Part shown: piece after piece, positions 1-64,000 of the stretch | Position numbering within the stretch: position 1 is the stretch's first letter | Layout of the letters: each line of letters opens with the position of its first letter | NCBI GenBank assembly: GCA_016192135.1 | Contig: JACPUR010000024.1 | Coordinates: 1-64,000, forward strand | Length of the DNA: 64,000 nucleotides | Reading direction: 5' to 3' | Origin: Candidatus Tectomicrobia bacterium | GTDB taxonomy: Bacteria > UBA8248 | Translations under genes and position numbers: made by a program | The notes under the pieces: model-generated | Told to the model about the DNA's origin: nothing | The model's input: the letters and a program-made list of their open reading frames with translations, nothing else | Databases searched by the model: none

Positions 1-614
1 AATCCCTGGAGCGCGCGGTGCCGCCCCTCGCGCAGGCGGTACGCACCTTCCGGGAGCTCGCGGGGCGCGCCGGGCCTGGGCGGGTGCGCTGGCGCTACGA
101 CCCCATCTACCTCTCGCGGGAGACGGACGCGGCCTTCCACCGGCGGAACTTCGCCCGGATCGCCGATGCGCTCGCGGGCGCGACCGGGGAGTGCATCGCC
201 AGCTTCGCCGACATGTATGGGAAGGTGAGGCGCAACGCGGCGAGGCTCCCGGAGGGCCTCCGGCCGGAGGAGGGGACGCTCGAGGAGCGCAAGGCCCTCC
301 TGGACGAGCTGGCGGAAATGGCCGGGGAGCGTGGCATGAGGCTCCTCGCCTGCTGCGAGGACGCCCTGGTGGGAGGCCCCGCCGGCAAGGCGCGCTGCGT
401 GGACCCCGATCTTCTGGACCGCCTCGCGCCCCTGGGCGGGGGCCGGCTGCCGCTCCGCCCCACCCGGGAGGAGTGCGGCTGCGCCGCCTCGCGCGACATC
501 GGGGCCTACGACACCTGCCCGCACGGCTGCGTCTACTGCTACGCCAACGCCAGCCCCGAGGCGGCGCTGGCGCGCTACCGGGCCCGGGACGCCGCGCTGG
601 CCTGGCTGGGATAG
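1..614 (+). CDS. DUF1848 family protein, 5'-truncated by the window edge
   Basis: The reading frame is open to base 1, so the gene starts upstream; a GTG at 18 is only an internal candidate start. The visible part carries RWRYDPI near the front and ends with a cysteine cluster, CGC followed by DIGAYDTCPHGCVYCYAN, which is the hallmark of the DUF1848 family. The CxxxCxYC pattern suggests a metal or Fe-S site, and the family is often compared with radical-SAM and spore photoproduct lyase-like proteins. The biochemical function is unknown. The protein ends only about 20 residues after the cysteine motif, as is usual for the family. A dispersed palindromic repeat follows directly at 631-696. Confidence 0.8.
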   Translation, partial: SLERAVPPLAQAVRTFRELAGRAGPGRVRWRYDPIYLSRETDAAFHRRNFARIADALAGATGECIASFADMYGKVRRNAARLPEGLRPEEGTLEERKALLDELAEMAGERGMRLLACCEDALVGGPAGKARCVDPDLLDRLAPLGGGRLPLRPTREECGCAASRDIGAYDTCPHGCVYCYANASPEAALARYRARDAALAWLG

Positions 615-630
615 GGGAGGCGGTCTCCCG

Positions 631-696
631 CGTCTGTAGGGGCGGTCCCCCTGTGGCCGCCCCGGGGGCAGGCACGGGGGCCTGCCCCTACAGACG
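631..696. repeat. GTAGGGGC-type dispersed palindromic repeat, two-part copy
   Basis: The ends are perfect 13-bp inverted repeats: CGTCTGTAGGGGC at 631-643 and GCCCCTACAGACG at 684-696. The interior holds further partial palindromes (GGCGGTCC..GGCCGCC and GGGGGCAGGC..GCCTGCCCC). It lies between the DUF1848 gene and the cupin gene. It belongs to the family described at 6354, 10765 and 17358. Confidence 0.85.
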
Positions 697-790
697 TTTC
701 GTGGCCCCATCCGGCTGACAACCCCCGGCGAATCCGCTAGAGTTCGCACCACCGGATGATGTGAATCCCGTCATGAACAGGAGAGCGCGC

Positions 791-1315
791 ATGGCCCAGG
801 AGATCCAGACGAAGGGCGTCGAGTACCTCCACGCGAAGGACGGCCGCACCCTCGCGCTGGTCATCCGCGGCGACTTCGACGACTACGCGGCCTTCCCGCC
901 CTACCTCGACACCCCCGAGGAGCGGGCCCACCTGGCGGCGGCCTACCAGGGCGCCGACCCCGAGACCGAGCGGCGCACCAAGGCCCACATGACGGCGGAC
1001 GAGCTCCCGCTCCAGATCGTGCTCTTGAACCGCAACCCGGGCGCGGTGGTGAAGCCGCACTACCACCTCGTCACCGAGCGGCCCTCGAACACCACCCGGC
1101 ACCAGATCATGATCTGCCGCTCGGGCCGGATGCGGATCAACATCTTCTCGAAGGAGGGGGACAAGGCGGGCAGCGTGGTCCTCGAGCCAGGCGACCTCGT
1201 GCTCATGTACGAGGGCCACTCCATCGAGTTCCTCCTGCCGAACACGAAGGCCATCGAGATCAAGGAAGGGCCCTTCCCGATCACGGACGAGGCGGACAAG
1301 GTGGAGTACAAGTAG
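791..1315 (+). CDS. Cupin-fold protein of unknown function
   Basis: This encodes 174 aa. ATG 791 is preferred over the in-frame ATGs at 761 and 773 because an AGGAGAG ribosome site ends 5 nt before it. The C-terminal half has cupin-like features: a metal-site-like HYHLVTER and a later turn VLEPGDLVLMYEGHSIEFL, with a mid-chain histidine (TRHQIMI). Similar small proteins are annotated only as cupin or hypothetical. It could be a sugar- or acid-binding enzyme, but no substrate is evident. The stop codon sits in a run of G that resembles a degraded GTAGGGG repeat arm. It is monocistronic, flanked by repeats on both sides. Confidence 0.7.
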   Translation: MAQEIQTKGVEYLHAKDGRTLALVIRGDFDDYAAFPPYLDTPEERAHLAAAYQGADPETERRTKAHMTADELPLQIVLLNRNPGAVVKPHYHLVTERPSNTTRHQIMICRSGRMRINIFSKEGDKAGSVVLEPGDLVLMYEGHSIEFLLPNTKAIEIKEGPFPITDEADKVEYK

Positions 1316-1370
1316 GGGGGGGCGAAGACCGATTCGGTACGTAGGGGCTCAGGGCGGGTTCCGCGAAGAT

Positions 1371-1517
1371 GTCATCCTGAGCGCAGCGAAGGATATCGGT
1401 TTGGTTTTTGAACAAAGGCAAAGCCACACCGATATCCTTCGGTCGCCCTCTTTTCCGGGTGGCGGTGCCCGCCACCGCCAGGCGGCGAGCCGCCTGGGCG
1501 GGCTCCCTCAGGATGAC
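1371..1517 (+). repeat. 147-bp MITE-like element, copy 1
   Basis: The element is bounded by perfect 11-bp inverted repeats, GTCATCCTGAG at 1371-1381 and CTCAGGATGAC at 1507-1517. Inside are a second inverted pair (GATATCGGT..ACCGATATC) and a conserved block GGTCGCCCTCTTTTCCGGGT. A second copy lies in the opposite orientation at 18073-18203. No transposase is encoded, so any movement would need to be in trans. Confidence 0.7.
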
Positions 1518-1540
1518 AGGGGCGCGCCGGTTGGGACGAC

Positions 1541-1570
1541 AAAAAGGGCCGGGCCCGATGGGGCCCGGCC
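1541..1570 (-). terminator. Rho-independent terminator for the minus-strand ferredoxin gene
   Basis: Left arm GGCCGGGCCC (1547-1556), loop GATG, right arm GGGCCCGGCC (1561-1570) form a 10-bp GC stem. Read on the minus strand, the stem is followed by a CTTTTTG tract (1541-1546). It lies 136 bp beyond the stop of the ferredoxin fusion gene. Confidence 0.65.
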
Positions 1571-1607
1571 TTGGTATTTGCGAGACGGGAAGGCGCCGGC
1601 GGCGTGC

Positions 1608-1631
1608 AGGGGCGGTTCGCGAACCGCCCCT
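1608..1631. repeat. GTAGGGGC-type palindrome, core GGTTCGCGAACC
   Basis: A perfect 24-bp palindrome, with outer arm AGGGGC and its complement GCCCCT around the self-complementary core GGTTCGCGAACC. The flanks GCAGGGGC and GCCCCTACGG match the dispersed family. Confidence 0.85.
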
Positions 1632-1705
1632 ACGGACAAATTGGCCGCTATCGGTTTTCCCCTTCCAATTTCGGAATGGACGGCGCGGTACGGCCGCCGT
1701 TCCCC

Positions 1706-2695
1706 CTATTTCTTCGCCCCCAGCTTCTGGGCCGCCTCCTCGGCGCTCTTGAGGTAGAGGGCCTGGAGCTCGGGCGTGGGGGCGGTGGGGCTCTGGTAGC
1801 GGCCGAGATAGCGCTGGCCGTCGGACCAGATCTCGCGCACGGCGAGGACGGAGTCGAGGGTGCCGTCGCTGCCCCGGTCGATGAACTCGTAGTAGAAGCG
1901 GCTCGACTGGTTGGTGGCCGAGGCGAAGTGGACCTCGTCCTTGTGGTAGAGGGACTCGAAGGGTTTGGGCGCCGGCACCTGCAGGCGGAGGTCGCGCGAG
2001 CCCAGGATGGAGTCGTGCGCCCGGATCACGTACCGGCTGCTGTTCGCCTGCCGCTCGAAGGTGTAGACGCTCCCGGCCAGGGTGGGCTTCTGGCCCCCCA
2101 TGGCCAGCGCGGCGAGCCGCCCCGGGACGCCGGTGTTCATCTCCTTGGCGAAGTTGTTGGAGACGGCGTAGACGAACAGCAGCACCACCGCCGCGGCGAG
2201 CCCGACCAGCGCGGGCGAGCGGCGGGCCTTGGCCTCTCCGGCGCCGCGGGCGGCCGCCACGTCCTCCCGGAGCACGGCGAGGGGCTTATACATCTCCTCG
2301 GGGGAGAGGACGAGGGGCTCGGGCTTGGGCTCGGGCTTCGGCTCGGCCTTCTTGGCGGGGGTCTTCGCGGGAGCCCCCGCGGCGGAGGCCCCTGCGGCCG
2401 CGGCCGGGGCGGCGGCGGGGGCCGCGCCCAGGTTGGCGAACCAGTCGCGGTTGATGGCCGCGTACTTCTGCCACTGGCCCGGCAGATCGCCCTCGGCGAA
2501 GATGGCCTCGACCGGGCAAGCCGGGACGCAGGCCGCGCAGTCGATGCACTCGGCGGGGTCGATGTAGAGCTGCTTTTCGGCGCTGAAGCTGCCCTTGGAG
2601 CCGCCCTCGTAGGGGTGGATGCAGTCCACCGGGCAGGCCTTCACGCAGGCCGTGTCCTTGGTGCCGATGCAGGGCTCGGCGATGACGTGTGACAT
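1706..2695 (-). CDS. Membrane-tethered FdxA-type ferredoxin fusion protein
   Basis: This encodes 329 aa. Start ATG 2695 follows GGAGGAA (2705-2711 on the minus strand). Residues 1-80 are a bacterial 7Fe/8Fe ferredoxin of the FdxA type: C9, C17, C21-P, C25, then C50, C53, C56, C60-P. A low-complexity Ala/Pro/Lys linker covers about 90-128. A single hydrophobic helix at about 151-170 is probably membrane-spanning. The last about 160 residues form a domain I do not recognise (VYTFER, FYYEFIDRGSDG, REIWSDGQRYLGRY). Stand-alone FdxA is about 110 aa, so the anchor and distal domain are additions. The distal domain probably lies on the opposite membrane face from the clusters. No redox partner gene is adjacent. 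A clear terminator follows at 1541-1570. Confidence 0.8.
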   Translation of the reverse strand: MSHVIAEPCIGTKDTACVKACPVDCIHPYEGGSKGSFSAEKQLYIDPAECIDCAACVPACPVEAIFAEGDLPGQWQKYAAINRDWFANLGAAPAAAPAAAAGASAAGAPAKTPAKKAEPKPEPKPEPLVLSPEEMYKPLAVLREDVAAARGAGEAKARRSPALVGLAAAVVLLFVYAVSNNFAKEMNTGVPGRLAALAMGGQKPTLAGSVYTFERQANSSRYVIRAHDSILGSRDLRLQVPAPKPFESLYHKDEVHFASATNQSSRFYYEFIDRGSDGTLDSVLAVREIWSDGQRYLGRYQSPTAPTPELQALYLKSAEEAAQKLGAKK

Positions 2696-3015
2696 CTGGA
2701 GCGGTTCCTCCAATCGCGGTGTTCTGGCCGATGGCGGGGGCGGGACGCGGCGAACGCTGCCGGACCACTCTTTTTCCTTCGCCCCATGCTAGCACAAGGA
2801 GGCCCCGCAGGCGCAAGCGGGGGAGGATGCCGCAGAGATGGGACGGATTTGAAACGACAAAAGCCCGCTGACCAACCGAAATCCGTAGGGGCGAACCTCG
2901 TGTTCGCCCCCTTCGCCCGAAACGGCGGGCGATGACAAGCATCGCCCCTACAGAATCATTCAGCCACCCACATCCCCAGGGCCGGCCCTGCAAGAAACCC
3001 AGGCGCCCCCTACAT
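2696..3015. other. 320-bp intergenic region with a palindromic repeat
   Basis: This separates two minus-strand genes. It holds the ferredoxin ribosome site (2705-2711) and a two-part GTAGGGGC repeat at 2885-2951. No gene, tRNA or clear promoter consensus is seen. Confidence 0.6.
2885..2951. repeat. GTAGGGGC-type repeat, two-part copy
   Basis: It begins GTAGGGGCGAAC..GTTCGCCCCC (2885-2911) and ends GGGCGATG..CATCGCCCCTAC (to 2951). Each half is itself an inverted repeat, and the outermost GTAGGGGCGA/TCGCCCCTAC arms are complementary. Confidence 0.8.
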
Positions 3016-4185
3016 CTACCCGCCCGTCAGCTTCTTGAGCAGGTTCTCGGCCTCCTTGAAGTGGGGGTCGAGGACCATCGCCCGGCGCAGGGAGCCCACG
3101 GACTGCTGGATCTCGCCGTTCTCGGCCAGGGCCAGGGCCAGGTTGTAGAAGATGACGGGGTCGTTCTTGGCGACGACGAGGGCCTTGCGGTAGTTCTCGA
3201 TCGCCTCCTTGAACTTCTTCTGGCGGCGGAAGGCGATGCCGAGGCGGTTGAAGTAGTGGACGTTCTCGGGGTCGGCCTCGAGGGCGAAGGCGTATTCCGC
3301 CTCGGCCATGTCGGCCCGCCCGATGGAGAGGAAGAACTCGGCCGCGGCGGCGCTGCGGGCGGCGTCGCTCGCCTCGTTGGAGAGGGCCTTGTGGAGGGCG
3401 ATGCGGGCCTCGTCCTCGTTGCCCTTCTCGAGGAGCGCCTTGCTGATGCGGAACTGCCGGTCCCGGTTGCGGGGGCTGATCTGGGAGGCCTTCCGGAGGA
3501 GCTCGAAGGCCTCGTCTTTCTTGCCTTCCTTCTCGAGCATGGTGGAGAGGTTGTCGTAGGCCTTGGCGCAGTCGTCGTCCACCTTGGTGGCCTCCTTGTA
3601 GGCCGTCTTCGCCTTCTCCTCCTTGCCCATCTCCTCGTAGAGCTCGCCCGATTTGACCCACACGCGCGAGGCGTCGGGCTTCTTCTGCTGGGCGGTCTGG
3701 AGCTCCGCCTCGGCCTCGTCGAAGGCGCCGATGTCGGTGAAGGCCGCCGCCCGGGCGAGGGCGATGTTGGGCTCCATCATGTCGGCGCGGCTCTTGCCGA
3801 TCTCCTTGATTTTGGTCTCGATCTCCTGCTGGTTGACCGGCTTGACGAGGAGGCCGTCCACGTCGTTCTCGCTGGCCTCGGCGATGTCTTCGGGCTCCAT
3901 CTGGCCCTTACGGCTCATCAGGAGGAAAGCGATGGGATGGAGGATGGGGCTCTGGCGGACGAAGTAGAGGAGCTGGACCCCGTTGATCTCGGGCGCCTTC
4001 CAGTCGCAGAGGACGAAGTCCACCGGCTGGCGGATGAGGATCTCCTTCGCCTCCTCGTCCGTCGTGGCGTTCAGGACGGCGCCGGCGCCGAGGCCCTTGA
4101 GCATCCCCACGATGGCCCGGCGGAGGTCGTTTTGGCCCTCGACCACCAGGAACCGCAGGTTCTGGGACGCCGAATCAGCATTCAT
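3016..4185 (-). CDS. Response-regulator receiver protein with TPR repeats
   Basis: This encodes 389 aa. ATG 4185 has GGGAGG six nt upstream and is preferred to the longer in-frame start at 4218. Residues about 10-130 form a CheY-like receiver: hydrophobic strand RFLVVEG, phospho-acceptor D61 in VLCDWKAPEINGV, a Ser in FLLMS, and Lys in LLVKPVN. The usual acidic pair after strand 1 is weak (E16-G-Q), so metal binding may be altered. From about 150 to the end there are six or seven tetratricopeptide repeats (for example NVHYFNRLGIAFRRQKKFKE). There is no DNA-binding output domain, so signalling is probably by protein-protein contact. No histidine kinase is nearby. Confidence 0.85.
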   Translation of the reverse strand: MNADSASQNLRFLVVEGQNDLRRAIVGMLKGLGAGAVLNATTDEEAKEILIRQPVDFVLCDWKAPEINGVQLLYFVRQSPILHPIAFLLMSRKGQMEPEDIAEASENDVDGLLVKPVNQQEIETKIKEIGKSRADMMEPNIALARAAAFTDIGAFDEAEAELQTAQQKKPDASRVWVKSGELYEEMGKEEKAKTAYKEATKVDDDCAKAYDNLSTMLEKEGKKDEAFELLRKASQISPRNRDRQFRISKALLEKGNEDEARIALHKALSNEASDAARSAAAAEFFLSIGRADMAEAEYAFALEADPENVHYFNRLGIAFRRQKKFKEAIENYRKALVVAKNDPVIFYNLALALAENGEIQQSVGSLRRAMVLDPHFKEAENLLKKLTGG

Positions 4186-4531
4186 GCCCGGCCTCCCGCC
4201 CATCGCAATGTGAGCCAAATCACAATTTTCATGGGGAGCATGAATCAGACCAGCCTCTGACTGACCTCGCGCGGGCGTTCCAGCCTAACCCTTGCCTCTG
4301 ACGCAATTCTGGTGCCCATTAAACGGGGATTTTACCGATATTTATCTCTATTTTCCATTATTTTTTGTGAGGTATGGCGTCCGGGGCGGTGTCCCGGGGG
4401 TTTCGGGGGCCGGGGGCTTGCCGGGACCTCTGGGCCATGCTAGCGTGCGCCCCGCTCCCGGCCCGGAAAAATCGGCCCAAAACCCGGGTTTTCCTTGAAT
4501 TTGCTGCCCTTTGCCCCTTTTGAGGAGCCAC
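4186..4531. other. AT-rich divergent promoter region
   Basis: This 346-bp gap separates the minus-strand receiver-TPR gene from plus-strand dapL. Bases 4311-4376 are strikingly AT-rich against the surroundings (TTTATCTCTATTTTCC and ATTATTTTTTGTG) and probably hold promoters for one or both genes. I cannot assign unique -35/-10 boxes. The dapL ribosome site TGAGGAG is at 4521-4527. No RNA gene is seen. Confidence 0.5.
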
Positions 4532-5713
4532 ATGTCCGTCATCACCGTCGAGCGCGCCGAGCGGCTGAAGCGCCTGCCCCCCTATCTTTTCGCCATGATC
4601 GACAAAATGAAGCGCAAGGCCATTGAGGCGGGGATGGACATCATCAGCCTAGGCGTGGGGGACCCCGACCTCCCCACCCCCGGCCACATCATCTCGGAGC
4701 TCGACCAGGCCGCCCGGCGCCCCGCGAACCACCAGTACCCCTCCTACGAGGGGATGCTCAGCTTCCGCAAGGGCTGCGCCGACTGGTACGGCAAGCGCTT
4801 CGGGGTCCAGCTCGACCCCAGGACGGAGGTGCTCTCCCTCATCGGCTCCAAGGAGGGCATCGCCCACATCTCGCTCGCCTTCACCAACCCCGGCGACTAC
4901 GCCCTGGTGCCCGACCCGGCCTACCCGGTGTACGAGATCGGCACCTACTTCGCCGACGGCAGGCCCCACTTCATGCCGCTCAGGGAGGAGCGAGGCTTCC
5001 TCCCCGACCTCGGCGCCGTGCCCACGGATGTCGCGAAGAAGGCCAAGCTCATCTTCATCAACTACCCGAACAACCCCACCGCCGCCTGCGCCGAGGTCGG
5101 CTTCTACCGCGAGGTGGTCGAGTTCGCGAAGAGCCACGACCTCATCGTGTGCAGCGACAACGCCTACTCCGAGATGTCCTTCGACGGCTACGAGCCCATG
5201 AGCTTCCTGAACGCCGAGGGCGCGAAGGACGTGGGCGTCGAGTTCCACTCTTGCTCCAAGACCTACAACATGACGGGCTGGCGCATCGGCTTCGCCGTCG
5301 GCAACGCCGACGTCCTCGCCGGGCTGGGCGCCATCAAGACCAACGTGGACTCGGGCGTCTTCCAGGCCGTCCAGGAGGCGGGCCTGAAGGCCCTGACCGC
5401 CGACCAGTCCTGCGTCGCCGCGATGCGCAAGACCTACCAGCGCCGCCGCGACGTGATGCTGGAGGGCCTCGCGGAGCTCGGCCTCCGGGCGAACAGGCCC
5501 AAGGCCACCTTCTACGTGTGGGTGAAGTGCCCCGAGGGCTACACCTCCATGGAGTTCACGGCTCACCTCCTCAAGACCTGCGGCGTGGTCACCACCCCGG
5601 GCGTGGGCTTCGGGAAGTCCGGCGAGGGCTTCGTCCGCATGGCCCTGACCGTGGAGGAGCCGCGCCTGCGCGAGGCCATCTCCCGCATCAAGAAGGCCGG
5701 TTTCCGGCGGTGA
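4532..5713 (+). CDS. dapL: LL-diaminopimelate aminotransferase
   Basis: This encodes 393 aa. ATG 4532 follows TGAGGAG by 4 nt; a TTG at 4511 is in frame but has no ribosome site. It is a fold-type I PLP aminotransferase: the PLP lysine is K243 in SCSKTYNMTGWRIG, with NYPNNPT at 178-183 and SDNAY at 208-212. The N-terminal block (PYLFAMIDKMK, SLGVGDPDLPTP, YPSYEGMLSFR) matches DapL rather than aspartate aminotransferase. DapL converts tetrahydrodipicolinate to LL-diaminopimelate in one step for lysine and peptidoglycan. Its stop overlaps the GTG of folK (GTGA), which suggests translational coupling. A broader-specificity aminotransferase is the main alternative. Confidence 0.8.
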   Translation: MSVITVERAERLKRLPPYLFAMIDKMKRKAIEAGMDIISLGVGDPDLPTPGHIISELDQAARRPANHQYPSYEGMLSFRKGCADWYGKRFGVQLDPRTEVLSLIGSKEGIAHISLAFTNPGDYALVPDPAYPVYEIGTYFADGRPHFMPLREERGFLPDLGAVPTDVAKKAKLIFINYPNNPTAACAEVGFYREVVEFAKSHDLIVCSDNAYSEMSFDGYEPMSFLNAEGAKDVGVEFHSCSKTYNMTGWRIGFAVGNADVLAGLGAIKTNVDSGVFQAVQEAGLKALTADQSCVAAMRKTYQRRRDVMLEGLAELGLRANRPKATFYVWVKCPEGYTSMEFTAHLLKTCGVVTTPGVGFGKSGEGFVRMALTVEEPRLREAISRIKKAGFRR

Positions 5714-6225
5714 CGGCCTATGTCTCCCTGGGGGCGAACCTCGGGGAGCCCGGGCGCCAGCTTCGGGAGGCGGTGGATCGGCTCGCGCGGGAGCCGGGCG
5801 TGCGCCTCGCCGCCCTCTCCTCCCTCTACCGCACCGATCCGGTGGGGCCGGTCCCCCAGCCCGCGTACCTCAACGCCGCGGCCGCGGTGGAGACCTCCCT
5901 CCCGCCCCGCGAGACGCTGGAGGCGCTCCTCCGGGTCGAGCGCGCGATGGGCCGGGAGCGCCGCCTGCGCTGGGGCCCCCGCACCATCGACCTCGACCTC
6001 CTGCTTCACGGGGGCGCGGTGGTGGAGGAGCCCGGGCTGAGCCTCCCCCATCCCCGCATGCACGAGCGCCGCTTCGTCCTCGCCCCCCTGGCCGAGATCG
6101 CGCCGGGTGCGGTGCACCCCGTCCTCGGCAAGACCATCGCCGGACTCCTCGCGGCGCTGGGGGAGGGCCCGGGCGTCGAGCGGATGGAGGAAAGGGGGTG
6201 GGCGGGGATTCGATTGGATACGTAG
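5710..6225 (+). CDS. folK: 6-hydroxymethyl-7,8-dihydropterin pyrophosphokinase
   Basis: This encodes 171 aa from GTG 5710, which overlaps the dapL TGA by 4 nt. HPPK signatures are clear: AYVSLGANLG at the start, SSLYRTDPVGPV, PAYLNAAAAV, and the signature RWGPRTIDLDLLL followed by LPHPRMHERRFVLAPLAEI. It transfers pyrophosphate from ATP to the pterin in folate synthesis. No other folate gene is in the window, so the pairing with dapL is positional. The stop codon TAG (6223-6225) lies inside the GTAGGGGC arm of the repeat starting at 6222, so the C-terminal end may have been set by repeat insertion. Confidence 0.93.
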   Translation: MTAYVSLGANLGEPGRQLREAVDRLAREPGVRLAALSSLYRTDPVGPVPQPAYLNAAAAVETSLPPRETLEALLRVERAMGRERRLRWGPRTIDLDLLLHGGAVVEEPGLSLPHPRMHERRFVLAPLAEIAPGAVHPVLGKTIAGLLAALGEGPGVERMEERGWAGIRLDT

Positions 6226-6279
6226 GGGCGGCCCCCTGTGGCCGCCCTCTGAGGGGGAGGCGCAAGGGCCTGCCCCTGC
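6222..6279. repeat. GTAGGGGC-type repeat, two-part copy supplying the folK stop codon
   Basis: It starts GTAGGGGCGGCC (6222) and ends GGGCCTGCCCCTGC (6279), with internal GGCCGCCC. The layout is the same as the copy at 631-696. The first TAG of the arm is the folK stop codon. Confidence 0.75.
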
Positions 6280-6308
6280 GGATGAATCTGTCTGGGTTGC
6301 TTTTGAGT

Positions 6309-6381
6309 GCGTTCAATTGAACGCCTCTACGGGCAACAATGGCGGGTGATATTGTAGGGGCGTATTGCAATACGCCCCTAC
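6309..6381. repeat. Two perfect palindromes: 16 bp at 6309-6324 and 28 bp at 6354-6381
   Basis: GCGTTCAATTGAACGC (6309-6324) is a perfect palindrome. The 28-bp palindrome at 6354-6381 has arms GTAGGGGC and GCCCCTAC around the core GTATTGCAATAC. It ends 25 bp before the start codon of the next gene, so it would lie in that gene's 5' leader. Confidence 0.9.
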
Positions 6382-6406
6382 TCTCGCTGCGAAGGATGCG
6401 CCGCCC

Positions 6407-7093
6407 ATGCCCATGGATGATCGGGCTACCCCTCAAAAAGTCCTGCTGGCGTGGTCCAGCGGCAAGGACAGCGCCTGGGCCCTTCACTGCCTGAGGCGGG
6501 AGCCGGGCGTCGAGGTGGCCGGGCTCCTTACCACGCTCAACGCCGCCTTCGGCCGGGTCGCCATGCACGCCGTGCGGCGGGAGGTGCTGGAGCGGCAGAT
6601 GGAAGCCGCCGGCGTTCCGCCCTGGCTCGTGGAGATTCCCTACCCGTGCAGCAACGCCCAGTACGAAGAGGCCATGGGCGGGGCGGTGCGCCGCGCCCGC
6701 GAGATGGGCATCTCGGCCGTGGCCTTCGGCGACCTGTTCTTGCGCGACATCCGGGACTACCGCGAAAGGCAGCTGGCCGGCTCGGGCGTCGAGGCGCTCT
6801 TCCCCCTCTGGCTGAAGGACACGGCCGCGCTCGCGCGGGCCATGCTGGCCGCCGGGCTGAAGGCCCGGGTGGTCTGCGTGGACCCGAAGGCGCTCGACCC
6901 CTCCTTCGCGGGCCGGGAATGGGACGAGGCCTTCCTCCGGGAGCTTCCGGCGGGCGCCGATCCCTGCGGCGAGAACGGGGAGTTCCACACCTTCGTCTAT
7001 GACGGCCCCATGTTCTCGCGCCCCGTGGCCGTGAGGACGGGCGAAGTCGTGGAACGGGACGGATTCGTGTTCGCCGACCTCCTGCCGGGCTAG
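6407..7093 (+). CDS. PP-loop ATPase of the diphthine-ammonia ligase (Dph6/MJ0570) family
   Basis: This encodes 228 aa. ATG 6407 has GAAGGA ten nt upstream; ATG 6413 is an alternative. The N-terminus carries a PP-loop SSGKDSAWAL typical of adenine-nucleotide alpha-hydrolases, then AFGDLFLRDIRDYRERQL and the C-terminal GENGEFHTFVYDGPMF, which is diagnostic for the Dph6-related ATP_bind_4 family. Eukaryotic members amidate diphthine, but bacteria lack diphthamide, so the substrate here is unknown. The family reaction is adenylation of a carboxylate followed by amide formation. A 28-bp palindrome sits in the leader, and panC lies 145 bp downstream. Confidence 0.85.
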   Translation: MPMDDRATPQKVLLAWSSGKDSAWALHCLRREPGVEVAGLLTTLNAAFGRVAMHAVRREVLERQMEAAGVPPWLVEIPYPCSNAQYEEAMGGAVRRAREMGISAVAFGDLFLRDIRDYRERQLAGSGVEALFPLWLKDTAALARAMLAAGLKARVVCVDPKALDPSFAGREWDEAFLRELPAGADPCGENGEFHTFVYDGPMFSRPVAVRTGEVVERDGFVFADLLPG

Positions 7094-7238
7094 GCCCTTT
7101 TGGACCTTGGGGCCGTCCCGCCTGAGGCCTTCCCTTGTTTTCGCCCCGGAAACCCTGCAAAATAAGGGGGATAGACGTTCTCCCCCGCCCAGGCTCCTCG
7201 GGCGGGGATTCCGCCGCCTGCGGTCCGGAATCTCGCCC

Positions 7239-8087
7239 ATGCGCCTCATCGAGTCCCCCAGCGAAATGCGGGAGGCGGCCGAAGCCCTCCGCCTCTCCCG
7301 CGCGCCCGTGGGCCTTGTGCCCACCATGGGGGCGCTGCACGAGGGCCACCGGAGCCTCATCCGCCGGGCGGCGGGAGAATGCGGGGCGGCCGTGGTGAGC
7401 CTCTTCGTGAACCCCGCCCAGTTCGGCCCGGGCGAGGACTTCGCCCGCTACCCGCGCTCGCTCGAGGCCGATCTCCGGATGTGCCGGGAGGAGGGCGCCG
7501 TAGCCGTCTACCGTCCCTCCGCCGAGGCCGTGTACCCCGGATGCTTCTCTACCTGGGTGGAGGTCCCCGCCCTGGCGGAGGGCCTCTGCGGCCCGCACCG
7601 CCCGGGCCACTTCCGGGGCGTGGCCACCGTCGTCCTCAAGCTCTTCGCGGCCTGCCGGCCCCACCGCGCCTACTTCGGCGAGAAGGACTACCAGCAGCTC
7701 GTCCTCATCCGGCGCATGGAGCGCGACCTCGACCTGGGGGTCGAGGTCGTGGGCTGCCCCACCGTGCGCGAGGCGGACGGGCTGGCCCTGAGCAGCCGCA
7801 ACGCCTACCTGAGCGCGGAAGAGCGCCTCCGCGCCCTCTCCCTCATCCGGGGGCTGCGCAAGGCGGAGGCCCTGCTCGCGGAAGGCGAGCGCGCGAGCGC
7901 CCGGCTCGCCCAGGCGGCCTGCGGGGAGCTGGACCGGGCCGGGGCGCGGGTGGACTACGTGGAGGTGGTCCACCCGGCTACCCTCAAGCCCGTCGAGCGG
8001 GTGGAGGGCGAGGCCCGCATCGCCGTGGCCGCCTGGATCGGCGGGACGCGCCTCATCGACAACATCCCGCTGAGGGCCGCGCCGTGA
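7239..8087 (+). CDS. panC: Pantothenate synthetase (pantoate-beta-alanine ligase)
   Basis: This encodes 282 aa. ATG 7239 begins MRLIESPSEMR, matching the family N-terminus; the open frame before it has no conserved sequence. Class-I-synthetase-like motifs are present: PTMGALHEGH (about 28-37), VNPAQFGPGEDFARYPR, FGEKDYQQL and LSSRNAYLS. The enzyme condenses pantoate and beta-alanine using ATP, in the pathway to CoA. panB and panD are not in the window. Its stop codon overlaps the GTG of a secreted TPR protein by 4 nt, an unusual partner that seems to be a fortuitous operon. Confidence 0.97.
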   Translation: MRLIESPSEMREAAEALRLSRAPVGLVPTMGALHEGHRSLIRRAAGECGAAVVSLFVNPAQFGPGEDFARYPRSLEADLRMCREEGAVAVYRPSAEAVYPGCFSTWVEVPALAEGLCGPHRPGHFRGVATVVLKLFAACRPHRAYFGEKDYQQLVLIRRMERDLDLGVEVVGCPTVREADGLALSSRNAYLSAEERLRALSLIRGLRKAEALLAEGERASARLAQAACGELDRAGARVDYVEVVHPATLKPVERVEGEARIAVAAWIGGTRLIDNIPLRAAP

Positions 8088-10708
8088 GGCTCTCCGCGGG
8101 CCTCGGCCTCGCCGCAGGGGTGCTCTGGCTCGCCCTCGCCTCCGGCTCGTCCTCCGCCGCGCCGGGCAAGGAGACGCCCCCCGAGGTGCTCCACTTCGGC
8201 CTGAGCGCCTTCCGCGACGGGCTCTACGATCCCGCCATCGAGGCCTTCCGCGGCTACATCGCCCGCTGGCCCGCCGGCCAGGGCGCCGCCTCGGCGCGCT
8301 ACTACCTCGCGGAGGCCTACCGCCGGCGCGGGAAGCCCGCCGAGGCCCTCGCGGCCTACCAGGAGTTCGCCGCGCGGCACCCGCGGGACGCGCGGGTTCC
8401 CGAGGCCCGGCTCATGATGGGCGAGCTCCTGGAGAAGAAGGGGGACCGCGCCGGGGCCCTCCAGGCCTACGCCTCGATCAAGGAGGGCCCGCTGCGCCCG
8501 GAGGCCCTCCATCGCACGGCCGCGCTCCACGTCGCGGCGGGGGAATGGATGGGGGCGGCCCGGGCCCTGGGCGAGTTCCGGCGGCTCGCGCCCCGGGACC
8601 CGCGCCAGGAGGCCGCCGCCTACGACCACGCCCTGGCCCTGGACCGCGCCGGGCGGCCCGAGGAGGCCGAGGCGGCCATCCGCGAGGTCCTCGAGAAACA
8701 TCCGCACAACCCGCGCGCCACGGAGTTCCGCCGCCGGCACGGCTTCATCCTCCTGGGGCTCGGGCGACCCGAGGCGGCGGAGCGGGCCTTCGAGGCGCTC
8801 TTCCGGGCCGCGCCCAGCGAGCGCCACCGCGCCGACGTGCGCCTCGGGCACGCGGCGAGCCTCATGGGGCAGAAGAAGCACCGCCAGGCGGCGGGCGTCT
8901 TCGAGGGCGTGCTGGCCTTCTCGCCCTCGGCCGGGGAGCGCCGCACCGCCGAGCGGGGGGCGGCCGCCGCGTGGTGGGAGGCGGGGGAGTTCGCCCGCGC
9001 CGCCTCGGCCTACCGCCGCATGGCCGCCTCCTCGGGCAAGGAGGCGCTGCCCCGCTACATCGCCAGCCTGGACCGCGCCGGGCAGTGCGGGGGCGAGAAG
9101 GGCCGCGAGTCGCTGCGCTACGTCCTGGGCGCGCTGGAGCGGGGGGCCGATCTCGCGCCCCCCGACCGGCTGCGGCTCGGGGACTGCCTGGCGAAGGCCG
9201 GGATGGACGGCGAGGCCGCCGCCCAGTGGGAAGCGCTCGTGAAGGCCGCCCCCGCCTCGGAGGAGGGCCTGTGGGCCGCCCTGCGGCGGGCGGGGCTGCT
9301 CGAGCGCGGGGGGAAGCCGAAGGAGGCGATGGCCGCCTACGCCGCCCTCGCCGAGGCCGCGCAGGGCTTCAAGGGAGAGAAGGAGAAGGCGGCCGAGCCG
9401 CTGCGCCAGGCCGCCCTCCGGGGGGCCTTCCTCCACTACGGGGCGGACGACTGCGCGGGCGCCCTCGGGCTCCTCAAGTCCCTCCCGCGCGACGCGGTGC
9501 CGGAGGAGTCCCGGGCCGAGCTGGCATCGCTCCGGGCCGAGTGCGCCTTCCGGGCGAAGCGCTGGGAGGAGGCCGAGGTGTACTACGAGCAGGTCCTCCT
9601 CGGGGCGCGCCGGCCCGAGCTGGCCGCGCGGGCGCGGCTCCAGCTCGCCGCCGCGGCCGAGGCCAAGGGGGACCGGAAGCTCGCCATCCGGCGCGTGAAA
9701 GAGGCCCTGCCGCTCCTTCCGCCCGAGGCGGCGCGCGAGGCCCGGCTGGCGGGGGCGCGGCTGCTGCGCGGGGAGGGGGACCCGCAGGGGGCGCGGGAGA
9801 TGCTCCTCCCCTTCGCGGAGGACGAGAAGGGCGACCCGGAGCGCAGGCGCGAGGCCTGGCTCTTCCTGGCCCGCGAGGCCGCCGGGCGCGAGGACTGGAA
9901 GGAGGCGGACCGGGCCCTGACCCGCTGGCGGGGGCTCTCGCCCGCCGATCGGTCCGAGGGGCTGGGGATCGAGGCCAAGGTCCGCTGGCGCGAGGGCCGC
10001 TGCCCCGAGGCGTCCGAGGCGGCCCGCCAGGCGCTGGCCGGGCCGGGGGACAATCCGGAGCGGGGCGAGCTGCGGCGCATCGTCGCCGCCTGCCTGCTGA
10101 GGGAGGGGAAGTTCGCCGAGGCGGTGCCCGCCCTCGAGGAAGTGACCCGCCTGGAGCCCCAGGCGCCGGACGCGGCCTTCGAGCTGGCCCAGGCCCTGGA
10201 CCGGGCGGGGGAGGCCCGGAGGGCGGAGGCCGCTTACGCGGACTACCTCGATCGCTTCCGGGGGGAGGGGCGGTGGCAGCGGGCCGCGCTGCGCCTGGGC
10301 TACCTCCGGCTCGCGGAGGGCCGGGAGGGGGAGGCCCTGGAGGCCTTCCGGCTGGCGGCCGGGGCCGAGGCCCCCGAGGTCCGCGGCCCGGCCCGCTACG
10401 AGGTGGCGAGGAGCCTCGAGGCCTCGAAGCCCAAGGCGGCCCTCGATGCCTATGAGAAGCTCGTGGCGGAGGGCACGATCGAGGCGGAGTGGCGGCGCAA
10501 CGCGGCCTGGCGGGCGGCGGCGCTCCGGGAGCGGGCGGGGGAGTGGAAGGAGGCGCTCGCGCTCTACCGGAGGCTCGCGCAGGAGAAGGCGGGCGGCGAG
10601 GGCGAGAGCCGCCAGGCGCACGCCCGGGCCGAGCGGATCGAGGCCTACCTCAAGCAGGCCGAGGAGCGCGAGGAGAAGATGCGGACCCGGGAGCCGCTCT
10701 TCCGGTGA
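8084..10708 (+). CDS. Large secreted TPR-repeat protein 1
   Basis: This encodes 874 aa from GTG 8084, which overlaps the panC stop (GTGA). Residues 1-25 form a Sec signal peptide (hydrophobic LSAGLGLAAGVLWLALASG, then an Ala-x-Ala-like SSAAPG site), so it is exported. The rest is a continuous array of degenerate tetratricopeptide repeats rich in Ala, Glu and Arg (for example AIEAFRGYIARWPAGQGAASARYYLAEAYRRRGKPAEALAAY). No catalytic motif is visible. It is followed by a second TPR protein and an ExbB/ExbD/TonB set, so a periplasmic scaffold role in an energised envelope complex is the best guess. Confidence 0.85.
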   Translation: MRLSAGLGLAAGVLWLALASGSSSAAPGKETPPEVLHFGLSAFRDGLYDPAIEAFRGYIARWPAGQGAASARYYLAEAYRRRGKPAEALAAYQEFAARHPRDARVPEARLMMGELLEKKGDRAGALQAYASIKEGPLRPEALHRTAALHVAAGEWMGAARALGEFRRLAPRDPRQEAAAYDHALALDRAGRPEEAEAAIREVLEKHPHNPRATEFRRRHGFILLGLGRPEAAERAFEALFRAAPSERHRADVRLGHAASLMGQKKHRQAAGVFEGVLAFSPSAGERRTAERGAAAAWWEAGEFARAASAYRRMAASSGKEALPRYIASLDRAGQCGGEKGRESLRYVLGALERGADLAPPDRLRLGDCLAKAGMDGEAAAQWEALVKAAPASEEGLWAALRRAGLLERGGKPKEAMAAYAALAEAAQGFKGEKEKAAEPLRQAALRGAFLHYGADDCAGALGLLKSLPRDAVPEESRAELASLRAECAFRAKRWEEAEVYYEQVLLGARRPELAARARLQLAAAAEAKGDRKLAIRRVKEALPLLPPEAAREARLAGARLLRGEGDPQGAREMLLPFAEDEKGDPERRREAWLFLAREAAGREDWKEADRALTRWRGLSPADRSEGLGIEAKVRWREGRCPEASEAARQALAGPGDNPERGELRRIVAACLLREGKFAEAVPALEEVTRLEPQAPDAAFELAQALDRAGEARRAEAAYADYLDRFRGEGRWQRAALRLGYLRLAEGREGEALEAFRLAAGAEAPEVRGPARYEVARSLEASKPKAALDAYEKLVAEGTIEAEWRRNAAWRAAALRERAGEWKEALALYRRLAQEKAGGEGESRQAHARAERIEAYLKQAEEREEKMRTREPLFR

Positions 10709-10764
10709 GAGAGAGGGTGGGGATGCGCGCGGGATGGTTGGGCATAGGGCCTGTGTTCCCATCT

Positions 10765-10792
10765 GTAGGGGCGAGGCATGCCTCGCCCCTAC
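10765..10792. repeat. GTAGGGGC-type 28-bp palindrome, core GAGGCATGCCTC
   Basis: A perfect palindrome with arms GTAGGGGC and GCCCCTAC and core GAGGCATGCCTC. It ends 14 bp before the start codon of the second TPR gene, within what would be an operon mRNA, so its hairpin could affect translation or processing. Confidence 0.9.
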
Positions 10793-10806
10793 GAACAGGT
10801 CAGGGC

Positions 10807-13800
10807 ATGATCTGTCTGTGCGCCCTCCTCGCCGCGCTCTTGCTCGCCGCCCCCCCGGCGTGGGCCGGGCCGGCCGCCAAGAAAGGCGCCCCCCCCGCCG
10901 AGTCGCGCCTCTCGCTCTCCCTGCCCGAGGTGGTGATCGAGGTCCCGGACGTCGAGCAGCTCGTCGCCCAGCGGGTGCGCCCGGTCCCCCCGGAGCGGCT
11001 GGGGGTGCGGCTGCCGGACGTCCTCCTGGACGGCGAGATACCTCCGATGACGCTCCCGGAGCGGCCCCTCCCCGCCGAGCGCGAGCCCGACCCCGAGCTC
11101 ACCCGGGCCTGGGGCGGCCTCTCCCGCGCCTTCGGGAGCAACGAGAAGATCTTCGAGACCGGCCTCGCCTACTGGAAGAAGAGCGCCCCCGTCGAGGCGC
11201 TGCGCTTCTTCGAGGAGGCGGCGCAGAAGACCCGCGAGCCGCGCCTCAAGGCGGCCTCCCTCTTCTGGGCCGGGGAGGCGGCGCTGCGCCTCGGCCGGAA
11301 GGAGGAGGCCCGGCGGCACCGCGAGGCGGCGCTCCGCGTCCAGGGGGCCGAGCCGTACCCCTCGACGGCGCGCTACGCCATCGCGGAGGAGCAGTGCCAG
11401 GGGGGGGACCTGCGCGGCTGCCTCGCCACCCTGGACGGCGGGCGGTGGCGGCCCGGGTCGCTCGCCTCGGAGGAGGGGCGCCTCCTCCGGGCCTGGGCGC
11501 ACGAGCGGCTCGGGGCCCGGCCCCAGGCGCGCGGCGCCCTGCGGGAGCTGGCCGGGGAGTCCGGGCCCTTCGCCACGCGGGCGCTCGTGGTGCTGGGCCA
11601 CTGGGACCGGCGGGAGGGCGACTTCCGCCGAGCGGCGGACCGCTACGCCCAGGCGGAGGCCTCGGGCCCCCCGCGCGGGGAGGCGCAGGCGGCGCTCCTG
11701 GGCGAGGCGCTCCACGGGCTGGGCTGGGCGCGCCTGCGGCTGGAGCGGCCGAGGGAAGCGGCCGACGCCTTCGCGCTCTTCCTCCGGCGCCACCCGAAGC
11801 ACCCCCTCCTGCGCTCGGCCGAGGCGGGGGCGCTCGCCGCCCGCATCGAGGCCGCCGGCAAGGGCGCGGCCAAGGAGCTCGCCTCAGTCCTCGACGCCTT
11901 CCTCAAGAGGCATCCGGGCAGCCCCGAGGCGGGGCCGCTCCGGCTCCAGCTCGCCTGGTGGCTCTTCCGGCGCGAGAGCTACGCCGAGGCGGGCCGGCGT
12001 GCCGCCGCGGTGAGCGACGCCTATCCGCTGGGGCGCACCTACCGGCTCGCCCGGGTGATCGAGGGGCTCTCGCTCTACCACCAGGGGGAGGCGGGCCGGG
12101 CCTACGGGGTCCTGCGCCTCGGGGCCGAGCGCCCGCCCGCCGAGGGCCAGGACCCGGCCGAGCGGGCCGCCGCGCGCTCGGCGGCCATGGCCACGGCCTT
12201 CGCCGCCTTCCGGCTGCGGGACTTCTCCGGGGCGCAGGCCATCCTCGCCGAGTGGGCGTTCGGGAAGGACCCGCGCCGCGCCGCCGACGCCGAGGCGGCG
12301 CTCTGGCACGGGGAGGCCGCCTTCGAGGCGGGAGGCCTGGACGCCGCGCGCCGCGCCTTCGCGGCCATCCCCCGCGAGCACGGCCTTTACCTCCGCGGGC
12401 AGGCGGGCCTCGCCTGGGTCCACTACCGCCGGAAGGAGTGGGGGGCGGCGGCGGCCGTCTTCGACCAGCTCATCGAGAGAAGCCCCGAGGGGCCGCTCGC
12501 CGCCGAGGCGCTCGCCCGGGCGGGGGAGGCCCGCTACAACCTGGGCGACTTCCAGGGGGCCATCGCGGCCTTCGAGCGCGTCGAGCAGGGCCACGCGGGG
12601 CGCGAGGTGGCGGCCGAGGCCGTCCTCCAGAAGGGGAAGCTCCTCTTCCGCAGGGGGCGCATGGACGAGGCGGAGGCGGCTTTCCGCCACTTCCTCGGCC
12701 GGTTCCCGCGCAGCCCGGCCGCGCCCGAGGTCGAGTACTGGTCCGCCCTCGTGCCCTTCCAGCGCGGGGAATTCGGGACGGCGCGCGAGCGCCTGCTCGA
12801 GTTCGCCGGGCGCCGGAAGGACTCCCCCCTGGCCGGCGACGCCTACCTGCGGGCCGCCGACGCCAGCTACAACGAGGGCAACTACCTCCAGGCCGACCGC
12901 CTCTACCGGCTCGTGATGGCCCGGTTCCCCGACCACCCCCGCTACCGCGAGGCCTCCTACGGGCTCCTGCTCACCCGGCTCCAGCGCGAGGAGTTCGACG
13001 CCTTCCTGAAGGAGGGGCGCGCCTTCGCGGACCGCTTCCCGTCCTCCCCGCTGAGCATCGCGCTCCTGTTCCAGGTGGGGGAGGTGAACCTCACGCGCGG
13101 GAACATGGAGGAGGCCCTGCGCGCCTACCGCGAGGTGGCGGCCCGTTACCCCGAGGACGAGCTGGCCGCCCACGCCGTGCTGCGCATCGGGGGCATCCAC
13201 CGGCGCCGCCAGAACGTCGACGCCGCCCTGGACGCCTACGAAACCCTCATCGTCCGCTACGCCGGCAGCCGCCTCAGGCCGGACGCCCTCTTCGCGGCGG
13301 GCGAGACCCTCGCCGGCATCGGCCGCTGCGCCGAGGCCAAGCGGCGCTTCGAGGAGTTCCTCTCCAAGCACCCGCGGCACGACTTCTCGCTCCTGGCCCG
13401 CTTCGAGCTGGGCCGCTGCGAGGCCCGGCTGGGGAACGAGCGGGCGGCGGCGGAGCACATGCAGGCGGTTGCGGGCTCGGAGGAGGCCGGGGGCATCCGC
13501 GCCCAGGCGGGGCTCCTGCTCGCGGCGCTCCGGGCCAAGGCGGGCGATCTCGACGGGGCGGACCGTGCCCTCCAGACCGCGCTCGGCTCGGACGACCCGG
13601 CCGTGGCGGCCGAGGCCCTCTTCAGCCGGGCGGACCTCATGGCCCGGCGGGGCGACCCCTCGGCCGCCTCGGAATTCCTCAAGTTGACCTACCGCTACCC
13701 GGAGCAGAGAATATGGGCGGCGCGCGCCCTCGCGCGCGCCGGCGAGATGTACGAGAAGGCCGGGAACCAAGCCACCGCCCTCCGGATCTTCCAGAAGATG

Positions 13801-13887
13801 CGCGAGACCGCTCCCCCCGGGGAGCTGCGCCAGGCCGCGGAGGAAGCGGTGCGGCGCCTGAGCCAGGCGCCCGCCGCGCGGCGCTGA
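10807..13887 (+). CDS. Large secreted TPR-repeat protein 2
   Basis: This encodes 1026 aa. ATG 10807 begins a signal peptide, MICLCALLAALLLAAPPAWA, with cleavage expected after AWA. There is only a weak ribosome site, and a 28-bp palindrome lies 14 bp upstream, so expression may depend on the upstream gene. Residues about 25-100 are a proline-rich linker (LPEVVIEVPDVEQLV). The remainder is a very long chain of TPR-like repeats, some close to consensus (DEAEAAFRHFLGRFPRSPAAPEVEYWSALVPF and QADRLYRLVMARFPDHPRYREASYG). These resemble the TPRs of YbgF/CpoB and of outer-membrane assembly proteins. It lies 191 bp upstream of the ExbB-like gene. Confidence 0.85.
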   Translation: MICLCALLAALLLAAPPAWAGPAAKKGAPPAESRLSLSLPEVVIEVPDVEQLVAQRVRPVPPERLGVRLPDVLLDGEIPPMTLPERPLPAEREPDPELTRAWGGLSRAFGSNEKIFETGLAYWKKSAPVEALRFFEEAAQKTREPRLKAASLFWAGEAALRLGRKEEARRHREAALRVQGAEPYPSTARYAIAEEQCQGGDLRGCLATLDGGRWRPGSLASEEGRLLRAWAHERLGARPQARGALRELAGESGPFATRALVVLGHWDRREGDFRRAADRYAQAEASGPPRGEAQAALLGEALHGLGWARLRLERPREAADAFALFLRRHPKHPLLRSAEAGALAARIEAAGKGAAKELASVLDAFLKRHPGSPEAGPLRLQLAWWLFRRESYAEAGRRAAAVSDAYPLGRTYRLARVIEGLSLYHQGEAGRAYGVLRLGAERPPAEGQDPAERAAARSAAMATAFAAFRLRDFSGAQAILAEWAFGKDPRRAADAEAALWHGEAAFEAGGLDAARRAFAAIPREHGLYLRGQAGLAWVHYRRKEWGAAAAVFDQLIERSPEGPLAAEALARAGEARYNLGDFQGAIAAFERVEQGHAGREVAAEAVLQKGKLLFRRGRMDEAEAAFRHFLGRFPRSPAAPEVEYWSALVPFQRGEFGTARERLLEFAGRRKDSPLAGDAYLRAADASYNEGNYLQADRLYRLVMARFPDHPRYREASYGLLLTRLQREEFDAFLKEGRAFADRFPSSPLSIALLFQVGEVNLTRGNMEEALRAYREVAARYPEDELAAHAVLRIGGIHRRRQNVDAALDAYETLIVRYAGSRLRPDALFAAGETLAGIGRCAEAKRRFEEFLSKHPRHDFSLLARFELGRCEARLGNERAAAEHMQAVAGSEEAGGIRAQAGLLLAALRAKAGDLDGADRALQTALGSDDPAVAAEALFSRADLMARRGDPSAASEFLKLTYRYPEQRIWAARALARAGEMYEKAGNQATALRIFQKMRETAPPGELRQAAEEAVRRLSQAPAARR

Positions 13888-14078
13888 ACGCGAAGGCAAT
13901 AATCCGCCGAGGAGAAATCCGGAGCCCGTTGGCCGGGATCGCGTAGCGCGATGGCAATCCCCCCCCTCCCAAAGGGAGAGTGGGGAGGCCCGGACCCTCC
14001 CAGGGCGAGCTTCGCAGGGTTCCACGCTGGCAGACGGCTTGTCCGCCCATCCACCGGCGTACGCGAAAGGGGCAGGGG

Positions 14079-14678
14079 ATGCTCGAATTCCTGATGAAGG
14101 GGGGGATCCTGATGATCCCTCTCGGCATCTGCTCGATCCTCGCCCTGGCCATCATCCTCGAGCGCGCCTACAACCTGCGCTTACCGCGCGTCATTCCGGC
14201 GGATCTCATTCAGCAGGCGCGGCACCTGCTCGCGGAGGACCAGGTCGAGGAGGCCGTGCTCCTCTGCCGGCGCCACGCCTCGCCCATCGCGCGCATCATG
14301 CTGGCCGCCATCTCGAACTACGACCGGGAGAAGGAGGAGCTCAAGGAGATCGTCGAGGACGCGGGGCGCCAGGAGGTGCCCGTGCTGGACCGCTACCTGG
14401 GCGTGCTGGGCACCATCGCCGCCGTCTCGCCCCTGCTGGGCATCACCGGCACCGTCTTCGGCATGATCCGCACCTTCGCCACCATCAGCGAGAAGGGGGT
14501 GGCGCACCCCAGCCAGCTCGCGGGCGGCATCTACGAGGCGCTCATCACCACCGCGGCGGGCCTCGTGATCGCCATCCCGTCGCTCATCTTCTACAACTAC
14601 TACGCCGCCCAGTCCGACCGCCTGGTCCTCGAGCTCGAGAAGCAGGCCTACCGCGTCCTCGAGATTCTCAAGCGCTGA
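14079..14678 (+). CDS. MotA/TolQ/ExbB-family proton channel protein
   Basis: This encodes 199 aa. ATG 14079 begins MLEFLMKGGILMIPLG and follows an AAAGGGGCAGGGG purine tract. There are three membrane segments: about 5-27, then a pair after LDRYLGVLGTIAAVSPLLGITGTVFGMIRTF (about 105-140) and in AGLVIAIPSLIFYNYY. The signature TVFGMIRTF and the conserved threonine/proline region are those of TolQ/ExbB. Together with the next gene it forms an inner-membrane proton-driven motor that powers outer-membrane or periplasmic partners. I cannot decide between ExbB and TolQ from sequence alone. Confidence 0.93.
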   Translation: MLEFLMKGGILMIPLGICSILALAIILERAYNLRLPRVIPADLIQQARHLLAEDQVEEAVLLCRRHASPIARIMLAAISNYDREKEELKEIVEDAGRQEVPVLDRYLGVLGTIAAVSPLLGITGTVFGMIRTFATISEKGVAHPSQLAGGIYEALITTAAGLVIAIPSLIFYNYYAAQSDRLVLELEKQAYRVLEILKR

Positions 14679-14688
14679 GGAGGGGACG

Positions 14689-15138
14689 ATGAGATTCCGC
14701 GAGCTGCGCCGCGTGCAGGCGGAGCCGGGGATGACGGCCCTCATCGACACCGTCTTCCTGCTCCTGCTCTTCTTCGCCCTGAGCTCCTCGTTCGTCATGC
14801 AGGTCGGCATCAGCGTGAACCTCCCCCGCACCGTCTCGTCCGAGACCGCCGTGCGCAAGGACGTCATCGTCGTCGTCGCCCGCGACGGCCGCATCTTCGT
14901 GAACAACGAGGAGGTGCCCTTCGACTCGCTGTGGGGCCGCCTCATCGAGGAGCTGCGCGTCCAGCCCGAGGGCGCCCTCATCCTCCGCGCCGACCGCGAC
15001 GTGCCCCACGGCCAGGTCGTGCGCGTCATGGACGTGGCCAAGCAGGCGGGCGCCGGCCGCATCGCCATCGCCACCGAGCCCGCCCGGAAGGACGAGATTC
15101 CGGGCCGCCCCGCGCCGCCCGCCGAACCGAAGAGATGA
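14689..15138 (+). CDS. ExbD/TolR-family biopolymer transport protein
   Basis: This encodes 149 aa. ATG 14689 follows GAGGAGGGG. The only transmembrane helix (about 15-37) carries the conserved proton-carrying aspartate in MTALIDTVFLLLLFF. The periplasmic part has the usual TolR/ExbD strand pattern (VIVVVARDGRIFVNNEEVPF and LILRADRDVPHGQVVRVMDVAKQAG). It lies 10 bp after the ExbB-like gene and overlaps the TonB-like gene by ATGA, so the three are one transcript and probably one complex. Confidence 0.95.
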   Translation: MRFRELRRVQAEPGMTALIDTVFLLLLFFALSSSFVMQVGISVNLPRTVSSETAVRKDVIVVVARDGRIFVNNEEVPFDSLWGRLIEELRVQPEGALILRADRDVPHGQVVRVMDVAKQAGAGRIAIATEPARKDEIPGRPAPPAEPKR

Positions 15139-15956
15139 GCCTGTCGCTGCTCTACTCGCTCCTCGCCTCGTTGCTCCTCCACGCCTTCCTGCTCGTGTTC
15201 GGGCCGGCCGTGGGCCCCCTGGAGGTCGAGCCCCCGCCCGCCGTCGAGGTGGAGCTCGTCCGCCGCCAGGTGCCGATCCCCGAGGCCCTGCAGCTCAAGC
15301 CCCTGCCCCCCGTGCCCCTGCCCGAGCCGCTCGACCTGGGCCGCCTCCTGAGCGAGGACCGCGCGAAGACGGGCCTCCCGGACCCCTCGCTCGAAACCCC
15401 GCTCTCCACGCGCCCCCCGGGGGAGCCCCCCGAGAGCAAGCCCTCGGGTCCCCCCAAGCTCGAGATGCCCCGGATCGCGCCCCCGCCCGACCCCCTGGCC
15501 ATGCGGCCCCCCGCCGCCGGCGAGGTGCTCGAGGACGTGCTCCAGGGCGCCCCCCGGCCCGCCCCCTCCAAGCCCGCCGGGGAACACCGCCCGCCCGCCT
15601 CCGAGAAGGAGGAGGCGGCCCGCATCGAGGAGGAGATCGCCCGCCTCCTTCCCATGATCGAGCGCCAGGAGGCCGCCCGGCCCCCCATCCGGGGCCCCGC
15701 CGCGAGCCGCCGCGTCGTCTTCCAGCCCCCGCCGCCCCAGGTCGCGGGCCTGGACGAGACGGCCGACATCATCCTGCGCTTCTGGGTGCTGCCCGACGGA
15801 ACGGTGGGCCGCGTCATCCCCATCCGCAAGGGGAGCGCCCGGCTCGAGGGCATCGCCACCACCCATCTCAAGCGCTGGCGCTTCACCCCTCTCCCCTCGC
15901 ACGAGGCGCCGCGCGAGGAGTGGGGCATCGTCGCCTTCCGGTTCCGGGTGCGGTGA
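15135..15956 (+). CDS. TonB/TolA-like energy-transducing protein
   Basis: This encodes 273 aa. ATG 15135 overlaps the previous stop (ATGA). The N-terminal anchor is LSLLYSLLASLLLHAFLLVFG, with the membrane-embedded histidine (LLH) typical of TonB/TolA. A proline-rich periplasmic linker covers about 30-190. The C-terminal domain (about 205-273) reads DETADIILRFWVLPDGTVG..IRKGSARLEGIATTHLKRWRF and fits the TonB_C fold. The linker has long Pro/Glu/Lys stretches able to span the periplasm. No TonB-dependent receptor is in the window. With the two preceding TPR proteins this looks like a dedicated envelope machine. Confidence 0.85.
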   Translation: MSLSLLYSLLASLLLHAFLLVFGPAVGPLEVEPPPAVEVELVRRQVPIPEALQLKPLPPVPLPEPLDLGRLLSEDRAKTGLPDPSLETPLSTRPPGEPPESKPSGPPKLEMPRIAPPPDPLAMRPPAAGEVLEDVLQGAPRPAPSKPAGEHRPPASEKEEAARIEEEIARLLPMIERQEAARPPIRGPAASRRVVFQPPPPQVAGLDETADIILRFWVLPDGTVGRVIPIRKGSARLEGIATTHLKRWRFTPLPSHEAPREEWGIVAFRFRVR

Positions 15957-16195
15957 GATCGGGTATCATCGAACGCGCGGAAAGATAGGCGTGCGGACGC
16001 CCCTACGGACATTGCCGGCGGTGATGTGTATCCGCAGGGGCGTATTGCAATAGCCCCTACATGACGCAACGCCCGCACGCCGATCATGACGTAGGGGCGG
16101 CCCCCGTGCCTGCCCCGGTGGAAAGGCGGCCGCGGAGAGCCAACCCTGCCGGTATGGCGGGCGGCGGGGTTCCGGGGAGGAGAGGGGCGGTGCCG
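15957..16195. repeat. Intergenic block with degenerate GTAGGGGC repeats
   Basis: A degraded copy (GATAGGCG..GACGCCCCTAC) ends near 16006. A near-perfect palindrome at 16034-16060 (GCAGGGGCGTATTGCAATAGCCCCTAC) lacks one base relative to the 6354 copy. A further half-copy (GTAGGGGCGGCCCCCGTGCCTGCCCC) starts at 16092. The ribosome site of the cytochrome gene (GGGAGGAGAGGGG) follows. Confidence 0.7.
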
Positions 16196-17284
16196 ATGAA
16201 ACCTTCCGTCTTTGCCCTCGTGGCGGCCCTGATCCTCCCGGCCCTCCCGGCCGCGGCCCGCGCCGCGGAGAAGGAACACCCGGGCGAGCGGCGGGTGCGC
16301 GAGCTGAACTGCGCCGCCTGCCACCCGATCGGGCCCGCGCCCCCGGCCCGCCCCGCCCCCCAGGTGGGGCCTCCCCTCCATCGGGCGGGCCTCCGCCTCC
16401 AGCCGGACTGGCTCAAGGGCTTCCTCGCCCGCCCCGCCAAGCTCCGGCCCGCGGAGCCGGCCCGGATGCCCGACTTCCGCCTGGCCGCCTGGGAGATCGA
16501 GGCCCTCGCCGCCCATCTCCAGGGCCTCCAGGAGCCCTGGGAGGAGGGCGCGCCCCCATCGGGGGCCTCCTTCGGCGCCCTCTACCGGGGCCTCCCGCCC
16601 GGGGACGCGAAGCGGGGGCGGGCCGCCTTCGAGCGGAACGAGTGCGCCAAGTGCCATCCCGATCCGGAGGGCAAGCTCCCCCCGCCCGGGGAACGCAAGG
16701 CCTGGGGCCCCGACCTGCGGGAGATGAGCCGCAAGCTCACCCGCGAGGGGCTGGCCGCCGTCCTCTTCGACCCCGCCCAGGCGCGGCCGGGCTCCGCGAT
16801 GCCGAGCTTCTTCTACGACCAGGGGGAACCCCTCGACCCGGACGCCCCGCGGCAAATCGCCGACCTCGCCGCCTACCTCGCCTCCCTCGCGGGGCCCCCG
16901 CCCCGGGTGCTCGACCTGACCTCGGGGGGAGCCTCCCCCGGGACGCGGGAACGGGGCCGGCGGCTGGCCCTCCAGCTCAACTGCGCGGGCTGCCACGCGG
17001 GGACGGGCCTCGACCCCCGCCGCCCGGCCCAGGTGGCGCCTCCCCTGGGCTACCGGAACGCCCCCCGCACCTACACCCGGGAGATGGTCGCCGGCTGGCT
17101 CCAGCGCCCGGCCACCATCCCCATGCACGAGCGGATGATGGGCTTCGGCCGCATGCCCACCTTCGGCCTCTCCCGGGAGGAGGCCTGCCGGATCGCGGAC
17201 TGGCTCTTCACCCTGGACAGGGCCGGCGGGGGGATGGGGGGCGGCATGACGATGATGAGCCAGGGGGGCGGGGTGAAATGCTGA
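16196..17284 (+). CDS. Periplasmic triheme cytochrome c
   Basis: This encodes 362 aa. ATG 16196 follows GGGAGGAGAGGGG. The signal peptide (1-23, MKPSVFALVAALILPALPAAARA) exports it. Three CxxCH haem sites are at C39-H43 (CAACH), C150-H154 (CAKCH) and C263-H267 (CAGCH), each starting a cytochrome-c-like module of about 110 residues. Possible axial methionines are in RMPDF, AMPSFF and RMPTFG. The tail is Gly/Met-rich (GGGMGGGMTMMSQGGG). It probably carries electrons between periplasmic enzymes and a terminal oxidase. No oxidase gene is adjacent, although a haem-c oxidase-like pair lies at 35-37.7 kb. Confidence 0.9.
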   Translation: MKPSVFALVAALILPALPAAARAAEKEHPGERRVRELNCAACHPIGPAPPARPAPQVGPPLHRAGLRLQPDWLKGFLARPAKLRPAEPARMPDFRLAAWEIEALAAHLQGLQEPWEEGAPPSGASFGALYRGLPPGDAKRGRAAFERNECAKCHPDPEGKLPPPGERKAWGPDLREMSRKLTREGLAAVLFDPAQARPGSAMPSFFYDQGEPLDPDAPRQIADLAAYLASLAGPPPRVLDLTSGGASPGTRERGRRLALQLNCAGCHAGTGLDPRRPAQVAPPLGYRNAPRTYTREMVAGWLQRPATIPMHERMMGFGRMPTFGLSREEACRIADWLFTLDRAGGGMGGGMTMMSQGGGVKC

Positions 17285-17620
17285 CCGGCGCGGGTTCGTT
17301 CGCAGGGGCGGATTTCAAACCCATCCCTGCGGACGAGGTCGGCGGGGATGTTCGTCCGTAGGGGCGACCGGCCGGTCGCCCCTACAGATGGGTTCGGCGG
17401 TGATGTGCGTTTGTAGGGGCCCCTACGGACACCCGGCGGTGACGCAGGGGCGTATTGCCATGCGCCCCTGCGGGTTGAATGTCCGTCGCGGATCGCACCC
17501 GTGGGGGCGGCCCCCCGTGGCCGCCCTTCGGCAAAGGGACAGGCTGTGTGGATGGGGCAGGCACGGGGGCCTGCCCCTACCGATGCATGCGGGGATGTCC
17601 GCCCGCCCAAGGAGACCCTC
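17285..17620. repeat. 336-bp cluster of GTAGGGGC-type palindromes
   Basis: No gene is seen. There are at least five tandem family members: a degraded copy at 17302-17332, a perfect 28-bp palindrome at 17358-17385 (core GACCGGCCGGTC), a minimal 14-bp palindrome GTAGGGGCCCCTAC at 17413-17426, GCAGGGGC..GCCCCTGC at 17444-17471 (core GTATTGCCATGC) and a two-part copy at 17511-17580. The densest repeat site in the window is this one. It ends at the AAGGAG ribosome site (17609-17614) of the next gene. Confidence 0.85.
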
Positions 17621-18082
17621 ATGCCCGGCCTGTTCTACGAGGACCTGACGGAGGGCCGCGCCTGGGTCACCCCGGAGCGCGCCCTGGGCGAGGCCGAGGT
17701 CATGGCCTTCGCCGAGCTCTCGGGCGACCGCACCCACCTCCACACCGACGCGGAAGCGGCGGCGCGCGGGCCTTTTGGCGAGCGCATCGCCCACGGCCTG
17801 CTGGGGCTCTCGGCCCTCTCGGGCCTGATGATGGGGATGGGCTTCCTCGAGGGCACGGTCGAGGCCTTCCTGGGGCTCGAGTGGCGCTTCACGGGGCCCA
17901 TCCGCTTCGGGGACCGGGTGAGGGGGGAGATCGCGGTCAAGGCGAAGCGCCTCAGCCGCAAGGGCCAGGGCCTCGTCACCTTCGGGCTGAAGATGAAAAA
18001 TCAGAAGGATGAAGTGGTGCAGGAGGGCGAGTTTACGCTGATGGTAGCGAGGCGGGAGGGGGAGCCCCGCCCGTCATTCTGA
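17621..18082 (+). CDS. MaoC-like (R)-specific enoyl hydratase/dehydratase
   Basis: This encodes 153 aa. ATG 17621 has AAGGAG 6 nt upstream; the open frame before it is repeat DNA. The hot-dog fold hydratase motif is present: ELSGDRTHLHTDAEAA..GPFGERIAHGLLGLS, with catalytic Asp and His in SGDRTHLHTD. Members hydrate (R)-enoyl-CoA or act in mesaconyl-CoA type pathways, on cytoplasmic CoA thioesters. There are no neighbouring fatty-acid or polyhydroxyalkanoate genes, so the substrate is open. Repeats on both sides make it look like a single-gene insert. Confidence 0.88.
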   Translation: MPGLFYEDLTEGRAWVTPERALGEAEVMAFAELSGDRTHLHTDAEAAARGPFGERIAHGLLGLSALSGLMMGMGFLEGTVEAFLGLEWRFTGPIRFGDRVRGEIAVKAKRLSRKGQGLVTFGLKMKNQKDEVVQEGEFTLMVARREGEPRPSF

Positions 18083-18203
18083 GGGAGCCCGCCCAGGCGG
18101 CTCGCCGCTTGGGGACCCGGAAAAGAGGGCGACCGAAGAATCCGTTTTTCTTCGATGATAGGCCGAAAAGCAGAAGCAGATCCTTCGCTGCGCTCAGGAT
18201 GAC
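18073..18203 (-). repeat. MITE-like element, copy 2 (inverted relative to 1371-1517)
   Basis: It begins GTCATTCTGAG (18073-18083) and ends CTCAGGATGAC (18193-18203), the same terminal inverted repeats with one mismatch. It contains the block ACCCGGAAAAGAGGGCGACC, the reverse complement of the block in copy 1. The left end overlaps the last codons of the MaoC gene, so insertion contributed to that protein's C-terminus. Confidence 0.7.
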
Positions 18204-18231
18204 ATCCTCATAATATCTCCTAAGCCTGGAG

Positions 18232-18275
18232 TTGCCTCTCCGGCGAAATAATTATAATTTTAGTTATAAGGAGGG
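18232..18275 (+). promoter_or_regulatory. Promoter and likely autoregulatory operator of the toxin-antitoxin pair
   Basis: A consensus -10 TATAAT is at 18253-18258, with a -35-like TTGCCT at 18232-18237 (15-bp spacer). Two TTATAA boxes (18252-18257 and 18264-18269) flank a 6-bp spacer and overlap the -10, a plausible AbrB-type operator. A strong ribosome site AAGGAGGG is at 18268-18275. The stretch is strongly AT-rich in high-GC surroundings. Confidence 0.6.
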
Positions 18276-18282
18276 ACGCGCC

Positions 18283-18582
18283 ATGCCCAGCACCAGGACG
18301 AAGGCCGCCAAGCCGAAAGCCGCGAAGCGGAAGGCCAAGAAAGCCTCGCCCGCCCGGAAGGACACCGTGAAGCTCCGGAAGGTGGGGGGCTCCCTGGGGG
18401 TGATCCTCCCCAAAGAGGCGCTCGACGCCCTGAATCTCAAGGAGGGCGACGAGATGTTCCTCCACAGCACGCCCGAGGGGGTGAAGCTGACGCCGTACGA
18501 TCCGACCTTTGCCGAGGTCATGGAGTCCACTCACGACTACATGCGCCGCCACCGGAACGCCCTGCGCGAGCTGGCGAAGTGA
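18283..18582 (+). CDS. SpoVT/AbrB-domain antitoxin
   Basis: This encodes 99 aa. ATG 18283 follows AAGGAGGG by 7 nt. The N-terminal 30 residues are Lys/Ala-rich (TKAAKPKAAKRKAKKAS) and probably disordered. Residues about 32-75 are a swapped-hairpin AbrB domain: TVKLRKVGGSLGVILPKEALDALNLKEGDEMFL. The C-terminal helix (FAEVMESTHDYMRRHRNALRELAK) probably binds and neutralises the toxin. It overlaps the downstream toxin gene by 4 nt (GTGA), so the two are translationally coupled with the antitoxin first. AbrB antitoxins usually repress their own promoter, and the TTATAA pair upstream fits. Confidence 0.9.
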   Translation: MPSTRTKAAKPKAAKRKAKKASPARKDTVKLRKVGGSLGVILPKEALDALNLKEGDEMFLHSTPEGVKLTPYDPTFAEVMESTHDYMRRHRNALRELAK

Positions 18583-18974
18583 AGGCCGAGCCCAGGTGGC
18601 TCACCGTCGCAATAGTTAAGGACGTCCATGAGGCGCAACTCCGCCTCTTCGGAGGTTCGTTCGGGATACGCGACGCGGGCCTTCTGGAAAGCGCCGTGGA
18701 GCGCCCGAAGCATCTCTTTCACTACGGCGAGAACCCGTCGCTTTTCGACCTGGCTGCTACCCTTTGCATGGGTCTGGTCAAGAATCACCCCTTTGTGGAC
18801 GGCAACAAGCGTGCCGCCCTGCTGAGCGCCCGCGCCTTCCTCTACATCAACGGCCAGGTATTCGAGCCGGAGGAGGTGGACGAGGTGCGCATCATGCTGG
18901 CCGCCGCGGCGGGCGGGGCGGACGAGGCGCTCCTGGCCCGCTGGTTCAAGGATTTCTCGAAGCGCCGCCGCTGA
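18579..18974 (+). CDS. doc: Doc/Fic-family death-on-curing toxin
   Basis: This encodes 131 aa from GTG 18579, which overlaps the antitoxin stop. The Fic-fold active motif is HPFVDGNKRAA, followed by FLYINGQ. This is the Doc subtype (HxFxDxNKR), which in phage P1 phosphorylates EF-Tu and stalls translation. Conserved upstream elements (FGIRDAGLLESAVERP) match Doc. The catalytic His, Asp, Asn, Lys and Arg are all present, so it should be active. Classic Doc partners with a Phd antitoxin; here the partner has an AbrB domain. Confidence 0.92.
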   Translation: MKAEPRWLTVAIVKDVHEAQLRLFGGSFGIRDAGLLESAVERPKHLFHYGENPSLFDLAATLCMGLVKNHPFVDGNKRAALLSARAFLYINGQVFEPEEVDEVRIMLAAAAGGADEALLARWFKDFSKRRR

Positions 18975-19313
18975 TATCCTCGCCCCCGCCAAGACGGCAG
19001 CCATTCTTTCCTCTCCCCCCCCAAAAAATCCCCCCGTGCATGAAATTGCTGTCATTTGCCGCGATTTGCGGTAACGGACTTTTCCCCTCCAGGCCCTAGA
19101 TTGCCTCCGGGCGGGCGAGCGCGCGCCCGCGCGGAGGGAGGATTGCGCATGGGAGGAGAGCGTTTGAGGGGCCGTCGCGGGAATTGAGGGGAAAAGCCCA
19201 TCAAAAGATGGAGGCGCGGCCGGCCGTCGCCGGAGGAGGAAGTAACGGTTAGTAACGGATAATAAGGGATAAAGCCCATCAAAAAAGGGTTGGGCGTGGC
19301 CTGACCAGTCCCC
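18975..19313. other. 339-bp gene-free region with short direct repeats
   Basis: This lies between the toxin gene and the convergent lar operon. It contains AAAGCCCATCAAAA twice (near 19193 and 19271), GTAACGG three times (near 19070, 19243 and 19251) and a GC-rich inverted stretch (GCGGGCGAGCGCGCGCCCGC). A short minus-strand frame here has no recognisable content. I see no tRNA or clear terminator, although the 3' ends of two operons meet here. Confidence 0.5.
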
Positions 19314-19556
19314 TTACCCTCCGACGATGGCCGGGAAGACGGAGAGCTCGGCGCCCTCCCGGAGGGGGGCGTCCGGGGTGGCGTGGCGGCCGTCGAGGAG
19401 GATGACGTAGGCCTCCTCGTGGGGGATCTGAAAGCGGTCGAGGACGTCCGCGACCCGGGCGCCCGGGGGCAGGCCGAGGGAGTGGGCGCCCTCCTCGTCC
19501 ACCTCGGGGGGCATCTTGCCGGCGAAGTCGGCGTAGAGGCGGAGCCGGATGTTCAT
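19314..19556 (-). CDS. MoaD/ThiS-family sulfur-carrier protein in the lar operon
   Basis: This encodes 80 aa. ATG 19556 overlaps the larC stop by ATGA. It has the beta-grasp ubiquitin-like pattern (NIRLRLYADFAGKMP, ARVADVLDRFQIP, AYVILLDGRHA, DAPLREGAELSVFPAIVGG) and ends in the obligatory Gly-Gly that is activated as a thiocarboxylate. MoaD serves molybdopterin and ThiS serves thiamine, but neither pathway is encoded nearby. Its tight coupling to larEBC suggests that it delivers sulfur during nickel-pincer cofactor synthesis. An E1-like activating enzyme is not in the window. Confidence 0.88.
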   Translation of the reverse strand: MNIRLRLYADFAGKMPPEVDEEGAHSLGLPPGARVADVLDRFQIPHEEAYVILLDGRHATPDAPLREGAELSVFPAIVGG

Positions 19557-20827
19557 GGGTCCTTTCCCGGAGCGGCGCGGCCCGCCGTGGGCGCGGCCGA
19601 GCGGGCGGCGGCGAGGGCGGCGTCCATCACTTCCTTGAGGGGGGCGCCCGAGGCCTCGGCCAGGCGGCGGCAGTCCTCGAACTCGGGGGCGAGGTTCACG
19701 ATCTCTCCCTCCCAGCGCGCCCGCTTGACCCGCGCCCGGCCCCAGGGGAGGTCCACCTCGATCCAGTCGCGCTCCGCGGTCGAGCGCTCGGCGGCGCGGT
19801 GGCGCACCCCCAGGGTGGTGGTTTCGCGGAAGAGCATCCGGGTCAGCTCCTCGCGGCGCTCGGGGGGGCAGAGCAGCGTCAGCAGGTGGGCGGGCCGGCC
19901 CTTCTTGCCCACGGTGGGGACGGCGAAGGCGTCGAGCGCCCCCAGCGCCAGGGCCCGCTCGATGACGTGGGGGAAGAGCTCGGGCCGCATGTCGTCGAGG
20001 TTGGCCTCCAGGATGGAGACGACGGAGGGCGGGGCGTCCCCGGACGCCGCTTGGCCGGCCTGGGAGGCCTCGCCCAAAAAGGCGCGGACGAGGTTGGGGA
20101 GGGCGGCGTCCCGTTCCCCGGAGCCGTACCCCACGGCCGCGACCTTCATGGCGGGCATGGGGCCGAACGAGGCGGCGCTCTCGGCCAGGAGGAGCGCCCC
20201 GGTCGGGGTGAGCACCTCGCCCTCCAGGCCGTTGTCGAAGACGGGGATCCCCTCCAGGAGCTTGGCCGTGGCGGGGGCGGGGACGGGCATCCGCCCGTGG
20301 GCCGCGTGGACGTAGCCCCGGCCCACCGGAAGGGGGGAGGCCGTCACCCGCTCGACGCTCAGGAGCTCCAGGGCCAGGAAGTAGCCCGCGATGTCCACGA
20401 TGGAGTCCTCGGCCCCCACCTCGTGGAAGTGGATGGACTCGACGGGGACGCCGTGGATGCCCGCTTCGACCTCCCCCAGCCGCCGGAAGGCCTTGAGGGC
20501 GCGCTCCCGGGGCCGGGGGGGCAGGGAGGACTGGCGGATGAGGCGCTCGATCTCGGTGAGGGAGCGGCCGTGGCTGTGCCCGTGGCCTTGGTGCTCATGC
20601 CCGTGCCCGTGATGGGAGTGATCATGAGGGCGCTCCACGTGCACCCGGAACTGGGAGGCGGAGACGCCTCGCTTCACCACCCGGCCGAGCGAGAGCCGAA
20701 CACCCTCCAGCCCCAGGGACTGGAGCGGCCCCTCCAGGGAGGCGAGGGGGAGCCCCAGGTCGAGCAGGGCGCCGAGGAGCATGTCCCCCGCGACCCCGGC
20801 GAAGCAGTCGAAGTGGAGGGCTCTCAT
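19553..20827 (-). CDS. larC: Nickel-pincer cofactor biosynthesis protein LarC
   Basis: This encodes 424 aa. ATG 20827 overlaps the larB stop (ATGA). It starts with the LarC signature HFDCFAGVAGDMLLGALLDLG, then a histidine-rich nickel-binding stretch (about 67-88, many His in HDHSHHGHGHEHQGHGHSHG), then IHFHEVGAEDSIVDI and LTPTGALLL. LarC uses CTP to insert nickel into the dithio-pyridinium nucleotide made by LarB and LarE. In Lactiplantibacillus the protein is split and joined by ribosomal frameshifting; here it is one uninterrupted frame. The LarA racemase gene is not in the window. Confidence 0.96.
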   Translation of the reverse strand: MRALHFDCFAGVAGDMLLGALLDLGLPLASLEGPLQSLGLEGVRLSLGRVVKRGVSASQFRVHVERPHDHSHHGHGHEHQGHGHSHGRSLTEIERLIRQSSLPPRPRERALKAFRRLGEVEAGIHGVPVESIHFHEVGAEDSIVDIAGYFLALELLSVERVTASPLPVGRGYVHAAHGRMPVPAPATAKLLEGIPVFDNGLEGEVLTPTGALLLAESAASFGPMPAMKVAAVGYGSGERDAALPNLVRAFLGEASQAGQAASGDAPPSVVSILEANLDDMRPELFPHVIERALALGALDAFAVPTVGKKGRPAHLLTLLCPPERREELTRMLFRETTTLGVRHRAAERSTAERDWIEVDLPWGRARVKRARWEGEIVNLAPEFEDCRRLAEASGAPLKEVMDAALAAARSAAPTAGRAAPGKDP

Positions 20828-21582
20828 CTCTTGGCCGCCAGGCGGTTGATGAGGTGGGCCTGGCAGCCGGCGCCGAAGCCGTTGTCGATGTTCACCACCG
20901 AGAGCCCGGCCGCGCAGGAGGTGAGCATCGCGAAAAGCGCCGTCAGCCCGCCCAGGCTCGCGCCGTACCCGATGGAGGTGGGGACGGCGATCACCGGCAC
21001 GTCCACCAGCCCGGCCACCACCGATGGCAGCGCCCCCTCCATCCCGGCCACGACGACGATGGCGTTCGCCTCGCGCAGCGCCGGGAGATCGGCGAGCAGG
21101 CGGTGGAGCCCGGCCACCCCGGCGTCGTAGATGCGCTCGGCGCGGGAGCCCAGCGTCTCGGCGGTGACGGCGGCCTCCTCGGCGACCGGGAGGTCGGAGG
21201 TCCCGGCGCAGACGACGGCCACGAGCCCCACGGAGGCCGGGGGCTCGGGCGAGGGGAGGACGGCGATGCGGGCCGCCTCGTGGTGGACCGTCTCGGGGAA
21301 AATCTCGCGGAGGGCGCGGACGTGCTCATCCTTCGCCCGGGTCAGGAGGACGGGAGAGCCCTTGGCCCGGAGGCTCCGGGCGATCTCGGCCACCTGGGCG
21401 GCCGTCTTCCCGGCCCCGAAGATGACCTCGGGGAAGCCGTTGCGGAGGGCGCGGTGGTGATCGACGCGGGTGTGGCCCAGGTCCTCGAAGGGGAGGTCGC
21501 GCAGCCGCTCGGCGGCCTCCTGGGGGCTTATGGCCCCCTCGCGCACCTGCTCCAGGAGAGCCTGGATCCGGCCGGGGTTCAC
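20824..21582 (-). CDS. larB: Nickel-pincer cofactor biosynthesis protein LarB (NaAD carboxylase/hydrolase)
   Basis: This encodes 252 aa from GTG 21582, which overlaps the larE stop (GTGA). The N-terminal part reads RIQALLEQVREGAISPQEAAERLRDLPFEDLGHTRVDHHR and GFPEVIFGAGKT. The C-terminal AIR-carboxylase-like core has VVCAGTSDLPVAEEAAVTAETLG, VVVAGMEGALPSVVAGLV and PTSIGYGASLGG. LarB carboxylates the pyridinium ring of nicotinic acid adenine dinucleotide and cleaves the phosphoanhydride, the first step of the nickel-pincer pathway. It is similar to PurE in its core, but the N-terminal extension and operon position identify LarB. Confidence 0.96.
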   Translation of the reverse strand: MNPGRIQALLEQVREGAISPQEAAERLRDLPFEDLGHTRVDHHRALRNGFPEVIFGAGKTAAQVAEIARSLRAKGSPVLLTRAKDEHVRALREIFPETVHHEAARIAVLPSPEPPASVGLVAVVCAGTSDLPVAEEAAVTAETLGSRAERIYDAGVAGLHRLLADLPALREANAIVVVAGMEGALPSVVAGLVDVPVIAVPTSIGYGASLGGLTALFAMLTSCAAGLSVVNIDNGFGAGCQAHLINRLAAKR

Positions 21583-22421
21583 GGGAGGACGGGGAGGCCG
21601 TTCCGCCCCCGGAGGACCTCGTTCATGCTCCCGGAGCGGAAGCCCTCCAGGTCGAGGGCGACGTAGGTGAAGCCCGCCGCCTTGACGCGCCGCGCGGCCT
21701 CCTCCGCGAGCCCCCGGGCGAAGAGGGCGGGAATCTCCTCCCTGGGGATCTCGATCCGGGCGATGGTGCCGTGATGCCGCACCCGGAGCTGGCGGAAGCC
21801 CAGCTCGCGGAGCGAGGCCTCGGCCCGCTCCACCTGGGCGATCTTCTCGGGGGTGATGCGGTCCCCGTAGGGGAACCGGCTGGAGAGGCAGGCCTGGGCG
21901 GGCTTGTCCCAGGTGGGGAGGCCGAGCTCCCGCGAGAGGTGGCGGATCTCGGCCTTGGTGAAGCCGGCCTCCATCAGGGGGCTGCGTACCTCGCGCTCGC
22001 GGGCGGCCCGCATGCCGGGGCGGTGGTCCCCCAGGTCGTCGGCGTTCGAGCCGTCGGCGATGACCGGGAGGCCCTCCTCGTCGGCCACCCGGCGGAGGAC
22101 GCCGTAGAGCTCGTCCTTGCAGAAGTAGCAGCGGTTCGGCGGGTTGTTGCCGAAGGAGGGGTCGCTGATCTCCTCGGTGTCCACGATGCGGTGGCGGATG
22201 CCGATGCGGCGGGCGAGCTCGGCCGACTCCTCCAGCTCGGCCCGGGCCAGGGTGACGGATCTCCCGGTGACGGCCAGGGCGCGGGGGCCCAGCACCCGGT
22301 GGGCCACGCAGGCGAGGAGGGTGCTGTCCGCCCCGGCCGAGAAGGCGACGAGCACGCCTCCCGCTTCGCGGAGGATGCCCTCGAGCCTGCGGGTTTTCTC
22401 TTCCAGATGGGCCGATTCCAA
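21579..22421 (-). CDS. larE: ATP-dependent sacrificial/Fe-S sulfur transferase LarE
   Basis: This encodes 280 aa. The start is TTG 22421, chosen because GGGAGGAAA lies 5 nt upstream. The PP-loop is VAFSAGADSTLLA (25-37). Three cysteines stand out: C98 and C101 in NRCYFCK and C178 in PAQACLSSRFPYG. C178 matches the sacrificial cysteine of Lactiplantibacillus LarE. Enzymes with all three, such as that of Thermotoga, bind a [4Fe-4S] cluster and act catalytically. LarE adenylates the pyridinium carboxylates and replaces them with thiocarboxylates. It is the first gene of larE-larB-larC-carrier, each joined by a 4-nt overlap. Confidence 0.95.
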   Translation of the reverse strand: MESAHLEEKTRRLEGILREAGGVLVAFSAGADSTLLACVAHRVLGPRALAVTGRSVTLARAELEESAELARRIGIRHRIVDTEEISDPSFGNNPPNRCYFCKDELYGVLRRVADEEGLPVIADGSNADDLGDHRPGMRAAREREVRSPLMEAGFTKAEIRHLSRELGLPTWDKPAQACLSSRFPYGDRITPEKIAQVERAEASLRELGFRQLRVRHHGTIARIEIPREEIPALFARGLAEEAARRVKAAGFTYVALDLEGFRSGSMNEVLRGRNGLPVLP

Positions 22422-22566
22422 GCCGATTTCCTCCCTTGCCCGGGCATTTTATCTTGGGCGCCGCGGGGGAGCAATGAGGCCGTTCCCGGGGGCCGTCCGT
22501 TGAAACGCCTTGTGATAGACTTGCGGCCCTTCGGCGGGGAGGCCGCCCGACCGAAATGTTCATTCT

Positions 22567-22593
22567 GTAGGGGCAATTGGCTGTCGCCCCTAC
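22567..22593. repeat. GTAGGGGC-type palindrome, imperfect core
   Basis: The ends are GTAGGGGC and GCCCCTAC, around a core AATTGGCTGTC that is no longer fully self-complementary; the right arm is extended to TCGCCCCTACGG. It appears to be an older or recombined copy. Confidence 0.75.
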
Positions 22594-22679
22594 GGACGAA
22601 TTGATCCACTTCCCCCTCTCCCTCCGGGAGAGGGGCGGCAGCCACGAAACGATATTTGCTTGAGAACTTGCCAGCGGAG

Positions 22680-22706
22680 GATCGGGCGAGGCTTCATCGC
22701 CCGATC
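22680..22706 (+). promoter_or_regulatory. Perfect 10-bp stem-loop in the hisC leader
   Basis: GATCGGGCGA (22680-22689), loop GGCTTCA, TCGCCCGATC (22697-22706). It ends 6 nt before the hisC ribosome site AAAGGAGA. It could modulate translation or mRNA stability. No U-tract follows, so it is not a standard terminator. Confidence 0.55.
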
Positions 22707-22728
22707 TGATTCAAAGGAGATCCCCGCG

Positions 22729-23823
22729 ATGCCGTTCGACCCCAAGGCCCTGCTGCGCAAGGGAGTGGACTCCCTCGCGCCCTACATCCCCGGCCGGACG
22801 ATGGAGGAGGTGGCCCGGGAATACGGCGCGGCGGACATCGTGAAGCTGGCGAGCAACGAGAACGCGCTCGGGCCCTCGCCCGCGGCGCTGCGGGCGCTCC
22901 AGGCCGCGGTCGGAAAGCTGCACCGCTACCCGGACAGCGCGGCCCGGGACCTCCGGGCCAAGCTCGCCGGGAAGCTGGGGGTGGCGGCGGGGCAGGTGTT
23001 CGTGGGGAACGGCGGGGACGACGTGCTCTCCGTGCTGGCGCGCACCTTCCTGAACGAGGGGGAGGAGGCCGTCATCCCCGCGCCTACCTTCAGCCCCTAT
23101 GCCCACGTCTCGCGGGTCATGGGGGCGCGGGTGGTGACGAGCCCCCTGCGGGACTTCCGGATCGATCTCGGGGACGTCCGCGCCAAGGTGACGGAGCGGA
23201 CGAAGCTCATCTTCCTCTGCAGCCCGAACAACCCGACGGGCGCCATCCTCCCCGAGCGGGAGCTCGTCCCCTTCCTGAAGAGCCTGCCCCCGCGAGCGAT
23301 GGTGCTCCTGGATGAAGCCTACGGGGATTTTGTGGAGGACCCGGCGTTTCCCGATTCCATCGCGCTGAGCGGGCGGTTTCCGCTCGTCGTGCTGCGCTCG
23401 TTCTCGAAGATCTACGGCCTGGCGGGCCTGCGGGTGGGCCTGGGGGTGGGGCGGGAGGAGCTGATCGGTTACATGGATCGGGTGCGGGAGCCGTTTAACG
23501 TGAACCTTCTGGCCCAGGCCGCCGCCGCCGCCGCCCTGGACGACGAGGCCTACCGCCGGAAGGCCATCGAGACGGTGAAGGAGGGGAGGCGGAGGCTCTA
23601 CGCCGCCTTCCGGCGGATGGAGCTGCCCTGCCTGGAGAGCCAGGCCAATTTCGTCTTCGTCCGGGTAGGGGACGGGGACGGGGTGTTCGAGGCGCTCATG
23701 CGCCGGGGGGTCATCGTCCGCCCGGGGAGCGTCTTCGGCTGTCCGGAATGGATCCGCGTGACGGTGGGCCTGCCCGGAGAGGATGCGAGGTTCCTGGAGG
23801 CGCTGCGGGAAATCCTCGGTTGA
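22729..23823 (+). CDS. hisC: Histidinol-phosphate aminotransferase
   Basis: This encodes 364 aa. ATG 22729 follows AAAGGAGA. It is a fold-type I aminotransferase with HisC character: LASNENALGPSP, LHRYPDSAARDLRAKLA, VGNGGDDVLSVLARTF, SPNNPTG (165-171) and the PLP lysine K227 in RSFSKIYGLAGLRVG. It converts histidinol phosphate and 2-oxoglutarate to imidazole-acetol phosphate and glutamate, in the reversible direction used for histidine synthesis. No other his gene is nearby. Some HisC proteins also act on aromatic amino acids, which cannot be excluded. Confidence 0.92.
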   Translation: MPFDPKALLRKGVDSLAPYIPGRTMEEVAREYGAADIVKLASNENALGPSPAALRALQAAVGKLHRYPDSAARDLRAKLAGKLGVAAGQVFVGNGGDDVLSVLARTFLNEGEEAVIPAPTFSPYAHVSRVMGARVVTSPLRDFRIDLGDVRAKVTERTKLIFLCSPNNPTGAILPERELVPFLKSLPPRAMVLLDEAYGDFVEDPAFPDSIALSGRFPLVVLRSFSKIYGLAGLRVGLGVGREELIGYMDRVREPFNVNLLAQAAAAAALDDEAYRRKAIETVKEGRRRLYAAFRRMELPCLESQANFVFVRVGDGDGVFEALMRRGVIVRPGSVFGCPEWIRVTVGLPGEDARFLEALREILG

Positions 23824-23832
23824 TCCATCGCC

Positions 23833-23861
23833 CGGGTGCAAGACGGATTGTCTTGCACCCG
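23833..23861. terminator. Hairpin between convergent hisC and HU gene
   Basis: A perfect 12-bp stem CGGGTGCAAGAC (23833-23844), loop GGATT, GTCTTGCACCCG (23850-23861). It lies 9 bp after hisC and 10 bp after the HU stop. Neither side has a strong U-tract, so it may be a weak bidirectional terminator or an mRNA 3' stabiliser. Confidence 0.55.
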
Positions 23862-23871
23862 CCGGTCCGGG

Positions 23872-24147
23872 CTACTTGTTGACCGCGTCCTTGAGGGTCT
23901 TGCCCGCCGAGAACTTGGGGACCTTCGCCGCCTTGATCTTGATGGCCGCGCCGGTCTGAGGGTTGCGCCCCATCCTGGCCGAGCGCTTCGAGACGGAGAA
24001 GGTGCCGAAGCCGACCAGGGAGACGCGCTCGCCCTTCTTCAGCGCCTTCGAGAGGTTGACCAACAGCGAGTCGAGCGCGCGGTCGGCGGCAGCCTTGGAG
24101 ATTCCTGCCTCTTCGGCAATCTTCACGACCAAGTCGGATTTCTGCAT
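23872..24147 (-). CDS. HU-family histone-like DNA-binding protein
   Basis: This encodes 91 aa, the normal length. ATG 24147 follows GGAGGAAGTTTC. It has the HU/IHF fold: helices [27 protein letters not shown], then [17 protein letters not shown] and the DNA-inserting arm [30 protein letters not shown] with the conserved Arg-Asn-Pro. It bends DNA in the nucleoid. A good sigma70-like promoter lies about 80 bp upstream. Whether it is HU or an IHF-like paralogue cannot be told from this window. Confidence 0.97.
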
Positions 24148-24225
24148 GAAACTTCCTCCAGGCCCTCAATGAGCACCACGACAGGGGAATAAGGATTCGA
24201 AAAGGATGCCCTCCAGATAGACGGG

Positions 24226-24254
24226 AATCTAGCCCACCACCCTGCCAACGTCAA
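24226..24254 (-). promoter_or_regulatory. Sigma70-type promoter of the HU gene
   Basis: On the minus strand, -35 TTGACG (24254-24249), a 17-bp spacer, then -10 TAGATT (24231-24226). This gives a leader of about 70 nt before ATG 24147. Confidence 0.65.
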
Positions 24255-24370
24255 TCATTTTTCTCCGAGGGCATGTGAAAAAATCGGGGACGAGTGACGG
24301 AGATCGCAAGGCGCCCGCAACCGCATGTGCCTGGCCCGTGAAGAGACAAATCGAGAAAAGACAAATGAAA

Positions 24371-24392
24371 CAGCGGAACCGCGCGGCCGCTG
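24371..24392 (-). terminator. Possible terminator of the DEAD-box helicase gene
   Basis: Stem CAGCGG (24371-24376) and CCGCTG (24387-24392), followed on the minus strand by TTTCATTTGTCTTTT. The 6-bp stem and interrupted U-tract make this a weak call. It lies 75 bp after the helicase stop. Confidence 0.4.
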
Positions 24393-24466
24393 AGGCGTGT
24401 CGCGGGTTGTTTCAGTCGGATTCCAGCAGCCGGCGGAGGCGCCGCGCGAGCAAACGGAAAAGCGTT

Positions 24467-26104
24467 TTACCGCAGAGAGAGGCCGCTCCGCCTGGGCATG
24501 TTCCGCAGGCGGTCGTAGCGCGCGACCGGCGGCTGGTCCTTGAGCGGGCGGGGCTCGCCGCCGAGGCCCTTCTGGTGGATGTCGTTCTGGAGGCCGGGCA
24601 GCCCCACGCGCGGAAGGGCCTTTCCGATGAAGCGTTCGATATTCTTCACGAGCATGATCTCGCTCGGCCCCATGAGCGTGAGGGCGTACCCCACCCGCCC
24701 CGCGCGCGCCGTGCGCCCCGCGCGGTGAACGTAATCCTCCGGGTATTCAGGCACGTCGTAGTTGATTACATGAGAGATGTCGGAGACGTCAATCCCCCGG
24801 GAGACGATGTCGGTCGCGACGAGCACCCGGTGGACGCCCTCCTTGAAGCCGCTCAGCGCCTTCTCCCGCTGCCGCTGGCTGCGGTCGGAATGAATCCGCG
24901 CGACGGGAATGCCTCTGCTTTCGAGGAAATCGCTCAGGTGGTCGGCGCCCGCCTTGGTGCGGGTGAAGATGAGGACGATGGTGGCCTCGGCCTGCTCCAG
25001 GATGCACATGACGGCCCTCGGCTTGTTGGAGGCGCCGATGGGATACACCCCGTGGAAGATGCCCTCGGCCGGCGTCGCGGGCGGAGCCACCTCGATGTGG
25101 ACGGGCGAGTCAAGGGCCTTGCGGGAGAGTTCCTCGATGGTGGTGGGGATGGTGGCCGAGAAGAGGAGGGTCTGCCGCCGCCGGGGGAGGCGCTGGAGGA
25201 TTTCCTGGATTTCCTCGGCGAAGCCCATGTCGAGCATGCGATCGGCCTCGTCCAGGATCAGGATTTGAAGACCCGAGAAATCGGCCGTCTTGCGCTTCAT
25301 GTGGTCGAGGAGGCGCCCCGGCGTCGCGACGATGATGTCCACCTCCTGCTCCAGGGCGCGGAACTGAGGCTCGTAATCCACCCCGCCGTAGATCACCGCC
25401 GTCCGCAGAGCCACGTGCCGCCCCATGAGGCGGAAGTGCTCGCCCACCTGGACCGCGAGCTCCCGCGTCGGGGTGAGGATGAGGGCGCGGGTGCCGGAGC
25501 CGCCCATGAGGCGGTGCAGGGTGGGCAGGGCGAAGGCAGCCGTCTTCCCCGTCCCTGTCTGGGCGCTTCCGATGATGTCGCGCCCGGCGAGGGCGATCGG
25601 GATGGCCTCCACCTGGATGGGGGTGGGCTCGGTGAAGCCCATGAGGTGAATGGCGCGAAGCAGTTCGGGGGCGAGATTCAGGTCCCGGAAAGCGGGGGAC
25701 ATCTGGGAGACGTCGAAATCGCCTATGCCGACCTCCCGTTCAGGCTCATCGGCGAACGAGGAGCCGCTGTAGAGGCCCTCGCTGTCGAAAGCCCGTCCCT
25801 TGCGGGCAGGAGCCTGGGATACGGCTTCGCCGCGCCGGCGCCGGGTCCGGCTTCGCCCGTGGCCCTTCTTCCCCTCCTTCATGGGCCCCCCGGGGGCCGC
25901 CGGATCGACGGTGGCTTGCGGGCTCGCTTTCTCCGCGGCGGAAGCCGATGCGGCCGCTTCCCCGCCCGCTCCCTCCGCGCTCCGGTGCCCGGAGCGCCGC
26001 CTGCGCCGCCTGCGCCGGGTGGGGGTGCCGCCCGTTCCGTCACCGCTCTCAGGGGAGGGGGAGGAAGCCGAATCCTCGTGATCGGATAAATCTGTATTGC
26101 TCAA
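24467..26104 (-). CDS. DEAD-box RNA helicase (RhlE-like)
   Basis: This encodes 545 aa. The start appears to be TTG 26104, with AAAGGA 8 nt upstream. Residues 1-125 are a disordered, Arg/Ser/Ala-rich extension (RRRRRRRR at about 30-37). The helicase core follows: Q-motif GFTEPTPIQ, Walker A AQTGTGKT (181-188), PTRELA, DEAD box LILDEADRMLDMGF, SAT, and motif VI HRAGRTAR. The C-terminus is Arg-rich (MPRRSGLSLR). It unwinds RNA in ribosome assembly, mRNA decay or cold response. RhlE normally carries its basic tail at the C-terminus; here the main basic extension is N-terminal. Confidence 0.94.
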   Translation of the reverse strand: MSNTDLSDHEDSASSPSPESGDGTGGTPTRRRRRRRRSGHRSAEGAGGEAAASASAAEKASPQATVDPAAPGGPMKEGKKGHGRSRTRRRRGEAVSQAPARKGRAFDSEGLYSGSSFADEPEREVGIGDFDVSQMSPAFRDLNLAPELLRAIHLMGFTEPTPIQVEAIPIALAGRDIIGSAQTGTGKTAAFALPTLHRLMGGSGTRALILTPTRELAVQVGEHFRLMGRHVALRTAVIYGGVDYEPQFRALEQEVDIIVATPGRLLDHMKRKTADFSGLQILILDEADRMLDMGFAEEIQEILQRLPRRRQTLLFSATIPTTIEELSRKALDSPVHIEVAPPATPAEGIFHGVYPIGASNKPRAVMCILEQAEATIVLIFTRTKAGADHLSDFLESRGIPVARIHSDRSQRQREKALSGFKEGVHRVLVATDIVSRGIDVSDISHVINYDVPEYPEDYVHRAGRTARAGRVGYALTLMGPSEIMLVKNIERFIGKALPRVGLPGLQNDIHQKGLGGEPRPLKDQPPVARYDRLRNMPRRSGLSLR

Positions 26105-26233
26105 GAAAACAATCCTTTTGGAAGTTGAAGTGAAGACGGGATATTAGGGGCGGGGTCAAGCGGTAAATGGGGCCGACTGGCCAAAGATGCTTCAATCTTC
26201 ACGCAATGTTTATAAAGAATGGGGGGAAGGGTG

Positions 26234-27031
26234 TCAAGGCGGCCCATCGGCATCCCCAAAGGCCAGGGTGAGCTGATGGGAGGACCGCGGTTTTGAGGCG
26301 GGGCGGGGCGCCCCCGCGCCGGCGCCGGAAGGCGTCCGGGAACCCGCCGCCGCGGACAGGGAAGGGGGCGCATCCGGGAAGAGCGAGTTGCCGCCCGGAG
26401 GGGTCCACCGCGGCCGCCGGGGCGGAGGGGGTGGCGCCTCCTCCGCTTCCCCGGGCGCTTCGCCCTGCCGGGCCGCCTCCCGGGCCTCCTCCAGGGCGGC
26501 GAGCAGCCCCTTGGGCGGCCGCGCCCATCGCTCCTCCTCCGGAGATTTTCCCACCGGCCGGCCCGGCCCATAGAGCTTGGCCTTCAGGTCCTCGATCCGG
26601 CTGTAGAAGCCGGGGCTGTGCGGGGTGCTCGGGATGCGGTAGTGCTTGCGGTCGAGGTGGTGCATGAACTCGTGGATGAGGGTGTCGAAGAAGGTCTTGC
26701 CCGCGACCACCTTTTCCCGGATGGCGGTGTAGTGGGCGATCTGGATGAGCTGCTCCTCGAAGTGATAGACGCCATAGAGCTTGGCCGCGAGCCTTCCTCC
26801 CCGTAGGGTATGGGGCTGGGGGGTCTCAATCACCCGCAGGCGGACGGGCGGGATGCGCATCTTCTGGCAGATGCCGCTCAGGAGGAGCTGCCCGAGGGCT
26901 TCCCGCTCGGAAGCGCGCTGGCTGCCGAGGAGCCTCCCGGCGAGAGCGCGCTCCTCGGCGCCGGGATGATAGGAGGTCCTGAGGATCTTGCTGGAGCGGA
27001 CGAAGTCGGGGGTGTCGCGGCGCTTGCGCAT
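26234..27031 (-). CDS. Putative zincin metallopeptidase (SprT-like region)
   Basis: This encodes 265 aa. ATG 27031 gives MRKRRDTPDF; the longer frame upstream lacks conserved sequence. The central part contains IHEFMHHLDRKHYRIPSTPHSPGFYSRI, whose HExxH-type motif HEFMHH indicates a zinc-dependent peptidase, with a downstream histidine (HSPGFY) as a possible third ligand. Residues 1-110 are helical. The last 90 residues are Pro/Ala/Arg-rich and probably disordered. The substrate is unknown. It is divergent from the M24 peptidase gene, with a 199-bp gap between. Confidence 0.7.
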   Translation of the reverse strand: MRKRRDTPDFVRSSKILRTSYHPGAEERALAGRLLGSQRASEREALGQLLLSGICQKMRIPPVRLRVIETPQPHTLRGGRLAAKLYGVYHFEEQLIQIAHYTAIREKVVAGKTFFDTLIHEFMHHLDRKHYRIPSTPHSPGFYSRIEDLKAKLYGPGRPVGKSPEEERWARPPKGLLAALEEAREAARQGEAPGEAEEAPPPPPRRPRWTPPGGNSLFPDAPPSLSAAAGSRTPSGAGAGAPRPASKPRSSHQLTLAFGDADGPP

Positions 27032-27230
27032 CGGCTCATTTCCCGGGCGGGCGCGGCCATTATAGCGGCTCCCCGCCTGCCGCGCGACGGCATTCCGCCC
27101 CGGCCCCGAATCGTTGACACCCGGGGGGGCGGGTGCTAGCGTCGCGGCGGATTTCCTGCCCCTCGCGCTTGTCCGATCCGGCGGCCCGGCGGACGCAGCA
27201 CAGACATAGCAGACACGGAAGGAGAGGCGG

Positions 27231-28469
27231 ATGGCGAAGTACCCCACGTGGGCGCGCGGCGGGAGCATGGTGGACTGGGAGCACCGGATCGACTTCGACC
27301 GCATGCGCCGGGAGCGGGTGGCCAGGACCCAGGCCGCGATGAAGCGGGCGGGCATCGACGCCCTCATCCTCTGGAAGGACGAGAACGTCCGCTACCTCAC
27401 CAGCGCCCGGGTCATCATGATCCAGTTCCGCTCCTCGACGACCTACGGCGTGCTCCTCACCCAGGACAACGGCCCCACCCTGCTCGCCTCCTCGGGCGAG
27501 GCCCACCGTATCCAGGAGTGCATGCCCTGGATCGAGGACTACATCCCCATCGGCATCCTGGAGGAGCCGGGGCTGGTGGAGAACACGGTCCGGGACGAGA
27601 TCGCGCCCCGGCTCAAGAAGTGGGGGGTGGCGGACAAGACCGTCGGCCTGGACCTCCACACCTTCATGCAGCGCCAGGCGCTGGACAAGCATCTGCCCGA
27701 GGCCAAGTTCGTGGACGGCGAGCGCTTCATGTACATGAGCCGGGTGCGGAAGACCCCGGACGAGGTGGCCTGCCTGCTCCAGGCCTGCGCCATCGCGGAC
27801 GCGGTGACCCAGACCGCCCTCGACACCGTCCGGCCCGGCATCCGGGAGTTCGACGTGGCCGCCGAGGCCATGAAGACGCTCTTCACCCACTGCGGCGAGT
27901 TCGCCCACCTGGCCTCGCCCTTCGTGGCCTCGGGCGAGCACATGGCGCCCCCGACCCGCTTCCCGACCGACAAGATCATCCGCAACGGGGACATCGTCTT
28001 CATCGACATCGGCGCCTGCTGGAACGGCTACTTCGGCGACTGCGGCCGGGCCACCCTGGCGGGCGGGCCGCCCCACCCGATGCAGCGGAAGGTCTACACC
28101 ACGGTCTACAAGGCCCTGAAAAAGGGCATCGAGAAGATGCGCCCCGGCTACACGAACGACGACTCGGCGGGGGAGTTCCTGGAGGTGGCCCGCTCGGCGG
28201 GCCTGGAGAAGAACTTCATCAAGCTCTTCATCGGCCACGGCTGCGGCATCTCGCCGAACGAGCCGCCCTACATCGGAGAGGTCATGCCGGGAGCCGAGAG
28301 CGTGAAGTTCGAGCCGGGGATGACCTTCGCCGTGGAGCCTCTCATCTTCGTGCCGGGAATCCCGGGAGGAGCCGGGGTCCGGATCGAGGACCACATCCTC
28401 GTGACCGAGGACGAGCCGGTCTACATGACCCGCGCGCCCTACTGCCAGGAGCTGATTCTGCAGGACTAG
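27231..28469 (+). CDS. M24-family peptidase (Xaa-Pro aminopeptidase/creatinase fold)
   Basis: This encodes 412 aa. ATG 27231 follows GGAAGGAGAGGCGG. The N-terminal creatinase domain (about 25-170, RTQAAMKRAGIDALILWKDENVRYLT) precedes a pita-bread domain with the dinuclear-metal ligands: Asp in VFIDIGACW, Asp in FGDCGR, His in IGHGCGIS, Glu in FAVEPLIF and Glu in RIEDHIL. All five ligands are present, so hydrolytic activity is expected. Family members cleave Xaa-Pro dipeptides or act as amidinohydrolases, and substrate cannot be assigned. An EamA exporter follows 55 bp later on the same strand. Confidence 0.9.
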   Translation: MAKYPTWARGGSMVDWEHRIDFDRMRRERVARTQAAMKRAGIDALILWKDENVRYLTSARVIMIQFRSSTTYGVLLTQDNGPTLLASSGEAHRIQECMPWIEDYIPIGILEEPGLVENTVRDEIAPRLKKWGVADKTVGLDLHTFMQRQALDKHLPEAKFVDGERFMYMSRVRKTPDEVACLLQACAIADAVTQTALDTVRPGIREFDVAAEAMKTLFTHCGEFAHLASPFVASGEHMAPPTRFPTDKIIRNGDIVFIDIGACWNGYFGDCGRATLAGGPPHPMQRKVYTTVYKALKKGIEKMRPGYTNDDSAGEFLEVARSAGLEKNFIKLFIGHGCGISPNEPPYIGEVMPGAESVKFEPGMTFAVEPLIFVPGIPGGAGVRIEDHILVTEDEPVYMTRAPYCQELILQD

Positions 28470-28524
28470 GCGGCGGGGACTTCGGGGAGGGGCGCTGGGT
28501 GAGATTGCCGGAGAGGGACGCTCC

Positions 28525-29388
28525 GTGAGCCGGGCCGTCCTGCTTGCCGTCATCTCCTCCGTCTGCTTCTCCCTGACTTACATCTACTCCCGCATCGGGA
28601 CCATGGGAGCCTCCTCCCTGCTGGGAGGCTTCATCTCCACCTCGGTCGTCGCCCTCTTCTTCCTGCCATGGGTCGCGGCGACGGTCCCGGCCTCCGCCTA
28701 CGGCGATCCGAGGCTCCTGTGGTTCGTGGGGCTGGGCCTTTTCATGCCGGGCCTGGTCCGCGCCATTCAGGTGGAGGGCATCAAGCGCATCGGCGCCGCC
28801 CCCTCCGGCATCCTGCGGGGGCTGGCCCCGTTCGTGTCCACCACCCTGGCCGTGGTCCTGCTCGGCGAGCGGCCGAGCCCGCGGGTGATCGCGGGGACGC
28901 TGGCCATCATCGCGGGGCTGGTCGTCCTCTCCATCCGCCCGGGCGAGTTGCGCTCCTGGAACCTGGCGGGGGTCCTCCTCGGGCTCCTCGCCACGTTCAC
29001 CTGGTCGGTGAGGGACGTGGTGATCCGGTACGCCCAGCCGGGGGTGGCCCACGAGGGCCTGCCGATTTTCGTCATGTCGGCCACGTCCATGCTGACGATG
29101 GGGCTGGGCTGCCTGGTGGCGGACCGGGAGGCCTTCGGCCGGGCGACCCGCCGGGGCGTCACGGGATTCGTGCTCGTGGGGCTGGCGAGCACCGGCGCGC
29201 TCACCACCCTCTTCGCCGCCCTCCGGCAGGGCGAGGTGGCGGTGGTCACCCCCATCGTCTCGACCCAGCCCCTGTTCGTGCTGCTCTTCGCCCCGATCCT
29301 GCTGAGGGGGATGGAATCCATCACCCGCCTGATGGTCCTGGGCGCAGTCCTCATCGTGCTGGGCGGCGCCCTCATCGGGATGAAGTGA
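28525..29388 (+). CDS. EamA/DMT-superfamily transporter
   Basis: This encodes 287 aa from GTG 28525, with GGAGAGGGA upstream. There are ten predicted membrane helices arranged as two EamA repeats (VISSVCFSLTYIYSRIGTMGASSLLGG and GLLATFTWSVRDVVIRYAQPG). Members export small metabolites such as amino acids. It follows the M24 peptidase and converges on the LDH2-type gene with only 3 bp between stops. The substrate is unknown. A related transporter is encoded at 46020. Confidence 0.88.
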   Translation: MSRAVLLAVISSVCFSLTYIYSRIGTMGASSLLGGFISTSVVALFFLPWVAATVPASAYGDPRLLWFVGLGLFMPGLVRAIQVEGIKRIGAAPSGILRGLAPFVSTTLAVVLLGERPSPRVIAGTLAIIAGLVVLSIRPGELRSWNLAGVLLGLLATFTWSVRDVVIRYAQPGVAHEGLPIFVMSATSMLTMGLGCLVADREAFGRATRRGVTGFVLVGLASTGALTTLFAALRQGEVAVVTPIVSTQPLFVLLFAPILLRGMESITRLMVLGAVLIVLGGALIGMK

Positions 29389-29391
29389 GGC

Positions 29392-30450
29392 CTACCCCTC
29401 CAGCCGGTCCTCCAGCTTGAGGGAGGCCGCCAGCTCGCGGAGCTGCTTCAGCAGGGTCTCGTTCACCGGGACCCCCTTCTCGCGGACCTCGATCTGGGAG
29501 CGGTGCTCCAGCTCCCCCGGCAGGAGGATGGGCCCCTTGCCCTCCATGGGGGTGGAGTCGCGGATCTCACGGATGCGGAAGTCCATCTCCGCCTTGAATC
29601 CCTTGATGTCCCGGAAGAGGTCGGGCCGCATGACGAAGTACATGTGCCCGGTGTTGGTGACGCTCTTGAAGTCCTTGTTGAAGTCGATGACGGCGCTGCC
29701 GAAGGCGGCCCCGTTCATCACCCCGGCCAGGGCCCCCAGGATGAAGTTGAGCCCGTAGCCCTTGTAGCCCCCGATGGGGAGGAGGAAGCCCTCGTCCGAG
29801 CGGTTGGGGTCGGTGAGGGGCTCGCCCTTCATGTCGATCATCCAGCCGGCGGGCATGGTTTCGCCGCGCTGGGCCGCCAGCTTGATCCGGCCGTAGGAGA
29901 CGACGGTGGTGGCGATGTCCAGCACCACGGGAGGCTCCTCCCCCGCGGGGACGGCGATGGCCAGGGGGTTGGTGCTGAGCAGGCGGTCCACCCCGTTCCA
30001 GGGCGCCATGTGGTTCGCGTTCGCCACGGTGCTGTACATGGCGACCATGTCGTGCTTGAGGGGAAGGGAGGCGTAGACTCCGCCGCAGCCGGCGTGGTTG
30101 TCGTGGTGGGTGCCGATCCAGGCCATGCCGCTCTCCTTGGCCTTCTTGATGGCGAGCTCGGCCACGAAGGTCATCACCACCTGCCCGAGGCCGTTGTCCC
30201 CGTCCACGAGGGCGCTCACGGGCGTCTCGCGGGTCACCTTGATCTTGGGATTCAGATTGTAGCCGCCCTCCCGGATGCGCCGGCTGTAGGGGGGGAGCCT
30301 CAGGATGCCGTGGGCGCCCATGCCGCGCAGATCGGATTCGATCATCCGCTGGGCGGCGATCTCCGCGTGCCCGGCGGGCACGCCCTGGGCCACGAAGGCC
30401 GCCCGGATGAAGCTCTGGAGCCGGTCCACCGGAAAGCGAATCTCAGCCAT
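29392..30450 (-). CDS. Malate/L-lactate dehydrogenase family (LDH2/MDH2) oxidoreductase
   Basis: This encodes 352 aa. ATG 30450 has GAGGGACGAG directly upstream. The family pattern is clear: ESDLRGMGAHGILRLPPYSRRI, VDGDNGLGQVVMTF, GTHHDNHAGCGGVYA, MAPWNGVDRLLSTNPLAIAVPAG and GGYKGYGLNFILG. These NAD(P)-dependent enzymes, unrelated to classical LDH, oxidise 2-hydroxyacids such as malate, lactate, ureidoglycolate or sulfolactate. The specific substrate cannot be read from sequence. The window's lar genes and D-2-hydroxyacid dehydrogenases make a 2-hydroxyacid theme plausible. It is divergent from msrP with a 251-bp gap. Confidence 0.88.
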   Translation of the reverse strand: MAEIRFPVDRLQSFIRAAFVAQGVPAGHAEIAAQRMIESDLRGMGAHGILRLPPYSRRIREGGYNLNPKIKVTRETPVSALVDGDNGLGQVVMTFVAELAIKKAKESGMAWIGTHHDNHAGCGGVYASLPLKHDMVAMYSTVANANHMAPWNGVDRLLSTNPLAIAVPAGEEPPVVLDIATTVVSYGRIKLAAQRGETMPAGWMIDMKGEPLTDPNRSDEGFLLPIGGYKGYGLNFILGALAGVMNGAAFGSAVIDFNKDFKSVTNTGHMYFVMRPDLFRDIKGFKAEMDFRIREIRDSTPMEGKGPILLPGELEHRSQIEVREKGVPVNETLLKQLRELAASLKLEDRLEG

Positions 30451-30701
30451 CTCGTCCCTCGGCAGGAATTGAGCAAAGGCGGGGCGCCGGGGCGGCCGGC
30501 GCGCGGTTTCATGGAATGGTGTAAAATCTCCGCACTTCCTTTATCCCTGTGAAAACGGCCTTTTGACATGATGGCGCCGCCTGGGATCGGCAGGGCAGGA
30601 TTCGCGGGAAACTATAATACAGGGCCGGTTGTTTCTCCAACGAAGCCGCTCGCGCGTCCGCGCCCGCGGTTTGGGGCCGGTGCCGCTGGAAAGGAGGGGC
30701 G

Positions 30702-31685
30702 ATGAACTTCATCCGAAAGCCCGGCTGGGCCATTCCCGAGCGGGAGGCCACGCCCGAGGAGGTGTTCTTCGGCCGGCGGAAGTTCCTCATGGGGGCGGCG
30801 GGCGCCCTGGCCGGGGGGCTGGCCGGCAGCCTTGCCGGCCCAATGGCCGCCGGGGCCGCCCCGGCGAAGGAGGCGGAGGACAAGACGCTGGGCCTCTACC
30901 CGGCCAAGCGCAACCCGGCCTTCACCCTGGACCGCCCCCTGACGGAGGAGAAGGTGGCGGCCCGCTTCAACAACTTCTACGAGTTCGGGGGGAGCAAGAC
31001 CATCTCCTGGCTCGCCCAGCGCCTGAAGATCCGGCCCTGGCAGGTGAAGGTCGGGGGCCTGGTCCGAAACCCCAAGACCTACGACATCGACGATCTCGTC
31101 CGCTCCATGCCGCTCGAGGAGCGCCTGAGCCGCTTCCGCTGCGTCGAGGCCTGGGCCATGGCGGTGCCCTGGACGGGCTTCCCACTCGCCGCTCTGGTCA
31201 AGGCGGCCGAGCCCACGAGCGAGGCCCGCTACGTGAAGTTCACCACCTTCTACGACCGCACCGTGGCCCTCGGCCAGATCTGGCCCACCTATCCCTGGCC
31301 CTACGTGGAGGCGCTGACCATCGAGGAGGCGATGAACGAGCTCGCGCTGATGGCGACGGGGGTCTACGGCAAGCCCCTCCCCAAGCAGCACGGGGCGCCG
31401 CTGCGCCTCATCACGCCCTGGAAGTACGGCTTCAAGAGCATCAAGTCCATCGTCTCGATCGAGTTCACGAAGGAGCGCCCGGTGAGCTTCTGGGAGAAGG
31501 TCCAGGCCAGCGAGTACGGCTTCTGGGCGAACGTGAACCCCGGGTTCGACCACCCGCGCTGGTCCCAGAAGACCGAGAAGATGCTGGGGACGGAGGAGGA
31601 GCGCCCCACCCTCCTCTTCAACGGCTACGGGAAATGGGTGGCCGCGATGTACCCGGACCTCAAGGACCGCAGGTACTTCATGTAG
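30702..31685 (+). CDS. msrP: Protein-methionine-sulfoxide reductase catalytic subunit MsrP
   Basis: This encodes 327 aa. ATG 30702 follows GGAAAGGAGGGG. A Tat signal peptide contains GRRKFLMGAAG (24-34), so it folds in the cytoplasm with molybdopterin and is exported. The core is sulfite-oxidase-like: ARFNNFYEFGGSK, WQVKVGGLVRNPKTYDIDDL, the molybdenum-ligand cysteine C147 in RFRCVEAWAM, and HGAPLRLITPWKYGFKSIKSI. It repairs oxidised periplasmic methionines. The haem-b quinol partner MsrQ is not adjacent on either side, so electrons must come from a gene elsewhere or from another donor. Confidence 0.95.
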   Translation: MNFIRKPGWAIPEREATPEEVFFGRRKFLMGAAGALAGGLAGSLAGPMAAGAAPAKEAEDKTLGLYPAKRNPAFTLDRPLTEEKVAARFNNFYEFGGSKTISWLAQRLKIRPWQVKVGGLVRNPKTYDIDDLVRSMPLEERLSRFRCVEAWAMAVPWTGFPLAALVKAAEPTSEARYVKFTTFYDRTVALGQIWPTYPWPYVEALTIEEAMNELALMATGVYGKPLPKQHGAPLRLITPWKYGFKSIKSIVSIEFTKERPVSFWEKVQASEYGFWANVNPGFDHPRWSQKTEKMLGTEEERPTLLFNGYGKWVAAMYPDLKDRRYFM

Positions 31686-31774
31686 ACCGGACAGGCAGCC
31701 TGTAAGGCAAGGGTTCCAGCGGGCTGAAGGAGTTCACAGGAGATACGTACCGCCTCAGCGCGTAACGTCGAAAA

Positions 31775-32776
31775 TCACGGGCCGCGGTACGCCGTACCGT
31801 GGAGTTGTTGGTTCGGCTCGTCCTTCTGGTCATGGAAGTGAAACCAACTGAGCAGATGGTCTTTGCCCTCAGTAGTTGGGTCAATGATGCAGACCAGCCG
31901 CCTGAGTGGTCGGCGGCAGTCCGAGAACCACCAAGTTATCTCTCGCGTCTTGTTAGAGAAATCATCGCGGTGCATCCAAAAGATGGTGGAGAACTCACTC
32001 GGGCCTTCACTCCGAAGTTGCATTTGCTCCGCAAGGGCTCCAGCAATCATGTCAGGAATGGCGAGGAAGTCCTCAATCTGTTGCGATCCGTCGTCACATT
32101 TGCTGGTTCCGCACCGGCAATGCCCCAGATTGAACGTTAGGTACTGACTGCTGATCCACCCGAACAACTGAGTCAATTCCCTAACTCTATCGTCGTTGGC
32201 TGCTATGCTGTCCTCGTCAGTGAACCACATTACGTTTTGTCCTGGGGCCGCGAGTCCTCCCAGAAGCACACCGAGAACGTGCACAGCGAAGAATGCCTTC
32301 TCCAAGGCCGTTGCCTTCCACTTGCGGAACGCTGCGAAGTTGGGATTGGAAATATCCAACGAGGGACGGGCAGCGAAGAGAGACTCACATTTCTTGTTCA
32401 ACGCAACGGAGAAAGACAGCCCCTCCAAGTTGTTCGCCGCCTCCAGCAAAGGAATCAAGGCTTGTCTGCGTTGCTCGTCACCGAGGCGCTTGAAGGACAT
32501 GCGCCGCGAGTTTGTGAGATGCTGCCGTCTCACCTCCAACCGTTTTGGCTCCCAGCCGGCCCAGGATTCCAGGGACGTCAGAAGGAAGGAGAAGACGAGG
32601 TAGGGTGTGCCGGACGATTCCCCGCTGTAGTCGGACCCTACGAGAAGCGTTGTTGCCGACCGGAGATTGGGTAGGCAATCAACGTACTTAGCGTCCAGAC
32701 GCAACATCTCCGAGTTCAAGAGGCCCGTAAAAGTTCTCCCTTCCACTTGAACTGGTTTCCATGTTGCGTTGCGCAA
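31775..32776 (-). CDS. Unknown protein on a low-GC island; possible RNase H-like (DUF3800-like)
   Basis: This encodes 333 aa. The likely start is TTG 32776, with GGAGAATCGCA before it; ATG 32707 is an alternative. I do not firmly recognise it. Features that recall DUF3800-type RNase H-like proteins are LLVGSDYSGESS early, an acidic patch WFTDEDS in the middle, and QIEDFLAIPDMIAGALAEQM late. It has eight or more cysteines, including GHCRCGTSKC. Base composition and codon use are visibly less GC-biased than every neighbour, so it was probably acquired horizontally. It ends NQQLHGTAYRGP, over a hairpin (31782-31802). Confidence 0.55.
   Translation of the reverse strand: MRNATWKPVQVEGRTFTGLLNSEMLRLDAKYVDCLPNLRSATTLLVGSDYSGESSGTPYLVFSFLLTSLESWAGWEPKRLEVRRQHLTNSRRMSFKRLGDEQRRQALIPLLEAANNLEGLSFSVALNKKCESLFAARPSLDISNPNFAAFRKWKATALEKAFFAVHVLGVLLGGLAAPGQNVMWFTDEDSIAANDDRVRELTQLFGWISSQYLTFNLGHCRCGTSKCDDGSQQIEDFLAIPDMIAGALAEQMQLRSEGPSEFSTIFWMHRDDFSNKTREITWWFSDCRRPLRRLVCIIDPTTEGKDHLLSWFHFHDQKDEPNQQLHGTAYRGP
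31782..31802. other. Hairpin over the 3' end of the foreign ORF
   Basis: CCGCGGTAC, loop GCC, GTACCGTGG form a 9-bp stem with one G-T pair. It encodes the last residues of the unknown protein on the minus strand. It recalls the recombination hairpins at integron-cassette ends, but the canonical core sites are absent. It could also be a terminator-like structure. Confidence 0.4.
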
Positions 32777-32936
32777 TGCGATTCTCCGGTCAGCCCAACA
32801 ATAATTAGCCCGATCCGCCTAAGCCGCGGAATTTATTTCGGCTGCCCGCATGACATGCCGTTGATTCATCGGGCAGGGCCGCGATAACCCCTTCCGTCCC
32901 AGCCGGTTGCGTCCGATGCCTTTTTCGCTCCTCCGC

Positions 32937-34175
32937 CTACGCCTCGTCGAGCACCTCGACCGCCTTGAAGGGCCGGCCCTCCAGGAACTCGAGGCTCGCG
33001 CCCCCGCCCGTGCTCACGTGGGAGACCTTCTCGCTCAGGCCCATTTGTTCGATGGCGGCCGCGCTGTCCCCCCCGCCGATGACGGTGGTGGCCCCCTTGG
33101 CCGTCGCGGCGGCCAGCGCCTCGGCGACGGCCCGGGTGCCCGCGTCGAAGGGCTTGGTCTCGAAGACCCCCATCGGTCCGTTCCACACCACCGTGCGCGC
33201 CTCCTGGATGAGGCGGGAGAACTCTTGGACGGCCTTGGGCCCGATGTCCAGCCCCATCTGGCCCTCGGGCACGTCCCCCTCGACGACCTGGGCGGGCGCT
33301 CCGCTCTTGATCTCGGGCGCCGCGACGGCGTCGGCCGGGAGGTGGAGCTTCCCGCCCCCGAGCTTCATCAGGCGGGCCGCCTCGGCGATCTTGTCCTCCT
33401 CGACCAGGCTCTTGCCGGTCTTGCGGCCCTGGGCCCGGGCGAAGGTGAACATCATGGCGCCCCCGATGAGGACGTGGTCGCACTTGGCCAGCAAGGCCTC
33501 GATGACCCCGATCTTGTCCGAGACCTTGGCCCCGCCCAGGATGGCGGCGAAGGGCCGCCGGGGGCGGTCCAGGGCGTCGCCCAGGTACTTGAGCTCCTTC
33601 TCGAGGAGGAAGCCCGCGACCCGGGGCTTGCCCGCCATGAGCTGGGGCACGGTGAGCATGCTGGCGTTGTCGCGGTGGCAGGTGCCGAAGGCGTCGTTCA
33701 CGTAGACCTCGGCCAGGGAGGCCATCTGCTTGGCGAAGGAGAGCTTCTTCTCCTTCAGGGCGGGGTCCTTCGCGGCGTCCTTGTCCTTGATCTCCTCGGC
33801 GGAGTGGAAGCGGACGTTCTCGAGCAGGTAGCATTCCCCGTCCTTCAGGGCCGCGGCGGCGCGCTCGGCCTCCGGCCCCACGCAATCGGGGACGAAGGCG
33901 ACCGGCCGGCCGAGCAGCTGCTCCAGGCGCTTGGCCACCGGCGCCAGGGTCCACTGTTTGTTGGCCTCCCGGCCGTCCCCCTTGGGACGGCCCAGGTGGC
34001 TCGCGAGGAGGAGCCTCCCGCCCCTCTCCAGGACGTGGCGGATGCTGGGAAGCGCCATCCGGATGCGGCGGTCGTCCGTGATGGCGCCGGACTTGTCCTG
34101 GGGGACGTTGAAGTCCACCCGCATGAGCACGCGCTTCGAGTGAACGTCGAGGTCCCTGATGGTCTTCTTCGCCAT
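32937..34175 (-). CDS. pgk: Phosphoglycerate kinase
   Basis: This encodes 412 aa, slightly longer than typical bacterial enzymes (about 390-400). ATG 34175 gives MAKKTIRDLDVHSKRVLMRVDFNVP, the expected N-terminus. Other signatures: RIRMALPSIRHVLERG, ASHLGRPKG, NDAFGTCHR, AILGGAKVSDKIGV, GPMGVFE and GGGDSAAAIEQMG with TGGGASLEFLEG. It makes ATP from 1,3-bisphosphoglycerate in glycolysis and runs in reverse for gluconeogenesis. gap and tpi are not adjacent, so it is a lone glycolytic gene. An insertion near 140-160 (EEIKDKDAAKDPALKEKKL) accounts for part of the extra length. Confidence 0.97.
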   Translation of the reverse strand: MAKKTIRDLDVHSKRVLMRVDFNVPQDKSGAITDDRRIRMALPSIRHVLERGGRLLLASHLGRPKGDGREANKQWTLAPVAKRLEQLLGRPVAFVPDCVGPEAERAAAALKDGECYLLENVRFHSAEEIKDKDAAKDPALKEKKLSFAKQMASLAEVYVNDAFGTCHRDNASMLTVPQLMAGKPRVAGFLLEKELKYLGDALDRPRRPFAAILGGAKVSDKIGVIEALLAKCDHVLIGGAMMFTFARAQGRKTGKSLVEEDKIAEAARLMKLGGGKLHLPADAVAAPEIKSGAPAQVVEGDVPEGQMGLDIGPKAVQEFSRLIQEARTVVWNGPMGVFETKPFDAGTRAVAEALAAATAKGATTVIGGGDSAAAIEQMGLSEKVSHVSTGGGASLEFLEGRPFKAVEVLDEA

Positions 34176-34300
34176 GTCGGTCTCTCTGGGTGAGGGTCGC
34201 CGGAAAGGGATGAGGCCGGCCGCGTTGGCTTCCGTTTTTCCAATATAGGACAATCGGGCGTTCGGCACATCATGCGGAGGGCGGTCCGGGCGCGGAGTCC

Positions 34301-34325
34301 GCGCCCGTCGAGGGCGCTTTATTTT
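34301..34325 (+). terminator. Hairpin with U-tract in the SDR leader (possible attenuator)
   Basis: GCGCCC (34301-34306), loop GTCGA, GGGCGC (34312-34317), then TTTATTTT. It has the form of an intrinsic terminator on the plus strand, but no plus-strand gene ends nearby, and it lies just before the SDR ribosome site. It may be a leader attenuator. Confidence 0.45.
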
Positions 34326-34345
34326 CGGACCAAGGAGGAAAGAGG

Positions 34346-35137
34346 GTGATCCCCATCGATCTGAGCGGCAAGGTCGCGCTGGTGTCGGGAGGGAGCCAGG
34401 GCATCGGCCGGGGGTGCGGGGAATGGCTGGCCAAGGCCGGGGCGGCGGTGGCCCTGGTGGCCCGGAACGGCGAGAAGCTCAACGAGGCGGCCGAGGCCAT
34501 CCGCAAGGAGGGGGGCCGGGCCGAGGCCATCGCCGCCGACCTGACCCAGCCGGGCAAGTGCGAGTGGGCCGTGAGCGAGACGGTGGCGCGCCTCGGGGGG
34601 CTCGACATCCTGGTGAACGTGGCGGGCGTCGCCCGCCGCTCCGATCCGGCCGAGACCACCGACGACGACATCGACACCGCCATCAACCTCAAGGTGCGCG
34701 CCGCCGTCCGGATGGTGAAGGAGGCGGTTCCCCACATGAAGGCCCGGGGCGGCGGGAGCATCATCTTCACCCTGGGCCTGAGCCACGTGCACACCTCCGT
34801 TTGGCACGGCTCGGGCTCCATGTCGAACGGAATGCTCCTTCCCTACAAGCACCAGCTCGCCAAGCGGGTGGCGCCGTGGAACATCCGCGTGAACGTCGTG
34901 AACCCGGGAGCCACCGAAACCCCCCGGATGTCCATCCAGCAGCGGCGGATCGCCGAGATGAGCGGGAAGAGCGTGGACGACGTGGCGCGGGAGCGGCTCG
35001 CGAACATCCCGATGGGGCGCTTCGTGCGCGTGGACGACGTGGCGAAGCTGGTGCTCTTCCTGTGCTCGGACATGGCGAGCTACATCACGGGCGAGTCCAT
35101 CTCGGTGGACGGCGGGGAGAACAACGCGGTGCGGTAG
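34346..35137 (+). CDS. Short-chain dehydrogenase/reductase lacking the YxxxK motif
   Basis: This encodes 263 aa from GTG 34346, after GGAGGAAAGAGG. The Rossmann glycine motif is SGGSQGIG (14-21), followed by NVAG (91-94) and the tetrad Asn in INLKV (N114). The expected catalytic Tyr/Lys window holds GSGSMSNGMLL instead; aligned from IRVNVVNPG, the Tyr and Lys positions are about G157 and N161. The protein has only two tyrosines and no YxxxK anywhere. It may therefore be a non-canonical enzyme or a binding protein. The C-terminus (SYITGESISVDGGENN) is standard for the family. Confidence 0.88.
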   Translation: MIPIDLSGKVALVSGGSQGIGRGCGEWLAKAGAAVALVARNGEKLNEAAEAIRKEGGRAEAIAADLTQPGKCEWAVSETVARLGGLDILVNVAGVARRSDPAETTDDDIDTAINLKVRAAVRMVKEAVPHMKARGGGSIIFTLGLSHVHTSVWHGSGSMSNGMLLPYKHQLAKRVAPWNIRVNVVNPGATETPRMSIQQRRIAEMSGKSVDDVARERLANIPMGRFVRVDDVAKLVLFLCSDMASYITGESISVDGGENNAVR

Positions 35138-35142
35138 GCCCT

Positions 35143-36276
35143 CTACCTCCGCTCCAGGGCCTCGCGGAAATCCTCCTCCTTCCCGGGGGAGGGTTTCGCG
35201 CCTTCGGGCGCGCCTCCCTTCCGCGCCAGGACGACGCACCAGCCCACCAGCGCGGCGTTCAGGACGAAGAAGAAGAGGAATACCCCCAGGCCCCCCACCC
35301 GCGCCGCCTGCTCGTGCAGGGCGTAGAGGCGCTCGACGGGGAGGGAGGCGAGCCGCACCCCCTCGCGCAGCACCGTCATCCCCAGCACCGAGAGCAAAGC
35401 TCCCGCCGAGGCGGCCGCGAGGAGGCCAGGCCTCAAGTCCGGCTTGCTCCAGAAGGTCAGCCAGATCCCCGCCTGGAACATCCAGCCGATCAGCGCCAGG
35501 CCCAGGTAGGGGGCTCCGGCCCCTCCCGAGGCGAACTCCCGGGCGCCGGGGGGCAGGAGGGTGCCATAGCCGGCGGCCGCGAGGGCGCTCAAGAGGAGCC
35601 CGAGCAAGGCGAGGGCGGCCAGGCGGCGGACCTCGGCGGGGGAGCCCACGCCGCCGAGCCACAGCTGCCAGCACACGAGGAGGGCCATCACGGGGATGGT
35701 CCCCGCGGCCCAGAGCGAGAGACGGGGGAGGAGGGCGGCGGTCCAGAAGAAATAGGAGCCGGCCCCGAAGAAGGCGGGCCAGGCCCCGGGCTGGAGGCTC
35801 AGGAGGTGATTTTCGGTCCAGGAATAGCCGGTGAAGGCGAAGCACAGCCAGGCCGCGAGGGCGAGGGCGCCTCCCCGCCACGCGGGGCCCTCGGCGGCGC
35901 GGCGGCTCTTGAGCAGGTAGAGCAGGTAGAAGCCCGCGATGAGGACGGGGAGGATGGCCATCCAGCGGTGGAAGAGCAGGAGGTTCGCCGTGTAGAAGGA
36001 CCGCTGGTAGAGGATCTGGATGAAGAGCAGGGGCGCCACCCCCGCGGTGATGGCCCCGCTCAGGCCGAGGGGCATCCAGTCCCGCAGCGTCTGGGCGGCG
36101 GGACCTTTATGGCGGGGGGCCGAGGGATGGCCGGGCAGAAAGTGAACCGCCGCGAGATACCCCGTCCCCGCCAGCGCGTAGCTCACGAACAGCACGTGAA
36201 TCACCAGCGTGAGCACGTACAGGGTGAGATAAAAGGCCGTCGGCAGGGGGAAGCCGAAGGGGAAGGGGGCGTTCAT
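35143..36276 (-). CDS. Polytopic membrane partner of the bd-superfamily cytochrome
   Basis: This encodes 377 aa. ATG 36276 has AAAGGAAACA directly before it and overlaps the upstream stop (ATGA). I count eight to ten hydrophobic helices (for example FYLTLYVLTLVIHVLFVSYALAG and WMAILPVLIAGFYLLYLL). Several helix-embedded histidines (IHVLF, LLFHRW, ENHLL) could bind haem. It does not show clear CydB motifs. The coupled position after the haem-c-containing gene marks it as the second subunit of that complex. The last 30 residues are charged and probably cytoplasmic. Confidence 0.7.
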   Translation of the reverse strand: MNAPFPFGFPLPTAFYLTLYVLTLVIHVLFVSYALAGTGYLAAVHFLPGHPSAPRHKGPAAQTLRDWMPLGLSGAITAGVAPLLFIQILYQRSFYTANLLLFHRWMAILPVLIAGFYLLYLLKSRRAAEGPAWRGGALALAAWLCFAFTGYSWTENHLLSLQPGAWPAFFGAGSYFFWTAALLPRLSLWAAGTIPVMALLVCWQLWLGGVGSPAEVRRLAALALLGLLLSALAAAGYGTLLPPGAREFASGGAGAPYLGLALIGWMFQAGIWLTFWSKPDLRPGLLAAASAGALLSVLGMTVLREGVRLASLPVERLYALHEQAARVGGLGVFLFFFVLNAALVGWCVVLARKGGAPEGAKPSPGKEEDFREALERR

Positions 36277-37676
36277 TGTTTCCTTTCCCGGTACCAGCCA
36301 GGGGAGATACCCGCCTCCTGGAGCCACCGGTCAATCTGCACGATGGTGGCGATCTCGTTCGAGGAGGGCCACTCACTGGGACTTCCCGCCTTGGCCCAGG
36401 CGATCATTTGCACCAGGGCCTCCAGCTCGTCCGCCGTCCCGGAGAAGGGGGGCATGAAGGGCTTCGTCTGCTGGAGCTTGGCGATGTTCAGGCGCATCTG
36501 GTCGGGGGTCCAGGTGCCCGCCAGGTGCACCAGGCCGTTCGCGCCGCTCAAGGTGTGGCAGACGCTGCACTGGAACCGGAAGACCTTGGCCCCCAGCCGC
36601 ACCTGGTCGTTGGGGTAGCGGGCCGCGTCACGCAGGGGGTAGGGGTCCCGCGTGACTGAGCCGATGCGCCGCAGCTCCGCGATCTCGTCCGGCTTGATGG
36701 AGTTGGAGAACAGGGCCGCCCGGATGGTGTAGGGCTTCCGCACCCCCTCCCGGACGAACTCGCCCCCGCCCGTCGCGACGAAGGCCAGGCCCAAGAGGAG
36801 GGTGGCCGTGGCCCCGTTGATGGTGAGCCGCTGGAGATTCAGGCCGATCAGGGCGTAGAGGCCGACGAAGAGGGATGCCCCCGCCGCCACCCCCGTGAAG
36901 AGCGTCATGGCGGCGCTCCCTCCCAGCGCCCAGGCCCGGCTGTCCGGGGGAAGGGTATAGAGATACCACAGGCCCAGGAAGGGCATGAGGACCATGGGGA
37001 TCAGGAAGTGCGCCGCGCGATGGATGACGGCGTCCCGCTGGGCGAGGCTCAGGCGGGGGTGGGCGTTCACCACCACGCAGGCGACCAGGGCGGCGATGCT
37101 CGTCGAGGCGAAGGTCCGGTAGAGCAGGGAGGGCCAGAAGCTCGGATTGAAGAAGCCCGCCCACACGTTCCCGCCGGGCGCCCAGCCCCCCGGTGTGAGC
37201 TGCCAGGAGAGAATGCCGTTGACCCAGAAAAGGCTGAACCAGGCGGCCACGGAATAGAGGACCAGAAGGCGCATCCGGGCGGGATCGGAGAGTCCGGCGC
37301 CGTGGCGGTAGTAGGCGTAGCCCGCGGCGATCTCCAGGCAGAAGAAGGTCCACTCGGTCGCCCAGATCCAGTGGAACTCCTCCACCATCATGCCGATGGT
37401 GCGCGGGCTAATCTGGATAGCGGTGAACCACATCCCTACGCCGGTGAGGGCGCCGGTGACGAAGCTGACGAGGACGAGGAACTTGAAGTAGCCGTCCAGA
37501 GCCTCCCGGGCTGCGGGCTCGCGGCCCGTCTGGGAGAGCCACTGGAAGTAGCACATGAGCATCCCGCCCCCGATCGCGAACTGGGCGAGGAAGACGTGGA
37601 AGATGCCGAGCCCGCCGATGATCATGCCCTTCATGGCGGGCCCGAAATCATTGATGGGGTAGTACGGGAACTCCAT
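36273..37676 (-). CDS. Cytochrome bd-superfamily subunit I with C-terminal cytochrome c domain
   Basis: This encodes 467 aa. ATG 37676 is chosen over TTG 37694. Residues 1-320 form a CydA-like membrane domain: GIFHVFLAQFAIGGG (H27 as probable haem ligand), MMVEEFHWIWATEWTFFCLE, WVNGILSWQLTPGGW, and EFVREGVRKPY in place of the CydA motif GRQPW. The long Q-loop of quinol oxidases is absent. Residues about 355-450 are a mono-haem cytochrome c domain: C370-x-x-C373-H374, with PFMPPF as a likely Met ligand. This is the layout of the OR-C-like branch of the bd superfamily, which probably takes electrons from cytochrome c rather than quinol. Confidence 0.82.
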   Translation of the reverse strand: MEFPYYPINDFGPAMKGMIIGGLGIFHVFLAQFAIGGGMLMCYFQWLSQTGREPAAREALDGYFKFLVLVSFVTGALTGVGMWFTAIQISPRTIGMMVEEFHWIWATEWTFFCLEIAAGYAYYRHGAGLSDPARMRLLVLYSVAAWFSLFWVNGILSWQLTPGGWAPGGNVWAGFFNPSFWPSLLYRTFASTSIAALVACVVVNAHPRLSLAQRDAVIHRAAHFLIPMVLMPFLGLWYLYTLPPDSRAWALGGSAAMTLFTGVAAGASLFVGLYALIGLNLQRLTINGATATLLLGLAFVATGGGEFVREGVRKPYTIRAALFSNSIKPDEIAELRRIGSVTRDPYPLRDAARYPNDQVRLGAKVFRFQCSVCHTLSGANGLVHLAGTWTPDQMRLNIAKLQQTKPFMPPFSGTADELEALVQMIAWAKAGSPSEWPSSNEIATIVQIDRWLQEAGISPGWYRERKQ

Positions 37677-37829
37677 GCGCGGCGGTATCCTCAAGGTGCG
37701 AGGCCCAGGCGGGCCCGGCTACTTTACCACCGCGCGCCGGTGAGGTACATATGGACGGGGTTCCTCACTACGCCGAGAAAATCGCCACCAGAAGCGGGAG
37801 CGCGGGATGCGCGCCCGCGGGAGGGAGAG

Positions 37830-39071
37830 ATGACGCCAGCGCAGGCGCCGGCCGCCCTGTCCGCCTGGAACATGGAGTTCGTGGGATACCACGGGCTGGA
37901 GGATCGGCCCGCCTTCAAAATTGCCATGCAGGAGAAGAACGGCCGCTTTTATCTGTATTTGTCCTGCTTCTGGGTGAGCGGCTGGAGCGTGCTGGACGTC
38001 ACCGACCCGGCCTCGCCCCAGTATTTGCGCTTCATCCCCGGCCCCGGCAACACCTGGACCCTCCAGGTCCAGGTGGCCGATGGCCTGCTCGTCACCTCGC
38101 TCGAGAAAATTCCGCCCGGTTGGGGCCCCCGGCCGGACGATCCTCCCGAGAAGGAGGGTGTCTTCATCTGGGACGTGGACACGGACCCTTCCTCCCCCCG
38201 GCTCCTCTCCCACTGGGAGACCGGCGCCCAGGGCACCCACCGCAACTTCTACAATGGGGGCCGCTATGCCCACCTCTCGGCCTACTGCCCCGGCTACGAC
38301 GGCAACATCTACCGGGTCATCGACCTCCAGGACCCCTCCCGGCCCAAGGAAGCCTGCCGCTGGTGGCTTCCCGAGCAAGAGAAAAAAAGCGGCGGCGTCA
38401 CCCATGGCGGCGGGGAGGGGAGGCGCATCTTCCAACACGGCCCGGCCCACGCCGAGGGGGGGAGGGTCTACCTCCCCTATGCCGGGGGCGGCATGGTCGT
38501 CCTGAACATCGAGGACATCTCCTCCCCCAAGTTCATCAGCCGGCTGAACGTGCACCCGCCGCTCGGCAGCACCCTGGCCATGCACACCATCTATCCCTAC
38601 CTGAAGCGGGGCATCGCCATCGCCAACAGCGAGGCGCTCAAGGAGAACTGCGACGAGCCGCTCAACTACGCGGCGGTCATCGACATCAAGGACGAGAAGA
38701 GCCCCCGGCTCATGAGCCTCTTCCCCGTGCCGGATCCCCCGCCGGGCTACAGCCACAAGAACTTCTGCGAGCGGGGAGGGCGCTTCGGCCCGCACAACCA
38801 GCACCACGCGCAGGGGCTCCCCTGGATGGAGCAGCGGGACGATCGCGTCTATCTCACCTACTTCAACGCGGGCCTGCGGGTGTACGACCTCCTGGACCCG
38901 GTCCATCCGCGGGAGATTGCCTACTACGTCCCCTCGGACCCGGACCGGCGGCTGGGCATGCTCCCCAAGACCCTCGTCACCCAGAGCGAGGACGTCCTCG
39001 TGGATCGGCGGGGCTTCATCTACGTGACCGACAAGAACCACGGCCTCCATATCCTTCGCTGCACAGCCTAG
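37830..39071 (+). CDS. LVIVD-type beta-propeller protein
   Basis: This encodes 413 aa. ATG 37830 follows GGGAGGGAGA. Several blade-like repeats pair a surface strand with a DVTDP-type turn: GWSVLDVTDPASPQYL, GVFIWDVDTDPSSPRLL, VIDLQDPSRP, VLNIEDISSPKFI, VIDIKDEKSPRLM and VYDLLDPVHPREI. These match LVIVD repeats that form seven-bladed propellers. There is no signal peptide, so it is probably cytoplasmic. Conserved histidines (HNQHHAQG, HGPAHAEG) could bind metal. It is followed 23 bp later by a cyclase-family hydrolase, so the two may share substrate or expression. Confidence 0.75.
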   Translation: MTPAQAPAALSAWNMEFVGYHGLEDRPAFKIAMQEKNGRFYLYLSCFWVSGWSVLDVTDPASPQYLRFIPGPGNTWTLQVQVADGLLVTSLEKIPPGWGPRPDDPPEKEGVFIWDVDTDPSSPRLLSHWETGAQGTHRNFYNGGRYAHLSAYCPGYDGNIYRVIDLQDPSRPKEACRWWLPEQEKKSGGVTHGGGEGRRIFQHGPAHAEGGRVYLPYAGGGMVVLNIEDISSPKFISRLNVHPPLGSTLAMHTIYPYLKRGIAIANSEALKENCDEPLNYAAVIDIKDEKSPRLMSLFPVPDPPPGYSHKNFCERGGRFGPHNQHHAQGLPWMEQRDDRVYLTYFNAGLRVYDLLDPVHPREIAYYVPSDPDRRLGMLPKTLVTQSEDVLVDRRGFIYVTDKNHGLHILRCTA

Positions 39072-39094
39072 GGGAAGGCCCCAAGGAGAGACGA

Positions 39095-39781
39095 ATGAAG
39101 ATCATCGACCTCAGCCGCGAGATCTACCACCGGACCCCCCAGTACCCGGGCCAGCCCTCCATCATCGTGGGGATGTGGAAGGACCACGACGAGGCCTTCC
39201 GCGACTCGGGCAACGTGTGGGGCAACGCCGTCATGTATTTCTCGATGCCCGACCACGGGACGACCCACCTAGACGCGCCCCGCCACTTCCACAAGACCGG
39301 GACGAGCATCGACAAGTTCCCGCTCGAGCGCTGCATCGTCCCGGGCGTGTGCCTGGACTTCCGCCACATGGCCCCCCGGGCCGAGATCACGCCCAAGCAC
39401 CTCGAGGAGGCGGCGGCGAAGGCGGGCGCGCCCATCCCCAAGGGGGGCACCGTCCTCCTCTGCACCGGCCATCACGCCCGCACCTTCCCCAAGCCGGCCT
39501 ACAACACCGACAACCCGGGAGTGAACGTCGCCGCCACCGAATGGCTGGCCAAGCAGGGGATCGTGAGCTTCGGCATCGATTCCATGCGCCCGGGGCCAGA
39601 GGGGAGCGTCAATTCGCTCGTTCACAAGGCCTGCCACGAGCTGGGCATCACCCACATGGAGAGCCTCGTCAATCTGGAGGAGCTCGTCGGGAAGGGCCAA
39701 TTCCAGTTCATCGGCCTGCCTCTCAAGATCAAGGAGGGGACCGGAAGTCCCATCCGGGCCGTGGCCATTCTGGAAAATTAG
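39095..39781 (+). CDS. Cyclase / kynurenine formamidase-like metal hydrolase
   Basis: This encodes 228 aa. ATG 39095 follows AAGGAGAG. The family motif is DHGTTHLDAPRHFH (HxGTHxDxPxH), which supplies the metal-binding His and Asp residues, and a later conserved GIDSMRPGP. These enzymes hydrolyse N-formylkynurenine, isatin or other amides and lactams. No tryptophan-degradation gene is nearby, so the substrate is unknown. It follows the propeller gene on one transcript. The next gene is a repressor, 141 bp on. Confidence 0.88.
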   Translation: MKIIDLSREIYHRTPQYPGQPSIIVGMWKDHDEAFRDSGNVWGNAVMYFSMPDHGTTHLDAPRHFHKTGTSIDKFPLERCIVPGVCLDFRHMAPRAEITPKHLEEAAAKAGAPIPKGGTVLLCTGHHARTFPKPAYNTDNPGVNVAATEWLAKQGIVSFGIDSMRPGPEGSVNSLVHKACHELGITHMESLVNLEELVGKGQFQFIGLPLKIKEGTGSPIRAVAILEN

Positions 39782-39922
39782 CCGTTTTTCGGGCTAAATT
39801 CGGACAAAGGGCCGGGCAAAAGTTTTCTTTTCGCTTTTTGTCCGCCATGGTAGGATAGCGGGAACTGATTTTCTGCTCCCCCCTCGCCCAGGGGATAGGC
39901 TCCGCCGCCTTCCTGCCCGCCT

Positions 39923-40642
39923 ATGGCCAAGCCCTCCGATCTCAAGGAAGTGGGGAAGCGCATCGCCCAGGCCCGCAAGAAGCGGGGCCTCAACCCGAAC
40001 CAACTGGCCCGCAAGGCGGACATCTCCTGGGCCAATCTCATCCGCTACGAGGAGGGGAAGAACGAGCCGGGGGCGGGGAAGCTCCTCCGCATCGCCGATG
40101 CCTTGGGGGTGACGGTGGACTGGCTTCTGGGCCGGGACGGGGCCGCCGAGCAAGAGGAGGCGCGGCCCCTCGACGTGGCGGTCCGGGTCGCGGACGGGGT
40201 CCAGGGGCCCGGGCGGCTGCGGGATGTGGACTTCCGGGCCGTGCCCCTCGTATCCGGTTCCATCGCCGCCGGGAAGAGCCGCATCGTGGAGGAGGCGATC
40301 GAGGAATACGCCCTCATCCACGTCTCCCAGCTCGGGAGGCGGGGGGACGTGGTCGCCGTCCGGGTGAGCCGCGAGATGGGGCGGAGCATGCTCCCCCTCA
40401 TCCAGCCCGGGGCGGTGGTCGCCATCGACCGCCGGGACAAGGTCATCACGCCGGAGGGAATCTACGCCGTGCGCGACGAGGCGGGCGGCTGCACCCTCAA
40501 GCGGCTCCAGTGGACGCCGCCCCGGCTGTGGCTCATTCCGGAGAACCGCGACGAGCCCGTCTCCCACCTCGACCTTCCGGACGAGGACCCCGGGGCGCGC
40601 ATCGTGGGGCGGGTGGTGTGGGCCTACCAGCCGTTCGTGTAA
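39923..40642 (+). CDS. XRE-family repressor with S24 (LexA/CI-like) peptidase domain
   Basis: This encodes 239 aa from ATG 39923 (weak ribosome site). Residues 8-68 form a Cro/CI helix-turn-helix: VGKRIAQARKKRGLNPNQLARKADISWANLIRYEEGKNEPG. Residues about 120-235 form an S24 domain with nucleophile Ser in MGRSMLPLIQPGAVVAID and base Lys in CTLKRLQ. The usual Ala-Gly cleavage site could be SIAAGKS. It may be a stress- or DNA-damage-responsive repressor that self-cleaves. No phage genes surround it, so it need not belong to a prophage. Confidence 0.88.
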   Translation: MAKPSDLKEVGKRIAQARKKRGLNPNQLARKADISWANLIRYEEGKNEPGAGKLLRIADALGVTVDWLLGRDGAAEQEEARPLDVAVRVADGVQGPGRLRDVDFRAVPLVSGSIAAGKSRIVEEAIEEYALIHVSQLGRRGDVVAVRVSREMGRSMLPLIQPGAVVAIDRRDKVITPEGIYAVRDEAGGCTLKRLQWTPPRLWLIPENRDEPVSHLDLPDEDPGARIVGRVVWAYQPFV

Positions 40643-40646
40643 GCAA

Positions 40647-40679
40647 AAAAGCCGGGGGCGGCGGCCCGCCCCCGGCTTC
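40647..40679. terminator. Bidirectional terminator between the XRE-S24 gene and etfA
   Basis: Stem GCCGGGGGCGG (40651-40661), loop CGGC, CCGCCCCCGGC (40666-40676). On the minus strand it is followed by TTTTTTG, a strong terminator for etfBA. On the plus strand the U-tract is weak (TTCGTGCTTTC). Confidence 0.8.
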
Positions 40680-40693
40680 GTGCTTTCTGCCGG

Positions 40694-41686
40694 CTAGTTC
40701 TGCATCAGCTCCTGGACCTTCTTCGTGAACGCCGGGAGAACCTTCCTGTAGTCCCCCACCACGCCATACTTGGCTCGCTGGAAGATGGGCGCCTCGGGGT
40801 CGGTGTTGATGGCCACGATGTTCTTGCTGGGCCCGGCCCCCACCATGTGCTGCATGGCGCCCGAGATGCCGACGGCGATGTAGAGGTTGGGGCTCACGAT
40901 CTTGCCCGTCTGGCCCACCTGCATCGGGGTGGTCGCCCAGCCGGCGTCCACGGCGGCCCGGCTGGCCCCCACGGCCGCCTTGAGCACCTTGGCCAGGTCC
41001 TGCAGGTAGGAGAAGTTCTCGGCCCCGCCCAGGCCCCGGCCGCCGCTCACGACGATCTCGGCGTCCTCCAGGCGCACGCCCTCGGCCTCCACCCGCTTCG
41101 TCTCGACGAAGCTCATCTTGAGTGCGCCGGCCTCCACCTTCACATCCAGGCCCGCGAGCTCGCCCGCCCGGCCCTCCTGGACATCCGAGAGGGGGAAGGC
41201 CTTGGCGCGCGTGCTGGCCACGGCGAGCGCCTCGGTGCGGGAGCGGACGTGGCTGACCGCGCTCCCGCCGAACACCGGCCGCACGGCCGCCAGCCGCCCG
41301 CCCTCGATGGAGAGGTCGGTGCAGTCGTGGGCGTAGCTCGCGCCCCGCCGGAAGGCGATGCGGGGCGCCACGTCCCGCCCGACCGCGGTGTTGGCCACCA
41401 GAAAGATGGCGGGCGAAACCTGGCCCACCGCGGCGTCCACCACCTGGGTGTAGACGGCGTTGGTGTAGTCCGTCAGGTGCTCGGATTCGGCCGCGATGAC
41501 CTTGTCCGCCCCCAGGGCGATGAGGCCCTTGGCCAGATCCTTCGTGCCCGGGCCGCCCAAAAGAACGGCGACGAGCGAGCCGCCCGTCTCCTTGGCCAGC
41601 TTCCGGCCGACCCCGCACAACTCGCTGCTCACCAGGGCGAGGCGATCCCCCGCCCGCTCCGCCAGAATCAGGACATCCTTTGACAT
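40694..41686 (-). CDS. etfA: Electron transfer flavoprotein subunit alpha
   Basis: This encodes 330 aa. ATG 41686 follows AGGAGGCAAACCGG. The N-terminal half has [29 protein letters not shown]. The C-terminal FAD domain is canonical: [56 protein letters not shown], and [28 protein letters not shown] passes electrons from acyl-CoA or other dehydrogenases to the quinone pool. It is downstream of etfB in one transcript ended by a strong terminator. The ETF-quinone oxidoreductase is not in the window. Confidence 0.97.
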
Positions 41687-41703
41687 CCGGTTTGCCTCCT
41701 TAG

Positions 41704-42504
41704 TTAGATGATCTTGTCCGCCCGGAGGCGCAGGGCGAGGTTTGCAGCCGCTTCCTCCAGCGTTTCGCCCGTGATGAATTCGCACTGCCCCGTGAAGACG
41801 GGCTTATAAAGCCTGGTGAGTTCCATGGTGGCCGCCGCCGCCCCGACGCTGGCCGCGTCCAGCCCCAAGTCCGCCGCCTTCCAGAGGGGGATCTGCTTGC
41901 GCGAGGCGGTCAGGATCCCCTTCACCGAGGGGAGGCGGGGCGTGTTCATCTCATTGCTGATGGTGAGGAGGCAGGGCGTCGACACGTCCACGACCTCCAC
42001 GCCGTCCGCGAGCGCGCGCTCGCAGCGGAGGCCGCCGTCCTTCACCTCGATCGTCTGGAGCTGGGTGACGCTCGGCAGGTTGAGCGCCTCGGCCAGGGCG
42101 AGCGGGGTCGCGCCGTAGCTCCAGTCGCTGCTCAAGCGGCCGCAGAGGATGAGGTCGAAGGCGCCGATTTTCCGGATGGCGGCGGCCAGGGCGCGCGCCA
42201 CGCCGAAGGCGTCGGAGCCGTCGAAAGCCTGGTCCTGGAGCAGGACGGCCTCGTCGCAGCCCATGGCGAGGCATTTCTTGAGGGCGTCCTTGGCCTTCTC
42301 GCCGCCCACCGTGACGACGGTGATCTTGCCGCCCTTGGACTCCTTGAGCTGGATGGCGGCTTCCACGGCGTTCTCGTCGAAGGTGCTGATGACGGGCGGG
42401 ACGTTCGCCGGGGGCACCACCATCATCTTCTCTTCATCCACCTTGAAATCGCGAGGCGGGATGTCGGGGTCCTGCACTTGCTTGATGCACACAACGATGT
42501 CCAC
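41704..42504 (-). CDS. etfB: Electron transfer flavoprotein subunit beta
   Basis: This encodes 266 aa from GTG 42504, with AAGGAGAGCGAATCG upstream. Landmarks: DIVVCIKQVQDPDIPPRDFKVD, DENAVEAAIQLKE, VTVGGEKAKDALKKCLAMGCDEAVLLQD and ILCGRLSSDWSYGATPLALAEALNLPSV. It binds AMP and pairs with EtfA. The GRLSSDWSYG stretch differs from the usual D-x-x-x-GQTGP loop, so its partners may not be classical acyl-CoA dehydrogenases. A bifurcating type cannot be excluded. Confidence 0.95.
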   Translation of the reverse strand: MDIVVCIKQVQDPDIPPRDFKVDEEKMMVVPPANVPPVISTFDENAVEAAIQLKESKGGKITVVTVGGEKAKDALKKCLAMGCDEAVLLQDQAFDGSDAFGVARALAAAIRKIGAFDLILCGRLSSDWSYGATPLALAEALNLPSVTQLQTIEVKDGGLRCERALADGVEVVDVSTPCLLTISNEMNTPRLPSVKGILTASRKQIPLWKAADLGLDAASVGAAAATMELTRLYKPVFTGQCEFITGETLEEAAANLALRLRADKII

Positions 42505-42602
42505 CGATTCGCTCTCCTTCGTGTCAACGTTCCCAGGGGCCGCGGGGGTAGGGTTCGATAACCTCTTGGTCCATGACCCTTACGAAAACCGGACTAACAG
42601 GT

Positions 42603-42631
42603 AGATTATGTTGGGTATGAAATGGCGTCAA
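42603..42631 (-). promoter_or_regulatory. Probable promoter of etfBA
   Basis: On the minus strand, -35 TTGACG (42631-42626), then CATAAT (42610-42605, 15-bp spacer) or TAATCT (42608-42603, 17-bp spacer). It lies about 100 bp before the etfB GTG. Confidence 0.5.
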
Positions 42632-42669
42632 CCCGCGACCGCTGCCCTTTCTGGGACGATTCGCCCCGT

Positions 42670-42727
42670 TTGACAGCGAAAAAAGGGCACCCCTAAGATG
42701 GGTGAGCGCCCTTGGCCCCTCTTAGGG
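42670..42727 (+). promoter_or_regulatory. mrp promoter overlapped by an inverted repeat (possible operator)
   Basis: A -35 TTGACA (42670-42675), an 18-bp spacer and a -10-like TAAGAT (42694-42699). A perfect 8-bp inverted repeat, CCCTAAGA (42691-42698) and TCTTAGGG (42720-42727), has its left arm on the -10. A repressor bound here would block the promoter. Confidence 0.5.
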
Positions 42728-42802
42728 TCTGGAATTTTCCCGGCCAAGGGCGGCCATTCGGCCCCCATCTCCAGCCTGAACGACCCGGGAGAGAGCGTCC
42801 CC

Positions 42803-43894
42803 ATGCCCGATATTACGCAGGAGCAGATTGTCGAAGCGCTGAAAAAAGTGAAAGACCCCGACCTGGGGAAGGACCTTGTGGCCCTCAAGATGGTCAAGGA
42901 CATCACCATCTGCGCCGACGCCGTGGCCTTCACCCTGGAGCTGACCACCCCGGCCCATCCCCGGAAGGAGAAGTTCCTGGAGGATTGCCGCCTCGCCGTT
43001 GGCTCCCTGCCGGGGGTGAAGACGGTCAACGTCCGCCTCACGAGCCACGTCGCGGCCCGGCCCGCCGTCCAGGGGAAAATGTCCATCCCCGGAGTGAAGA
43101 ACATCATGGCCGTGGCGAGCGGCAAGGGCGGGGTGGGGAAGTCCACCGTGGCGGCGAACCTGGCCCTCTCGCTGCACCTGGACGGGGCGAAGGTCGGCAT
43201 CCTCGACGCCGACATCTACGGCCCGAGCCAGCCCCTGATGCTGGGGATCCAGGGGGAGAGGCCCCTCGCCGCGGACGACAACAAGATCTACCCCCTCAAG
43301 GCCCACGGGGTGAAGGTGATGTCCATGGGCTTCCTCGTGGGGGAGGACTCCCCCGTCATCTGGCGCGGCCCCATGGTGATGAAGGCCCTGGTACAGTTCC
43401 TGGGGGACACGATCTGGGGCGAGCTCGACTACCTCGTGCTCGACCTCCCGCCCGGCACCGGGGACGCCCAGCTCACCATCGTCCAGCAGGTCGCCCTGGC
43501 CGGGGCGGTGATCGTGACGACCCCGCAGGACATCGCCTTGCTCGATGCCCGCAAGGGCCTCCAGATGTTCCGCAAGACGGACGTTCCCATCCTGGGCATC
43601 ATCGAGAACATGAGCCACTACCTGTGCCCCCAGTGCGGCCACCGCGAGGACATCTTCGACACGGGCGGGGGCCAGCGGGCGGCCGATCGGTACGAGGTCC
43701 CCTTCCTGGGCGCCATCCCGCTGGACATCAAGGTCCGCCTCGGAGGGGACCGCGGGACGCCCGTGGTGGCGGGGGAGCCGGACAGCCCCATCGCCCGCGC
43801 CTTCCGCGAGGCCGCGCGGAACGTGGCCCTCCAGGTGGCCATCCACAACTCCTCGGCTCCCTTCACGGTGCCCGAGCTCAAGATCATCGGCTAA
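42803..43894 (+). CDS. mrp: Mrp/ApbC-family Fe-S cluster carrier ATPase
   Basis: This encodes 363 aa. ATG 42803 is preferred to an in-frame upstream start because the extra residues are not conserved. Residues 5-85 form a MIP18/DUF59 domain (QIVEALKKVKDPDLGKDL). A P-loop ATPase follows, with the deviant Walker A SGKGGVGKST (106-115), LDADIYGPS, and the cluster-binding C275-P-Q-C278. It probably assembles and transfers [4Fe-4S] clusters in the cytoplasm. The divergent etfBA genes and the many Fe-S proteins in this window fit a house-keeping role. Confidence 0.95.
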   Translation: MPDITQEQIVEALKKVKDPDLGKDLVALKMVKDITICADAVAFTLELTTPAHPRKEKFLEDCRLAVGSLPGVKTVNVRLTSHVAARPAVQGKMSIPGVKNIMAVASGKGGVGKSTVAANLALSLHLDGAKVGILDADIYGPSQPLMLGIQGERPLAADDNKIYPLKAHGVKVMSMGFLVGEDSPVIWRGPMVMKALVQFLGDTIWGELDYLVLDLPPGTGDAQLTIVQQVALAGAVIVTTPQDIALLDARKGLQMFRKTDVPILGIIENMSHYLCPQCGHREDIFDTGGGQRAADRYEVPFLGAIPLDIKVRLGGDRGTPVVAGEPDSPIARAFREAARNVALQVAIHNSSAPFTVPELKIIG

Positions 43895-43960
43895 ACGGAA
43901 AAGGCGGGGCCGGGCGCCGCGCCCGAAGCCGGCCGGCGCGTCTGCGGAAAGAGGGGAGCG

Positions 43961-44998
43961 ATGAGCGGCAAAGGACCGTTGGGGATCGCATTCATCGGGC
44001 TGGGCTGGTGGGGCGAGGTGCTCGCCGAGGCCGCCCTTGCCTCAAAGGAAATCCGCGTGACGGGAGGTTTCGCCCGCACGCCCGCGAGCCGGGAGGCATT
44101 CGTCCGGAAGTTCGGCGGGCGCGACTTTTCCTCACTGGACGATCTCCTCAAGGACAAGGACACCGAGGCGGTCGTCATCGCCTCGGCGAACAGCGTCCAT
44201 CGGGAGCAGGCCGTCGCGGCGGCAAGGGCCGGAAAGCACGTCCATCTCGAGAAGCCCATGGCCCTCAGCGTCTCGGACGCCAAGGCCATTGACGCCGCCT
44301 GCAAGGAGGCGGGCATCCGCCTCCACATGGGGCAGAACTTCCGCCGCTGGCCCATGTTCCGCAAGGCGAAGGAGGTGGTCGGCAGCGGGACGCTGGGGAC
44401 GGTGAGCCTCATCGTCGCCTCCTTCTCCAACAACCACGGCCTGACCGCCGGGCCCCAGAGCATGCGCTGGGATCCGGTCGAGAACCCGGGCGGCCCCCTC
44501 TACAGCTACACCATCCACCTGGGCGACACGCTGGAATATCTGTTCAGCGAGGTGGCCGAGGTGAGTGCCGGCACCGCCAAGGTGGGCGGGCCCAACCGCA
44601 CTGAGGACGCGGCGGCGGCGGTCTTCCGCTTCCGCAGCGGGGTCATGGCCGCCGTCTCCGGCAGCTACGTCGCCCCCTTCAACTTCCTCTTCGACATCCA
44701 CGGCACCGAGGCCAACCTGAGCCTCTCGACGGCCTTCATGCCCCGCCTCCAGCGCTCCGTCGGCAAGATGGGCGGCATCGAGACCGAGACGCTCGACGTG
44801 GGCTGCGACTTCGTGGAGGGCCGCAACCGGGCCAACCGGGAGCAATTCGTGGACTTTGCCCGCAGCATCCGGGAGGGGAAAGACCCCGAGGTGACCGGCG
44901 TCCACGGCATCCGCGCCCTGGCCATCATGCGGGCCATCCTCAAGAGCCACGCCGAGCGCCGCGCCGTCTCTGTGGACGAGATCCTCGAGCGGGACTGA
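43961..44998 (+). CDS. Gfo/Idh/MocA-family oxidoreductase
   Basis: This encodes 345 aa. ATG 43961 follows GAAAGAGGGGAGCG. The N-terminal NAD(P)-binding fold has IGLGWWGEVLAEAAL, and the signature HLEKPMALSVSDAKAID follows, containing the conserved EKP motif. The C-terminal domain includes YTIHLGDTLEYLFSEVAEV. Substrates are normally sugars, inositols or their derivatives, and none can be named here. It is followed 37 bp later by a 2-hydroxyacid dehydrogenase and then an EamA exporter, which look like a small catabolic operon. Confidence 0.9.
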   Translation: MSGKGPLGIAFIGLGWWGEVLAEAALASKEIRVTGGFARTPASREAFVRKFGGRDFSSLDDLLKDKDTEAVVIASANSVHREQAVAAARAGKHVHLEKPMALSVSDAKAIDAACKEAGIRLHMGQNFRRWPMFRKAKEVVGSGTLGTVSLIVASFSNNHGLTAGPQSMRWDPVENPGGPLYSYTIHLGDTLEYLFSEVAEVSAGTAKVGGPNRTEDAAAAVFRFRSGVMAAVSGSYVAPFNFLFDIHGTEANLSLSTAFMPRLQRSVGKMGGIETETLDVGCDFVEGRNRANREQFVDFARSIREGKDPEVTGVHGIRALAIMRAILKSHAERRAVSVDEILERD

Positions 44999-45034
44999 CG
45001 GTTCAGGGCCTAGGCAGGGAAAGGAGCGAGCGGC

Positions 45035-45997
45035 GTGGCCAAAGTGATACTCATCGACCCTCTCTATGAAACCCCGCAGTGGAATGTGGGCAAGGACTGG
45101 CTCGGCGCCGGGCACGAGGTGGTCCGGCCCTCCGCCTACACCCCCACGGCTATCATGCCGCTCCTGCCGGACGCGGAAGGTATCCTCACCGTCTTCAAGC
45201 CCGTGACGGCCCAGATGATGGACGCCGCCCCGCGCCTGCGGGTGATCGCAAAGCCGGGGGCGGGCGTGGACAACGTTGACACCCCGGCGGCGACCCGGCG
45301 GGGCGTGATGGTCTGCAACGCCGAGGGCGTGCGGGGGCTGTCGGTGGCCGAGCATGCCTTCTTCCTCATGCTCTACCTCGCGCGCCACGCCTGGATGAAG
45401 GACGATCAGAAAGCCTGGGAACACATGGCGGCCGTGCAATTGAGCGGCAAGAGCCTGGGCATCGTCGGGCTGGGAGACATCGGGCGCCGGGCGGCCCGCA
45501 TCGGGCACGGGTTCGGCATGAATATCCTCGTCAACACGCGCACGCCGGACCCAGGCTACGTCCCGGGCGTGCCGATGGAGTTCATCTCCTTCGGCCAGAT
45601 GCTCCCCCGGGCGGATTTCCTCGTCCTGTGCATGCCGCTCACGGCCGAGACGCGGGGAATGATCCGGGCCGAGACCCTGGCGCGGATGAAGAAGGAGGCC
45701 ATCCTCATCAACGTCGCGCGCGGCCCCGCCGTGGTGACGGACGACCTCCTTCACGCGCTTCAGGCCCGCGCCATCGCGGCCGCCGGCCTGGACGTGACCG
45801 ACCCCGAGCCTCTCCCGGACGACCATCCGCTCCGCTTCCTGCCGAACGTCCTCATTACCCCGCACCACGCTTCCCGCACGCCCGAGTGCCAGCAGGCGGC
45901 CATGGACCGGACGGCGGAGAACATGCGGCTCGCCCTGGCGGGGCGGCGCCCCGTCAACCTGGTGAACCCCGAGACGTTCACGAGCGCCCCGCGGTAA
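45035..45997 (+). CDS. D-isomer-specific 2-hydroxyacid dehydrogenase (first of two)
   Basis: This encodes 320 aa from GTG 45035, with AAAGGAG 8 nt upstream. It has the family Rossmann motif GIVGLGDIGRRAARIG and the catalytic triad: Arg in INVARGPAVV, Glu in DPEPLPDDHP, and His in ITPHHAS. It uses NAD(H) to interconvert 2-oxoacids and D-2-hydroxyacids. The ACT or serine-binding domain of true SerA is absent. It lies between the Gfo/Idh gene and an EamA exporter. A more distant relative is encoded at 53296. Confidence 0.92.
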   Translation: MAKVILIDPLYETPQWNVGKDWLGAGHEVVRPSAYTPTAIMPLLPDAEGILTVFKPVTAQMMDAAPRLRVIAKPGAGVDNVDTPAATRRGVMVCNAEGVRGLSVAEHAFFLMLYLARHAWMKDDQKAWEHMAAVQLSGKSLGIVGLGDIGRRAARIGHGFGMNILVNTRTPDPGYVPGVPMEFISFGQMLPRADFLVLCMPLTAETRGMIRAETLARMKKEAILINVARGPAVVTDDLLHALQARAIAAAGLDVTDPEPLPDDHPLRFLPNVLITPHHASRTPECQQAAMDRTAENMRLALAGRRPVNLVNPETFTSAPR

Positions 45998-46019
45998 GGC
46001 GCTTCGAGCGGAGGGCCGT

Positions 46020-46877
46020 GTGCCCGTCGAATTTGCGGCGCTGATCCCCGCCTTCTTCTTCTCGCTATCGGGCATCATGACCCGCCGGGGGATGGAGGGG
46101 AGCAACCCCCAAACGGGAAGCCTCGTGGTCGTGGAGGTGAACTTCGTTGTCTTCACGGCCTCGCTCCTGGCCGTGGATTTCTCGGGTTTGGGCTTCTCCT
46201 GGTACTGGCTTTCGTTCCTGGCGGCGGGGGCGGTTTCTCCGGCGCTTTCCCTGCTCCTGATGTTCCGCTCCATCGACAAGATCGGCGTGGCTCCCACCAG
46301 CTCGCTGGCCAACGTGAACGCCTTCTTCGGGGCCGCCTGGGCGTTCGTTATTCTGGGCGAGCGCCCCGCGCCCATCATCTGGGCGGGGATTGCGCTCGTG
46401 GTCGCGGGGATGTACTTCATCTCGGGCGGCGGGGCGGGACGAGTGAAGCCCCGCGACATGCTTCTCCCGCTGTCCTCGGCCGCCTGCTTCGGGTTGGCCC
46501 ATACGCTGCGGAAGCTGGGTTTCCTGGGATACGAGCCGCTCCTGTTCGAGGCGTTCCTCCAGGGGCTGGCGGCGGCCGTCGCGTCACCCATCCTGTTCCG
46601 TTTGGGAGGGACAGCCCGGCCGCTCGCCCTCAACCGCCGGTCGCTCGGGTTCTTTCTCCTGGCGGGCCTGAGCCAGGCGGCGGCCCAGCTCGGCGTGCTG
46701 TACGCGCTGCGGCGGGGCATGGTGGCGGTGATTTCTCCCATTGTCTCGACGGCGCCCCTGTTCACCATCCTGCTGACGCCCCTTCTCCTGCGCGGGCGCG
46801 AGAAAATCACAATAAGACTGCTCCTGAGCGCCCTGCTCATCGTGGCGGGGGTGGTCCTGGTGACTTCGCGCAGGTAG
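46020..46877 (+). CDS. EamA/DMT-superfamily transporter
   Basis: This encodes 285 aa. GTG 46020 lies just after GGAGGG. About ten membrane helices are arranged as two EamA repeats (FAALIPAFFFSLSGIMTRRGMEG and LSSAACFGLAHTLRKLGFLG), with the family C-terminus GMVAVISPIVSTAPLFTILLTPLLLRGRE. It is the last gene of the run starting at 43961. It probably exports a small metabolite related to the two preceding dehydrogenases. It is related to the transporter at 28525, and the two share the ISPIVST/TPIVST element. Confidence 0.88.
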   Translation: MPVEFAALIPAFFFSLSGIMTRRGMEGSNPQTGSLVVVEVNFVVFTASLLAVDFSGLGFSWYWLSFLAAGAVSPALSLLLMFRSIDKIGVAPTSSLANVNAFFGAAWAFVILGERPAPIIWAGIALVVAGMYFISGGGAGRVKPRDMLLPLSSAACFGLAHTLRKLGFLGYEPLLFEAFLQGLAAAVASPILFRLGGTARPLALNRRSLGFFLLAGLSQAAAQLGVLYALRRGMVAVISPIVSTAPLFTILLTPLLLRGREKITIRLLLSALLIVAGVVLVTSRR

Positions 46878-46890
46878 GGTGTACATCCGG

Positions 46891-46918
46891 TTGACACGGG
46901 GCGTTTGAGGTAGATAAT
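46891..46918 (+). promoter_or_regulatory. Strong sigma70-type promoter of the split CFA operon
   Basis: A consensus -35 TTGACA (46891-46896), a 16-bp spacer and a -10 GATAAT (46913-46918). It is the best promoter match in the window and lies 115 bp before the first gene of the operon. Confidence 0.7.
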
Positions 46919-47032
46919 CGAATAAAGGGAAGGGCGGCTGGTGCGTCCTCTCGTTCGTCCGGGAGGCCGAAAATCAAAGACCGGGGGGACAAATTACCGG
47001 CCCCGCTGCCGGCCCTCCAGAGGAGACGACCC

Positions 47033-47371
47033 GTGCCCGCATCTCCTGCCGCTGGCGCGGCCGAAATCCTGCGCGAAATCTATGCCGAGGCCGAGTACGG
47101 GGTCACGTTCCGTCTCTGGGATGGAACGGAAGTCCGGGTCGGCCGGCAGGTTTGTCCCGTGACGGTGACATTCCGTTCTCCCTCGGCGCTGCGCCGCGTC
47201 CTCGTCAACCCCACCGTGAGCGAATTCGCCGAGGCCTATTCGGAAGGCGATCTCGACATGGATGGCGATCTCATCGCTTCCATGCCCGCGGCGGACGCCT
47301 TCGAGGAGATCGACATCCCCATCTGGAGGCGCCTCGTGCTCGCGGTGAAGCTGAGGAGGCTCGGGGAATGA
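47033..47371 (+). CDS. Stand-alone N-terminal domain of cyclopropane-fatty-acid synthase
   Basis: This encodes 112 aa from GTG 47033, with AGAGGAGA upstream. The sequence matches only the N-terminal lipid-binding domain of CFA synthases: YGVTFRLWDGTEVRVG, TFRSPSALRRVLVNP, and FAEAYSEGDLDMDGDLIASM. There is no SAM-binding motif. Full-length CFA synthases carry this domain fused to the methyltransferase; here the catalytic part is encoded separately at 48498. It overlaps the flavoprotein gene by ATGA. It may bind membrane lipids and present acyl chains to both enzymes. Confidence 0.85.
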   Translation: MPASPAAGAAEILREIYAEAEYGVTFRLWDGTEVRVGRQVCPVTVTFRSPSALRRVLVNPTVSEFAEAYSEGDLDMDGDLIASMPAADAFEEIDIPIWRRLVLAVKLRRLGE

Positions 47372-48477
47372 GCGGGTGGGACGTCATCGTCGTCGGCGGA
47401 GGGCCGGGAGGCAGCACGGCGGCCTGGCGCCTCGCGCGGGCGGGGAAGAAGGTCCTCGTCCTCGACGCGGCGAAGTTCCCCCGGGTGAAGCTCTGTGCGG
47501 GCTGGGTAACCAAGAACGTGCTGGCGGACCTGGAGTTGAATCCGGCCGCCTATCCCCACACCATCCAGCCCTTCGAGGCCGTCTATGTGAGCTGCGGGGG
47601 CCCCTTGAGGGAGACCCGCTGGCGGGAGCCGGCCAGCTACGGGATCATCCGCAAGGAGTTCGATGCCTTCCTGCTCCGCCGGGCGGAGGCGGCGGGCGCC
47701 GTGGTCCGCGAGGGTGTCCGGGTGAAATCCGCCTGGGAGGCGGGCGATGGGGTGCGGGTCGAGGCGGATGAGATATACGAGGCGCGGGCCGTCATCGGGG
47801 CCGGCGGCCATACCTGCCCGGTGGCCCGGGCCCTTGGCGGGGTGTCGGACGAGGAGGCGGTCGTCCTGACCCAGGAGAGCGAGACGCTGGTGGGGGAGGA
47901 TGTCCTGCGCCGCGTCGCGCCCCACTACGGGCTGCCCGAGCTCTTCGCGGAGCCCGACTTCAAGGGCTATGCGTGGTACTTCACCAAGGGCGGGTTCCTG
48001 AACATCGGGGTGGGCTGCATCGGCAAGAATCCGAGCGTGCACAAGCGCCTCGAGGCGCTGATGGCGCTCCTTGAGGAGAGCGGCCGGGTTCCCCGCGGCG
48101 TCCCGCTCGCACCCTTCAGGGGGCATGCCTATTCGGTCCGGCGGTGCGCCGTCCGCCGGGCGGCGGGCAGGCGTTTCCTCCTGGTGGGGGATGCGGCCGG
48201 CCTGGCCCGGGACTTCAGCGGGGAGGGCATCGGCCCCGCCGTGCGCAGCGCCACCCTCGCCGCCGATGCCCTGGTGAAATGGCTCGAGGGCGGGGGCGCC
48301 CTCGAGGACTATGCCGCCCGGATCGAAACGCTCTACGGCTCGGGCGAGCGCGGCGTGGGCACTTGGCTCGCCGGCTTCCTGCCGGAGGGCGTGGTGCGCG
48401 CGGTGGCCAAGAGAATCTGCGGCAACGCGTGGCTGCGCCGGAAAGTGGTGCTCGAAGGAGCTTTCGGCATCGGCTGA
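47368..48477 (+). CDS. Geranylgeranyl-reductase-family flavoprotein
   Basis: This encodes 369 aa. ATG 47368 overlaps the previous stop (ATGA). The N-terminal FAD motif is VIVVGGGPGGSTAAWRLARAGKKVLVLDA, followed by CAGWVTKNVL and a later FLLVGDAAGLARDFSGEGIGPAV. This is the p-hydroxybenzoate-hydroxylase-like fold of geranylgeranyl reductases, which reduce isolated C=C bonds in lipids. Placed between the two halves of a CFA synthase, it probably acts on the same acyl chains, either reducing a methylene intermediate or desaturating the product. It is not of the VAO type used in known tuberculostearate operons. Confidence 0.85.
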   Translation: MSGWDVIVVGGGPGGSTAAWRLARAGKKVLVLDAAKFPRVKLCAGWVTKNVLADLELNPAAYPHTIQPFEAVYVSCGGPLRETRWREPASYGIIRKEFDAFLLRRAEAAGAVVREGVRVKSAWEAGDGVRVEADEIYEARAVIGAGGHTCPVARALGGVSDEEAVVLTQESETLVGEDVLRRVAPHYGLPELFAEPDFKGYAWYFTKGGFLNIGVGCIGKNPSVHKRLEALMALLEESGRVPRGVPLAPFRGHAYSVRRCAVRRAAGRRFLLVGDAAGLARDFSGEGIGPAVRSATLAADALVKWLEGGGALEDYAARIETLYGSGERGVGTWLAGFLPEGVVRAVAKRICGNAWLRRKVVLEGAFGIG

Positions 48478-48497
48478 GCCGCCATCGGGAGAGGATC

Positions 48498-49412
48498 ATG
48501 ATCCGGACGCGAAGCAAGGAATTCGACGCCGAGGCGATCTCCCACCATTACGACCTCTCCAATGAGTTCTACAAGACGTTCCTGTGCGAGAACATGGTGT
48601 ACACGTGCGCGTACTACCGGACGCCGGACGGCGACCTCGCCCAGGCGCAGCGGGACAAGATGGACCTCGTCTGCCGGAAGCTCCGCCTCTCGCCCGGGGA
48701 GGACTACCTGGACATCGGCTGCGGGTGGGGGAGCCTCGCCATCTGGGCCGCCAAGCATTACAGCGTGAATGCCTCGGCCTTCACCCTCTCGCGGGCGCAG
48801 GCCGAGTACGGCCAGGAGTGGGCCCGCCGGGAGGGGATCGAAGACCGCTGCCGCATCTACCACATGGACTACCGCGACTTCCCGGTCGAGCGTACTTTCT
48901 CCAAGATATCCGCCATCGGCATCATCGAGCACGTCGGCATTCCGAATTACTCGATGTTCTTCTCCTCCGTCCGGTCGCGTCTGCGCGACGGCGGCCTGTT
49001 CCTCAACCACGGGATCACCTGCAATAAGTTCTGGAAGCCCACCAGCCAGACGGACTTCCTGCTCAAGTACGTCTTCCCGAACGGAGAGCTGGACAACATC
49101 ACCCACATGATGGACGTGATGGAGCGGGAGGCGTGGGAGATACTGGACGTGGAGAACCTCCGTCTTCACTACGCCCGGACCTGCCGCCACTGGCTCGAGC
49201 GCCTGGAGGCGAACGAGCGGCGCATCGTTGGAATGGTAGGGGAGAAGAAGTACCGCATCTACCGCGTCTGGCTCGCCTGTTCTTCGAGCGCCTTCTACGC
49301 GGGCTCCCTCGGCCTCTACCAGGTGCTGCTCCAGAAGCACCAGATCAGCCGCCGCTTCGACCCGCCCTCGACGCGGGGGGATATCTACCGCTTTTCGGAG
49401 GATTCATTTTAG
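48498..49412 (+). CDS. CFA-synthase-type methyltransferase lacking the N-terminal domain
   Basis: This encodes 304 aa. ATG 48498 follows GGGAGAGGA. It begins at the catalytic domain: ISHHYDLSNEFYKTFL, VYTCAYY, the SAM site LDIGCGWGSLA (71-81), FTLSRAQAEYGQ, and IGIIEHVG. The usual 90-residue N-terminal domain is missing and is supplied in trans by the gene at 47033. The enzyme adds a methyl or methylene group from S-adenosylmethionine to an unsaturated phospholipid acyl chain. Whether the product is a cyclopropane or a methyl branch depends on the flavoprotein. Confidence 0.92.
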   Translation: MIRTRSKEFDAEAISHHYDLSNEFYKTFLCENMVYTCAYYRTPDGDLAQAQRDKMDLVCRKLRLSPGEDYLDIGCGWGSLAIWAAKHYSVNASAFTLSRAQAEYGQEWARREGIEDRCRIYHMDYRDFPVERTFSKISAIGIIEHVGIPNYSMFFSSVRSRLRDGGLFLNHGITCNKFWKPTSQTDFLLKYVFPNGELDNITHMMDVMEREAWEILDVENLRLHYARTCRHWLERLEANERRIVGMVGEKKYRIYRVWLACSSSAFYAGSLGLYQVLLQKHQISRRFDPPSTRGDIYRFSEDSF

Positions 49413-49494
49413 GCCGAGTACTCGCCCACGTACCCGGCTTCAAGGAAGAAAGGAACCGCGCATTTTTCGGCCCGCCTGGTTTTGCCCCGGCCCC

Positions 49495-50433
49495 ATGCTC
49501 CAGAGCATGTGGGGAGCGCTTTTCCGCCGGCCCGGTGTCTTCCCCTGGCGTCGCGAGCGCTGGTCCACCCCGGACGGGGATTTCCTCGACCTGGACTTCC
49601 TGGGCCCGCCGTGCGCCGGCGCGCCCACCCTCCTGGCTCTACACGGCATGGAGGGTTCCTCTGCTTCCCACTACATCCAAGGACTGGCGGGTGAGGCTTT
49701 CCTCAAGGGATGGGGTTTCGCCGCCCTGAATTTCCGCTCCTGCAGCGGGGAGTTCAATCTCAAGCCCCGTTATTATCACAGCGGGGAGACCGAAGATCTC
49801 CAATTCGTCGTCGGCAAGCTCCTGCAGCGCCTGGAGGGGCCCCTGCTGCTGGCGGGCTTCTCGCTTGGGGGAAGCGTCTTGCTCAAGTGGCTGGGGGAGC
49901 GGGGGGAGGGGATTCCCGCGCCGGTGCGGGGAGCGGTCGCCATCTCGGCCCCCTTTTCCCCGGGGGAGTGTGCGCGGCGCCTGGATTCGTTCCTGGGGAC
50001 CGCATTCCGATGGAGTCTCTTGTCCACGCTCCGGGCGAAGTGCCGCGACTTCGCGCTCCGCCACCCGGACGTGCTGGACCCGGAGCGGGTCAGGCGCATC
50101 CGGACCATCGCGGAGCTGGACCGATGGTATATCGCGCCCCTGCATGGTTTCGCCAACGAGCAAGATTATTACGACCGCACCAGTTGTCTCGGGTACTTGG
50201 CAAATATCCGGGTGCCCGCGCTCCTGCTGAGCGCGGCGGACGATCCCATCGTTCCCGCCTCCTGCTTTCCGCACGGCGCCGTGCGGGGCTCGGGCTGGCT
50301 GACGGGCGAGCTCCTCCCCCGGGGCGGCCACATGGGCTTCGTGTCGGGGCGGGATCCCAGGGCGCCGGTCTTCTGGGGGGAGCGCCGGGCGGCCGCCTTT
50401 CTCGCAGGGTGCGCCGGCAATGGGGGCGGCTAG
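49495..50433 (+). CDS. YheT-type alpha/beta hydrolase
   Basis: This encodes 312 aa. ATG 49495 is taken, with ATG 49507 as an alternative; the ribosome site is weak. The alpha/beta-hydrolase core is clear: TLLALHGMEGSSASHYIQGLA, nucleophile elbow LAGFSLGGSVLLKW, Asp in SAADDPIVP and His in LLPRGGHMGF. The NFRSCSGE stretch is typical of the YheT/ABHD1-3 group, whose members act on esters or phospholipids. It starts 82 bp after the CFA methyltransferase, so it may belong to the same lipid operon. Confidence 0.85.
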   Translation: MLQSMWGALFRRPGVFPWRRERWSTPDGDFLDLDFLGPPCAGAPTLLALHGMEGSSASHYIQGLAGEAFLKGWGFAALNFRSCSGEFNLKPRYYHSGETEDLQFVVGKLLQRLEGPLLLAGFSLGGSVLLKWLGERGEGIPAPVRGAVAISAPFSPGECARRLDSFLGTAFRWSLLSTLRAKCRDFALRHPDVLDPERVRRIRTIAELDRWYIAPLHGFANEQDYYDRTSCLGYLANIRVPALLLSAADDPIVPASCFPHGAVRGSGWLTGELLPRGGHMGFVSGRDPRAPVFWGERRAAAFLAGCAGNGGG

Positions 50434-50436
50434 ACG

Positions 50437-51315
50437 CTACGTCAGCGACTTGCGGATGTGGTTGTACACCTCCCGGCTGAAGACCATGCGGGCGTGGCCG
50501 AGGTTCTCCACGGTGATGTTGATGACGCCGTCCCTTTCCCAGCGCGCGTTGTCGTTCGGGATCACCAGCTCGTCGAAGGTCGAAGCGATCGCCACGGCCC
50601 CCATGCCTTCCCGAAGCCCCGCCCCGTCCAGCGAGCGCAGGAGCTCCCCGTCCGGACGGAGCTGCCGCCCCGACGCGTAAATCGAGAACCGCCACAGCTC
50701 GCTGCCCCGGTGGGGCGTCCCGATGGTCACGACCCGGCGGATCGGATGGGTGCCCTCGTTCATCTGCATGTAGCGCCGGGCGATCAGGCCGCCCAGGCTG
50801 TGCGCCACCAGGTCGAGCTCCTCGTAGCCGTGCTCCTGGCGGATCCTCTCGATGAACATGCTGAGCTGGCGAGCGTAGCCGTCGATGAGCCGTCCCGGGG
50901 GCCAGTAGGTGAAGAGGTGAACCGTCCTTCCTTCCCGCCGGAGTCTCAGGGCCAAGGGCAAGAGGGCGAGCCCGCGCATCCCCATCCCGTGGATGAGGAT
51001 CACCGGCCGCCCTGTGGCGGACGGCGGGGAAAAGTGCGTCGGCTCAAACGACCGCGCGGCCGATTTGGAGCCGAAGCGCTCGAGAAGCCACCGGAGGCCG
51101 GTAATCACGAAATCCGCCCCGGTCAGCACCAGCATGGCGAGGTGGCTCGCCATCTCCGCCAGGATGGGGAGGACGAGCCGGGGCGAGAATTCCCAGATGC
51201 TGTGTTCCTCGCCCCGGCGCTTCGCCTCCTCGTACCAGCGAATGGAATATGTGAGGACGTGAAAGATGATGAACAGGAACAGGAAGATATACAGGAGCAA
51301 CTCGAGCAGCCCCAT
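50437..51315 (-). CDS. Membrane-anchored lipase (alpha/beta hydrolase)
   Basis: This encodes 292 aa. ATG 51315 follows GGGAGGACCGCGGC. An N-terminal hydrophobic segment (LLELLLYIFLFLFIIFHVLTYSI) anchors it in the membrane, and a second hydrophobic stretch lies near 50-70. The hydrolase part has PVILIHGMGMRG, the nucleophile elbow LVAHSLGGLIARRY and GTPHRGSELW, as in triacylglycerol lipases of the LipA/PGAP1 type. It converges on the YheT-type gene with 3 bp between the coding regions. Together they suggest lipid turnover next to the fatty-acid modification genes. Confidence 0.85.
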   Translation of the reverse strand: MGLLELLLYIFLFLFIIFHVLTYSIRWYEEAKRRGEEHSIWEFSPRLVLPILAEMASHLAMLVLTGADFVITGLRWLLERFGSKSAARSFEPTHFSPPSATGRPVILIHGMGMRGLALLPLALRLRREGRTVHLFTYWPPGRLIDGYARQLSMFIERIRQEHGYEELDLVAHSLGGLIARRYMQMNEGTHPIRRVVTIGTPHRGSELWRFSIYASGRQLRPDGELLRSLDGAGLREGMGAVAIASTFDELVIPNDNARWERDGVINITVENLGHARMVFSREVYNHIRKSLT

Positions 51316-51426
51316 GCCGCGGTCCTCCCTGCCGGTGTGGACAACCGTGGCGGCCCGGCCGGAGCGGCCGGCCCAGAACGGAAGGATAGGATAACGGGGA
51401 ACCGCCGCCGTGGGAAGAGGGCCTTT

Positions 51427-52518
51427 TCAGGATATCCTTTGGAAGCTGCGGGAGCGGGTCTGCTCCGTCCGGGAGAAGGCGCAGGCAATGAGGCGGTCCA
51501 GCATGTCCGGGTATGAAATCCCGGCGGCCTGGATCATTTTCGGATAGCCGCTGAGGGGGGTGAAACCGGGCAAGGTGTTCACCTCATTGATGTAAATTTC
51601 GCCAGTCCGCTCCCGGAAGAAGCAGTCCACGCGGGCCAGGCCCGAGCAGCCCAGGGCCAGGAAGGCCGCGCGCGCATGGGAGCGGAGGCGGTCCGCGACG
51701 CTTTCGTCCAGGGGAGCGGGGATGAGGATGTCGGTCAGGCCGGGGGTGTACTTGGCGCGGTAGTCGTACCAGCCCGTCTTGGGCCGCACCTCCGCCAGGG
51801 GGCTCGCCAGGATATCCCCCACCGAGGGCCCCTCCAGAATCGAGCACTCCACCTCGTGGCCCTGGGCCTCCTCCTCGACGAGCACCTTGACGTCGTAGCC
51901 CATGGCGTCGGCCACGGCGCGCTCGAGCTGGTCCGGGTTCTCCACGCGGTGGACGCCCACGCTGCTGCCGAGCGAGGCGGGCTTGACGAAGACGGGGAAG
52001 GTGAACCGCGACTCCACCTCCGCCAGGATGCCCCGCTTGTCCGATTCCCATCGTCCCTTGGTGACCGTCACGGTGGGGAGCATCGGGAGCCCCGCGGCGC
52101 GGAGGACGGCCTTGGTGATCCCCTTGTCCATCGAGACGGCCGAGGCGGTGCAGCCCGAGCCCACGAAGGGGATGTCCGCCAGCTCCAGAAAGCCCTGGAG
52201 GGTGCCGTCCTCGCCGAAGGTGCCATGGATCATCGGGAAGAAGGCGTCCACGCGGGCGGCTTCCGAGCCGTCCGTCCCGAGGAGCGCCGGGCGCCCCGGG
52301 GCGGGGGAGAGGAGCACCTCGCGACCTTCGGCCGCCGCCGCCCTGGGCCCGGGCAGGAGAATCCACCGGCCCTCCCGGCTCACCAGGAGGGGCAGCACCT
52401 CGTAGCGCTCCCGGTCGAGCGCCTCCATGACGGCGCGGCCCGAGGCGAGGCTCACGTCGTGCTCGGCGGAACGCCCGCCGAAGATCACGCAAATCCGTTT
52501 CCTGCTCTGGGCTGCCAT
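51427..52518 (-). CDS. ddl: D-alanine-D-alanine ligase
   Basis: This encodes 363 aa. ATG 52518 gives MAAQSRKRICVIFGGRSAEHDVSLASGRAV; the upstream frame is unrelated. Ddl signatures: HGTFGEDGTLQGFLELADIPFVGSG, the ATP-grasp FVKPASLGSSVGVHRV, EVECSILEG, and INEVNTLPGFTPLSGYPKM. It joins two D-alanines for peptidoglycan. No cell-wall cluster (mur genes) is nearby, so it stands apart from the usual dcw location. The tail after LIACAFS is an extra 15 basic residues. Confidence 0.96.
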   Translation of the reverse strand: MAAQSRKRICVIFGGRSAEHDVSLASGRAVMEALDRERYEVLPLLVSREGRWILLPGPRAAAAEGREVLLSPAPGRPALLGTDGSEAARVDAFFPMIHGTFGEDGTLQGFLELADIPFVGSGCTASAVSMDKGITKAVLRAAGLPMLPTVTVTKGRWESDKRGILAEVESRFTFPVFVKPASLGSSVGVHRVENPDQLERAVADAMGYDVKVLVEEEAQGHEVECSILEGPSVGDILASPLAEVRPKTGWYDYRAKYTPGLTDILIPAPLDESVADRLRSHARAAFLALGCSGLARVDCFFRERTGEIYINEVNTLPGFTPLSGYPKMIQAAGISYPDMLDRLIACAFSRTEQTRSRSFQRIS

Positions 52519-52550
52519 GTCGCCGGCCGTTCCTCTTGAGGGCGGAGGGC

Positions 52551-53120
52551 TCAGCGGATGAGCCGGGAGAGGGCCTTGAAGTCCTCGGTCCCGGCCACCC
52601 GGAGAAGATCGAAGAGCGCCTGCTCGGCGGTGGTCGGCACCGCTCCGGCCCGCTCGAGCGCCGCGAGCCCGGTGCGCCAGTTGAGCTTGGAGCGGGAGCA
52701 GAGGGCGTCCGCCACGGCATGGACGATGAAACCGTTCTCCATCAGGTCCAGGGCGGTCTGGTAGCAGCACACGTGGGTCTCGGCTCCCGTGAGGAGCACC
52801 TTGGTGCGGCCCAGGCTCCGGAGGCGCTCCATGAAGCCCTCGGCGCCGCAGCAGCTGAACGACATCTTGGGGAGGGGGGCGGTCCCCTGCGGGAGGGCGG
52901 AGGCCACCTCGCCGAGGGTGGCGCCCAGCCCCTTGGGGTACTGCTCGGTCACGATTGCCGGGAAGCCCAGCCGCTTGCCTGCCTCGATGAGGGCCTGGAT
53001 GCGCCCGATGACCTGCGGGCGCACTTTCTCCGGCATGGCGGCCATGAGGCGCTCCTGGACGTCCACCACGACGAGGACGCATTCCTCGGGCCGCAGGCGC
53101 AAGGCTTGGATGTCGCTCAT
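52551..53120 (-). CDS. Isochorismatase/nicotinamidase-like cysteine hydrolase
   Basis: This encodes 189 aa. ATG 53120 starts MSDIQALRLRPEECVLVVVDVQERL. The catalytic triad of the family is visible: Asp in VVVDVQERL, Lys in PLPKMSFSC, and Cys in TGAETHVCCYQTALDL. The ETHVCC arrangement resembles YcaC-like hydrolases of unknown substrate rather than true nicotinamidase. It is 32 bp before ddl on the same strand and may be co-transcribed with it. Confidence 0.9.
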   Translation of the reverse strand: MSDIQALRLRPEECVLVVVDVQERLMAAMPEKVRPQVIGRIQALIEAGKRLGFPAIVTEQYPKGLGATLGEVASALPQGTAPLPKMSFSCCGAEGFMERLRSLGRTKVLLTGAETHVCCYQTALDLMENGFIVHAVADALCSRSKLNWRTGLAALERAGAVPTTAEQALFDLLRVAGTEDFKALSRLIR

Positions 53121-53295
53121 CGGGCCTCCGGTTCGGCGGGCGAAGCCGGGTAGGGGGTATCACAGCGCCCGCGGGGGGTCAACGCCTTGATCGGGCGGTG
53201 GGGCTGGGATAGCATCGGACCCGAAATTCTCGTTGCCCTCCCCAGGCGTGCCGCGCGCGCCGCTCGAATCCTCGTGACAGGAAAGGGGAACCGGA

Positions 53296-54285
53296 ATGGC
53301 TGGGAAGGCGAAGGTGGTCCTGACCGATTACGTCTGGGAATCGCTGGACGTGGAGAAGAAGACCTTGGAAGGCATCGCGGATCTCGTGGCGCTCCAGACC
53401 AAGAAGCCCGACGAATTCATCGCCCAGGCGGAGGACTGCGACGCGCTCCTGAACACCTACGCCGGGCCCATTACGGCCGAAGTCATGGGCCGGATGCGCA
53501 AGTGCAAGATCATCGCCCGCTACGGCATCGGCGTGGACACCATCGACCTGGAAGCCGCCACGAAGGCCGGCATCATCGTCACCAACAACCCCACCTATTG
53601 CATCGAGGAGGTGGCCGAGCACACGATGGCCCTCCTCGTCTCCTGCGCCCGAAAGATCCCCCTCTACGACCGCCTCGTGCGGGCCGGGCGCTGGGAGGTC
53701 CCGCCCGGCAAGCCCATGTTCCGCATGGTGGGGCGGACGCTGGGCCTGGTCGGCTTCGGGAACATCGCCCGCGAGGTGGCGGTTCGCGCCGCTGCCTTCG
53801 GGATGAAGGTGCTGTTCAGCGACCCCTTCGTGAACGAGGGGCAGTTCCCCGCTCCGGGCAAGAAGATGGAGCTGAACGGCATGCTGCGGGAAGCGGATTT
53901 CGTCTCGCTCCATCCCCCCCTCATCCCCCAGACGCGGGGGATGATGAACGACGAGATTTTCGGGTTGATGAAGCCCACGGCTTTCGTCATCAACTGCTCC
54001 CGGGGCCCCATCATCAACACGGACGCCCTGGTGCGGGCGCTGGACGCGGGAAAGATCGCCGGGGCGGCGCTCGACACCACCGACCCGGAACCCCTGCCGA
54101 ACCCCCATCCGCTGCGCGGGCGCGAGAACGTCATCATCACCCCCCACGCCGCCTGGTACAGCGAGCAGGCCATGGTGGGCCTCCAGGCGGGCGCTCCGAA
54201 CGAGGTGAAGCGGGTGCTCACGGGGCAGTGGCCGGTCAACGTGGTCAACAAGGCGGTGAAGGGCAAGAGCCGGGCGGGCATCTAG
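53296..54285 (+). CDS. D-isomer-specific 2-hydroxyacid dehydrogenase (second of two)
   Basis: This encodes 329 aa. ATG 53296 has GGAAAGGGGAACCGGA upstream. The Rossmann motif is LGLVGFGNIAREVA and the catalytic residues are Arg in INCSRGPIIN, Glu in TTDPEPLPN and His in IITPHAAWYS. It resembles phosphoglycerate dehydrogenase and CtBP-type members but lacks the ACT domain. It is divergent from the isochorismatase-like gene and is followed 46 bp later by a CocE-type hydrolase. The substrate is unknown; it is distinct from the enzyme at 45035. Confidence 0.92.
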   Translation: MAGKAKVVLTDYVWESLDVEKKTLEGIADLVALQTKKPDEFIAQAEDCDALLNTYAGPITAEVMGRMRKCKIIARYGIGVDTIDLEAATKAGIIVTNNPTYCIEEVAEHTMALLVSCARKIPLYDRLVRAGRWEVPPGKPMFRMVGRTLGLVGFGNIAREVAVRAAAFGMKVLFSDPFVNEGQFPAPGKKMELNGMLREADFVSLHPPLIPQTRGMMNDEIFGLMKPTAFVINCSRGPIINTDALVRALDAGKIAGAALDTTDPEPLPNPHPLRGRENVIITPHAAWYSEQAMVGLQAGAPNEVKRVLTGQWPVNVVNKAVKGKSRAGI

Positions 54286-54331
54286 GCGCCCGACGCCGAA
54301 GCCCATCCGGGCCCGATCAGAGGAGAGCCTC

Positions 54332-56092
54332 ATGAGCCAGGCGCCCAAGGTCAACGAGCGCACCGAAGTGCGGGACGGCATGAAAATCACCTGGCACCAG
54401 GGAATCCCGGTGGATGACGGCATCGTCCTGCGCGCCGACGTCTACCGCCCCATCGAGGATGGCAAGTACCCGGTCATCCTGACCTACGGAGTGTACGGGA
54501 AAGGGGTGTCCTACCAGGAGGGCTACCATCACCAGTGGAAGAAGATGGTCGAGGACTACCCGGAGATCCTCGAGGGCTCGACCAACAAGTACCAGAACTG
54601 GGAGGTGACGGACCCCGAGCGCTGGATCCCCCACGGCTACGTCTGCGTCCGGGTGGACTCCCGCGGCGCCGGCTGGTCGCCAGGCTTCCTGGACGTGAAC
54701 TGCCCCAGGGAGATCGACGATCTCTACCAGTGCATCGAGTGGGCCGGCACCCAGCCCTGGAGCACCGGCAAGGTGGGGATGCTCGGCATCTCCTACTATT
54801 CCCGGAACCAGTGGCGTGTCGCGGCCCGTAAGCCGCCCCATCTCGCGGCCATCATCCCCTGGGAAGGCGGAAACGATCCCTACCGGGACTCGGGCTACCA
54901 CGGGGGAATCCTGAGCCAGTTCGCCGAGACGTGGTCCAGGGTACAGGTGGCCCACGTGCAGTACGGGTATGGGGAGCGCGGGAAGCGCAACCCCAACACC
55001 GGCGAGCCCGCCGCGGGCCCCGTCACCCTCTCGGACGAGGAGTTGGCCAGGAACCGCACCAACGCCTTCGAGGAGCTCAAGAAGCACCCCCTCGACGACG
55101 ACTGGCACAAGTCGCGCCGCGCCGAGTTCTCCAAGGTCGAGGTGCCGCTTCTCTCCTGCGCGAACTGGGGCGGGCAGGGCATCCATCCGCGGGGGAACTT
55201 CAACGGCTACATGGAGGCGGCCTCCAAGCAGAAGTGGCTCGAGGCCCACGGCGACTCCCACTGGTCGCTCTTCTCGGCCAACTACGGCCTCGCCCTCCAA
55301 AAGAAGTTCTTCGACCACTTCCTCAAGGGCATCGACAACGGCTGGGAGAAGACCCCGCCGGTAACGCTCAACATCCGCCACCCCGGGCCCAAGTTCGTGC
55401 CCCGGCACGAGAATGAATGGCCCATCGCCCGCACCCAGTGGACGAAGTTCTACCTCAACCCGGAGAACATGAGCCTCGACGCCAAGCTCCCCGCCAAGAC
55501 GCTCAAGGCGGAGTACGAAGCGATGGGCGACGGCCTCACCTTCTGGCTCCCCCCGATGGAGAAGGACACCGAGATCACCGGCCCGATGGCGGCCAAGATT
55601 TTCCTCTCCTCCTCGACCAAGGACGCTGACCTATTCCTGGTCGTCCGGGTGTTCGATCCGCAGGGGAAGGAGCTGACCTTCATGGGCTCGACCGACCCCA
55701 ACACCCCCGTCGCCAACGGCTGGCTGAGGGCCTCCCACCGGGCGCTGGACCCCAAGCTCTCCAAGCCCTGGAGGCCCTACCATCCCCATGACAAGGTGGA
55801 GCCGCTGACCCCGGGCGAGGTCTACGGGTGCGACGTGGAGATCGTCTCCTCGTGCCTCGTCGTCCCCAAGGGCTGGAAGCTGGCTCTCTCCGTCCGGGGG
55901 AAGGACTACGAGTACACGGGCCAGCTGAGCGAGTTCGCCAAGAGCTTCCACTACGGCACCCGGGGGACGGGGGGCATGACCCACAACGACCCAGACAACC
56001 GGCCGAAGGAGGTCTTCCACAACCGGGTGACGCTCCACTCGGGAGGCGGCAGGGACACCCACCTGCTCCTGCCCATCATCCCCCCCAAGTAA
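54332..56092 (+). CDS. CocE/NonD-family serine hydrolase
   Basis: This encodes 586 aa. ATG 54332 follows GAGGAGAGCCTC. The S15-type alpha/beta hydrolase domain spans about 25-330: IVLRADVYRPIEDGKYPVILTYGVYGKG, DSRGAGWSPGF, and nucleophile GMLGISYYSRNQW. A C-terminal jelly-roll domain (about 360-580) begins near LNPENMSLDAKLPAKT and includes GPMAAKIFLSSSTKDADLF. Members hydrolyse esters or amides, for example cocaine esterase and X-Pro dipeptidases. There is no signal peptide. It is terminated by the hairpin at 56114-56149. Confidence 0.9.
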   Translation: MSQAPKVNERTEVRDGMKITWHQGIPVDDGIVLRADVYRPIEDGKYPVILTYGVYGKGVSYQEGYHHQWKKMVEDYPEILEGSTNKYQNWEVTDPERWIPHGYVCVRVDSRGAGWSPGFLDVNCPREIDDLYQCIEWAGTQPWSTGKVGMLGISYYSRNQWRVAARKPPHLAAIIPWEGGNDPYRDSGYHGGILSQFAETWSRVQVAHVQYGYGERGKRNPNTGEPAAGPVTLSDEELARNRTNAFEELKKHPLDDDWHKSRRAEFSKVEVPLLSCANWGGQGIHPRGNFNGYMEAASKQKWLEAHGDSHWSLFSANYGLALQKKFFDHFLKGIDNGWEKTPPVTLNIRHPGPKFVPRHENEWPIARTQWTKFYLNPENMSLDAKLPAKTLKAEYEAMGDGLTFWLPPMEKDTEITGPMAAKIFLSSSTKDADLFLVVRVFDPQGKELTFMGSTDPNTPVANGWLRASHRALDPKLSKPWRPYHPHDKVEPLTPGEVYGCDVEIVSSCLVVPKGWKLALSVRGKDYEYTGQLSEFAKSFHYGTRGTGGMTHNDPDNRPKEVFHNRVTLHSGGGRDTHLLLPIIPPK

Positions 56093-56113
56093 CCGGTAGA
56101 ACCAGTTTCCTTG

Positions 56114-56149
56114 GGGGCGCCGGGGAGAGAAATTGCCCTCCGGCGCCCC
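56114..56149 (+). terminator. Terminator after the CocE-type gene
   Basis: A 10-bp stem, GGGGCGCCGG (56114-56123) with CCGGCGCCCC (56140-56149), separated by 16 nt and followed by TTCTG. The U-tract is short. Confidence 0.5.
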
Positions 56150-56304
56150 TTCTGCTAGCATTCGTCTGGGGAAGATTTCCCTCAAATCAATCTTTTTCAA
56201 GCGGTTGCCACTCGCTCCTGCCCGCCCGGGGACGGGCCCGGGGCCCTGGCGCCGCCGTGGCGGTTGATGCCGCTCCGATTGATGCTGCCGGAGAGGAGGT
56301 TTTC

Positions 56305-57639
56305 ATGCGCACCACCGCCGGCGCCAGGCGCGCCGCGCGCGCGAAAGCCTCCGGCACGGCCCGGGAAATGGAAGCCCTGCGCGAGCGGGTGGACAGCCTC
56401 TCGCGCCTCATGGAGGTGACCGCTCTCATCTCCTCGACGCTGGACCTGGACGAGGTTCTGCAGCGCGTCATGAAGCTGGCCAAGGAGATCATGGGGGCCG
56501 AGGCGGCTTCCGTGATGCTGTGGAACGAGGCGGAGCAGTGCCTGGAGTTCCAGACGTCGGTGGGCGGCGTGGGGGTCGAGGAGCTGAAGACCATCCGCAT
56601 TCTCAAGGGGCAGGGCATCGCCGGCTCGGTGATGGAATCGGGCCAGCCGCTCCTGGTGGCCGACGTCAGCAAGGACCCGCGCTTCTTCTCGAAGGCGGAC
56701 GAGAAGACCGGCTTCGTGACCCGCTCCATCCTCGCCGCGCCGCTCATCGTCCACGACAAGGTGGTGGGCGTGGGCGAGGTCCTCAACCACACGGACGGCC
56801 GTCCCTTCAGTGAGCTCGATCTGCAGTTGTTCTCCAGCTTCTGCCGCCAGGTCGCCGTGGCCATCGAGAATGCCCGGCTTCACCGCTCCGAGGTGCGGCG
56901 CCACCTCCTCGATCAGCAGATGGAGATGGCGGCCTCCATCCAGAAGAGCTTTCTCCCCGCCGCCCTGCCCGTGGACAGGGCGGGGCGCTTCGAGCTGGGG
57001 GCGTTCAGCCGCTCGGCCCAGGAGGTGGGGGGTGACCTCTACTGCGTGTCCAGCCTCCCCGACGGGCGGCTTGGCGCCTGCGTGGGGGACGTCTCGGGGA
57101 AGGGCATCCCGGCGGCGCTCTACATGGCCCGGGTGGTGAGCGAGTTCCGGCTGTTCTCGTCGGGAGGCGCCCCCGCGGGCGAGGTGCTCGCCTCGCTGAA
57201 CCAGAGCCTCGGCCAGGGCGGCACGCGGGGGATGTTCGTCACCTTCGCCTACGCGGTGCTGAATCCGGCCACGGGCGCTCTCCATGTGGCCAACGCGGGC
57301 CACCTGCCCCTCATCCTGGCGGAGAAGAAGGGCGGGGCGCGGTTCGTGGGTGGAGCCGCGGGCCCGCCGGTGGGGATGCTCCCCCGGGCGCGCTTTCAGG
57401 AGGAGGAGGTCCGCCTCGCCCCCGGCGACACCGTGCTCATCTACTCGGACGGCATCCTGGAGGCGCGCGGGAAAGACCGGGAGCTGTTCGGCGAGGAGCG
57501 CCTGCTCGCGGCGGCGGCGGCCGCGCCGCGGGGGGCCTCGGGCCTCCTGTCGGGCGTGCATCAGGCAGTCGAACGTTTCACGCAGGACGAGCCTCAGGCC
57601 GACGACATGACCATGGTCTCCCTTTCCTGGGGGGGATGA
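56305..57639 (+). CDS. GAF-domain PP2C (SpoIIE/RsbU-like) serine phosphatase
   Basis: This encodes 444 aa. ATG 56305 follows GGAGAGGAGG. Residues about 25-190 form a GAF sensor (LMEVTALISSTLDLDEVLQRVMKLAKEIMGAEAASVMLWN, then ILKGQGIAGSVMESGQPLLVADVSKDPRF). A short helical linker precedes the PP2C phosphatase (about 225-444) with metal-binding aspartates in VGGDLYCV, GDVSGKGIPAAL and ADDMTMV. It dephosphorylates STAS-domain partners when its GAF domain is activated. The partner genes follow immediately. Confidence 0.93.
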   Translation: MRTTAGARRAARAKASGTAREMEALRERVDSLSRLMEVTALISSTLDLDEVLQRVMKLAKEIMGAEAASVMLWNEAEQCLEFQTSVGGVGVEELKTIRILKGQGIAGSVMESGQPLLVADVSKDPRFFSKADEKTGFVTRSILAAPLIVHDKVVGVGEVLNHTDGRPFSELDLQLFSSFCRQVAVAIENARLHRSEVRRHLLDQQMEMAASIQKSFLPAALPVDRAGRFELGAFSRSAQEVGGDLYCVSSLPDGRLGACVGDVSGKGIPAALYMARVVSEFRLFSSGGAPAGEVLASLNQSLGQGGTRGMFVTFAYAVLNPATGALHVANAGHLPLILAEKKGGARFVGGAAGPPVGMLPRARFQEEEVRLAPGDTVLIYSDGILEARGKDRELFGEERLLAAAAAAPRGASGLLSGVHQAVERFTQDEPQADDMTMVSLSWGG

Positions 57640-57643
57640 GCGC

Positions 57644-58081
57644 GTGGCCGGCGAGGAATGCCCGCGGCGTTTCCAGATCGAGGTGCCTTCGGACCCCGCC
57701 TTCCTGCGGATGGTCCGGACGGCCGTGGACACGCTGTGCGCGGTGGCGGGGATGGATGAGAACGGCCGGTGCATGATCGTGCTGGCCGTGGACGAGGCGT
57801 GCGCCAACATCATCCGCCACAGCTATGACGGCGCGCCGGACAAGCGGATCATCTGCGAGGGCAGGCTGGAGGAGGACGCTCTCTCCTTTGTCCTGCGGGA
57901 CTTCGGCAAGAAGGTCGAGCTCTCCCGCATCCAGCCGCGCGAGCTGGACGAGGTCCGGCCCGGCGGGCTGGGGGTGCATTTTATGCGGAAAGTGATGGAC
58001 AGCGTCGAGTTTGAGGATTGCGGCGCCGACGGCACGTGCCTGACCATGCGCAAGCGGATTTCAGTGGCCCGGGAGGGGTAA
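57644..58081 (+). CDS. RsbW-like serine kinase (HATPase_c_2)
   Basis: This encodes 145 aa from GTG 57644, 4 nt after the phosphatase stop. The GHKL ATP-binding elements are the N-box VDEACANIIRHSYDG and the G-box PGGLGVHFMRKVMDSVEF. In partner-switch systems this protein phosphorylates a STAS-domain antagonist and sequesters a sigma factor. No sigma factor gene is next to it. It ends 1 nt before the STAS gene, so the three form one unit. Confidence 0.92.
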   Translation: MAGEECPRRFQIEVPSDPAFLRMVRTAVDTLCAVAGMDENGRCMIVLAVDEACANIIRHSYDGAPDKRIICEGRLEEDALSFVLRDFGKKVELSRIQPRELDEVRPGGLGVHFMRKVMDSVEFEDCGADGTCLTMRKRISVAREG

Positions 58082-58082
58082 G

Positions 58083-58415
58083 ATGCAGATCGACACGAAG
58101 GAGATTGGCAAGGCCACCCTGCTCCAGGTGTCGGGCGAGGTGGACATGTCCAACTCTCCCCAGGTGCGCGAGAAGCTCATCGGCTTCATCAAGAAGAAGG
58201 CGCCCGCCATCCTGGTGGACCTGGGCGGGGTGACCTACATGGACAGCTCGGGCATCGCCACTCTCGTCGAGGGGCTCCAGGAGACCATGGGCTACGGCGG
58301 CAAGTTCCGCCTCGTGTCCCTCACGCCCAAGGTGCGCCAGGTGTTCGACCTGGCCCGGCTCACCGACGTCTTCGAGATTTATCCCGATCTGCCGAGCGCG
58401 CAGGAGGGGCTCTAG
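58083..58415 (+). CDS. STAS-domain protein (anti-sigma antagonist or MlaB-like)
   Basis: This encodes 110 aa from ATG 58083. The STAS fold has VSGEVDMSNSPQVREKLIGFI and the phosphorylatable motif TYMDSSGIATLVEG, where S55 corresponds to Ser58 of SpoIIAA. Its gene sits between the RsbW-like kinase and mlaE. In E. coli MlaB is a STAS protein that binds the MlaF ATPase. So it could act as a sigma-pathway antagonist, as the MlaB subunit, or both. The intact DSSG motif favours phosphorylation control. Confidence 0.93.
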   Translation: MQIDTKEIGKATLLQVSGEVDMSNSPQVREKLIGFIKKKAPAILVDLGGVTYMDSSGIATLVEGLQETMGYGGKFRLVSLTPKVRQVFDLARLTDVFEIYPDLPSAQEGL

Positions 58416-58417
58416 CC

Positions 58418-59227
58418 TTGCCGGCACCCGAAGACGCCCTCGCGGCCATGGGGCGCGCCGCCATTCACGCGGCGGACGTGGCCCGCGACGTGTGGGGGCT
58501 CCTCAAGGACATCGTTTTCTGGATGTTCGTCGCGCCCTGGAAGCGCCAGAGGGCCGGCATCCGCTGGGAGAGCGTCATCGAGCAGGGAGTGCGGATCGGC
58601 TGGGACGCCATCCCCATCGTCGTCCTCATCAATTTCTTCATCGGCATGATCTCGGCGCTCCAGAGCGCCTCGCTCCTCAAGCAGTTCGGCCAGCTTCTCC
58701 TCATCGCGAACGCGGTGGCGCTCTCCATGACCCGCGAGCTTGGGCCGCTCCTCACCGCCGTCATCGTCTCCGGGCGCAGCGGCTCGGCCTTCACGGCCGA
58801 GATCGGGAGCATGAAAATGGCCGAGGAGGTGGACGCCCTCTCGACCATGGGGCTCAACCCCACCCGATTCCTGATCGTGCCGCGCATCCTGGCCATGGCA
58901 GTGGCCGTCCCGATGCTCACGCTGGTGGCCGACTTCATGGGCATCTTCGGAGGCTGGCTCATCGCCGTCACGGTGGTGGACCTGGGCTCATGGCAGTACC
59001 TGAGGCACACGGCGGACGCCATCGACATGGGCGACGTGATGCGCGGCCTCACCAAGAGCTGCGTCTTCGGCGGGATCATCGCCACGGTGGGCTGCTACCT
59101 GGGCGTCCACGTGGAAGGAGGGGCCGCCGGAGTGGGTCGCTCGACGACCAATTCGGTCGTGGTTTCCATCTTCCTGGTCATCTTCGCGAACCTGATCTTC
59201 ACCGCGTTCTTCTACGTGATCGAGTGA
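58418..59227 (+). CDS. mlaE: MlaE-type phospholipid ABC transporter permease
   Basis: This encodes 269 aa. The start is TTG 58418, with AGGAGGGG 9 nt upstream. The family pattern is clear: VLINFFIGMISALQSASLLKQFG, MTRELGPLLTAVIVSGRSGSAFTAEIGSMKMAEEVDALSTMGLNP, and FLIVPRILAMAVAVPMLTLVADFMGIFGGW. The long N-terminal stretch before the first core helix (about 55 residues) is amphipathic. It transports phospholipids between membranes with MlaF and MlaD. It starts 3 nt after the STAS gene. Confidence 0.95.
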   Translation: MPAPEDALAAMGRAAIHAADVARDVWGLLKDIVFWMFVAPWKRQRAGIRWESVIEQGVRIGWDAIPIVVLINFFIGMISALQSASLLKQFGQLLLIANAVALSMTRELGPLLTAVIVSGRSGSAFTAEIGSMKMAEEVDALSTMGLNPTRFLIVPRILAMAVAVPMLTLVADFMGIFGGWLIAVTVVDLGSWQYLRHTADAIDMGDVMRGLTKSCVFGGIIATVGCYLGVHVEGGAAGVGRSTTNSVVVSIFLVIFANLIFTAFFYVIE

Positions 59228-59231
59228 GACG

Positions 59232-60083
59232 ATGAGCGAGAAAGAATCCCTCCCCCGCGAATCCGCGCCGGCGGCCACGCCCGGCGAGCCGGTGATCGAG
59301 GTGCGCAACCTCGAAACCTATTACGAGGAGCGGCACATCCTCAAGGACGTGAGCTTCGACATCCATAGGGGCGAAATCTTCGTCATCCTGGGAGGCAGCG
59401 GAAGCGGGAAGTCGACGCTTCTCCGGCACATCATCGGGCTGCTCAGGCCCTCGGGCGGGTCCATCAGGGTATTCGGCCAGGAGACGGTGGACATGGGCGA
59501 GGAGGAGTGGGAGAGGCTGCGCCGCCGGATGGGGGTGCTCTTCCAGGGCGGCGCCTTGTTCAATTCGATGACTGTGGGCGACAATGTGGCGCTTCCCCTC
59601 CGGGAGTTCACGGACCTTTCCGAGGCCACCATCGGGATCCAGGTCCGGCTGAAGCTCGGGCTGGTGGACCTGGCTGGGTTCGAGAACCTGCGGCCGGACC
59701 AGCTTTCGGGCGGGATGAAGAAAAGAGCGGGGCTGGCGCGGGCCATCGCCATGGACCCGCAGGTGCTTTTCTTCGATGAGCCCTCGGCCGGGCTGGACCC
59801 CATCGCGGGGGCCGGGCTGGACGAGCTCATCCTCCGGCTCCGCTCCACGTTCGGGATGACGATCGTTGTCGTCACCCACGAGATGGAGAGCGTCAAGAAG
59901 ATCGCGGACCGGGTGCTGATGCTCTTCAAGGGCGAGGCGGTGGCGGTCGGCCGGCTGGAGGAGGTCATGCGGATCGACCATCCGCGGGTCCAGCAGTTCT
60001 TCCAGCGCCAGGCCGACGAGGAGAGGGTGGACCCCAGGCAATACCTGGAGTACCTGACGGCGGGCGGTAGAAGGGAGATTTGA
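59232..60083 (+). CDS. mlaF: MlaF-type ABC transporter ATP-binding protein
   Basis: This encodes 283 aa from ATG 59232, 5 nt after mlaE. It has Walker A GGSGSGKSTLLRHI, the Q-loop FQGGALFNSMTV, the signature LSGGMKKRAGLARA, Walker B VLFFDEPSAGLDP and the H-loop THEMES. The FQGGALFNSMTVGDNVALPL element is typical of MlaF/Ttg2A rather than other ABC ATPases. It powers lipid movement through MlaE and MlaD. The first about 15 residues are an extra Pro/Ala-rich tail. Confidence 0.97.
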   Translation: MSEKESLPRESAPAATPGEPVIEVRNLETYYEERHILKDVSFDIHRGEIFVILGGSGSGKSTLLRHIIGLLRPSGGSIRVFGQETVDMGEEEWERLRRRMGVLFQGGALFNSMTVGDNVALPLREFTDLSEATIGIQVRLKLGLVDLAGFENLRPDQLSGGMKKRAGLARAIAMDPQVLFFDEPSAGLDPIAGAGLDELILRLRSTFGMTIVVVTHEMESVKKIADRVLMLFKGEAVAVGRLEEVMRIDHPRVQQFFQRQADEERVDPRQYLEYLTAGGRREI

Positions 60084-60095
60084 GGGAGTTCAGAA

Positions 60096-61409
60096 ATGCC
60101 CAGGAACAAGTCGCACGAGGTCAAAGTCGGGATTTTTCTGTCCGCCGGGCTCGCCATCTTCGCCGTCTTCGCCATCGTCCTGACCGGCATCGCCGTCTCG
60201 GGGGGTGAAGACCTCTATCGGGTGAAGTTCCGCAATATCGCCGGCCTCGAGAACGGCAGCGTCGTGGCTCTCGGGGGCCTGAAGGTGGGGCGGGTCGATA
60301 GCGTGGGTGTCGCCAAGGACAATCCCTCGATGATGGAGGCGGTGATCCACGTGAAGAAGGGGACCCCCCTCCGCGCGGACAGCAGGGCCGAGATCACCTC
60401 GGTCGGTCTGACGGGCTCGATGTATCTTTCCCTCACCCTCGGCAGCCCGGACGCCCCCATGCTGAAGCCGGGGGCCGCGCTCCGCGGGGTCGAGGCGGCC
60501 AGCTTCCAGGAGGTGATCAACGAGGCGCGCCAGGCGGCCGAGAAGGTGAACAGCATCCTGGGCGGGCTCGGCGAGACGGCCCAGGCCATCGCCAAGGACG
60601 CGCAAGGGCTCATGAGCGACGTGCGGGGGCAGGCCTCCAAGCTGATCTCCACCACCGACCGGGTGCTCGTCCGGGCCGAGAGCATCCTGAGCGCCCGCAA
60701 CGAGCAGAACATCAACCGCTTCCTCAGCGCCGTGTCGCGGGTGGCCGACAGGCTGGAGAAGAACATCGATCCGCTCGTGACCGAGTTCAACGAGACCCTT
60801 CGCATGGCGCGAGCCTCCCTGCGCGAGGTGAACCGAACGGCCGACGCCTACGAGAAGCTGGCGGGCCAGGGCTCGACGCTGGTGGCGGAAATCCACAAGC
60901 GGATCGAGCCCCTCGACCGGCTCCTCCAGACCGAGGCTGCGGCTACGGCCGAGACCATCCGGAATGAGATACGCCAGATCGGCGAGCAGATGCGCCAGAC
61001 GCTCAAGGAGGGCGGGAAGGACTTCGCGAGCGCCGTGGGCGCGGTGGACGGGGTTTCGAGGAAAGTGCAGGAGTTCTTCGAGACCAACCGCCGGGAGCTC
61101 CGGACCATCGTCGTCAACCTGAGCGAAGTGAGCGTACAGGTAAACAAGGTGCTGACCGATCTCGCCGGCGGCAAGAACGGCGACCGCCTGACCGGGGCGG
61201 CCGAAGAGCTCCGGCTGGCTCTTGGCCGCGCCCGTTCTCTGATGACGAACCTCGACGAAACCGTCGCCCGGCATCGCGAGGACGTCGAAACCCTCATTAC
61301 CGATTTGCGCGATATGGCCAGCAACCTGAGCGAGCTGAGCGTCACTTTGCGCGAGCGGCCCTCCCACTTCTTCAAGGGGCCCGCCTCTCCCCGGGAGTTC
61401 CAGGAGTGA
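60096..61409 (+). CDS. mlaD: MCE-domain protein (MlaD-like), long form
   Basis: This encodes 437 aa, about twice the length of E. coli MlaD. An N-terminal membrane helix (11-32, VGIFLSAGLAIFAVFAIVLTG) precedes one MCE domain (about 38-120: YRVKFRNIAGLENGSVVALGGLKVGRVDSV and LTGSMYLSLTLGS). The remaining about 300 residues are long amphipathic helices with heptad character, probably a coiled-coil stalk or tunnel across the periplasm. The last residues (SHFFKGPASPREFQE) are near the end of MCE proteins of this class. Its stop overlaps the lipoprotein GTG. Confidence 0.92.
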   Translation: MPRNKSHEVKVGIFLSAGLAIFAVFAIVLTGIAVSGGEDLYRVKFRNIAGLENGSVVALGGLKVGRVDSVGVAKDNPSMMEAVIHVKKGTPLRADSRAEITSVGLTGSMYLSLTLGSPDAPMLKPGAALRGVEAASFQEVINEARQAAEKVNSILGGLGETAQAIAKDAQGLMSDVRGQASKLISTTDRVLVRAESILSARNEQNINRFLSAVSRVADRLEKNIDPLVTEFNETLRMARASLREVNRTADAYEKLAGQGSTLVAEIHKRIEPLDRLLQTEAAATAETIRNEIRQIGEQMRQTLKEGGKDFASAVGAVDGVSRKVQEFFETNRRELRTIVVNLSEVSVQVNKVLTDLAGGKNGDRLTGAAEELRLALGRARSLMTNLDETVARHREDVETLITDLRDMASNLSELSVTLRERPSHFFKGPASPREFQE

Positions 61410-62083
61410 TTGCCAATCCGAACTGCAAGCCAACCGTTTTTTCGTCGCGCCTCGGGCGCCTCATGGGAGCGACGGCCTGCCTGGCCTTTCTGGCGGCGGG
61501 CTGCGGCGTGGGGACCGCCGATATCCCGGACACTCGCTTCTTCGTGATCGATTACCGCGTGCCGCCTTCCAACCCAGGGACGGGCCAAATGCTCCCCGTG
61601 GTCCTGGGAGTGGAAAGCTTCCGTGCCGATTCCGTCTACCGGACCGACCGAATCGTGTACCGCAAGGTGCCCTACCGGGTGGATTTCTATCCCTACGAGC
61701 GCTGGGGGGCCCGGCCGGACGAATTCGTGACGGACCGGCTCTTGGACCACCTCGCGGCTTCGGGCCGGTTCAAGGATGTGGTCAGGGCCTCGGCGGGGGC
61801 CTCGTACGATTACTTGGTGCGAGGCCGGGTGAAGCGATTCGAGGAAGTGGGATCGTCCAACGGGAAGTTCTCCGCCCTGGCCCAGCTCGATCTGTCCCTC
61901 ATCGACCGGCACACGGGGAAGGTGATCTTTCAGCAGCAGTTCACCCAGTCGACCGAGGCCGGCTCGAAGCCGCCCCAGGGCTTCGTGGAGGCCATGGCGG
62001 AGAATCTGAAGACCCTCTTGGCCGGGGCCACCAAGGAGATCATCGAGGCCGCCAGCCGCCATCAAGGGGCCGCGCGGCCTTGA
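61406..62083 (+). CDS. ABC-transport auxiliary lipoprotein (PqiC/YmbA-like)
   Basis: This encodes 225 aa from GTG 61406, overlapping the mlaD stop (GTGA). A lipoprotein signal ends in LAFLAAGC, with C33 as the lipidated cysteine. The mature part fits the ABC_trans_aux family: RFFVIDYRVPPSN, VVLGVESFRADSVYRTDRIVYR, YERWGARPDEFVTDRLLDHLAASGRF, and FQQQFTQSTEA. In the Pqi system the equivalent lipoprotein sits in the outer membrane and docks the MCE tunnel. MlaA and MlaC are absent here, so the arrangement is closer to Pqi-like bridges. Confidence 0.88.
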   Translation: MIANPNCKPTVFSSRLGRLMGATACLAFLAAGCGVGTADIPDTRFFVIDYRVPPSNPGTGQMLPVVLGVESFRADSVYRTDRIVYRKVPYRVDFYPYERWGARPDEFVTDRLLDHLAASGRFKDVVRASAGASYDYLVRGRVKRFEEVGSSNGKFSALAQLDLSLIDRHTGKVIFQQQFTQSTEAGSKPPQGFVEAMAENLKTLLAGATKEIIEAASRHQGAARP

Positions 62084-62283
62084 CAGGCCGCCCGGGGCGC
62101 CGTAAGAAAAAGGCACAAGGGGCCGATGCCGACTCGAACCATTTCCTGTTTGCTTGCCGCCCGCGACGCCGGGGAGGAAGGCCGCGCCAGACCGAAGCAA
62201 GCGACCGTCCGGTTCAACGGCGGTCGCCGGCGGGCCGGGTGAAGGCTACTCTTTTATCCGGAATGTGACTTCTTGAGGCGAGG

Positions 62284-62841
62284 ATGAGTCCCACGAGGTT
62301 GAAAGCTCCCAGCGTCAAGCTTCCCGCGGAATACGAGGCCGAGTCCCAGCAGAAGCCGCGGGGGATGGACCGACGGCGCTTCCTGAACTACACCGGCTGG
62401 CTCGGGATATTGGGCAGCTTGGCGGTCGGGCTGCTGGGCTTCCTGCGGTTCCTCTTTCCGCGGGTGCTCTTCGAGCCGCCCGCCCAGTTCAAGGCGGGCC
62501 TTCCCTCCGAATACGCCGTGGGGGCCGTGGACACGCGCTTCCTGAACTCGCAGCGGGTGTGGATCGTGCGCGAGGAGCAGGGCTTCTACGCGCTCTCCGC
62601 CGTCTGCACCCATCTGGGGTGCACCCCCGCCTGGCTGGCCACCGAGAACAAGTTCAAGTGCCCCTGCCACGGGAGCGGCTTCCGGCGCAGCGGGGTGAAC
62701 TTCGAGGGCCCGGCGCCCCGGCCGCTCGAGAGGGTGAAGATCTCGCTGGGGGAGGACGGCCAGCTCTTGATCGACAAGGGCAAGATTTTCCGCCAGGAGA
62801 AGGGGGAGTGGACGAGCCCGGACGCATTCCTCATCGCCTAA
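62284..62841 (+). CDS. Rieske 2Fe-2S protein of a cytochrome bc/b6f-type complex
   Basis: This encodes 185 aa from ATG 62284. A twin-arginine motif DRRRFLNYTG (29-38) precedes a membrane anchor (about 36-58), so it is Tat-inserted. The cluster ligands are in CTHLGC (108-113) and CPCHGS (126-131). It accepts electrons from (mena)quinol and passes them to a c-type cytochrome on the periplasmic side. It is followed by the two cytochrome b parts, in the order found in b6f-like and many deep-branching bacterial complexes. Confidence 0.96.
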   Translation: MSPTRLKAPSVKLPAEYEAESQQKPRGMDRRRFLNYTGWLGILGSLAVGLLGFLRFLFPRVLFEPPAQFKAGLPSEYAVGAVDTRFLNSQRVWIVREEQGFYALSAVCTHLGCTPAWLATENKFKCPCHGSGFRRSGVNFEGPAPRPLERVKISLGEDGQLLIDKGKIFRQEKGEWTSPDAFLIA

Positions 62842-62899
62842 TACCGCTTCGGACTGACGACTTAACGCGGGGGCCCTCCCCGGACGACGGAGGACAGGG

Positions 62900-63688
62900 A
62901 TGCCGAGCCTGAAGGAGCGCTTCAACCTGGAGCAGATGAAGCGCAATATCTTGGACTCGCAAGTGTGGCGCTCCATGTTCCGCCACGGGTACGAGGACAC
63001 CCCGCGCAACCGGGTCCTCATGGTGGTGGATAACCTCTGGCTCCACCTCCACCCGACGAAGATCCGCCGCCACGCCATCCGCATCCGCTTCACCTGGTGC
63101 ATGGGCGGCATCACCTTCCTGCTGTTCCTCTACCTGGTGGTGACGGGCGTCGTCCTCATGTTCTATTACCGGCCGGTGGGGGAGTACGCCTACGCCGACA
63201 TGAAGTACCTCGAGTTCGACGCCCCCTTCGGCATGTTCATGCGGAACATGCACCGGTGGGCGGCCCACGCCATGGTCATCACGGTCTGGCTGCACATGCT
63301 CCGGGTGTTCATGACGGGCTCCTACAAGCCCCCCCGGGAGTTCAACTGGGTGGTCGGCGTGATGCTGCTGACGCTGACCCTCCTGCTGAGCTTCACGGGC
63401 TACCTTCTGCCGTGGGACCAGCTCTCCATCTGGGCCGTCACCGTGGGGACCAACATGGCGCGCGCTACGCCCCTGCTCGGGCATGAGGGCCCCTTCGCCG
63501 ATGTCGTCGGCGTGACCCCCCGCTTCGACGCGCGCTCCGCCCTGCTGGGCGGCACCATCGTCGGTCCGCCGACGCTGCTGCGGTTCTACGTGCTGCACTG
63601 CATCGTGATCCCTTTGATCGCCTCCATCCTGATGATGGTGCATTTCTGGCGCATCCGGAAGGACGGCGGGATCTCCGGCCCGCTATAG
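62900..63688 (+). CDS. Cytochrome b N-terminal subunit (b6/PetB-like)
   Basis: This encodes 262 aa from ATG 62900. Four membrane helices hold the haem-ligand histidines in [21 protein letters not shown] and in the late helix [45 protein letters not shown] matches the Qo-site region of cytochrome b. The polypeptide stops after helix D ([12 protein letters not shown]), so the C-terminal half is a separate gene, as in b6f-type complexes. The N-terminal 55 residues are an extra helical extension. Confidence 0.96.
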
Positions 63689-63716
63689 GTCCGAAGCCGC
63701 TCGGGAGGCTGAAGAA

Positions 63717-64000
63717 GTGGCGAGAGAAGACAAGATCGTCGGGACCTCCGAGGACCTTCCCCGCACGAGCTGGGAGCGGGTGAACGACAAGGTCCATGTC
63801 TGGCCCTACCTGACGCGCCTGGAGTTCATGTGCGCGATCATCGTGACCATCCTCCTCACGGCGTGGTCCATCCTGGTGGACGCCCCGCTGGAGGAGCCCG
63901 CCAACCCCTCGGTGACGCCGAACCCCTCGAAGGCGCCCTGGTACTTCCTGGGCCTCCAGGAGATGCTGGTCTACTTCGACCCCTGGGTCGCGGGCGTGGT
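63717..64000 (+). CDS. Cytochrome b C-terminal subunit (subunit IV-like), truncated by the window end
   Basis: Starting at GTG 63717, with GGGAGG 9 nt upstream, 94 codons are visible. They include a first membrane helix (EFMCAIIVTILLTAWSILVDAPLEEPA) and the signature PNPSKAPWYFLGLQEMLVYFDPW, diagnostic of subunit IV and QcrC-type proteins. The rest of the gene, and any attached cytochrome c domain, lie beyond the window. It completes the split cytochrome b with the preceding gene. Confidence 0.92.
   Translation, partial: MAREDKIVGTSEDLPRTSWERVNDKVHVWPYLTRLEFMCAIIVTILLTAWSILVDAPLEEPANPSVTPNPSKAPWYFLGLQEMLVYFDPWVAGV

Follow-up and report, generated by a model that had tools for sequence, protein, structure and literature searches.

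A lar operon ending in a gene for a ubiquitin-like carrier protein, a candidate sulfur donor to LarE in one family of Candidatus Tectomicrobia

The locus described here raises the question of how the sulfur insertase LarE, of NPN cofactor biosynthesis, receives its sulfur. Lactiplantibacillus plantarum, whose lar operon likewise contains larB, larC and larE (PMC11796402) and in which no carrier gene has been described, has a LarE that lacks a cysteine triad and sacrifices its Cys176. In T. maritima, by contrast, LarE is a catalytic [4Fe-4S] sulfur insertase for which a cysteine desulfurase (the E. coli enzyme, IscS) serves as donor in vitro (PMC9283937). In the 64,000-nucleotide stretch of Candidatus Tectomicrobia DNA analysed here (from contig JACPUR010000024.1; this whole stretch is referred to as the window), larE, larB and larC are followed by a gene for a small protein ending in Gly-Gly, and we ask whether this protein could be a ubiquitin-like carrier that feeds LarE. 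The features concerned, in window coordinates, are:

22660..23823, forward strand: hisC (TIGR01141, 350 bits), divergent neighbour upstream of larE, used as synteny anchor
21579..22421, reverse strand: larE, PP-loop sulfur insertase of the tri-Cys ([4Fe-4S]) type, TTG start, 280 aa
22323..22340, reverse strand: LarE P-loop SAGADS (usual form SGGxDS); SAG is the form in 8 of the 12 family sequences that could be read, and in 4 of 92 from outside the family
22119..22130, reverse strand: codons of C98-x-x-C101, predicted cluster ligands equivalent to T. maritima C92/C95, invariant in all LarE sequences aligned
21888..21890, reverse strand: codon of C178, third predicted ligand, equivalent to T. 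maritima C172 (alignment to 5udq)
20824..21582, reverse strand: larB, NaAD carboxylase/hydrolase, GTG start (NF033503, 293.4 bits)
19553..20827, reverse strand: larC, nickel insertion (LarC1+LarC2), ATG start (TIGR00299, 202 bits; NF052512, 145 bits)
19314..19556, reverse strand: carrier gene, ThiS/MoaD/TtuB-like, ATG start, 80 aa
19317..19322, reverse strand: C-terminal Gly79-Gly80 of the carrier, predicted site of adenylation and thiocarboxylation, invariant in all relatives

LarB, LarC and LarE, which together define an NPN biosynthesis operon, are all identified here by NCBIfam equivalogs above cut-off; the larE product matches TIGR00268 over its full length (336.7 bits, cut-off 150) and is also recognised by comparison with L. 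plantarum LarE (5udq; 6.5e-52, phmmer). Successive genes overlap by 4 nt, as GTGA between larE and larB and as ATGA between larB and larC and between larC and the carrier gene. A reading made from the sequence alone had described larE, larB, larC and an 80-residue Gly-Gly beta-grasp protein joined by such overlaps, and the open reading frames, the NCBIfam and Pfam matches and the AF2 fold all bear this out. An AbrB/MazE-type antitoxin and Doc (Fic) toxin pair (TIGR02609, TIGR01550) lies at 18232-18974 of the window.

The carrier has the attributes of a ThiS/MoaD/TtuB-type protein, in that it scores 33 bits against Pfam ThiS (cut-off 22.5), its AF2 model (pLDDT 90.9) adopts the beta-grasp fold, and its C-terminus reads VFPAIVGG-stop. 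Neighbours of the model in the PDB include SAMP1, MoaD and TtuB, and the TtuB of the TtuA-TtuB complex (5gha) stands at rank 9 amongst the solved structures, with MoaD and SAMP1 scoring equally well or better. Aligned carriers of the family share 26 invariant columns, and a search of plasmids for the carrier gave no match.

We followed the arrangement through the 18 genomes of the family, a small one of uncultured bacteria represented by Ca. Tectomicrobia/'Nitrospinota' MAGs; the source genome shares its genus with Candidatus Tectomicrobia RIFCSPLOWO2_12_FULL_69_37, and the other members are MAGs labelled Nitrospinota. In every one of the 13 genomes, from five genera, in which the end of larC and the stretch that follows are assembled (G000, G002, G003, G004, G006, G007, G008, G009, G011, G013, G014, G015 and G016), the carrier gene comes directly after larC, so that the linkage extends well beyond a single strain. 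The 4-nt ATGA overlap is identical in nine of these, the remaining four having a gap of 69 or 142 bp, and the carrier is under purifying selection (pairwise dN/dS 0.03-0.11 within genus g5). Since the arrangement is kept in 13 genomes and the protein is so constrained within one genus, chance is excluded for the gene order, and we regard the linkage of carrier and lar genes as real and conserved in the family. Within the present sample, the combination is restricted to this one bacterial family.

The 280-residue LarE frame contains cysteines at 38, 98, 101 and 178, confirming the three (C98, C101 and C178) that had been picked out beforehand, and, in the alignment to 5udq, Ala177 takes the position at which L. 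plantarum LarE has its sacrificial Cys176. Triad and alanine together match the [4Fe-4S] type known from work on the T. maritima enzyme (PMC9283937), and support the assignment of this LarE to the non-sacrificial kind with a predicted cluster. The earlier contrast with the sacrificial Lactiplantibacillus route is not new, because catalytic action has already been established for LarE of T. maritima. Similarly, whilst the triad does fit the Fe-S type with which it had been associated, it is the norm rather than a special set: it is present in all 92 LarE rows aligned from outside the family (a few of which are one gene entered twice), in agreement with the report that most LarE proteins have it (PMC9283937).

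This bears on the expectation that a three-cysteine LarE goes with a carrier. Outside the family we surveyed 121 LarE loci, of which 31 have larB or larC close by and some end early at contig ends; a carrier adjoins a lar gene at none of them, although the carrier search model was built from nine seeds and very divergent carriers could therefore have escaped it. Screening again, this time for any frame next to lar genes whose product ends in Gly-Gly, gave no convincing case, and no natural LarE-carrier fusion was seen at the LarE loci surveyed. Four ThiS/MoaD-like genes were found at the non-family loci, 1.9-5.7 kb from LarE genes that lack larB or larC. With the triad in every LarE aligned and no carrier adjoining the lar genes of the 121 loci, the triad does not predict the carrier; a correlation between the two was rejected, and the lar-carrier linkage did not recur independently at these loci. 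T. maritima, whose LarE shares family membership, the CxxC...C triad and independence of a sacrificial cysteine with the protein described here, differs in drawing its sulfur from a cysteine desulfurase, and has no reported carrier gene and no PF02597 (ThiS-family) match. A carrier is accordingly no general requirement for LarE, and most operons with a cluster-type LarE are without one.

A further possibility was that the carrier is an ordinary MoaD or ThiS next to its usual partner. Four further ThiS-family proteins are encoded in the genome: ThiS is followed by ThiG and MoaD by MoaE, the latter pair lying away from the lar operon, a CysO-like carrier is found near a PALP-family (cysteine-synthase-like) gene and an E1, and a MoaD-like carrier adjoins an aldehyde:ferredoxin oxidoreductase (AOR) gene. 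As these have partners of their own, and no moaE or other moa gene adjoins the lar carrier, the latter is not a MoaD or ThiS of that ordinary kind, either here or in the rest of the family. The genome contains a single PF00899 E1 (ThiF/MoeB-type; L051, contig C35 of the source genome G000), close to the PALP-family synthase and CysO-like carrier, and this one E1 would have to serve all carriers.

On this evidence we put at about one in two the probability of a joint reading in which the locus is a four-gene NPN-cofactor operon with a sulfur carrier of the ubiquitin-like kind as the product of its final gene, and in which that carrier acts as a thiocarboxylate donor, peculiar to this lineage and probably not exclusive, to the predicted [4Fe-4S] LarE, by analogy with TtuB and TtuA. 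The single MoeB/ThiF-type E1 would adenylate the C-terminal glycine of the carrier, and a persulfide from a cysteine desulfurase or rhodanese would convert the adenylated form to the thiocarboxylate. The carrier would then dock on LarE, whose AF2 model has pLDDT below 50 at residues 86-100 and 177-181, i.e. in the cluster loops, and is too weak there for a docking site to be judged. At its open iron, a cluster held by C98, C101 and C178 would take up the sulfur and then hand it on to the AMP-activated form of P2CMN, the product of LarB; two such transfers would yield P2TMN, after which LarC would insert nickel.

The components of this scheme are all of known kinds, and it is their combination that is new. 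The closest precedent is TtuA-TtuB of Thermus thermophilus, in which a PP-loop enzyme with a tri-Cys [4Fe-4S] cluster receives sulfur from a ubiquitin-like Gly-Gly carrier, the C-terminus of which binds the unique iron of the cluster (PMC7138817); the parallel between TtuA and cluster-type LarE has itself been drawn (PMC9283937). TtuA is, however, only distantly related to LarE and acts on tRNA, whereas the lar carrier gene stands in a cofactor operon and its product is a putative partner of LarE. Some organisms have TtuA without TtuB (PMC7138817), so that carrier-fed LarEs existing beside desulfurase-fed ones would be a close parallel. We found no paper joining LarE with a carrier, in a literature of which subscription journals were thinly covered, and to that extent the sequence-only reading was right that no such dependence had been described. 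Were the proposal true, a PP-loop Fe-S thiolase would be fed by a ubiquitin-like carrier outside tRNA modification, and the logic of TtuA-TtuB would extend from tRNA to a nickel cofactor; with the carrier encoded inside the operon, a defined LarE/carrier pair is at hand for testing. The stronger claim that LarE in this lineage requires the thiocarboxylated carrier, making a third NPN sulfur route in addition to those through a sacrificial cysteine or a cluster fed by a desulfurase, can be advanced only tentatively, at slightly less than even odds.

The carrier had also been thought of as dedicated to LarE, and this is doubtful. In G005 (2.2 Mb, 91% complete) the orthologous carrier gene (contig C64, 9043-8804; L165) and the divergently oriented hisC (9213-10331) are separated by about 170 bp, with no larE, larB or larC in the very place that these genes occupy in the other genomes, and neither LarE, LarC nor LarA was found elsewhere in that genome; the carrier itself is nevertheless intact to VFPAIVGG and keeps 23 of the 26 invariant residues. 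The gene is therefore not confined to genomes with LarE, and since this relative keeps it without lar genes the carrier probably has acceptors besides LarE, which makes G005 a natural case on carrier specificity. Use of one carrier by several acceptors, redundantly, is documented in T. kodakarensis (PMC11323500) and would account for G005. The interpretation of a carrier-fed LarE thus retains the conserved linkage, a carrier distinct from ThiS and MoaD and a non-sacrificial LarE, and gives up the link with the triad, the dedication of the carrier and the novelty of the contrast with L. plantarum.

The main rival casts the carrier as a MoaD paralogue that works in tungstopterin (AOR) assembly and stands in the lar operon by happenstance, LarE obtaining its sulfur, like its T. 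maritima counterpart, from a cysteine desulfurase. The closest carriers outside the family (33-43% identity, two of these homologues sharing the NGRH motif) adjoin either AOR genes, as in Propionivibrio and a further two records from proteobacteria (L144, L145 and L147), or a ThiF gene; MoaDs linked to AORs form an established set (PMC1779556; aorD of Aromatoleum, PMC6365974), and AORs occur in all 18 family genomes, including G005 with its carrier and no lar genes. These MoaDs are, however, tied to tungsten oxidoreductases rather than to lar genes and lack the KMP...EG segment of the family carriers, and the AORs beside them are no close orthologues of those in this genome (at most 34% identity). 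No AOR is present in the operon, the AOR genes being on contigs C41, C23 and C35, and one AOR type comes with a neighbouring MoaD-like gene already. In G012 (98% complete) there are four AORs and neither lar genes nor a lar-type carrier, although this genome also lacks the lar-linked hisC, so that an assembly gap is possible. Nor does this explanation account for a 4-nt coupling to larC conserved over five genera, and we consider it unlikely, if still the most serious alternative. The AOR-type W enzyme concerned is encoded at L262 (G000, contig C23, 34144-35660) and is directly followed by its MoaD-like carrier, which ends in GQFMGG; in several relatives a weak ThiS-family match adjoins the same AOR type.

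Less probable again is a general-purpose sulfur carrier (for tRNA thiolation, cofactors or protein conjugation) that was at the locus before the lar genes, with larEBC inserted between hisC and carrier and expression shared by accident: redundant, promiscuous carriers of the T. kodakarensis kind, the adjacency of hisC and carrier in G005, and the position of that genome as first branch of the HisC2 tree (85/86, with long-branch warnings; as earliest branch it is not rejected, p-AU 0.46) speak for it, but the AOR1 tree sets G005 beside genus g5 (92/95), which would mean that G005 lost its lar genes, its carrier is most similar to those of g5, and an accidental adjacency would not be expected to hold the overlap at exactly 4 nt in nine of the 13 genomes.

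As to enzymes that would use the cofactor, LarA homologues are present in 9 of the 18 family genomes, and the sole one of the source genome is encoded on another contig, larA being absent from this operon. No LarA match was obtained in G002, G003, G007, G008 and G014, although larE, larB, larC and the carrier gene are present, and in these genomes the NPN cofactor may therefore serve some unknown enzyme; larBCE without larA has been noted before, in about 15% of genomes analysed (PMC11796402). For the LarA homologue of the source genome (L050, contig C1, 8708-9985) the nearest NCBIfam model is the malate racemase LarAH6, at a score below its cut-off. The cluster around it includes a HisF-like gene (Pfam His_biosynth) together with two others, whose products start with CKRC and have no Pfam match; these look like putative sugar amidotransferases.

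Follow-up and report, generated by a model that had tools for sequence, protein, structure and literature searches.

The 64,000-nucleotide stretch of DNA that we analysed (the window) contains seven ORFs at positions 56305-62083, all on the + strand, in the order phosphatase-kinase-STAS-MlaE-MlaF-MlaD-lipoprotein. We propose, with a probability of about 0.74, that a partner-switching module encoded here controls an Mpc-like MCE lipid transporter via a STAS protein acting on the ATPase, MlaF; the enzyme activities, the binding and the on/off direction are all inferred. The genes and their domain matches are:

56305..57639, + strand: GAF-SpoIIE (PP2C-type) serine phosphatase, RsbU-like, 444 aa (Pfam SpoIIE 2e-53, GAF 1e-22)
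57644..58081, + strand: RsbW-type GHKL serine kinase, 145 aa (HATPase_c_2 2e-25; top NCBIfam match RsbW, under the cut-off)
58083..58415, + strand: free STAS protein with an RsbV/SpoIIAA fold and an MlaB-like face, 110 aa, predicted phospho-site Ser55 (STAS 6e-22)
58418..59227, + strand: MlaE permease without a fused STAS domain, 269 aa (MlaE 1e-76)
59232..60083, + strand: MlaF ATPase, 283 aa, with a C-terminal extension carrying Tyr271 and Leu275 (ABC_tran 1e-32; top NCBIfam match MlaF 2e-59)
60096..61409, + strand: long MlaD/MpcD-type MCE protein, 437 aa, with one MCE domain and a helical tail (MlaD 2e-14, residues 41-114)
61406..62083, + strand: PqiC-like outer membrane lipoprotein (ABC_trans_aux), 225 aa (PF03886 5e-14)

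The ORFs, together with their Pfam and NCBIfam matches, bear out the run of phosphatase, kinase, STAS and transporter genes read from the sequence in the original prediction. The tight packing described there (gaps of 1-12 nt, or overlaps) was also correct, the spacing along the set being, in order, 4, 1, 2, 4, 12 and -4 nt. The flanking ORFs, hydrolase-like upstream (54332-56092) and Rieske-like downstream (from 62284), lie about 200 nt from the set, and a scan for promoters and terminators gave no signal exceeding chance. By its nearest relatives, the genome from which the window comes is Ca. Tectomicrobia-like.

The last four genes had been named mlaE, mlaF, mlaD and a lipoprotein of the Mla transporter. 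All four are present, but, judged from sequence, the transporter is better called an Mla-Pqi chimera, Mpc-like rather than a classical Mla system of the E. coli type, because its MlaD is long, its lipoprotein is PqiC-like and no MlaC was found in the seven-gene operon. The layout resembles that of the long-MlaD systems termed most common by Grasekamp and colleagues (PMC10665443). Like the window, Brucella Mpc (MpcEFDA; PMC12436622) has MlaE, MlaF, a long MlaD and a PqiC-like lipoprotein in one operon. However, its STAS domain is an N-terminal fusion to MpcE, whereas that of the window is the product of a separate gene, and no kinase or phosphatase has been described for it, whereas the window operon has both. 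With E. coli MlaFEDB (PMC7367683, PMC5016091) the window shares an MlaE-MlaF-MlaD ABC core with a free STAS subunit, a Ser/Thr at the equivalent STAS site and a Tyr/Leu pair in the C-terminal tail of MlaF. The E. coli operon, however, lacks the kinase and phosphatase genes, and its MlaD is short and accompanied by MlaC and MlaA. A second MlaE locus in the window genome contains MlaD and an MlaC-like gene, without a STAS protein.

The catalytic residues of the kinase and the phosphatase are intact. Among relatives of the kinase the N-box residues E51 and N55 were conserved in 86/86 and D86 in 85/86, and E51 and N55, together with G107 and G110 of the glycine lid, were invariant across the kinase clade described below. 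The metal-binding aspartates of the PP2C domain (D244, D262, D382, D433 and D434) were conserved in all 81 phosphatase relatives. That these putative enzymes act on the STAS protein is inferred. In RsbU-RsbW-RsbV and SpoIIE-SpoIIAB-SpoIIAA, as in the window, a PP2C phosphatase and a GHKL serine kinase are combined with a STAS protein bearing the same phospho-serine; in contrast to those systems, no cognate sigma factor was found in the window genome, and the partner here is most likely the MlaF ATPase.

The phospho-serine of the STAS protein, S55, had been described as intact, and so it is: Ser55 lies within a DSSG motif, at the position that corresponds to the phospho-serine of SpoIIAA and to Thr52 in MlaB of E. 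coli. (For E. coli, the MlaB and MlaF reference sequences were taken from NC_000913.3; SpoIIAA of B. subtilis served as a yardstick in this alignment and in the profile comparison below.) In an AlphaFold model of the protein (mean pLDDT 95.9), Ser55 is at the start of helix 2 (residues 55-70), and it was conserved in 69/69 distinct STAS proteins from mla-linked loci. We rejected this conservation as proof of a switch: unlinked partner-switch STAS proteins (Ser/Thr in 55/55 of those with a residue at that position) and canonical MlaB keep Ser/Thr too. That canonical MlaB does so without a known kinase counts against our main reading, in that Ser55 alone proves nothing. Loss of the phospho-site in fused STAS-MlaE proteins without a kinase (Ala in 2/15, Ile in 3/15) is suggestive only.

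The PDB folds closest to the model were those of RsbV (in the RsbV/RsbW complex, the closest of all), TM1442 and SpoIIAA, with MlaB ranking lower, and the model retains the fifth strand (98-100) and last helix (103-107) of RsbV/SpoIIAA, both of which E. coli MlaB lacks. Nevertheless, Ala59 in helix 2 was present in 69/69 mla-linked STAS proteins versus 4% of unlinked ones, and both Ala59 and Ala-Arg/Lys-Leu at 91-93 (Ala-Arg-Leu in the window) are common to most canonical MlaB proteins and rare in other partner-switch STAS proteins. A profile of mla-linked STAS proteins outscored one of unlinked proteins on canonical MlaB in 6/6 cases, although the margin, merely 1.5-12.5 bits, makes this weak evidence. 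The STAS protein seems to combine the scaffold of RsbV with an MlaB-like face, which fits a protein that needs to bind both a kinase and MlaF; its binding to MlaF is inferred, in the absence of binding data.

In E. coli, the surface of MlaB that docks on MlaF is formed by helices 1-3, and Thr52 lies close to its centre; the adjacent MlaF contributes a C-terminal extension, whose Tyr261, Leu265 and Leu266 fit into a groove against MlaB (Kolich et al., PMC7367683). Tyr271 and Leu275 of the window MlaF align with Tyr261 and Leu265. This pair (Tyr or Phe, with Leu or Ile) was found in 82/83 MlaF proteins of the kinase type, the one exception (L194) being without the tail. In free-MlaB systems the tail positions were hydrophobic in 6/6, and the Tyr/Leu pair occurred in 0/15 MlaF proteins of fused STAS-MlaE systems. 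Because Veillonella MlaF has a shorter tail despite the absence of any MlaB (PMC10665443), a tail does not strictly imply a STAS protein; this and the tail-less L194 count against our main reading. At the level of residues, i.e., the MlaB-like positions of the STAS protein and the tail of MlaF, the evidence ties the putative STAS subunit to MlaF, but there is no model of the complex and there are no binding data.

The seven-gene set recurs in about 12 phylum-level lineages, which is more than chance. By record title, these comprise Tectomicrobia, KSB1, UBP3, Auribacterota, Nitrospinota, Nitrospirota, Acidobacteriota, Methylomirabilota, Planctomycetota, Verrucomicrobiota, Thermodesulfobacteriota and Pseudomonadota. 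The full order was present in 35 loci, and conservation of the order, a check named in the original prediction, was met widely; a refutation through its failure is disfavoured. Rearranged loci retain the gene set, as STAS-E-F-D-U-W in Verrucomicrobiota and, in Desulfotignum and relatives, as F-E-D-STAS divergent from the kinase. Of the 80 loci retrieved with the kinase sequence as the sole query, 37 contain MlaE, among them almost all of the 33 closest. In a tree of 148 kinases a single clade (support 98/89) held all 67 Mla-linked kinases, 19 that were non-adjacent and three on truncated contigs (L029, L032 and L033), and all other kinases fell outside it.

Co-occurrence extended to whole genomes. 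Among 18 genomes of the window phylum, the nine with a strong match to the kinase each show an additional MlaE adjacent to it, and all nine without have one MlaE only. Among 151 Lysobacterales genomes, 49 have the kinase (at a threshold of >= 100 bits, i.e., at least 100) and 51 the matching STAS protein; 49 have both, none the kinase alone and two the STAS protein alone (Fisher p 9e-38, uncorrected for relatedness). In the latter two (G180 and G185), which have the transporter, a recheck for the kinase found none; these genomes, with STAS protein and transporter but no kinase, count against our main reading. The genome searches relied on a profile of Mla-linked kinases, which biases the scores towards such kinases, and the counts cover related genomes that are not independent; neither the initial search with the kinase sequence nor the kinase tree depends on this profile.

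Could an unrelated regulatory cassette simply adjoin the mla genes by chance? In about 20 Lysobacterales genomes phosphatase and kinase form a single fused ORF (GAF-SpoIIE-HATPase_c_2) distant from the transporter, about 53-58 kb away where both share a contig, as might be expected of a hitch-hiker. The same fusion, however, also occurs directly beside mla genes, and the genomes with the unlinked fusion still keep the matching STAS-MlaE-MlaF-MlaD-lipoprotein module (10/10 loci read). The association survives loss of linkage, which argues against hitch-hiking, as do the several rearranged orders holding the same gene set and the recurrence across about 12 phylum-level lineages. We regard chance adjacency as very improbable.

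A more serious alternative is classical anti-sigma control, in which the kinase would hold a sigma factor, with the STAS protein as antagonist and the transporter merely a co-transcribed stress output. The kinase is RsbW-like by sequence and the STAS protein RsbV-like by fold; the window genome encodes RpoD, an RpoS-like group 2 factor and a FliA/WhiG factor as its larger sigma factors, the remainder being ECF-like; and there is precedent for partner switching on RpoS in Shewanella (cited in PMC8256260). However, a profile search and a closer look at its sigma factors revealed no SigB/F/G-type factor in the window genome, and none scored above the cut-off across 22 genomes with such kinases, controls included. 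Because the SigBFG profile also matches RpoD, RpoS and FliA below the cut-off, the closer look was limited to the window genome. In that genome the operon kinase is the only stand-alone HATPase_c_2 protein (the remaining matches lie within ORFs of 751-1023 aa), and the operon STAS protein is the only one of DSSG type, the others being a SulP-like transporter and a weak, degenerate match. The kinase clade, moreover, tracks mla genes and not a sigma gene, and anti-sigma control leaves the MlaF tail and the MlaB-like residues of the STAS protein unexplained. With the co-occurrence beyond linkage, and a MlaF tail that tracks the free STAS protein, these findings disfavour a pathway confined to sigma factors, the other outcome that would have refuted the original prediction, and we consider it unlikely. 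The suggestion made there, that phosphorylating an MlaB-like subunit could turn lipid transport on and off, is supported, with MlaF binding, phosphorylation and the effect on transport still being inferences.

The mechanism that we propose for control of the transporter through MlaF would run as follows. The free STAS protein would be an MlaB-type subunit, needed on MlaF to hold the ATPase on MlaE and for it to work. In its unphosphorylated state it would bind MlaF, with its own helices 1-3 and the C-terminal tail of the adjacent MlaF forming the contact, so that the transporter is assembled and on. The RsbW-type kinase would bind the same face of the STAS protein and phosphorylate Ser55, breaking the contact with MlaF and turning transport off, and the GAF-SpoIIE phosphatase, in response to an unidentified signal acting on its GAF domain, would strip the phosphate and turn transport on again. 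This direction, inferred by analogy, is the most likely one because in E. coli the T52E mutation of MlaB weakens MlaF binding, and MlaB is required for retention of MlaF in the complex (PMC7367683).

Phosphorylation could still affect catalysis instead of assembly, because the E. coli T52A mutant of MlaB retains MlaF binding but ATPase activity is lost (PMC5016091), a result that counts against our main reading. In the pure form of this alternative, the STAS protein would remain on MlaF throughout and phosphorylation of Ser55 would tune ATP hydrolysis in place, with no assembly or release and no swap of partners, the kinase being a plain modifier. The reduced MlaF binding of T52E speaks against this, as does the prediction that the kinase and MlaF occupy the same face of the STAS protein, and we give tuning in place only a small chance of being the full account.

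The closest working analogy to the proposed switch beyond transcription is SiaC-SiaD of Pseudomonas aeruginosa. In SiaABCD (PMC7647112, PMC8457831), as in the window, a phosphatase and a kinase are paired with a small switch protein acting on an effector enzyme and not on a sigma factor, and SiaC activates the cyclase SiaD through direct binding (PMC8457831). Unlike the window, however, the effector is a diguanylate cyclase, the phospho-site is a threonine and the proteins belong to different families.

Control of MlaB by phosphorylation was proposed in two E. coli studies, which had no enzyme with which to test it (PMC5016091, PMC7367683). In the open-access literature, to which our search was confined, we found no report of a kinase-phosphatase pair with mla genes, or of an MlaB kinase. 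A conserved kinase and phosphatase in the same operon make the question directly testable, and the module is also present in the cultured strains Dokdonella fugitiva, Chiayiivirga flava and Aquimonas voraii. We think it probable that, in about 12 phylum-level diderm lineages, a dedicated kinase-phosphatase pair, fused in some cases, directly determines the assembly and activity of a lipid ABC transporter by reversible serine phosphorylation, with partner switching here operating outside transcription. If true, the targets of partner switching, sigma factors and a cyclase, would come to include an ABC transporter, and lipid movement to and from the outer membrane could be set fast and post-translationally. 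In many unrelated bacteria an envelope lipid transporter is accompanied by a matching kinase-phosphatase pair, apparently to switch it on and off via phosphorylation of one small subunit.

The window genome carries a second MlaE locus, at which an MlaD gene and an MlaC-like gene are present; neither STAS nor MlaF was found near it.

G000:C1:183959-184588 (L132), position of this second locus

The module itself is interrupted in a KSB1 genome, where an insert of about 3.9 kb (L024:8576-12446) separates mlaE from mlaF; one ORF in it resembles a DNA methyltransferase and another a nuclease/toxin. A kinase-type module at L194:6102-9789 is an exception, in that its kinase is very divergent and its MlaF lacks the C-terminal tail, yet the DSSG motif is retained in STAS.

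Mpc-type systems (Mla-Pqi chimeras) with STAS fused to MlaE were found at the following loci.

L240-L252, L257, L259, Mpc-type loci with a STAS-MlaE fusion

The residue at the phospho-site in these fusions is Ser, Thr, Ala or Ile, and the accompanying MlaF is without the C-terminal Tyr/Leu tail.

The Mla-type kinase is missing from the genus g2 relatives (L142-L146), which instead have a different, distant RsbW-like protein, mostly adjoining a SpoIIE-type phosphatase, with a gene for a STAS protein at a distance of about 3.5 kb. A lineage within the Lysobacterales has the phosphatase fused to the kinase in a single protein of about 570 amino acids.

L167, L168, L170, L171, L173-L178, L180, L182-L188, L190, L192, fused phosphatase-kinase loci, Lysobacterales lineage

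The fused gene lies at a distance from the STAS-mla genes, but the same genome always carries both.
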